DNA of 32,207 bases, from assembly GCA_002842655.1 (NCBI GenBank), contig PHDP01000010.1, positions 1-32,207 on the forward strand, given 5' to 3'. Below the pieces are notes generated by a model, which saw nothing but the letters and a program-made list of their open reading frames with translations, was not told where the DNA came from and searched no databases. Source of the stretch: Bacteroidetes bacterium HGW-Bacteroidetes-14 (lineage in GTDB: Bacteria; Bacteroidota; Bacteroidia; Bacteroidales; UBA932). Positions 1 through 32,207 of the stretch are shown in pieces. Made by a program: the position numbers and the translations under genes. How positions within the stretch are numbered: position 1 is the first letter of the stretch; every line of letters starts with the position of its first letter.

Positions 1-1126
1 CTCCACTAGTACCGGTGTAACTCGGCCAGAACGGGAACCCTCCCTTAATGTCCTCTTTAAATCCCATTGTGCCCTTTTCGGGTTGGTTAAGAAAATTGAG
101 ACTACCTCTTTTCTTATCATAAATTGCATATACATTTGTGTTTTGGACAAATGTCTCTTTTCCGTCAAATCCCCTGCTTGTTCTCTCAATTAGTTCGGGT
201 GCCAATGCTCTCAAGTTGAAATTGAGGAGAAGAAATCTGTCAGTCTCAAAAAATTGGGTAGATAAAGTTGCAAAATCTGACTCATCATTATTATATGTAT
301 CAAAATCCATATGCTTTGGTGCCTGATATTTTCCATAGATTAAGATATACTTATTAGAAATTTTTCCTTTGCTATCTATCCCAAAAATTGTATCACACTC
401 AGACATTATAAACTTAACCTCATCTTTGTGTTTTATCAGATAAGGAGGGTCAATTTTCATAAATCCCATCATTCTTCCATCAACTTGCTGCACTTTCATG
501 CTACTAAAACTTCTTATTTTTTTCTCACTCAAAATATTGAGAGAATCAACATATGCTGTAACTCCATATTTAAACTCCATCTGCCCCTCCTGACGACTAG
601 TTTGAAACCAAGATGTTACAAAAAAATCAGATATTGTAACAAATGACAGATTGTTTGCTTTTGGATTCAGTTTGTCATATAACTCAACAAAATTACCATC
701 TGCATCATATCTTATGATTCTCCCCGATCTTTCCAGAATTACAATTCCTCCATCAGTGTCATTTACCTGAAATGTGCTGATATCTACATACTCCTCTGGC
801 CCTCTTCCTACTCTTGAAAACTTTTTAATAAACTTACCCTCTTCTGTAAAAATACTGATAGAGTATTTGCTATCAGAAATGTATATTTTCCCTTTGCTGA
901 ATTTAATACCCTCTATATTGCCTAATACAGATTCTACATTTGTTTCAAGAGGTATGTAGCGAATGTCAGATGCAACTTCGCTTAAAGAGACCACACTACC
1001 CTTTCCAACAGCTGATTCTACATCTATAACACCTTTAGCGGCTTCACCGCTTTCTGAACCACATGATGCTGCAGCAAATAATATTAAAGTTGCAGTTAGG
1101 ATACCGGACCATCGAATTTGTTTCAT
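1..1126 (-). CDS. 6-bladed beta-propeller-type lipoprotein (copy A1), C-terminus cut by window edge
   Basis: Reverse-strand frame open from ATG at 1126 to position 1. N-terminus MKQIRWSGILTATLILFAAASCGSES has a lipobox ending in Cys; contains GRGPEEY and KGGFPFWP motifs. Close paralogue of the ORF at 2462-3724. Not in the ORF track because no stop lies in the window. Confidence 0.85.
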   Translation of the reverse strand, partial: MKQIRWSGILTATLILFAAASCGSESGEAAKGVIDVESAVGKGSVVSLSEVASDIRYIPLETNVESVLGNIEGIKFSKGKIYISDSKYSISIFTEEGKFIKKFSRVGRGPEEYVDISTFQVNDTDGGIVILERSGRIIRYDADGNFVELYDKLNPKANNLSFVTISDFFVTSWFQTSRQEGQMEFKYGVTAYVDSLNILSEKKIRSFSSMKVQQVDGRMMGFMKIDPPYLIKHKDEVKFIMSECDTIFGIDSKGKISNKYILIYGKYQAPKHMDFDTYNNDESDFATLSTQFFETDRFLLLNFNLRALAPELIERTSRGFDGKETFVQNTNVYAIYDKKRGSLNFLNQPEKGTMGFKEDIKGGFPFWPSYTGTSG

Positions 1127-1136
1127 ATAAACAGTC

Positions 1137-2453
1137 TTATTTGAATTTCGCAATTGCCACTACAGGGTTGTCGGTATCTTTAAGTTTTGAGACAATCTCC
1201 TTTAGATCACCTTTTACCTCATATACTTCGGCATGTTCTATAAGTTGAACGGCACTAAACAGTGCAGAGGCATAATCATCTGCATTTATATGTCCGGGAA
1301 TAAACGGAGGTCCATTCTTAATGTCATCCAGCAATCCAAGTTTACCCTTTACAGGCTGGTTTAACAGATTAAAGAACCCGGTCTGCTTGTCGAAAATTCC
1401 GTAGCAATTGGCTCTTGGAATGGTTACAGGTCCGTTCTTGCCTTGAATGTATTCATCATAAGGCTCATGGGCATAATCTCTCATAAAAAAATTCATCATT
1501 ATGAAACGGTTGGACTCCATATAAGACAATAGATCAAGGGTGATATGCTTTCCTTTAATGTGCGTTATCCCGCTCCTGTCCAGAGAAGTGTTTGCATAAT
1601 TGCCATAATTTATGACAAAAGAGGGGAAATAATTAAGATTCTGATCAAGTGTGAATATTGTATCATTGTAAATATTTACAAACCTTACCACATCCTTAAA
1701 AGATCTTATTGAAGGGGGGTAAGCGGCGTATGTTTTTCCTTCAGAAGTTGTTTTTCCAATTCCGATTGATTCTACATAAGACTCTTTGGAAGCATACTCA
1801 GGTATACTTGCCAACGGGATCTCAAAAACTATATTAGATAACGAGTCAAAAGCAGCTCCATTAATCTTAACCGGCTCCTTACTCGAAGATCCAACTAATG
1901 AGACAAAAAGATTCTTATTAAGTCTTCTGACAAACACCAGTTTACCCGCATCAATTTGCGGTATATCTATGTTTTTAAGATAATTACCATCTCTGTCATA
2001 CATCTTAAAAAACCATGACGACAATGAATTATTTGTTATTAACGGCATCATATCAAACACCATAAATCCTCCCGTAACAGGGTCAATTTCAATTTTTGAC
2101 ATAGGAGAATACTCCTCCGGCCCTCTGCCTGTTCTGTTAAAAGTGAAGAGGTATTTGCCATCAATATCAAAAACTTTAACATCTGTTGAGTTAGAATTTC
2201 TTGACCTTACATATATCCGTCCATTCTCAATCTGAACCTTTGCCCCCATTCCAATCAGCGAACTATCGGTTGTCTCTAGGGGCACATATTTAATATCATC
2301 TGCAACTTCACTCATCTTAACTATCTTTCCACCGCCTACAGCAGCAGCAAGATCAATAACCTTAATATCACCTTGTTTTATTTCACTTTCGGAACCACAA
2401 GATGCCACGGCCAGTAAAGCGGCAGCAATAAGAGAAAATCTAAACTTTTTCAT
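1137..2453 (-). CDS. 6-bladed beta-propeller-type lipoprotein (copy B1)
   Basis: 438 aa ORF; MKKFRFSLIAAALLAVASCGSESE lipoprotein signal; NRTGRGPEEYSPMS motif; paralogue of 3735-5060. Confidence 0.88.
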   Translation of the reverse strand: MKKFRFSLIAAALLAVASCGSESEIKQGDIKVIDLAAAVGGGKIVKMSEVADDIKYVPLETTDSSLIGMGAKVQIENGRIYVRSRNSNSTDVKVFDIDGKYLFTFNRTGRGPEEYSPMSKIEIDPVTGGFMVFDMMPLITNNSLSSWFFKMYDRDGNYLKNIDIPQIDAGKLVFVRRLNKNLFVSLVGSSSKEPVKINGAAFDSLSNIVFEIPLASIPEYASKESYVESIGIGKTTSEGKTYAAYPPSIRSFKDVVRFVNIYNDTIFTLDQNLNYFPSFVINYGNYANTSLDRSGITHIKGKHITLDLLSYMESNRFIMMNFFMRDYAHEPYDEYIQGKNGPVTIPRANCYGIFDKQTGFFNLLNQPVKGKLGLLDDIKNGPPFIPGHINADDYASALFSAVQLIEHAEVYEVKGDLKEIVSKLKDTDNPVVAIAKFK

Positions 2454-2461
2454 ATTTCAAG

Positions 2462-3724
2462 TTATTTAGCAGTTACAATTACTATTACAGGATTGTCGTT
2501 TTCTGTAAGCTTAGAGGCCAGTTCAACAGCAAATTTGTTTTCGGGATTCTCTTCTGCCTGCATAATAATATCCAGTGCATTTCTAAAGTTTATCAGCTCT
2601 CCATTATTGCCTGTAAATCTAGGCCAGAACGGAAATCCTCCCTTAATGTCCTCTTTAAATCCCATTGAGCCCTTTTCCGGTTGATTAAGGAATGTGAGAT
2701 TGCCCTTTTTCTTATCGAATATGGCATAAACATTAGTGTTTTTTGTAATATTCTCTTTCCCGTCAAGACCCTTGCTTGTTCTTTCAATCGGTTCGGGTGC
2801 CATTGCTCTCAAGTTGAAAATGAGGAGAAGAAATCTGTCAGTCTCTGAAAATGCGGTAGATAATGATACAAAGTTTGACTCATTGTTGGTGTGTGTATCA
2901 TAGTCCATATCCTTTGGTGAATGATACTTTCCATAGCCTATGACATATTTATCCGAAATTTGTCCTTTACTGTCTATACCAAAAATCGTATCACACTCAG
3001 CCATCATAAACTTAACCTCATCTTTGTGTTTTATCAGATAGGGGGGGTCAATTCTCATATATACCGCCATCCCTCCATCTACCTGCTGAGTTTTCATACT
3101 GCTTAAGTTTGTTATTATCTTCTCACTCAGTATATTGAGAGAATCAACATAAACTGTAACTCCATATTTAAACTCCATCTCTCCCTCCAGACGACTAGTT
3201 TGATACCAACCAGATACAATAAAATCAGAGATTTTTACAAATGATTGGGGACGTGTTTTTTGGTTCAATTTATTAATAACCTCAATAAAATTCCCCTCTG
3301 AGTCATATCTTATGATTCTGCCCGTTCTTTCCAGAATATCTATTTCACCGTTACTATCGTTAATGTTGAATGTACTTATATTTACATACTCCTCAGGCCC
3401 TCTTCCCACCCTTGAAAACTTTTTAATAAACTTACCCTCTTCGGTAAAAATACTGATAGTGTATTTATTGTCTGATACATATATTTTCCCTTTACTGAAT
3501 TTTACGTTCCAGACATTCCCGATTACTGATTCTGCATTTGTTTCGAGGGGTATGTAGCGAATGTCAGAAGCAATTTCGCTTAAATTGACTACTCTGCCTT
3601 TTCCGACAGCTGATTCTACATCTATAACACCTTTAGCGGCTTTACCGCTTTCTGAACCACATGATGCTGCAACAAATAATATTAAAGTTGCAGTTAGGAT
3701 ACCGGACCATTGAATTTGTTTCAT
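2462..3724 (-). CDS. 6-bladed beta-propeller-type lipoprotein (copy A2)
   Basis: ORF track start is 3751, but the MKQIQWSGILTATLILFVAASC signal peptide begins at 3724; the extra 9 residues are probably not translated. Paralogue of 1-1126. Confidence 0.88.
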   Translation of the reverse strand: MKQIQWSGILTATLILFVAASCGSESGKAAKGVIDVESAVGKGRVVNLSEIASDIRYIPLETNAESVIGNVWNVKFSKGKIYVSDNKYTISIFTEEGKFIKKFSRVGRGPEEYVNISTFNINDSNGEIDILERTGRIIRYDSEGNFIEVINKLNQKTRPQSFVKISDFIVSGWYQTSRLEGEMEFKYGVTVYVDSLNILSEKIITNLSSMKTQQVDGGMAVYMRIDPPYLIKHKDEVKFMMAECDTIFGIDSKGQISDKYVIGYGKYHSPKDMDYDTHTNNESNFVSLSTAFSETDRFLLLIFNLRAMAPEPIERTSKGLDGKENITKNTNVYAIFDKKKGNLTFLNQPEKGSMGFKEDIKGGFPFWPRFTGNNGELINFRNALDIIMQAEENPENKFAVELASKLTENDNPVIVIVTAK

Positions 3725-3734
3725 ATAACCAGAT

Positions 3735-5060
3735 TTATTTGAATTTTGCAATTGCTACCACAGGATTGTCGGTATCTTTCAGTTTTGAGACGAGCTCTTT
3801 CAGATCACCTTTTACATCATATACTTCGGCATGTTCAATGAGTTGTAAAGCTGAGTATACTGTTGAAGCAAGGTCATCTGCCGAGATATCTGTAGGGAAA
3901 AAAAGAGGTCCATTATTAATATCTTCTCTTATACCTAACTTGCCTTTAACAGGTTGGTTGAGCAGATTAAATTGACCCGTTTGTTTGTCGAACATACCAT
4001 AGCAGTCAGTTCGTCTAAGGGTCAATACATCGTTTCTTTTTGTCTGAATATGTTCATCATAAGGCTCATGAGCATACTCTCTTAAATTGAGTTTCATCAG
4101 TATAAACCGATTAGATTCAACAAAAGTGGGATAGATTATGGATATATAATCACTCTTTTTGCTCGGTGTTCTATATATATCAGGTGAAGTGTTTCTATAG
4201 TTGCCATAATTAATGACAAAAGAGGGGTAATAGTTTAGTTTCTGATTAAGGGTAAAAATGGTATCATTATATTCATAAATTAACCTTGCCACATCTTTGA
4301 AAATTTTAATTGACGGAGACCAAGTGAGATATTTTTTTTCCCATTTAGCATCCCTCGACACTACTCTTCGTCCGATAGTCTCATTTGATAGATAATCAGG
4401 CACTGTGGCCATTGGAATCTCAAACACAATCTTGGACTGGGAGTCAAATGCTACTCCATGAATTTTAACCTGTTCAAAACTTTTTTCACCTACAGACGAT
4501 ATATACAGATTTTCATTTAACTTATTGACAGATTCAAGTCTTCCGGGCTTAATTACGGGCAAATTATGTGATTTTATGTAGTTACCATCTTTGTCGTACT
4601 CTTTAAATAATCCTGATTCTATTGTTGAGTTTAATGAAAGTGAGAATGTGTCAAACGCAATAAAACCACCTGTAACATTATCTATTTCAATAGATGACAT
4701 TTGAGAATACTCCTCCGGCCCTCTTCCCATTCTGTTAAAGGTGAACAGGTATTTGCCATTAATATCAAAAACCTTAATATCAAAAGAGAAATATTGTGAA
4801 GAGATGACATATATCCGGTCGTTTTTAATTTGAACGCGGGCCCTTTGTCCTATAAGAGAATTGTCGGTTGTCTCAAGCGCAACATATTTAATATCGTCAG
4901 CTACCTCACTTATATTGACAATTTTACCTTTTCCAACTGCGCCAGCAAGGTCAATTACTTTAATATCACCCTGGATTGTCTCACTTTCTGAACCACATGA
5001 TGCTGCAACAAATAATATTAAAGTTGCAGTTAGGATAACGGACCATTGAATTTGTTTCAT
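3735..5060 (-). CDS. 6-bladed beta-propeller-type lipoprotein (copy B2)
   Basis: 441 aa ORF; body matches copy B1 (C-terminus DLKELVSKLKDTDNPVVAIAKFK) but signal peptide MKQIQWSVILTATLILFVAASC matches the A copies. Confidence 0.88.
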   Translation of the reverse strand: MKQIQWSVILTATLILFVAASCGSESETIQGDIKVIDLAGAVGKGKIVNISEVADDIKYVALETTDNSLIGQRARVQIKNDRIYVISSQYFSFDIKVFDINGKYLFTFNRMGRGPEEYSQMSSIEIDNVTGGFIAFDTFSLSLNSTIESGLFKEYDKDGNYIKSHNLPVIKPGRLESVNKLNENLYISSVGEKSFEQVKIHGVAFDSQSKIVFEIPMATVPDYLSNETIGRRVVSRDAKWEKKYLTWSPSIKIFKDVARLIYEYNDTIFTLNQKLNYYPSFVINYGNYRNTSPDIYRTPSKKSDYISIIYPTFVESNRFILMKLNLREYAHEPYDEHIQTKRNDVLTLRRTDCYGMFDKQTGQFNLLNQPVKGKLGIREDINNGPLFFPTDISADDLASTVYSALQLIEHAEVYDVKGDLKELVSKLKDTDNPVVAIAKFK

Positions 5061-5305
5061 ATAAACTGAATTAAGGAGAGTTTCTGTTTAGGGAATAGGG
5101 TTATCGGCTGTAAAACAGCACCCGTTATATTCCATACTGATTATATATTAAGGTTTACGGATTCTCAGTTACTCTCTCCTCCGGCCCAAGATAAATTTCC
5201 AACTCTCAAAAATTGAGCCATTTAAAAAGCAATCTAAAATTTTCATATACAAAAAGGTAAAAAAAGTGAAAAAGATTATTTTTAAAAAAATATTTGTTAC
5301 TTTTA

Positions 5306-5335
5306 TTTGCATATATTACTTTTTTCGTAACTTTG
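5306..5335 (+). promoter_or_regulatory. Bacteroidetes-type promoter (TTTG-N18-TAACTTTG) for the TetR-led operon
   Basis: TTTG at 5306-5309 and TAACTTTG at 5328-5335 fit the known Bacteroidetes -33/-7 consensus (TTTG ... TAnnTTTG), spacer slightly short. Places the TSS just upstream of the ATG at 5374. Confidence 0.6.
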
Positions 5336-5373
5336 CACCGTATTTCGTAATATACACTTCAACCGACTTGTTT

Positions 5374-5961
5374 ATGGAGAAAAAGAAAAAATCAAGAAAA
5401 GAGGCTCATATTCTACATGCCGGCAAAGAACTTTTCTGGAAATTTGGGTTCAAAAAGGTCTCTGTCGAGGAGATTTGCGATAATGCAAAGGTGAGCAAGA
5501 TGACCTTTTACCGGCTATTTCCAAACAAAACAGAGCTAGCAAAAAAGGTGATGGACGGCGTGATTAATGAGGGCATGGTTAAGTTCAGGGAGATACTTAC
5601 AGCTGACTGCCCTGCATCAGAAAAAATGCAGAGAATAATTGCTCTAAAGGCCGAGGGAACACAGGAGATGAGCCAGGTGTTCATAGAGGATGTTTATAAT
5701 GAGGCGGGGTCAGACCTGCAGATGTATGTATTGACCAAAAGCAAGGAGGCCTGGGAGGGTGTTATTGACGAATTCAGAGATGCTCAGAAAAGGGGAGTTT
5801 TCAGGGAAGATTTCAGACCGGAACTTTTGCTTTCGCTAAGCAAAAACATGACAACTGTGCTTAACGACCCATATCTTACAGGTCTATACAAAAACCCTCA
5901 GGAGCTCATTCTTGAACTTACCCGAATAATGGCATATGGAATTGCACCCCATAATATGTAA
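5374..5961 (+). CDS. TetR/AcrR family transcriptional regulator
   Basis: MEKKKKSRKEAHILHAGKELFWKFGFKKVSVEEICDNAKVSKMTFYRLFPNKTELAKKVMDG is a typical TetR N-terminal HTH. The annotated start at 5266 would overlap the promoter; ATG 5374 preferred. Confidence 0.88.
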   Translation: MEKKKKSRKEAHILHAGKELFWKFGFKKVSVEEICDNAKVSKMTFYRLFPNKTELAKKVMDGVINEGMVKFREILTADCPASEKMQRIIALKAEGTQEMSQVFIEDVYNEAGSDLQMYVLTKSKEAWEGVIDEFRDAQKRGVFREDFRPELLLSLSKNMTTVLNDPYLTGLYKNPQELILELTRIMAYGIAPHNM

Positions 5962-5968
5962 ATCCAAA

Positions 5969-7177
5969 ATGAAAAAACACACAATATATAATCTCTTTAC
6001 AGTTTTAACCTTAGTATTATCCATGCTGCCGGGTATTACATATTCACAATCAGGGGCATCGGACAATCCAATCATTTCATACAAAGGTCAGCTAAGCGGA
6101 GTGGCAAACATAGGAACCGCAAGTAGTATCACTTTAGGCGGGAGGTATATACCCCAATTCAACTTCGAGGCCGGAGATAAGTTTACAGGGAAGAATAATT
6201 TAAGGTATGAATTTGAGGCAGCAGCCAACATTTACGGAAATGCTGATTTTTTCAGAAAAGGAGAATTAAGCAGATGGCATGGAGACATAAAGTTATACAG
6301 AGGATGGGGAAAGATAGCAACAAACAGATCTGAACTCCGCGTCGGACTTCAAAAAATAAATTTCGGATCAGCAACAATGCTTCGGCCACTAATGTGGTTC
6401 GACAGCATGGATCCAAGAGATCCGTTGCAACTTACAGAAGGTGTCTGGGGAGGATTAGGAAGATACTTTTTTACCGATAATTCTAACCTGTGGCTTTGGG
6501 TACTTTACGGCAACGACAAATCAAGAGGCTTCGATATTGGAATCACATCACAAAAGAGCCCCGAATATGGAGGAAGATTTCAAAAAGCACTCCCATCCGG
6601 AGAAGCAGCACTTACCTTTCATCACAGAAAAACCGATTTGCTTCCATCCTCTACTGAATTCAGACTGCTCCCTGAGCTAAATGGGATCCCCGAAAACAGA
6701 CTAGGTCTTGATGCCAAGTTTGACATCACAATAGGTTTGTGGGTTGAGGCGTCATGGGTTAATAAAAGTCAGGACATAGGAATGTTTACTAATCAGCACA
6801 TGGTAAATATAGGTGCAGATTATACATTTGGCATTGGTCACGGGCTTAATTTGATCTTTGAACATCTGATTATATCTTTTGACAGAGACGCATTTAAATT
6901 CTCTAACAGAGCCAATATCTCTGCTCTCTCTGCAAACTATCCTCTGAGCATGTCCGATAATTTAAACTTCATTCTATATTATGACTGGGAAAACGGAGGT
7001 CTCTACAACTTTGCAAACTGGAGACACAACATTAAAAACTTCTCATTCCATGTAATGGCGTATGTCAATCCAAAGAATAATGGTATTCCTTTAGTCTCCA
7101 CCGGCACATCACTTTATAGCGGAAACGGAATTCAGTTTATGTTAGTATATACTCACAAACACTCAACAAAAAGGTAA
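5969..7177 (+). CDS. Outer-membrane beta-barrel protein (porin-like), unassigned family
   Basis: Signal peptide MKKHTIYNLFTVLTLVLSMLPGITYSQ from ATG 5969; aromatic/Gly-rich alternating strands throughout; 7 nt after the TetR stop. Confidence 0.72.
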   Translation: MKKHTIYNLFTVLTLVLSMLPGITYSQSGASDNPIISYKGQLSGVANIGTASSITLGGRYIPQFNFEAGDKFTGKNNLRYEFEAAANIYGNADFFRKGELSRWHGDIKLYRGWGKIATNRSELRVGLQKINFGSATMLRPLMWFDSMDPRDPLQLTEGVWGGLGRYFFTDNSNLWLWVLYGNDKSRGFDIGITSQKSPEYGGRFQKALPSGEAALTFHHRKTDLLPSSTEFRLLPELNGIPENRLGLDAKFDITIGLWVEASWVNKSQDIGMFTNQHMVNIGADYTFGIGHGLNLIFEHLIISFDRDAFKFSNRANISALSANYPLSMSDNLNFILYYDWENGGLYNFANWRHNIKNFSFHVMAYVNPKNNGIPLVSTGTSLYSGNGIQFMLVYTHKHSTKR

Positions 7178-7209
7178 AAATTTTCAGACAACATTTAAAT
7201 CATAAGCAT

Positions 7210-7908
7210 ATGAGTAACACCATGGTAAATCTGGAGAATGTAACAAAGAGGTTCCCTGCAGGTAAGACAGAATTTACAGCACTGAACAAAATTAACCTCT
7301 CTTTTGGAGAAGGAGAGTTTGCAGGGCTTGTTGGACCCAGCGGATCCGGTAAAACTACCCTGCTAAATATTATCGGTTCACTCGACATCCCCTCAGAGGG
7401 AAAAGCAATTGTCCTGAATAAAGATATTGGTCAGCTATCACACAAAGAGGCAGCAGCGCTCAGAAATTGGGGTATTGGATTTATTTTTCAAACCTACAAC
7501 CTTCTGCCTGTTTATTCTGTATTTGATAATGTTGAGTTTGCCCTTTTACTCCAGAAGATGCCTTCAGACAAAAGGAAAAAGGCTGTTATGGAGGCACTTG
7601 AATGGGTTGGACTGGCCGACAGAGCACATTCAAGACCTTCTACACTGTCAGGTGGTGAATGTCAAAGAGTTGCAATTGCAAGGGCCATGGTTAAAAAGCC
7701 AAAGATTGTACTTGCAGACGAACCATCAGCAAATCTGGACTCAAAAAATTCCCACAATATAGTACAGACAATGAAACGTTTGAACCAGGAGCTAAAAACC
7801 ACATTTATCTTTTCTACACATGACGAAAAGGTGATGCAGTATCTTGACAGAATTATATACCTGAAAGATGGTATGGTTGAAAAAGATGAGCTTATTATAA
7901 CAAAATAA
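7210..7908 (+). CDS. ABC transporter ATP-binding protein (LolD/MacB-like)
   Basis: Walker A GPSGSGKTTLLN, signature LSGGECQRVAIARA, Walker B IVLADEPSANLD, H-loop STHD. Confidence 0.95.
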   Translation: MSNTMVNLENVTKRFPAGKTEFTALNKINLSFGEGEFAGLVGPSGSGKTTLLNIIGSLDIPSEGKAIVLNKDIGQLSHKEAAALRNWGIGFIFQTYNLLPVYSVFDNVEFALLLQKMPSDKRKKAVMEALEWVGLADRAHSRPSTLSGGECQRVAIARAMVKKPKIVLADEPSANLDSKNSHNIVQTMKRLNQELKTTFIFSTHDEKVMQYLDRIIYLKDGMVEKDELIITK

Positions 7909-7919
7909 TTAATTGTGTT

Positions 7920-9101
7920 ATGCTGGAATTTAAATTGGCACTAAAGAACCTTTTAGGTTCAGGCCTGAGAACCTGGCTAAACGTTACGGTTCTCTCCATT
8001 GCCTTTGTTATAATAATATTTTATAACGGTATGCTTGACGGGTGGAATATGCAGGCAACAAACGACACAAGAGCATGGGAGACAGGAGCCGGTCAGTACT
8101 GGCATCCCGGTTACAACCCATACGATCCCTTCACATTCTCAGATTCTCACTCCAAACCGGAAGAGAGCATCAAGGCCCTGGAAGAGAGAGGAGTGGCCAC
8201 TCCGATTCTTATAACTCAAGCCACCGGATATCCTGGTGGAAGATTAGTCAATATTTTATTAAAAGGAATTAGTCCAGATCAAAAAATATTGTCAATACCA
8301 ACTGATTTGCTTAAATATAATGCTGACGACCCTTACTTTATACCGGCCATTATCGGAAAAAGAATGGCGCAAAATTTAAATCTAAATGAGGGAGACAGAA
8401 TGCTGGTTCGCTGGCGAGATGCAAACGGGACATTCGATGCCAGAGAGGTAACAATCACAGGAATCTTCAAGACAACGGTTCCAACCATTGACGCAGGGCA
8501 ACTATGGATTCCATTAGAGAAGCTGCAAGAGCTTACCACTATGTACGGAGAGGCTACTTATGTTGTAATCTCTCCCCAGGCAGATGTTCTGCCTCAGCAA
8601 ACTGAATGGATTTACAAAAATGACAAGGCACTTTTAAAGGACCTTGCAGATATTATGGCAGCAAAAAAGGGCAGTTCAAGGGTAATTTCGTCACTTTTGC
8701 TTGCAATAGCTTTGCTTGCGATATTTGACACTCAGATATTGTCAATCTTTAGAAGGCAGAAAGAGATAGGAACCTATATTGCGCTGGGTATGACAAGAAT
8801 GAGAGTTGTAAGACTATTTACCATAGAGGGCACAACACACTCATTTCTTGCAATTCTTGTAGGCATGGCCTGGGGAATGCCTCTCCTGTTATGGATTCAG
8901 AAAGCCGGTATCCCTATGCCCGCCAATGCCGACCAGGCCGGAGTAGCAATAGCGGATAAAATTACCCCTTATTACGGAGGAGGAATGATAATGGCAACGG
9001 TTCTGCTTGTAGTTCTTTCATCGCTGATTGTAAGCTATATGCCTACAAAAAGGATATCGAAAATGAAACCCACAGACGCTCTCAGGGGCAAACTGGTTTA
9101 A
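7920..9101 (+). CDS. ABC transporter permease, FtsX/MacB type (first)
   Basis: N-terminal TM, large extracytoplasmic segment, three C-terminal TMs; RRQKEIGTYIALGMTRMRVVRLFTIEG motif. Confidence 0.9.
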   Translation: MLEFKLALKNLLGSGLRTWLNVTVLSIAFVIIIFYNGMLDGWNMQATNDTRAWETGAGQYWHPGYNPYDPFTFSDSHSKPEESIKALEERGVATPILITQATGYPGGRLVNILLKGISPDQKILSIPTDLLKYNADDPYFIPAIIGKRMAQNLNLNEGDRMLVRWRDANGTFDAREVTITGIFKTTVPTIDAGQLWIPLEKLQELTTMYGEATYVVISPQADVLPQQTEWIYKNDKALLKDLADIMAAKKGSSRVISSLLLAIALLAIFDTQILSIFRRQKEIGTYIALGMTRMRVVRLFTIEGTTHSFLAILVGMAWGMPLLLWIQKAGIPMPANADQAGVAIADKITPYYGGGMIMATVLLVVLSSLIVSYMPTKRISKMKPTDALRGKLV

Positions 9102-9121
9102 TTGTTCAAAACACTGGCAAA

Positions 9122-10408
9122 ATGAAAAAGTTTTTACTTAAAGGAATACTCAAAGACAGAGGCAGAAGTTTGCTGCCCATCATAGTGGTGGCTACAGGAT
9201 CGCTACTCACGGTGTTTTTGTACAGCTGGCTAACCGGGGTTATGGGTGAATCCATAGAGATGAATGCGAATTTCAATACCGGAGAGGTAAAGGTGATGAC
9301 AAAAGCCTACGCAAAAGATGCCGATCAGTTTCCCAACGACCTTGCAATTCTGGACTCAGAGGCTCTCATTACTCAGCTTAGAGAGTTTGAACCAGGGGTT
9401 GACTGGGTAAAGAGAATACGATTTGGCGCACTTGCTGACTTTCCCGATTCTCTTGGAGAGACCAGAGGGCAAGGCCCTGTAATCGGATGGGGAATTGATC
9501 TGTTAAGCAGCAACTCAAAAGAGCCGCAAAGATTCAACCTACAGAGCTCATTGGTAAGAGGCGTAATGCCCTCCAAAGAAGGAGAGGCACTAATTACAGA
9601 GGAGTTGGCAAAGAAGTTCTCAATAAATCCCGGAGAGAGTTTTACACTCTTTGGTTCGACAATGGATGGAGGTTTTGCCTTTTACAACCTGACAATATCA
9701 GGCACCATTATTTTCGGAGCTACAGGGATTGACAGAGGGGCTGTGGTTATGAATATAACAGATGCTCAAAGAGCCTTTGGTATGGAGGGTGCAACGGGAG
9801 AGATTTTAGGTTTTCTTCCTGACAGATATTTCAATATTGAGGGTGCAGAGGATATTAAAGCCAGATTTAACGCCTTAAATTTAGGGGCGTCAAATGGTGA
9901 ATCCGATGAATTTGCCCCTGTTATGATTACTCTTAGAGATCAATCCGGAATGGCAGAGATGCTTGACTATACAGGTGCCGTAAGCGGACTTATGATATTT
10001 ATATTTGTCTCGGCAATGGCAATTGTACTTTGGAACGGCGGCCTACTGGGAGGATTAAGAAGGTATTCGGAATTTGGAGTGAGGTTGGCAATGGGAGAAG
10101 ACAAAGGACACATCTACCGTTCATTGCTTTATGAGGCACTCATGATAGGAACAATTGGTTCAATTATAGGTGTAGCAATTGCCTTACCGGTAGTTTTCTA
10201 TATAAATGTACACGGAATAGATCTGGGCGGCATGATGCAGAACGCAACCATGATGATGCCAACCGTGGTAAGAACCCATATTACTCCCACAACCTATTAC
10301 ATAGGGTTTATACCTGGAATATTCTCAATGATACTTGGAAATGCACTGGCAGGAATTGGGATATACAAACGCCAAACTGCCAGACTCTTCAACGAACTTG
10401 AAGTCTAA
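9122..10408 (+). CDS. ABC transporter permease, FtsX/MacB type (second)
   Basis: Same topology; YSEFGVRLAMGEDKGHIYRSLLYEALMIG motif; 20 nt downstream of the first permease. Confidence 0.9.
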   Translation: MKKFLLKGILKDRGRSLLPIIVVATGSLLTVFLYSWLTGVMGESIEMNANFNTGEVKVMTKAYAKDADQFPNDLAILDSEALITQLREFEPGVDWVKRIRFGALADFPDSLGETRGQGPVIGWGIDLLSSNSKEPQRFNLQSSLVRGVMPSKEGEALITEELAKKFSINPGESFTLFGSTMDGGFAFYNLTISGTIIFGATGIDRGAVVMNITDAQRAFGMEGATGEILGFLPDRYFNIEGAEDIKARFNALNLGASNGESDEFAPVMITLRDQSGMAEMLDYTGAVSGLMIFIFVSAMAIVLWNGGLLGGLRRYSEFGVRLAMGEDKGHIYRSLLYEALMIGTIGSIIGVAIALPVVFYINVHGIDLGGMMQNATMMMPTVVRTHITPTTYYIGFIPGIFSMILGNALAGIGIYKRQTARLFNELEV

Positions 10409-10437
10409 TTAATAGAAACTGTTTAAATAGTAAATAG

Positions 10438-11199
10438 ATGAAAAATATTTTAATCAATAAAAGCCCTATCGCCCGAATTGCTCTCGTAATTATGTCTTTA
10501 TTAATTACTTTACACATAAACGGCCAAGATGGAAAGGAAATTCTTGAGCGAATTGACCAAAACCTATCCTCAAAAAACAGAATTATTGAATCATCAATGA
10601 CAATTCATGGAAGAAGGTCAAGCAGAACAATAACTTCAAGAAGCTGGACAGAGGGAGATAAAAAATCTTTTACCGAATACCTCACTCCTGCATCAGAGGC
10701 CGGCACAAAAATGCTAAAACTGGATGGTCAGTTATGGATTTATACCCCATCGGCAGACAGAACAATTCAGATTTCTGGTCACCTCTTAAGGCAATCGGTA
10801 ATGGGCTCTGACCTCTCCTACGAAGATATGATGGATGACAGAAAGCTCAGTGATGTTTATAATGTAACAGTTACCGGCAAAGACACACTGCAAAAAAGAG
10901 ATGTACTTGTGTTGGAGCTTGTGGCCAAAGTGAGCGACGTTGCATATTACAAACAAAAAATGTGGATTGATGCAGAGAGATTTGTCCCGTTAAGGCAGGA
11001 GATGTACGCCAGAAGCGGTCAGCTGCTCAAAAGGACAGAATTAACTGATGTCAAAAAGATTCAAAACCGCTGGTACCCGTCAAAAGTTGTTTATAAAGAC
11101 ATGCTTAAAGATGGCAAAGGCACCGAATTTGTTACTACATCTATAAAATTTGACCAGTCCATTCCAGACCACATTTTCAGTAAGGCATCTCTCAGATAA
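10438..11199 (+). CDS. Outer membrane lipoprotein-sorting protein (LolA-like)
   Basis: Signal peptide, then SMTIHGRRSSRTITSRSWTEGDKKSFTEYLTPASEAGTKMLKLDGQLWIYTPSADRTIQISGHLLRQSVMGSDLSYEDM, typical of the COG2834-like LolA-fold family. Confidence 0.88.
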   Translation: MKNILINKSPIARIALVIMSLLITLHINGQDGKEILERIDQNLSSKNRIIESSMTIHGRRSSRTITSRSWTEGDKKSFTEYLTPASEAGTKMLKLDGQLWIYTPSADRTIQISGHLLRQSVMGSDLSYEDMMDDRKLSDVYNVTVTGKDTLQKRDVLVLELVAKVSDVAYYKQKMWIDAERFVPLRQEMYARSGQLLKRTELTDVKKIQNRWYPSKVVYKDMLKDGKGTEFVTTSIKFDQSIPDHIFSKASLR

Positions 11200-11214
11200 A
11201 CATATTTAAGAGAT

Positions 11215-11246
11215 TTTGCTCAAGTCCGTTAATTAATCTAAATTTG
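11215..11246 (+). promoter_or_regulatory. Bacteroidetes-type promoter (TTTG-N20-TAAATTTG) upstream of sppA
   Basis: TTTG 11215-11218, 20-nt spacer, TAAATTTG 11239-11246, 28 nt before the sppA ATG. Confidence 0.65.
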
Positions 11247-11271
11247 TTGGATTAACACTGTAATTAACGGA
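11225..11271. repeat. 11-bp perfect inverted repeat TCCGTTAATTA...TAATTAACGGA around the -7 element
   Basis: Arms at 11225-11235 and 11261-11271 are exact reverse complements, 25 bp apart. Confidence 0.85.
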
Positions 11272-11274
11272 TAT

Positions 11275-13041
11275 ATGAAAAATTTTCTGAAAATAATAGC
11301 CGGCACATTCATAGGATCACTCCTTGCAATGGTGCTCGGCTTCTTTATTCTGCTTGGGGTAATCGGCTCAGTAGCCTCCCTGTCGAGCAGTACTAAACCG
11401 GTAGTACCAAAATCGGCTGTGCTGTCACTTAATTTTAGCACCAAAATAACAGAGCAATCTGTAGAGGACCCATTTGCTATGTTCAGCCCTTTTGGCGGTA
11501 CCGATTCCAAAACTCAGGGGCTGCTTAATTTTATCGAGACTATTGACAAAGCAGCAACCGACAATGCTATTAAATTCATCTACATGAATGTAACAAACCT
11601 TAATGCCGGCATAAGCCACATTGAGGAGGTAAGATCGGCGCTTGTAAGATTCAGGGAGAGCGGCAAACCAATAATAGCTTACGCTGATAATTTCTCACAA
11701 CCGGCTTACTATCTTGCAACTGCTGCAGATAAAATCTACATGAATCCGGGCGGAATGGCCCCGTTGACAGGACTAAGCATGAGTTCACTCTTCTTTAAAG
11801 ACCTTCTTGACAAAGCAGGGCTGGAGGTTCAGCTTATACGCCACGGCAAATTCAAAGCTGCAGCAGAGCAGTTTATCAGCAATAAAATGAGTCCCGAAAA
11901 CAGGGAGCAGATTCAATCTTATATAGATGCAGTCTGGAAGACCTGGGTTGATGACATCTCTGCTGCCAGAGGAATTACACCTGAAAGAATCAACCAAATG
12001 GCAGATAATCTGGAGCTTCATTCGGCATCAAAAGCACTGGAGGCGAATATTGTAGATGGCCTTATGTACAAAGACAAACTGGTGGACACTTTGGCTAAAC
12101 TATTTGGAGTTGAAAACGAGAAGGATCTCAAGATGATCTCTTCAACCGATTACTCAAAGGCAACATACAAGGTGAACTTAAAAGAGAAGAATAAAATAGC
12201 AATCATTTATGCCGACGGTGAGATTGTTATGGGAAAATCTGATGAGAACATTGCATCGGACTCTTTCATAGAGCATATTTCTAAAGTGAGAAAAGACAGC
12301 ACAATCAAAGCTGTAGTATTCAGGGTTAACTCTCCCGGAGGATCTGCTCAAAGCTCAGACATTATTGACAGAGAGCTTGCTCTTCTAAGAGAGAAAAAGC
12401 CTGTTATTATAAGCATGGGTGATTATGCTGCATCCGGTGGTTACTGGATAGCAGCAAAGGCAGACAAAATTATAACAAACAATACCACACTTACAGGCTC
12501 AATCGGAGTATTCAGTATGGCTCTGAACATTCAGAAGGGACTCAAACAACATCTGCATATAAATGCTGAAACCGTTACAACTAACCGTTACAGTGATTTA
12601 ATGTCTGGTTACAGGGCTCTCCAAGATAAAGAGGTTGCCTTTATTCAGGCAGCTATAGAGGAGATATATACCGATTTTATCAATCTGGTAGCCGAGGGCA
12701 GAGAGATGACCGCTGAAAAGGTTGACGAAATTGCACAGGGCAGAATATGGTCAGGACTTGACGCCATAAAAATTGGTTTGGCAGATGAGCGCGGAGGCCT
12801 TAAAGAGGCATTGAATGCTGCGGCAGGTATAAGTGGAGTGGAATCTTACAGAATTGTTGAATATCCTGTAAAGAAGACACAGCTTGACAAACTAATGGAG
12901 ATGATCTCAGACGGAGCATATGCTGCAAAAGCGGTATCAAATCCAGAGATATTAATGGAGAATGCCTATATGTACCTGAAGAGTGAGAGTGGAGTTAGAC
13001 ATTTCGCAAGATTGCCTTTCAATCTTACTCTGCAAAACTAA
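11275..13041 (+). CDS. sppA: Signal peptide peptidase SppA, 67K type
   Basis: 588 aa; N-terminal TM; duplicated S49 domain; VFRVNSPGGSAQSSDII and MGDYAASGGYWIAAKADKIITNNTTLTGSIGVF catalytic motifs. Confidence 0.95.
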   Translation: MKNFLKIIAGTFIGSLLAMVLGFFILLGVIGSVASLSSSTKPVVPKSAVLSLNFSTKITEQSVEDPFAMFSPFGGTDSKTQGLLNFIETIDKAATDNAIKFIYMNVTNLNAGISHIEEVRSALVRFRESGKPIIAYADNFSQPAYYLATAADKIYMNPGGMAPLTGLSMSSLFFKDLLDKAGLEVQLIRHGKFKAAAEQFISNKMSPENREQIQSYIDAVWKTWVDDISAARGITPERINQMADNLELHSASKALEANIVDGLMYKDKLVDTLAKLFGVENEKDLKMISSTDYSKATYKVNLKEKNKIAIIYADGEIVMGKSDENIASDSFIEHISKVRKDSTIKAVVFRVNSPGGSAQSSDIIDRELALLREKKPVIISMGDYAASGGYWIAAKADKIITNNTTLTGSIGVFSMALNIQKGLKQHLHINAETVTTNRYSDLMSGYRALQDKEVAFIQAAIEEIYTDFINLVAEGREMTAEKVDEIAQGRIWSGLDAIKIGLADERGGLKEALNAAAGISGVESYRIVEYPVKKTQLDKLMEMISDGAYAAKAVSNPEILMENAYMYLKSESGVRHFARLPFNLTLQN

Positions 13042-13046
13042 ACAGA

Positions 13047-14693
13047 TCAGTTGATTATTGTAATTTCGAGAATATTTTTGGTATGAGCGGTAATTTTATA
13101 CCGCTCATCTATTCTCTGGCCAATGAGCGCAACTATTTTATCTCCTGAAATCATTACAGGCTGATAGCTTTTACTCATCTTATCCATTTTAATATCTGTA
13201 AGATAGTCGCTAATCTTTTTGTATCCGGTCATTCCAAGAGGCATAAATTTATCACCATCTGACCATCCCCTGCAAATCAAAGGATATTCCAGTAAGTCGG
13301 CATCCAGCAACAGAGAGGGCTCATTTACCTTGTAGTTTTTTCTTATTGCAGAGACTGCAGAGATATCTGTGCTTCCAAAAAGATCAGCAGTGTATTCAAT
13401 CTTTCTGGGGCCATCTTTAAACTTAAATCCTATGGGCTTTGGATAAACAGAGATGCGTAACAAGAATCCAAGTATTGCGTACTCCTTTAGCTCTCTGCTG
13501 CCTTTCAGTGAAACCTCAAATAACTCATTTTCTAAATCATGCGTCTCAACCTCTTCGGTATTGGAATCAACAACATCACTATTTGACTCTACAGGCTGTA
13601 CGGGTGATACTGCATCTTCAATCTGCTCTTGCTGATCGTCCAGCAGGTATTCCGTTATGCTCTTCTCGTTATTGTCCGGATGCGTTTTCTCCTCAAAATC
13701 AACCAGTGAAATTCCCAGACCACTTTGACTCCTGGCTACCCCTTTCGGGTAAATAAGAAGATACTCCCTGTCTTTTAGCACAAGATGGCTGTCAGAATGA
13801 AACTCTTTGCCCGGCTGACCCTCCAGAGAACTAAAGATCTGCTCAACTTGGTCGGCATTGAAGCCATACTCTGATAAAATCATATATAACCAGTAGTCGG
13901 GCCTTCTCTCTTTTAAAAGCCTGCTTAACTCTATCCTTGAGCTCTTTTGGTCAAGAAGTTCAGCTTTTTTTGTAATATAAAGCTCCTCCAAAATGTCGGC
14001 AGCAGCCTCCACATTTGACATATCTTTCTCAACAGTATCAAGAAACGATGCATTTATCATCTCAAATTCGGGAAATACCATATTCCTGAGTCTGTTACGG
14101 GAATAGTAGCTTTGAGAATTTGAACTATCTTCTCTGAACGGGATGCTCTCCTTTTTGACAAATTCAGCAATCTCTCTACGGGTTATGCTGAGCAAAGGTC
14201 TAATGATTTTTCCGTTTTTACGGCGGATACCGGTTAACCCCTGTATTCCGGTTCCCCTTAATATATTAAGAAAGAATGTCTCAACGGAATCATTAAGGTT
14301 ATGTGCTACCGCCAGATAATCATACGAGTGTTCTGACATTAGTAAATCGAACCAGCCATACCTCAAGTCTCTTGCAGCAACCTGCGTGGAGACACCCTTT
14401 ACCCTGCAATACTCCTTGGTATCAAAAACCTTTGAAAAGTACATTATACCTCTCTCTTCTGCCCAATCCCTTACAAGCTCCTCGTCACCGTCGCTCTCCT
14501 CTCCCCTTAATGAAAAGTTAACTGTTGCAATCGCAAAATTTCTGTAAAATATTCTGTGAAAAAGGTGAACCAGACACATAGAGTCAATCCCTCCGCTCAC
14601 CGCAACCAAAATTTTTGGATTATCGGGTGACGCCGGGTGTATCTCCTGAAGTCCCGTTAATTTTGAAAGGGACTCTTTAAATTTTAAAAGCAT
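13047..14693 (-). CDS. tilS: tRNA(Ile)-lysidine synthase
   Basis: PP-loop VAVSGGIDSMCLVHL; AHNLNDSVETFFLNILRGTGIQGLTGI; C-terminal TilS region WSDGDKFMPLGMTGYKKISDYLTDIKM. Confidence 0.93.
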   Translation of the reverse strand: MLLKFKESLSKLTGLQEIHPASPDNPKILVAVSGGIDSMCLVHLFHRIFYRNFAIATVNFSLRGEESDGDEELVRDWAEERGIMYFSKVFDTKEYCRVKGVSTQVAARDLRYGWFDLLMSEHSYDYLAVAHNLNDSVETFFLNILRGTGIQGLTGIRRKNGKIIRPLLSITRREIAEFVKKESIPFREDSSNSQSYYSRNRLRNMVFPEFEMINASFLDTVEKDMSNVEAAADILEELYITKKAELLDQKSSRIELSRLLKERRPDYWLYMILSEYGFNADQVEQIFSSLEGQPGKEFHSDSHLVLKDREYLLIYPKGVARSQSGLGISLVDFEEKTHPDNNEKSITEYLLDDQQEQIEDAVSPVQPVESNSDVVDSNTEEVETHDLENELFEVSLKGSRELKEYAILGFLLRISVYPKPIGFKFKDGPRKIEYTADLFGSTDISAVSAIRKNYKVNEPSLLLDADLLEYPLICRGWSDGDKFMPLGMTGYKKISDYLTDIKMDKMSKSYQPVMISGDKIVALIGQRIDERYKITAHTKNILEITIIN

Positions 14694-15670
14694 TATTTTT
14701 TAAAATTGCCGAATGTGTAAGAGAATCCAACAGAAAATATCTCTTTTAGCTGCAACCTTGGCGACAGTTCTCCCTCTTTATTAGCGATTAATATGTCGTC
14801 ATCATAAACAAGGTTGGTCCTAAGGTTGACAGAAAAGTACCTATTTATTTTGGAATCTACAAATAGATCCCAATACACCTTAATGTTTTTTGGAGAGCCC
14901 AGGTAGTCCGAAAAGAAATTAAGGGTAGATGATATGTTTGTATTTTGTAAAACCTTGTTTTTGTATTCAATTTTTAACTGCGCTCCCAACTCCAGTTTTG
15001 CGCCTTGGTCAACTTTATTACCATATCGTGTCCTAAGTTCAGGAACAGTTACCACAACCAAATTTCCGGTCAGTGGAGAAAAGTTTAAAGATATTGGCTT
15101 TGCCGGTTTGTAGTCCATACCCACACCCAATGAGAAGTATGCAGGTGCCAATAAACCTGACACAAGTCGCGGATCTGCATTAGCAGGGAATGTATAACCG
15201 TTTGACATTTGAGTTCTAAGGTTAAAACTTGCCGAAGCAAAAATCTTTTCATATGCTTTATAGCCCACCTTACTATCCAGTATAAACTTATCGTCACTCT
15301 TTTTATACCTGTCACCAAATGACTGAATAAAACCATATCCAATCTGAAGGCGATTCTCCCAGAACATTTGCTCGAAAGTATAATTTCGGTAAACATTTAC
15401 ATAGGCATTTAGAGCAACATTATTCAGTCCACCCGACGCCCAGTTAGTAAGAGATAGCTGCGAAAATCCAAGCTGCAAAAGAGTTCCCTTTGTCCATCTG
15501 CTTGGCGGAGGTGGAGGTGGAACAAGTTCGGGGATCTTAAATTTTGAAGCAATTATAACACTGAGCTCATGAGCGACACTAAGCTCTTTTTTTTGTTGAA
15601 CCTCCTGTGAATATGCTGTTAAAAAGCAAAATGAAAGAATAAATACGACCAGAAAAGACCTCTTAAGCAT
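14693..15670 (-). CDS. DUF3078-like outer-membrane/secreted protein
   Basis: Signal peptide MLKRSFLVVFILSFCFLTAYSQ; WTKGTLLQLGFSQLSLTNWASGGLNNVALNAYVN is typical of the Bacteroidetes DUF3078 family; stop overlaps the tilS start (TAATG). Confidence 0.85.
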   Translation of the reverse strand: MLKRSFLVVFILSFCFLTAYSQEVQQKKELSVAHELSVIIASKFKIPELVPPPPPPSRWTKGTLLQLGFSQLSLTNWASGGLNNVALNAYVNVYRNYTFEQMFWENRLQIGYGFIQSFGDRYKKSDDKFILDSKVGYKAYEKIFASASFNLRTQMSNGYTFPANADPRLVSGLLAPAYFSLGVGMDYKPAKPISLNFSPLTGNLVVVTVPELRTRYGNKVDQGAKLELGAQLKIEYKNKVLQNTNISSTLNFFSDYLGSPKNIKVYWDLFVDSKINRYFSVNLRTNLVYDDDILIANKEGELSPRLQLKEIFSVGFSYTFGNFKK

Positions 15671-15707
15671 TCTATTAAAATATTTGTTTAAAAAGTTACC
15701 TAATTAA

Positions 15708-16409
15708 TTAACCCTCGTCAAGCACATCATCTGTGTTGTACTTGTACCCTACCCTTTTACCGGTCTGTAATTTTGAACTCTCAATTTTATCATTTATCTG
15801 CTCTACACTTGCAACCTTTACAAGATCAAATGGTGGCACCAAAAGGTCAAAAGATAGTGTATACAGAACAGCTGATTCAACAACAGACACCAACTCTTCT
15901 CTTCCTAGTTGCTTACTTCCGAATGAACTTACAACATTGTCAGCCTGTCTTTTGCCCTCTACCAGGAATTGTTTGTCTCTGTTGACGAAAATTCTTGCCA
16001 CCAGGTAGCCCAGATCTTCTGATCTGTTGTCTTTTAGTGAATCTGCAAGAAAATTGTAAACACTAATGATACCGCATAATCCGTTTAATGGCTCTTTTTT
16101 TACATAATCGCTATTCCAGACCGAATGTTCGCGGTCAAAAAGGAAGATATCGGAGTGCATGCTAAAAATAAGAACATCATCTGCAAACTTAAGCTCTGCT
16201 TCAAATTTGCCTCTGTCCCTGTATTCAAGGCGAACCCTTCTGTCATTATTGTCCAACAGGTCGTTAAGGTCATTACTCATTTCACTGAGAATCTCCTTTA
16301 ACTGTGCAAAAACTTCTGCTGTCTGATTGAAGACACTAAGTTTAATTTGTGATTTGTTGTTTAATCCCGACAGTATCTCCTGCTGTCTGGACGGTAAATC
16401 TGCTGCCAT
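15708..16409 (-). CDS. Conserved hypothetical protein
   Basis: 233 aa intact ORF, in line with proS on the same strand; no motif I recognise with certainty. Confidence 0.75.
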   Translation of the reverse strand: MAADLPSRQQEILSGLNNKSQIKLSVFNQTAEVFAQLKEILSEMSNDLNDLLDNNDRRVRLEYRDRGKFEAELKFADDVLIFSMHSDIFLFDREHSVWNSDYVKKEPLNGLCGIISVYNFLADSLKDNRSEDLGYLVARIFVNRDKQFLVEGKRQADNVVSSFGSKQLGREELVSVVESAVLYTLSFDLLVPPFDLVKVASVEQINDKIESSKLQTGKRVGYKYNTDDVLDEG

Positions 16410-16460
16410 CTTAAATATAATTATACTGATTCGTAAAATTAGAAATATAATTCTTTATTA

Positions 16461-17936
16461 CTAGTATGCACGGGCAAAAATTACCCTGCCTTTGGATGGG
16501 TTTCCGCTGTAAATACACTTACCCTCCTCAGGTGAAGGCCCGTCTAAAGGAATACAGCGTATAGTCGCTTTTGTCTCTTCTTTAATTTTTGTCTCAGTTT
16601 CGGAAGTTCCGTCCCAGTGACACATAAGAAATCCTCCCTCCTCTATTTTTTGTTTAAAGGTCTCGTAATCATCTACATTGATAGTACTCTCCTCTCTGAA
16701 TTTTAAAGCTTTTGCATAGATATTCTCCTGAATATCATCAAGTAGAGATAAAATGTGATTTTCAGTTCCTTCAAACTCTCTAGACTCTTTTGTCAGATTA
16801 TCTCTTCGTGCAATTTCCAGAGTGCCGTTTTCAAGGTCACGAGGCCCCATGGCCACCCTTACAGGCACACCTTTCAACTCCCATTCGGCAAATTTGAAAC
16901 CTGAGCGGAGGTTATCCCTATCGTCAATCTTAACCGAAAGGTTAAGTTTTTCCAATCTTGTTTTAAGTAGCTCCATTTTTTCGATTACCCTTGAATGCTC
17001 CTCCTCTGTTTTAAAGATAGGAACCATAACAACGTGAATTGGAGCAAGCTTTGGAGGTAGAACCAAACCGTTATTATCACTGTGTGCCATTACCAACGCA
17101 CCCATTAATCTTGTTGAAACTCCCCAAGAAGAGGCCCATACATATTCAAGTTGCCCCTCTTTGTTTGCAAACTGTACATCAAACGCTTTAGCAAAATTCT
17201 GTCCTAAAAAATGAGATGTGCCGGCCTGTAACGCCTTACCATCCTGCATTAGTGCCTCTATGCACAAAGTATCAAGAGCCCCTGCAAACCTTTCGCTTTC
17301 TGTCTTTCTTCCTACAATAACCGGCATTGCCATGTACTTCCTGGCAAATTTTGCATAGACATTCACCATTTTATTGGTCTCTTCAATTGCCTCTTCCATA
17401 GTAGAGTGAGCTGTATGACCCTCCTGCCACAAAAATTCTGTAGTTCTCAAAAAGAGCCTTGTACGCATCTCCCATCTAACAACATTAGCCCACTGATTTA
17501 TAAGAATAGGCAGGTCTCTGTAGCTCTTTATCCAGTTACGATAGGTGTTCCATATAATTGTTTCAGAGGTGGGCCTTACAACAAGCTCCTCTTCAAGTTT
17601 GGCATCAGGGTCAACTACAACCCCCGGACCGTCAGGATTGGCCATAAGTCTGTGGTGTGTAACAACTGCGCACTCTTTGGCAAACCCCTCTACGTGCTCG
17701 GCCTCTTTGCTCAAAAACGATTTTGGAATAAACAGCGGAAAGTACGCATTAACGTGGCCTGTCTCCTTAAACATCTTGTCAAGTTGTGCCTGCATCTTCT
17801 CCCAAATTGCATAGCCATAAGGCTTAATAACCATGCATCCCCTCACTGCTGAGTTCTCAGCCAAATCTGCCTTAATTACTAGGTTATTATACCATAGTGA
17901 GTAATTCTCCTCTCTGTTGACAATCTCTTTTGCCAT
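16461..17936 (-). CDS. proS: Prolyl-tRNA synthetase, archaeal/eukaryotic-type class II
   Basis: 491 aa; class II motifs [60 protein letters not shown]-terminal RCIPLDG...[18 protein letters not shown]. Confidence 0.96.
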
Positions 17937-18007
17937 TTTCTTACATTTAATTTACAATAAACTGATAAATAGTTGAAAATACATTCCAAATTGGTATGAT
18001 TTTTGAC

Positions 18008-18015
18008 TACATTTG
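18008..18015 (+). promoter_or_regulatory. Possible Bacteroidetes -7 element (TACATTTG) for the repeat-rich lipoprotein gene
   Basis: TACATTTG matches TAnnTTTG about 50 nt before ATG 18065; no good -33 TTTG at the expected spacing. Confidence 0.4.
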
Positions 18016-18064
18016 CAATAAAGGCACAAAAGTACAAAATAATTTAAAACAGAGGAGGCATACG

Positions 18065-19573
18065 ATGAAAAAGGCAATTATCATTCCTATTATGTTAGGA
18101 TTATTTCTCAGCTCTTGTGGTACTGCAACAAAATATGCATCCGTGACCTTCGATGATGCAGTTTACCAGAAACCTGGTTCAAACAAATATGTAGTTGTAG
18201 ATACACGTCAAGATCAGGAACTGACTCAACTGAGAGAGAAGACACATGTTTCAGAGCAGGCAATCATCAACGGCAAAATTGTCGAACCCCTCTATGCAGA
18301 CGAGTACGGCAACGTTGAGGTAAACCTTGATGAGGAGAAAAGCTACATTATTCTGAATCCGGGCGAATCTTTCGAAGAGAGGCTTAAAAAATTTGACGCT
18401 CCTGATTTCAGGATAACAATAAATATGAGCTCTATATGGGATTTAATGAATGATCCTTGGGGTTATTATTGGAGCCCATACAGCTGGAGGGTTTACGGAA
18501 GAATGTATGGATACCACTACTATAGCCCATTCAATCACCCTTATTACAACCCATGGTCTTATGGATTCTACACTAACTACTTTTCAATAGATCCATTTAT
18601 TGGAATGAGTTCAATGTGGTACTCTCATTTTTACCAACCTTGGCCAGTACACTTTTCACCTTTCTATAGTGGCAATAACTACTGGTGGTACTCTAACATG
18701 TATCGTAACTGGCACCATCAACAATATATTGATTACGAGAGAGCAGGAAGAGGTTCGAGACAATACTACAGTGATAGAAGAGACCCTCAAAGAGGAGCAA
18801 TCAGAACAATTTCAGGCGAAAGTAACCTCAATTCATCCGATAACAGAAGGAGTACAGCAAGAGTTCAGCAGGTAAGAGGTGAGAATGTTTACACAGGCTC
18901 AGAAAGCATCTACAGGAGAGAGAGCAGGCAAGAAGGTCTTGGAACAAATATCGGCAACACACGCACGTCAGAAGAGTTCCAACGCAGAGGCAATACAGAA
19001 GTTAACAGAACAGCCTCAACAGGAACAGTCAGAAGGCCTGCAGGTGAAGTGAACAGAGGTACCGAAGTTAACAGAAATCAGTCATCAGGTACTGTTCGCA
19101 GAACAACCGGTGAAGTTAACAGAAGCGGTTATGAAGGTACTGTAAGAAGGACTAACACAGAGGTCAACAGAGGGAATATCGAACAAAACAGGAATTCAAA
19201 CAACTCTCGCAGCAATCAGAATGTAAGACCAACTCAGACAAACAGAGGTCAGACCACAGGTACTGTCAGACAATCATCTGTTTCAACCAGACAGTCTTCA
19301 GGCACAACCAATACCGGCAGAAATAGCTCTGAAGCTACTCAAAGCAGGAACTACCGTCCGGCAGCTGTACAGACACAGAGTTCAAGAAGCACATCCGGTA
19401 ACCAGCCTTCAAGGAATCCTTTCACAAATTATAACTCCTCTAACGTTGGCAACAGCCGCAGTGCTGTATCTACCGGATCTTCATCAACAGGATCTTCGTC
19501 AAATACAAGTTCAGGCAGCAGTTCCGGCTCATCTAGCACATCAAGCGGAGGCGGATCTACTTACAGAAGGTAA
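18065..19573 (+). CDS. Lipoprotein with Trp/Tyr-rich middle and low-complexity Ser/Arg/Asn/Thr repeat C-terminus
   Basis: From ATG 18065: MKKAIIIPIMLGLFLSSCGTATKYA lipobox; W/Y/P-rich segment; then EVNR/GTVRR repeats and a poly-Ser/Gly tail. Annotated start 17996 overlaps the putative promoter. Confidence 0.85.
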   Translation: MKKAIIIPIMLGLFLSSCGTATKYASVTFDDAVYQKPGSNKYVVVDTRQDQELTQLREKTHVSEQAIINGKIVEPLYADEYGNVEVNLDEEKSYIILNPGESFEERLKKFDAPDFRITINMSSIWDLMNDPWGYYWSPYSWRVYGRMYGYHYYSPFNHPYYNPWSYGFYTNYFSIDPFIGMSSMWYSHFYQPWPVHFSPFYSGNNYWWYSNMYRNWHHQQYIDYERAGRGSRQYYSDRRDPQRGAIRTISGESNLNSSDNRRSTARVQQVRGENVYTGSESIYRRESRQEGLGTNIGNTRTSEEFQRRGNTEVNRTASTGTVRRPAGEVNRGTEVNRNQSSGTVRRTTGEVNRSGYEGTVRRTNTEVNRGNIEQNRNSNNSRSNQNVRPTQTNRGQTTGTVRQSSVSTRQSSGTTNTGRNSSEATQSRNYRPAAVQTQSSRSTSGNQPSRNPFTNYNSSNVGNSRSAVSTGSSSTGSSSNTSSGSSSGSSSTSSGGGSTYRR

Positions 19574-19582
19574 TTTTAAAAT

Positions 19583-20722
19583 ATGAAAAGGATACTATTT
19601 ATAATAGCTGCAACCATAATCTCAAATGTTATTGTTGCGCAGGGGGCCTTAGACGCACTAACCTACTCTCAGATCAGATACGAAGGTACCGCAAGGTCAA
19701 TGGCAATGGGCAATGCATTTACATCGCTCGGGGGAGACACTTACGCAATTAGTATTAACCCTGCAGCTTCAGGAATTTACAGATACTCTGAATTTGCCAT
19801 TACACCTGCAGTTACTCACGATAAAAGCAGTACCCTCTATCTTGGCAACCGCGAGAATGAAGGGTGGACAAAGTTTGGCATCTCCAACCTTGGCTTTGTA
19901 GGTCACATACCTGTATCCGACAGACCTTATGGCTTTAAGAGCATAAGTTTTGGTGTAGCTGTTAATAAATTAAATAACTTTTCTTCAAGATCGGTAACAT
20001 CAGGCGTAAACGCACAGTCAAGCTGGCTGGGTAGTCTGGCAGAGAGTCTTGGAGGAATATACAACGCAAATCTTGACATTACAGACAACTGGAATCCGTT
20101 TTACGATTTCAGCGGTGCTCCTTGGAAAGCAGTTCTTGCCTGGAATGCCAACTTACTGGATCCTCTTCCCGATTCTGATGAAGATTATATTGGCGCAACA
20201 GAAAACATAAGAGGGCTTCAGATAGTTATGGGTGGTCCGGTTAACCAGGAGTTTTTCCGTGAAAGAAGCGGGAACATGTCTGAAATTGCATTCAATGCAT
20301 CTGCCAATATATCAGACAGATTTTTCATCGGCGCAAATGTTGGAGTTCAAACTTTAAGCTTTTACGACTATCAGAGATATTCCGAAAGCGCCGTTAACAA
20401 TGGCGATTTTGACTCAAGGTTTGAAAATTTCTCATATGCATATCGCCTCAATTCAAATGGAGCGGGTATTAACCTTAAAGTTGGTTTTATTGCTTTACCA
20501 TTTGCCGGGCTTAGACTTGGAGCAAGTATAGCTACTCCAACCTGGAGTTTTATTACAGATGAGTGGGATGAAAAGATAAACGCCAATTATTCTGACGGCT
20601 ACAAAAGTCAGGTATTGTCACCATACGGAGAGTACAGTTACAGAATTAACTCTCCAATGAGGTACAACCTTGGAGCCTCATATATTATCGGCAGTGTTGG
20701 AATTCTGAGTGTTGATTATGAA
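19583..20722 (+). CDS. OmpP1/FadL-like outer-membrane protein, 3' truncated at the seam
   Basis: Signal peptide [57 protein letters not shown] typical of Bacteroidetes OmpP1/FadL-like proteins. Ends abruptly at GILSVDYEG* where the next gene begins; the C-terminal strands expected for the family are missing. Confidence 0.82.
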
Positions 20723-20831
20723 GGTTAGAGCGTCGGTCAAACCGATTTGCAACAAGTGCAAGATCATTAAGCGCAAGGGCATCCTCCGGGTAATCTGCGA
20801 GAATCCCAAGCATAAGCAGCGTCAGGGGTAA
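20718..20831 (+). CDS. rpmJ: 50S ribosomal protein L36
   Basis: [37 protein letters not shown], 37 aa, canonical L36 zinc-binding Cys/His pattern. Missing from the ORF track (short). Confidence 0.96.
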
Positions 20832-20840
20832 GAGAGAACT

Positions 20841-21218
20841 ATGGCACGCATCGCAGGTGTGGATCTTCCGCGCGACAAGCGCGTTGAGACAAGCCTTACC
20901 TATATTTATGGAATCGGTCCCACAACGGCCCGCAAGATTCTGGCTCAGGTCAATATCGACCCGATCAAGCGCGTTCGCGATCTGGACGAGGCTGAAGTTG
21001 GCCGGCTCAATACGCTCATTACCAACGAAGTGATGGTAGAGGGCGATCTTCGCCGTGAAGTGAGCGCATCCATCAAGCGCCTCATGGACATCGGTTGCTA
21101 CCGTGGCCTGCGCCACCGGCGCGGACTTCCCGCCCGCGGCCAGCGCACCCGTACCAACGCACGTACCCGCAAAGGCCCGCGCAAGACCGTCGGCGCCCGC
21201 AAGAAGGATACTAAATAA
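20841..21218 (+). CDS. rpsM: 30S ribosomal protein S13
   Basis: [34 protein letters not shown]...[34 protein letters not shown]. Confidence 0.98.
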
Positions 21219-21220
21219 TA

Positions 21221-21631
21221 ATGGCTGACAAGAAGACCAAAGGGGCGGCAGCAGCGTCCAAAGTGAAGAAGAAGGCGCGTAAAAATATCGCGTCGGGCAT
21301 CGTTCACATTTTCGCCTCTTTCAATAATACGATCATTACCATCGCCGACAAATCCGGAAACACCATTTCCTGGGGTTCCAGTGGCACGGCCGGCTTCAAG
21401 GGTTCTCGCAAGAGCACTCCCTTCGCCGCCCAGTTGGCTGCCGAGCAGGCTGCCCGCAAGGCCATGGAGCATGGACTTCGCGCCGTGGAAATCTACGTGA
21501 ACGGACCCGGCAGTGGCCGCGAGGCTGCGATCCGCAGCTTGCAGAATGTCGGGCTGGAAATCGCGCTCATCCGCGACGTCACCCCGATTCCGCACAACGG
21601 ATGCCGTCCGCCCAAGCGTCGTCGCGTCTGA
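21221..21631 (+). CDS. rpsK: 30S ribosomal protein S11
   Basis: [54 protein letters not shown]...[16 protein letters not shown]. Confidence 0.98.
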
Positions 21632-21644
21632 CCTTTTAAGATTG

Positions 21645-21686
21645 GAGAGGGGCTGTGCCGGTATCCGGTGCGGCCCCTTCTCTTTG
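21645..21686 (+). terminator. Terminator-like/attenuator-like hairpin after rpsK
   Basis: GAGAGGGGC (21645-21653) pairs with GCCCCTTCTC (21673-21682) with one bulge, then TTTGT; weak U-tract. Confidence 0.5.
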
Positions 21687-21696
21687 TCCTGAACAA

Positions 21697-21960
21697 ATGA
21701 CTGACATCGGAATATACTGGGTCTTTGGACTGGCTTTGATCTTGGTCATCGCCTCACGAGTCTGGTTTCGGCGGAACCCTCTGGGCACTGCCGGACGTGT
21801 CGTTCTGCTGGTCGTTGTTGTCGGGTTGATTGTGATTCCCCCCGCAATTAAAGGGGAACTGGAAGCAACTCATGCTGCTGCGGCGTTGGCTGCGGTTGTG
21901 GTGCTGGGGACCGGGATACTGGTGCTGCGGCGCAACAATCGCGATTCAGATCCTCAGTAA
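21697..21960 (+). CDS. Small hypothetical membrane protein (87 aa, about three TM helices)
   Basis: MTDIGIYWVFGLALILVIASRVWFRRNPLGTAGRVVLLVVVVGLIVIPPAIKGELEATHAAAALAAVVVLGTGILVLRRNNRDSDPQ. Strongly hydrophobic segments; no clear Shine-Dalgarno. Confidence 0.55.
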   Translation: MTDIGIYWVFGLALILVIASRVWFRRNPLGTAGRVVLLVVVVGLIVIPPAIKGELEATHAAAALAAVVVLGTGILVLRRNNRDSDPQ

Positions 21961-22030
21961 AGACACAGATTTGGCAGGACCGCTTCACAAAAGTTTCTCG
22001 TCCGGGAGGAAAATGCTCCTCTGAGAAAAG

Positions 22031-22155
22031 AGCCTTCGGGCTGTCAACCCCCCAGAATCTGGGTTGGCGGATCGGGCCGCATTGTAAACCGGACGCGTGG
22101 CAGGTCTCGTAAAAGGGGCCGGTTGCAACCATCATCGGAAACATTATCCCCGATG
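22031..22155 (+). promoter_or_regulatory. Hairpin-rich leader upstream of rpsD (candidate structured 5' UTR)
   Basis: AGCC-TTCG-GGCT (22031-22042); CCCAG-AAT-CTGGG (22051-22063) extended by CAA/TTG; CATCGG...CCGATG (22133-22155). Confidence 0.4.
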
Positions 22156-22186
22156 GCGGATTATATCAGGAGGCATCACACGATCC

Positions 22187-22813
22187 GTGGCTCGTTACGT
22201 TGACGCCAAATGCCGGCTTTGCCGGCGTGAGGGAATGAAGCTCTTCCTCAAAGGCACCCGCTGTTTTTCTTCAAAGTGCGCCATCGAGCGCCAAAATTAT
22301 CCGCCCGGCCAGCACGGTCAGGCGCGGACTAAGATTACCACCTACGGCCAGCAACTTCGTGAGAAGCAGAAGGCCAAGCGCACGTACGGCATTCTCGAGC
22401 GCCAGTTCCGTCGGTATTTCGCCATGGCCGATTCGTATCGGGGTGTGACGGGTACTGTGCTGCTGCAAATGCTCGAACGTCGTCTCGACAATATTGTCTA
22501 CCGTCTCGGCATCGGCGCCTCGCGCGCTCAGGCCCGCCAGTTTGTCAACCACGGCCATGTGTTCGTTAATGGCCGCCGGGTTAACATCCCGTCGTTCCTG
22601 GCCAAGCCCGGCGATGAGATCGTGCTTGCGGAAGGTTCGCGCGTAAATCAAATGATCATCGCAAACCTCGAAGATGCCAAGAGTCGTGGCCGCCTGGCCT
22701 GGCTCGACTGGAATCCGGAGACGTTTTCAGGCAAGATGCTCAGCATCCCCTCGCGTGAAGACATCCCCACCGAGGTCAATGAGCAGTTGATCGTCGAGCT
22801 TTACTCGAAATAA
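22187..22813 (+). CDS. rpsD: 30S ribosomal protein S4 (GTG start)
   Basis: (M)ARYVDAKCRLCRREGMKLFLKGTRCFSSKCAIERQNYPPGQHG, canonical S4 start at GTG 22187 with AGGAGG upstream; the ORF-track start at 22097 is over-extended. Confidence 0.96.
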   Translation: MARYVDAKCRLCRREGMKLFLKGTRCFSSKCAIERQNYPPGQHGQARTKITTYGQQLREKQKAKRTYGILERQFRRYFAMADSYRGVTGTVLLQMLERRLDNIVYRLGIGASRAQARQFVNHGHVFVNGRRVNIPSFLAKPGDEIVLAEGSRVNQMIIANLEDAKSRGRLAWLDWNPETFSGKMLSIPSREDIPTEVNEQLIVELYSK

Positions 22814-22896
22814 ACCGCAGCCTGTGCGGTGGCCGCCCGGTCGCCGCATGGGTCTTTATCAGTTCGACACCCGGGTTTGAATCCAGGAGAGAATGT

Positions 22897-23907
22897 ATGG
22901 AATTTAAAAGCGTCAGAACGCCTCGCGAACTCATCACAGACAAAGAATCGTTGTCTGCCGTTTACGGGCGCTTCACTGCAGAGCCTTTCGACCGCGGATA
23001 CGGAACCACTATCGGAAATTCGCTGCGTCGTATTATGCTCAGCTCCGTTCAAGGTGCTGCCATCACGTCAATGCGCATCGAAGGAAAAACCCACGAGTTC
23101 GACACCATCGAGGGTATGCGCGAAGATTTGCTGGATGTCATCCTGAACCTCAAAAGCCTGCAAATCAAGCTCCACGGTAACAAGGGCGAGACGACGATCT
23201 CATTGAACGTCGAAGGCCCGAAGACCGTGACTGCGGCAGACTTCCAACTCAACGACTCGATCGAGATTCTCAATCCCGATCAGACCATCGCCCACCTGTC
23301 AAAAGACGGCGTGTTGAACATGGAATGCACGGTGCAAACTGGACGCGGCTACATGCCGGCAGCCCAGGTGAAGGAACAATCGGGGTTGTCCGACTCGTTC
23401 GGTGTCATCTTCCTCGACGCCGCCTTCTCACCCATCGTCAACGTCAAGTACACGGTCGAAGCTGCCCGTGCCGGTCAGCGCACCGACTTTGACCGCCTTG
23501 TTCTCGAGGTCATGACCGATGGCAGCATTGGTCCCGAAGAAGCCGTCAGCTACTCCGCCAAGGTGCTCAGCGATCAGATGAGAATCTTCATCTCGATGCG
23601 TGACCAGGCCGAGGAATTGGCCGCCGAAGAAGAGCGTCAACTGGCAGCCGATGCGACTCAGGCTCTGCAAGACAAGCTGGACAAGAGCATCGAGGAGCTG
23701 GAACTGAGCGTTCGTTCGTTCAACTGTCTGGAAGCCGCGGGTATCAAAACCATCCGCGACCTCGTTCAGAAGACCGAGAGCGAAATGCTTAAGTACCGCA
23801 ACTTCGGACGCAAGTCACTCAACGAAATCAAAAACATCCTGAAGGAAATGGGCCTGCGCTTCGGTCTCACGATCGACCCCAACACCCAGCTTCCCGAGTC
23901 ACTGTAA
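22897..23907 (+). CDS. rpoA: DNA-directed RNA polymerase subunit alpha
   Basis: AEPFDRGYGTTIGNSLRRIMLSSVQGAAITSMRIEG; alpha-CTD ELSVRSFNCLEAAGIKTIRDLVQKTESEMLKYRNFGRKSLNEIKNIL. Confidence 0.98.
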   Translation: MEFKSVRTPRELITDKESLSAVYGRFTAEPFDRGYGTTIGNSLRRIMLSSVQGAAITSMRIEGKTHEFDTIEGMREDLLDVILNLKSLQIKLHGNKGETTISLNVEGPKTVTAADFQLNDSIEILNPDQTIAHLSKDGVLNMECTVQTGRGYMPAAQVKEQSGLSDSFGVIFLDAAFSPIVNVKYTVEAARAGQRTDFDRLVLEVMTDGSIGPEEAVSYSAKVLSDQMRIFISMRDQAEELAAEEERQLAADATQALQDKLDKSIEELELSVRSFNCLEAAGIKTIRDLVQKTESEMLKYRNFGRKSLNEIKNILKEMGLRFGLTIDPNTQLPESL

Positions 23908-23945
23908 CATAACACTCTTTAACCTAAGCTTGAGGATAAATCGAA

Positions 23946-24434
23946 ATGCGCCATCAGCGCCACAAGTCGCGCCTTAACCGGACCACCGAGCACCGCGCCG
24001 CATTGATGCGGAATCTCGCAGCTGCGCTCATCGAACACGAGATGATTCGCACGACCGAGGTGAAGGCCAAACAGCTTCGCCAGTTTGTTGAACGGGTCAT
24101 TACCATCGCCAAGGTGGGATTGATTGCGGACGACAACTCCGGCGTTACCCTGGCCAAGCGCCGTCTGGCGTTTTCTCACCTGAATAACAAAGAAGCCGTG
24201 AAGAAGCTGTTCAGCGAAATCGCCCCCCGGGCGGCCTCGCGCACCGGCGGCTACACGCGTGTTGTCAAGGACGGCCGCCGCTATGGCGACGGCGCGCCCA
24301 TGGCCTACATCGAGTTAGTCGATCGTATTGTGGCGATCCCCGAGGTGGATGCTCCTGAAGAGAAGCCCACCAAGGCGAAGACCCGCAAGACCAAGAGTGC
24401 CGGGTCGGGCTCAGCCGAAGCTTCCGCAGAATAA
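23946..24434 (+). CDS. rplQ: 50S ribosomal protein L17
   Basis: MRHQRHKSRLNRTTEHRAALMRNLAAALIEHEMIRTTEVKAKQLRQFVERVITIAK. Confidence 0.97.
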   Translation: MRHQRHKSRLNRTTEHRAALMRNLAAALIEHEMIRTTEVKAKQLRQFVERVITIAKVGLIADDNSGVTLAKRRLAFSHLNNKEAVKKLFSEIAPRAASRTGGYTRVVKDGRRYGDGAPMAYIELVDRIVAIPEVDAPEEKPTKAKTRKTKSAGSGSAEASAE

Positions 24435-24483
24435 GACCTCTCCGCCCGAGCCACCGAAAAAGGTGGTTTGACGGCGGCAGAAG

Positions 24484-24537
24484 AAAAAAATGTCCGTCTG
24501 GTTTCCGCATGAATGCGTGGAGCCAGACGGTTTTTTT
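24484..24537. terminator. Rho-independent terminator after rplQ, probably bidirectional
   Basis: CCGTCTGG ... CCAGACGG followed by TTTTTTT on + strand; an A-run before the stem (AGAAGAAAAA) gives a U-rich tract on the - strand. Lies between convergent genes. Confidence 0.85.
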
Positions 24538-24587
24538 ATGCGGCGCTGTCGCATGCCCATGCGCTGATCAGTGAAACGATAAGTGCT

Positions 24588-27500
24588 TCAGATCATGCCG
24601 AGGGCCGTGCGCGCTTTTTTGTTGCGCGGATCAATGCCCAGAACCTGTTCGTAGACTTCTTGCGCCTTTCGCGCATCACCGAAGTGAGCGTGGCAGGCTG
24701 CCAAGGCCAGCATATCGGGCAGGGCTTCATGCTCCGGGGCCACCATGAGCCGACAATCGATTACCTTCCGGATGAGGACGGGGTTGTCATCGCGTATCTT
24801 TCGTGCCTGATTATAAGCTGCCAATGCTTCGTCCACATCGCCACTTTCGGTCTGCAAATCACCGAGGGTCACCAGATCGTCATAGCGTCGGGATGGGGGG
24901 GCGGAATGGTCGTCGGCACGTTTCTCCAATTCTGCCCGGGCTTCACCCGCCAGCGTTGTTGCGCGGGCCCGCAGAGGTTCTGCCTGTGCCGCGGATCCCT
25001 CGCTCTCCAACTGTTCTGCCAAACGGCGTAATTGAACCACCATCCCAGCTTTGTCACTCAGACGCTCCAATAGCGCCACAAGTCGTTCACGGACGTCACG
25101 TCGCTCGGGGGAGAGGTTTAACAACTTCTTCAGAAGGGCCGCTGCTTTCTGAGGATCGTTCTTTTCCAACCTGGCCGCCACAGTGTCACATGCGGCAACG
25201 GCTTCACCGACATCGCCGGCTTTCTCCGCAGATTCCGCCAGCATATCAGCCAGCTCATAATTTTCCGGGTTGAGACCAAAGGCCACCTGGAGCGTGCGGG
25301 TCGCCTCCTCATGGCGATTGGAGGTGGTGTATATTTCCGCCAGCTTGGTCATTTCCGCAACGGCACGAGATTTTTGCCCGAGGGTTTGCAGGAACTGGAT
25401 GAATCGTTCGCGCCCCAATGTGCTGCGGCGATTGACCGCCATTAATTTTTCGTAGGTCTTCGTGGCTTCCACAAATTGCCCCTGTCGCACCTGGGCGTCG
25501 GCAAGGCGGAGATAATCATCCAGCAGTTCAACTTCGTTGCCCACCTGCTCGAAGAGTTCAATGTAGCGCTGCAACAGGGGCACATCGTCGGGTTTGAGCT
25601 GAGTCAGTTTGCGATACACATCCACAGCTTCCTCGACGTTGCCCAGCGAGCGTTCGAGAGCTGCAAGATCCTGCATCTCGGCAATCCGCTCCTCGCGCGC
25701 GCCCATCTTCTCATACAGGTCAATTAGTGTCCGGCGTGCCTTGGGGTCTTGCGGAGCAAGAGCACGCAAACTTTTGCCAGCGTTCACCGCGTCATTAAAG
25801 CGATGCTGTTCTATGTGCCGCTCCACAAGGCGGTGATAGGCGTCGGCTGCTTGCGTGTTTTCGCCCGCCGCCACACAGGCTTCGGCAAGTTGTTCGAGAT
25901 ATTCGGGCGCGCCCGGGCGGGCAGTGACAGCCATGCGGAGCAGTTCCATCTGGCGCTTTTGATCGCCAGCCTGGAGCGCCATCGAGGCGGCCTGGACGAA
26001 CCAGCGCGATGCAACCTCCGGGCGGCCCTCGCCAAGGAAAACCGAAGCGACTTGGTGCCGGATATCCACATCGCCGGGGCGCTTTGCCAGCAGTTCATCG
26101 GCCAGTTCCCGTGCGCTTTCGTGTTCATCGTCCTTCAGCATTAACCGCATGGCTTCCACGGTTTCTTCGTCGGCCCGCTCATTATCGCCCAACTCGCGCC
26201 AGAGGTCGGCAAGTTGACGACGCACATCAATGAGGTGGGGTGTTAAAGTCAGCAGTTCTGAGTACAGGTCTGCCGCCCGGCGAAGTTCGCCCGCCGCCAG
26301 CAGACGCTCCGCCAATCCACGCATGTGAAATGTTGTCTCTTCAGGACGCCCCGAGGATTTCAACAAAGCAATACGCTGCTCCTGAAGCTCAAGATTCTCG
26401 GGTTCTGCTGTCAGGCCGCGCTCGATGGTTTCTTCCGCTGCGGCATAGTTGCCTTCCTTGATGTAATGCCCGGCCAGGTGAATGCGCTCGACCATGGCGG
26501 CCTTGGTATCATCGATGGTTTTCCAGATGAGAAGGGCTTTCTCATGAATCTCCGTTTCAACATCCTTGCCCGCCAGAACGCTTTTCACAATCTTGGCAGC
26601 GGCAGCCTTCTCTCCCTTGCCCGCCAGAACATTCGCCTGCATCATCAGGGCCTGGTTTTGTGCCGGAAGATCATTGAGGGTTTTATGATGTCGTGCGAGG
26701 GTTGCCCAGCCTCCGGCATCGTCGGGGGCCAGTTCCAGGGCCTTCTGAAGTGAGAGAGCCGCCCCGCTGACATCGCCCAGGGCCTCAAATTGTTTGGCCG
26801 CGCGGTGCAGATATTTTGCGGCGTCGGTGGGTGTTTCTTCCGCCAGACAGTTGCCCATGGCGTCGAGAGCCACGGGGTTATCTGCGTCGATGATCAGAAC
26901 CTTGCCAGCCGCCTTTTGCAGCAAGACCGGGTCGTTATTCAATCGCGCCAGATCAAGCTGACGCACTGCGTACAACGCTGCTTTGTCCGTCATCGAGCCG
27001 GCCACGCAACAATCGACCAGCATTTCCATCGTGTCGGTGTCATCGGGCTGGATTTCGTGCAACCGTTCAAATGCGGCCACCGCAGCCTCGTAGTTGCGCG
27101 CTTTTGCCTGCTTGTGACCCAGTCGATTGAGCGTGCGAATTTCGGTGCGCGTATCGTCGGCTTGCCGGGAAAACTCCGCCAGCCGCGTCATCGCCGCGAG
27201 ATTGTCGGGGTGCGTCTGAAGAAGGGTGTTCAGGATGAGACCGGCCAGTTTCAGGTCGCTGTTAGCGGCGTGTACCTCGGCGAGAGCGATGCTGAACTTG
27301 TCGAAACGCTCGGGCTGATTGTTCTCCGTTACCAGATCCACCAGACAGGTCAGAATCTCCGCATTGTTTGGCTGCTGCACATGGGCCTGCTCGTAGGTTG
27401 CAATCGCCTCTTCGATACGTCCGGCGTTCACGTGGTCGCCGGCCAGCTTCATCAGATGCGTAACTGCCTCGCCCGTGCGGTTTTCCTTCAGCAGGTTTTG

Positions 27501-30500
27501 CACGATATGTTCGCGGGCGACTGCATCGCCGGGCAGCACCTCAACTATGCGGCTCAACCAGCGCAGCGTTGTTTCTGCGTCGTCCTCGCGCTCCGCCATG
27601 CTCACGATGCGGTGCATCATTTCCACGGATTCCTGCAACCGGCGCTCACGCTCGTAAAAATGAGCCAGCGTTTCCAGAACGCCAATGTCATCAGGAAGCT
27701 CTTCAAGGGCTTCGCGATAACATGTCTCCTCCTCGGTCACCGCGCCTGCCTGTGAGAACAACTGGGCCGCTTTTAAGGAGGCTTCGCCGGCGGCGGACAT
27801 GTTCTCGACCTTGCGATAAATCTGCGAGGCGAGCCACCACGACTCGGGCGTATCAGGGGCTGTTTCAGTGATCAATCGAATGATGCGCAGGGCCTCGGTG
27901 GTCTGGTCACGCGCCAACAGCCAGTCGGTGTGGGCCCCACCAATGGTGGCGAGGAAACCGCTTCCTGCCGTTTTATCGATGTGGCGCAGAAGCTCGTCCA
28001 CTTCTTTCGGCGTACATGTTTCAAGGAGGGCCGTGCCGATGAGAAGCGAAGGCGTCCGATTGCGCGCCTTCAGCGCTTTGTCCAGCAGATCGCGCACCAC
28101 GGGCACCAACATGCGGTCGCCCCGCGTACGCCGGAAAATTGCCGCCACGGAACTGCTGGGCAGTGAAGACGAGCTAAGCTCGGCCGCATTTCGCAATGCC
28201 GATGCCGCATGGGTTTCGTCGTCCGCATCGGCAAAAGCCTGCGCTGCCTCGCAGTAGCGGTGCACCGCTTTCTCGGTGTGACCGGCGCTGTTCAGCAAAT
28301 CGCCCACAGCCAGCGTTGCCTCGGCATCCAGCGGCAGGTCCGTCAGTTCGTCAAGCAACGTGCTGGCGTCATCGGGCAGATTCATCTCGATGGCATGGCG
28401 GCAGAGGATGGTCAGTTCGTGGGCCAGAAGGGTCTGTTCTCCCTCCTCCCGTAATGCACCGGCCAGATGGCGATGAAGGCCAATATCGTCGGGCGACAGC
28501 GTCACCGCGTGGCGCAGCACCGCGGTACGTTCCGCCGTTTTCCCATCCAGGGCAAGCCGCGCCTGAATCTCATGGGAGCGCGACGATGCTTCCTCGACCG
28601 ACAGTGAGTCGAGCAACATGATGATGGCTTTTACGTCGTGCGGATCGGCTTCAAGAAGCAGATCGCACATCTCGCGCCGTTCGCCGGGGCTCAGCGATGC
28701 AGCTGCATCTCCCTCGTCCAACGCACGGCGGAGGTTCGCAGCCGCTTCCTCTTCGCGACCCTGCATGTGCTGGATACGTCCCAGTCGGGCAAGGTCTGCG
28801 GGGAGCGATGCCGGCAGATCGATTAAACGAAGCATCACGCTTTCGGCACCGGCCAGGTCGTCCTGTTGCAGGAACAAACGCGCGGCTTCACGAAACGCTT
28901 CCGCAGCAAACTCCGGCACGTTCAAAGCCAGATGCAGCGATGCGACCTCCTCAAAAATGCGAGCGTCGGCGGGCTCCGGAAACTGCGATGTGGCGCGACC
29001 GAACAACTGAATGGCTCGAACCGGATCGTTGAACTCATCGCGATAAACTTGAGCCAATTGAAGCATCTGAGACTTTGCCTCGGCGGTTCGCCCGAGTTCA
29101 GTCAGGTAATCGGCAAATTCCGAACGGAAACTGAGATCCGCACCCTGGAGTTTGACGATGGACTCATACTGCGCGGCCACGTCGTCGGGCGCGGAAGACT
29201 CGCGCATAACCGCCAGCAACTTGCGGATGTTCGGGGCGGCCTTCTCGAAACCTTCATGTTCATGCACCAGCGAAGCCAGACGCCGGAGCGTATCCACCGA
29301 TTGGGTGTCGTACTCCAGAATGCGCGCAAGAAGCGTGGAAGCCTCCTTGTAAGCCCTGCGGTCGATCAGACTGTCGGCAAGCTGCCGCATCTGTTCCAGC
29401 GCTTCCTGCTCCTGACCCGACTCCAGCAGTACCTGGCTCAGACTCTGGCGCGCCTGCGTATTTTCCGGATCGGTTTCCACAACATTGCGCAGAGCCCGCG
29501 CTGCCCGTTCGGGGTCGGTTGCGCGCGACGCTTCGGCCACCGCAAGCCAGTTTTCAACTGCCAGACGCGGATGCTTCTGCCGAATGTGGATGGTCGCCAA
29601 CTGCTCGCGTGCATCCAAATCTTCGGGTGAGAATTGCAGCCACCGCTGCGTTTCGTCCCGCGCGTCCTTCAGCCGCTTTTGCTCCAGTGAACGACGGCTT
29701 TCCTCGCGATAAAACTCGGACCCCGGACCGGCTTCGCCCAGCTCCAGAAGACGTTCCAACGTTGCCTTGAAGGCGGCCATGTTGCCGGCCGTCCGTTCGG
29801 CGTTCGCCAGCGTGAGCGTTAACACTGGGTCTTCCGGTTCCAGCAACACCGCCTGACGCAGCGCCTCGGCGGCTTCCTCCGGTTTGTCTGCACCGGAACA
29901 ATCGTGGGCAATTTCGCGCAGCATCTGCACCGCACCGGGCGTATCGCCGGCGCGTTCGCAGGCTTGAGCCAGCTCGATTCGCAACCGACTGTTGTCCGGC
30001 TCCAACTGCACCAGCCGTTGGCGTACATCCAACTCAGTAGGGATATCTCCGGCCTTTTCGGCCGCATGCAACAACACCGAGAATTGGCGGTTCGCCTCGG
30101 CGAGACGCCCTGCCCCGGCCAGATGCTCGGCAAGGGAACGACGGGTCATCTGGTCTTCGGGGAACAATGCCAGATACTCGTGATTGAGGGCAAGCAGTGC
30201 GTCCAGATCATCGGGGGCCAGAGCCTCCTGCCGCGCGAGTAAATCGCGCCATGTGGCCTGAGCCTCATCGCGCTGCGAGGTCTGCAACTGAAGGTCAGCC
30301 AAACGCCGGCGCAATGGTTCTTCATCGGGGGTCGAATCCAGAGCCTGTCCGAGCGCTTCGATCGCCTTGTGCGCTTCTCCGGCCTCATTCAGTTGATTCG
30401 CCAACCGTACGAGGTAACCTGCGCGATCCGTGTGCAGCCCCACTTCGCCCGCAAACCTTGCAGCGTCTGTCAGCAGCCGGCCTTCTTCGGGCACGAGTTC

Positions 30501-32207
30501 CAGCCCTGCCAGCGCGATACTCAGCGCCTCGCTGAAATCATCGCCGGTCGTCAGCTCATGCACCGCTGCGCCATAAAAAGCCATGGCTTCGTGGGCGGTC
30601 CCGGCTTGAGACGCCAACCGATACAGTGCCAGCGCCTGCCCGCCATTCGCCAGCGAAGCGTGGGCGGCGGCCTCGGCAAGCAACTCGCGGGCCTCGGCGA
30701 CCTTCTCCGGACCCATGAGATGCGGTGCCAGATCCGCTGATGCGGCCATGGCCTCGCGTTCTTCGTCAGCTTTCCATAGCAGGCGAACGCGCCGATGGAT
30801 TGTTTCCACGTCATCAGGTTTCGACTGCAAAAACCGGCCGATGCATTCCAGCGCGGTTTGCGTATCGCCCAAACTTTCCGCAGCGTCCGCCGCAGCCAGC
30901 GCCATATCGGCCGCATCATCGGCACGACCCCGGTCCGCCAGAATATCGGCCACCATCAGACGGAAGGAGGGAGTCGGGTCCAGAGATGCTGCTTCGCGAA
31001 GTGCCGCAGTGTCTTCGTCGGGCTCGCTGCGCGCATGATGCACTTCCGCCAGGTCCAGACATTCCAGCGCCGCCGGTTGGTTCTTGTCGGATTTGCGAAG
31101 TTCGTCCACGATATCGCGACGCAACGCAACATCGTCGGGGGTTTGAAATTTGATCCGGTACAGGTATTCAAGCGTTGTTGCGTGGTCGTTTTTCGCTCGA
31201 AAAATTTCGGCGCAAGCCCTCAGCTCCCGCGCGGCCTCTGCCGGGTCACCCATGTCTGTGGCGATGCGCGCCAGACTCTCGTGGGCCTCCACACTTTCGG
31301 GCTCCACGCTGAACCACTTGCGCACGGTTTCGGCGGCCAACACGAGGTCGCCGCGCTCCATCATCAGATTCACGCTCTCAAAAATGTGCGCCTTCGCCCG
31401 GTCATACTCGCCATCCTGAAGCAAGTGGTCGGCAATGCGCGCGCGCATTTTCAGGCGGCCCGGATCGAATTGGAGAATCTTCTCCAGAAGTAGCACCGCT
31501 TCGTCGCCCTTGCCCTCGGCTGTCAGCAACTCGGCCGCTTTCTCCAGGGCCGTGGCGGCGTTGTTGATATCATGGCGCAACTCATGGGCGTTAGCCAGGC
31601 GCAAATGTAGTTGAGCGTCGTCGGGCGTCAACTCGGCCAGTTGGGTCAGCACCCCCACGTTGTCGGCCTGCCGGCCCGCCACTTCGCGGATGGATGCCAT
31701 CTGGTCCAGCAGCGCCGCCAGCATCGCCGTGTCGTTGCGAAGTTCCGCCCCGTGGATGCGCATGAACAGAATGTCTTCATCCTCGGGTAACAGCGCCGTG
31801 GCGGCCGTCAGCACTTCGTTTGCCGTTTCGTGATTGCCCGCTTCCAGCGCCACTTCCGCAGCCTGGCAGTACTCATCGCGGGCCGCCACCAGATTACCCG
31901 CCTCGGCCAGCATTTGCGCCAGCATCATCCGTGGTGCCGCCGCAGACGGATGCCATGCGATGGCCTTGCGAATGGCTGCCTCGCGCCCTTCCGCGTTACC
32001 AGCTTCCGCGGCAACCCTGGCCTCATCCAACGCGAACGACGCCAGCTTGTCGTACCATTCCGGGTCCAGCGGCAACTTCAGCGCGTGGGCCACGCGAGCG
32101 GCCGCGTCCAAACGTGGCAGGTTCAAGGCCAGAGCGGCCAAATCTACCAGAGAGCCACCACTCACTCCCGGGCATGTCTTGATCGTGCATTTGAAGGTGC
32201 GGCGGGG
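24588..32207 (-). CDS. Giant tetratricopeptide-repeat (TPR) solenoid protein, >=2525 aa; frame open at right window edge
   Basis: Uninterrupted reverse frame; repeated A-x-x-x-Y/L-x-x-A / L-P-D-D TPR-like helical pairs throughout (e.g. YEQVLGIDPRNKKARTALGMI, AIATYEQAHVQQPNNAEILTCLVDL). The track starts at GTG 32165, but the 14 upstream codons to the window edge (PRRTFKCTIKTCPG) have no stop. Confidence 0.93.
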   Translation of the reverse strand, partial: PRRTFKCTIKTCPGVSGGSLVDLAALALNLPRLDAAARVAHALKLPLDPEWYDKLASFALDEARVAAEAGNAEGREAAIRKAIAWHPSAAAPRMMLAQMLAEAGNLVAARDEYCQAAEVALEAGNHETANEVLTAATALLPEDEDILFMRIHGAELRNDTAMLAALLDQMASIREVAGRQADNVGVLTQLAELTPDDAQLHLRLANAHELRHDINNAATALEKAAELLTAEGKGDEAVLLLEKILQFDPGRLKMRARIADHLLQDGEYDRAKAHIFESVNLMMERGDLVLAAETVRKWFSVEPESVEAHESLARIATDMGDPAEAARELRACAEIFRAKNDHATTLEYLYRIKFQTPDDVALRRDIVDELRKSDKNQPAALECLDLAEVHHARSEPDEDTAALREAASLDPTPSFRLMVADILADRGRADDAADMALAAADAAESLGDTQTALECIGRFLQSKPDDVETIHRRVRLLWKADEEREAMAASADLAPHLMGPEKVAEARELLAEAAAHASLANGGQALALYRLASQAGTAHEAMAFYGAAVHELTTGDDFSEALSIALAGLELVPEEGRLLTDAARFAGEVGLHTDRAGYLVRLANQLNEAGEAHKAIEALGQALDSTPDEEPLRRRLADLQLQTSQRDEAQATWRDLLARQEALAPDDLDALLALNHEYLALFPEDQMTRRSLAEHLAGAGRLAEANRQFSVLLHAAEKAGDIPTELDVRQRLVQLEPDNSRLRIELAQACERAGDTPGAVQMLREIAHDCSGADKPEEAAEALRQAVLLEPEDPVLTLTLANAERTAGNMAAFKATLERLLELGEAGPGSEFYREESRRSLEQKRLKDARDETQRWLQFSPEDLDAREQLATIHIRQKHPRLAVENWLAVAEASRATDPERAARALRNVVETDPENTQARQSLSQVLLESGQEQEALEQMRQLADSLIDRRAYKEASTLLARILEYDTQSVDTLRRLASLVHEHEGFEKAAPNIRKLLAVMRESSAPDDVAAQYESIVKLQGADLSFRSEFADYLTELGRTAEAKSQMLQLAQVYRDEFNDPVRAIQLFGRATSQFPEPADARIFEEVASLHLALNVPEFAAEAFREAARLFLQQDDLAGAESVMLRLIDLPASLPADLARLGRIQHMQGREEEAAANLRRALDEGDAAASLSPGERREMCDLLLEADPHDVKAIIMLLDSLSVEEASSRSHEIQARLALDGKTAERTAVLRHAVTLSPDDIGLHRHLAGALREEGEQTLLAHELTILCRHAIEMNLPDDASTLLDELTDLPLDAEATLAVGDLLNSAGHTEKAVHRYCEAAQAFADADDETHAASALRNAAELSSSSLPSSSVAAIFRRTRGDRMLVPVVRDLLDKALKARNRTPSLLIGTALLETCTPKEVDELLRHIDKTAGSGFLATIGGAHTDWLLARDQTTEALRIIRLITETAPDTPESWWLASQIYRKVENMSAAGEASLKAAQLFSQAGAVTEEETCYREALEELPDDIGVLETLAHFYERERRLQESVEMMHRIVSMAEREDDAETTLRWLSRIVEVLPGDAVAREHIVQNLLKENRTGEAVTHLMKLAGDHVNAGRIEEAIATYEQAHVQQPNNAEILTCLVDLVTENNQPERFDKFSIALAEVHAANSDLKLAGLILNTLLQTHPDNLAAMTRLAEFSRQADDTRTEIRTLNRLGHKQAKARNYEAAVAAFERLHEIQPDDTDTMEMLVDCCVAGSMTDKAALYAVRQLDLARLNNDPVLLQKAAGKVLIIDADNPVALDAMGNCLAEETPTDAAKYLHRAAKQFEALGDVSGAALSLQKALELAPDDAGGWATLARHHKTLNDLPAQNQALMMQANVLAGKGEKAAAAKIVKSVLAGKDVETEIHEKALLIWKTIDDTKAAMVERIHLAGHYIKEGNYAAAEETIERGLTAEPENLELQEQRIALLKSSGRPEETTFHMRGLAERLLAAGELRRAADLYSELLTLTPHLIDVRRQLADLWRELGDNERADEETVEAMRLMLKDDEHESARELADELLAKRPGDVDIRHQVASVFLGEGRPEVASRWFVQAASMALQAGDQKRQMELLRMAVTARPGAPEYLEQLAEACVAAGENTQAADAYHRLVERHIEQHRFNDAVNAGKSLRALAPQDPKARRTLIDLYEKMGAREERIAEMQDLAALERSLGNVEEAVDVYRKLTQLKPDDVPLLQRYIELFEQVGNEVELLDDYLRLADAQVRQGQFVEATKTYEKLMAVNRRSTLGRERFIQFLQTLGQKSRAVAEMTKLAEIYTTSNRHEEATRTLQVAFGLNPENYELADMLAESAEKAGDVGEAVAACDTVAARLEKNDPQKAAALLKKLLNLSPERRDVRERLVALLERLSDKAGMVVQLRRLAEQLESEGSAAQAEPLRARATTLAGEARAELEKRADDHSAPPSRRYDDLVTLGDLQTESGDVDEALAAYNQARKIRDDNPVLIRKVIDCRLMVAPEHEALPDMLALAACHAHFGDARKAQEVYEQVLGIDPRNKKARTALGMI

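Follow-up and report, generated by a model that had tools for sequence, protein, structure and literature searches.

A zinc-ribbon-capped giant repeat protein of Sumerlaeota and its SPOR-domain membrane partner: a candidate envelope-tethered scaffold

Here we present a family of giant bacterial proteins in which a DnaG-type zinc ribbon heads a long array of 54-residue helical units, and whose genes usually stand directly downstream of a gene for a membrane protein with SPOR domains. The member described here lies at the right end of a stretch of 32,207 nucleotides (the window), contig PHDP01000010.1, deposited under Bacteroidetes bacterium HGW-Bacteroidetes-14; the features of the window are collected in Table 1. 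We give about one chance in two to the reading that this protein is a cytoplasmic scaffold, consisting of the zinc ribbon and a solenoid of about 46 units whose number selection keeps constant, which would be docked at the cell envelope by its SPOR membrane partner. An earlier note on this DNA had thought of a very large scaffold, and that idea gains support, since the protein lacks a catalytic domain, a signal peptide and any transmembrane segment.

Table 1. Features of the right-hand part of the window, with positions counted from its first base
Feature	Position	Strand	Remark
Assembly junction, Bacteroidota/Sumerlaeota	20706..20727	.	at a short stretch common to both parts
rpmJ (L36, presumed), first alpha-operon gene of the Sumerlaeota part	20718..20831	+	sequence
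rpsM (S13, presumed)	20841..21218	+	translation
rpsK (S11, presumed)	21221..21631	+	translation
rpsD (S4, presumed)	22097..22813	+	translation; true start probably inside the frame
rpoA	22897..23907	+	100% identical to HGW-BRC1-1
rplQ (L17)	23946..24434	+	convergent with the giant gene
Giant gene of class A, 3' 98% (residues 60-2598 of 2598 and the stop codon)	24588..32207	-	open at the contig end
Array of predicted 54-residue helical units	24591..32042	-	39 detected; about 46 fit residues 115-2598
Predicted DnaG-type zinc ribbon, C-terminal half	32049..32207	-	with zinc ligands C66 and C71

The window does not come from a single genome, a point that escaped the earlier note. Its genes are Bacteroidota-like from base 1 to about 20705, the GC content, about 0.40 at first, jumps to about 0.58 near base 20,700, and bases 20706-32206 match PHCB01000013.1, a contig of the metagenome-assembled genome 'candidate division BRC1 bacterium HGW-BRC1-1' (phylum Sumerlaeota; Horonobe groundwater, Hokkaido, PMC8092238), at 100% identity with zero mismatches over 11,501 bp. 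The last gene left of the junction stops at 381 residues, against 461-529 in homologues from the genus to which the bin belongs, and a short stretch at the join is common to both the Bacteroidota and the Sumerlaeota sequence. All this shows that two sequences were wrongly joined in the contig and that the giant gene and the alpha operon belong to Sumerlaeota, the phylum in which the identity of RpoA to that of HGW-BRC1-1 also places the right half of the window. The two bins may well share a metagenome as their source, judging from this identity. The chimera also explains why a search of 40 genomes related to the bin of the window did not turn up the giant. The window ends where the contig ends (C180, one of the 202 contigs of the 2.14-Mb bin G000). 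Through the mis-join, the deposited Bacteroidota bin carries a foreign alpha ribosomal operon, from Sumerlaeota, which could lead phylogenies built on marker genes astray. In the Bacteroidota part, positions 1137-5060 encode three predicted lipoproteins that are tandem paralogues.

We take the four ribosomal protein genes at the head of the operon to be rpmJ, rpsM, rpsK and rpsD from knowledge of their families; between rpsK and rpsD lies a frame for a small predicted membrane protein (21655-21960). The giant had been described as convergent to this operon; its convergence with rplQ is real, although neither belongs to the genome of the window's first 20.7 kb. Five Sumerlaeaceae genomes carry the same gene beside rplQ, and the arrangement is not conserved elsewhere.

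The gene itself is intact. The minus-strand frame of the window, open over 2539 residues up to the contig end, had been noted as a single frame of more than 7.6 kb that stays open at the right edge, and it is complete in PHCB01000013.1 (L003:11692-19488, minus strand), where 7,797 bases with an ATG start encode 2598 amino acids, 59 N-terminal residues more than the window version. Five further genomes, including one assembled as a single contig of 3,289,105 bases, carry uninterrupted orthologues of 2601-2610 amino acids, which rules out that several smaller genes had been merged by frameshifts or that repeats had collapsed. The six Sumerlaeaceae orthologues (2598-2610 amino acids) align over 2592-2606 residues with few gaps at 33-67% identity. 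Since about 2594 of the 2598 residues align even at 33-37% identity, the number of repeats has stayed fixed while the sequence drifted, which argues for a constrained structure.

Genes for solenoids with this ribbon are present in 37 of the 40 Sumerlaeota-like genomes (G041-G080), and their products fall into four classes: class A of about 2.4-3.8 thousand residues (shorter in a few genomes), class B of about 1.3-2.1 thousand, class C of about 0.5 thousand, and class D, which is the ribbon only, of about 0.13 thousand (128-142 residues). In a tree of the ribbons the Sumerlaeota class A proteins form one clade (97/93), while classes C (100/99) and D (100/99) form separate clades. Six genomes that fall outside the RpoA clade of Sumerlaeota have related ribbons as well, so that a restriction of the family to Sumerlaeota is rejected. 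Classes B and C have conserved neighbours, which we take from family knowledge to be nadC, der and clpB, and these show no functional pattern. At two loci (L149 and L152, in G117 and G262) the gene for a 270-residue ribbon protein seems to share an operon with V-type ATPase genes and with those for two PilB-like ATPases, an ExeA-like AAA protein and a TPR lipoprotein.

An N-terminal domain beyond the window had been anticipated, and extension into PHCB01000013.1 reveals one, a DnaG-type (CHC2) zinc ribbon whose identification is supported by profile searches, an AlphaFold model and Foldseek; two of its zinc ligands, C44 and H47, lie in the part outside the window (L003). The first 154 residues of the giant match PF01807 (CHC2) at E 0.0011 and 20.3 bits, below the curated cut-off of 24.9, but the profile matches 16 of 18 family members at E values up to 1 (best 2e-7), and a family profile of the ribbon retrieves Aquifex DnaG at E 6e-4. 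C44, P45, H47, C66 and C71 are invariant in the alignment of the 18 members. The predicted model of the ribbon (pLDDT 90.3, pTM 0.84) finds only DnaG zinc domains at significant levels in Foldseek (2au3 at E 3.9e-5 and 1d0q at E 7.3e-4; the next match has E 1.6). The ribbon is like the zinc-binding domain of DnaG primase in predicted fold and in the order of the ligands, C-P-x-H...C...C, over about 100 residues; it differs in having C-x4-C where DnaG has C-x2-C, in replacing the PSF motif of DnaG by R-[ST]-L, and in being followed by the helical array and by no TOPRIM primase domain, Pfam and NCBIfam scans detecting neither a TOPRIM nor an RNA polymerase domain after it. A phage origin was considered and set aside, a weak primase match being all that pointed to it.

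Perhaps the ribbon keeps a primase-like contact with single-stranded DNA or RNA, and the giant is a nucleic-acid-linked scaffold through which, for example, the chromosome or a ribonucleoprotein would be held at the envelope. The homologous domain of DnaG binds the template, basic positions are kept across the classes (K/R41 in 18 of 18, K/R48 in 16 of 18, R53 in 17 of 18 with K in the other, and K/R65 in 15 of 18), and the ribbon also exists as the free-standing proteins of class D. These basic residues are compatible with nucleic-acid binding and needless for a pure protein scaffold, and they count against the reading that we prefer. The net charge of the ribbon, however, is near zero, the PSF motif and the spacing of the second metal pair have changed, neither TOPRIM nor a helicase-binding part follows, and several Sumerlaeota genomes have separate matches of the size of DnaG itself; on balance we consider a nucleic-acid role unlikely.

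For the remainder of the protein, the earlier note's picture of a giant built only of TPR-like helical pairs stands as far as the family is concerned (TPR_19 at E 4e-67 and TPR_14 at E 2e-66, far above cut-off, with no enzyme domain in the Pfam scan), but it fails on the added zinc ribbon and on the length of the unit, which is 54 and not 34 residues. In the self-comparison for repeat length that the note had proposed, the autocorrelation of the giant peaks at a lag of 54 residues and then at 108, with 162 and 216 raised and lags of 20 and 34 subordinate, and all long members of the family peak at 54 (z up to 42). At the lag of 68 expected of 34-residue tandems, z is only 2.8 for this giant and 0-5.5 across the giants, so a canonical 34-residue TPR tandem is ruled out. 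As controls, the TPR lipoproteins of L128 and L152 show periods of 34, 68 and 102 with no signal at 54, and the strongest lag of E. coli BcsC is 34. A TPR model of 24 positions fell back on half repeats, so the autocorrelation and a model of the 54-residue unit took its place; the latter recovers 39 units from the giant and between 38 and 61 from the other proteins of class A, with 54 residues as the usual spacing. The consensus of 1,044 units, PdDxelRerLAeLLexlGrxeEAxeeLlxLAelyxexGdxeeAlexLeraLeLd, keeps the signature residues of TPRs (LA..Y...G....A...L..A and P), and against PDB sequences it gave only matches of about 60 residues, or gapped ones, to 34-residue TPR chains. From its hydrophobic pattern the unit is probably made of three helices, of which the middle one would belong to two TPR motifs that overlap.

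The unit is not unique to proteins with the ribbon, an idea that had to be given up, since it also occurs in a relative of SgmX (below) and in a 2724-residue protein of G114. The latter (L275:4609-12780, on G114:C91) has 42 units and no zinc ribbon, and its genome is without the SPOR partner.

SgmX (Bd2492) is a cytoplasmic TPR hub with a scaffold role at the pole in Myxococcus and Bdellovibrio (PMC7519303, PMC11580455), and the giant might be a hub of this type that activates type IV pili by recruiting the PilB motor to the pole. Both proteins are cytoplasmic, without signal peptide or transmembrane segment, and a G170 protein of the SgmX family (L285:3924-6899) has four consecutive 54-residue units at its N-terminus, of the kind that makes up the array of the giant; this relative suggests that the published count of TPRs in SgmX may have to be revised in terms of 54-residue units. 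Positions 13-180 of the SgmX model (NF052243) align to the giant at equal length, SgmX brings about the localisation of PilB (PMC11580455), and a canonical PilB scores above cut-off in 31 of the 40 Sumerlaeota genomes. A full-length match to the family, however, exceeds 1800 bits, its cut-off, while the giant reaches 68; SgmX has about 1060 residues, no zinc ribbon and no reported SPOR partner, and the giant differs on all three, its own partner being a SPOR protein. T2SSE neighbours of class C and other loci are few and at about chance level, because each Sumerlaeota genome (G041-G080) has an unusually large set of 6-21 matches to PilB/GspE-type ATPases; the link to type IV pili through PilB or PilT neighbours was accordingly rejected as no enrichment. 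A pilus-activating hub therefore strikes us as quite unlikely.

The scaffold reading rests further on the gene that usually lies directly upstream of class A, which encodes a protein of 870-1220 amino acids; for the giant described here this gene stands outside the window and so was not seen by the earlier note. Gaps were measured at 15 loci; at 14 of them the gene is on the same strand, 45-289 bp away, and the other (L064) is interrupted near a contig end. The N-terminus of the partner is hydrophobic; after it come a LamG-like or NHL region, SPOR domains (two or three), a transmembrane segment, a linker and a C-terminal domain. SPOR is above the Pfam cut-off in all seven partners scanned, and hydropathy scans find a single internal transmembrane segment in 15 of 15 partners and none in the 53 zinc-ribbon proteins. 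Positive residues follow the segment in most partners, and the linker is acidic (pI 4.1-4.6) in 10 of the 14 that could be measured. Its best conserved piece (mean column identity 66%) is the C-terminal domain, for which Pfam and PDB sequence searches gave no relative and which is predicted to be a ConA-like jelly roll (pLDDT 92; Foldseek). A signal peptide and one transmembrane segment would put the SPOR domains in the periplasm and the ConA-like domain in the cytoplasm. At two class A loci without a SPOR neighbour (L135 and L140, in G060 and G069), the giant is preceded by genes for a NamZ-type exo-muramidase and a carboxypeptidase-regulatory-like repeat protein, which is again a cell-wall context.

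The ConA-like domain is single-copy in 38 of the 40 Sumerlaeota, a co-occurrence confounded by shared ancestry, so that the independent evidence comes from outside the phylum, where among about 346 other genomes the domain is found only in G208 and G345, once in each; there the partner lies directly upstream of a ribbon solenoid of 1251 and 3057 residues, respectively. By hit positions the partner and zinc-ribbon genes are adjacent in about 24 of the 40 partner-bearing genomes, and they are truly apart in at least 11, which speaks against the scaffold reading. This separation in a good part of the phylum, and the unrelated neighbours of classes B and C, would be expected if the pairing were an operon convenience and the giant a general adaptor or an assembly chaperone that serves many clients and is not tied to one place, but the two genes are retained together in 38 genomes, including the two outside the phylum that have them side by side, and we regard such an adaptor as very doubtful. 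That the giant is an artefact of assembly or annotation, with fused or collapsed repeats, is almost certainly wrong, for although the window contig is itself chimeric, its join lies outside the giant gene, and independent assemblies, one of them a single-contig genome, hold intact genes for 2.6-3.8 thousand residues that already refute the idea.

SPOR domains bind peptidoglycan at division sites in other bacteria. For the envelope-docked scaffold, the SPOR domains of the partner would likewise bind peptidoglycan in the periplasm, while its acidic tail and conserved ConA-like domain would reach into the cytoplasm, where the latter would dock the giant. Docking might occur at a defined site of the envelope, such as the septum, the new pole or a zone of peptidoglycan synthesis, and the solenoid and the zinc ribbon could then recruit further proteins to that site, in the manner of a FimV/HubP landmark or the SgmX hub. 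Among known systems, LapB (YciM) also joins a cytoplasmic TPR solenoid to a zinc module, but it has about 390 residues, a membrane anchor and a C-terminal rubredoxin-type module, unlike the giant, which shows generic TPR matches only. The logic of FimV/HubP is that of a periplasmic peptidoglycan-binding part, one transmembrane segment, an acidic cytoplasmic region and a TPR-type hub (PMC12918733). With the topology proposed above, the partner would match the peptidoglycan-binding module, the segment and the acidic region, with SPOR in place of LysM; Pfam and NCBIfam scans find no LysM or FimV domain in it. FimV, however, is a single chain with a LysM-like part and a C-terminal FimV TPR domain, whereas here the hub is a separate protein of 2.5-3.8 thousand residues and the membrane protein ends in a ConA-like domain.

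Scaffolds of such a kind are already known, and it is the combination of parts that seems to be new. The literature searched held no earlier description of a primase ribbon together with a 54-residue array, a SPOR/ConA-like partner and near-universality in a phylum, and nothing relevant on CHC2 with TPR, on Sumerlaeota with TPR or SPOR, or on 54-residue or three-helix TPRs. A bolder view, which we hold tentatively and think somewhat unlikely, is that Sumerlaeota, and sporadically other phyla, have an undescribed trans-envelope organising system, in which a SPOR/ConA-like anchor and a solenoid of three-helix units, capped by a repurposed primase ribbon, 2.5-3.8 thousand residues long and of fixed length, would act as a molecular ruler or hub that patterns the envelope, with the smaller, paralogous ribbon proteins of classes B to D as additional members of the network. 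The SgmX family has the 54-residue unit too, and automatic annotation lists this unit as plain TPR. A domain of the replication primase would have been reused as the head of a scaffold. If the scaffold reading is true, a cytoplasmic scaffold family that is near-universal in one uncultured phylum joins the short list of bacterial hubs.
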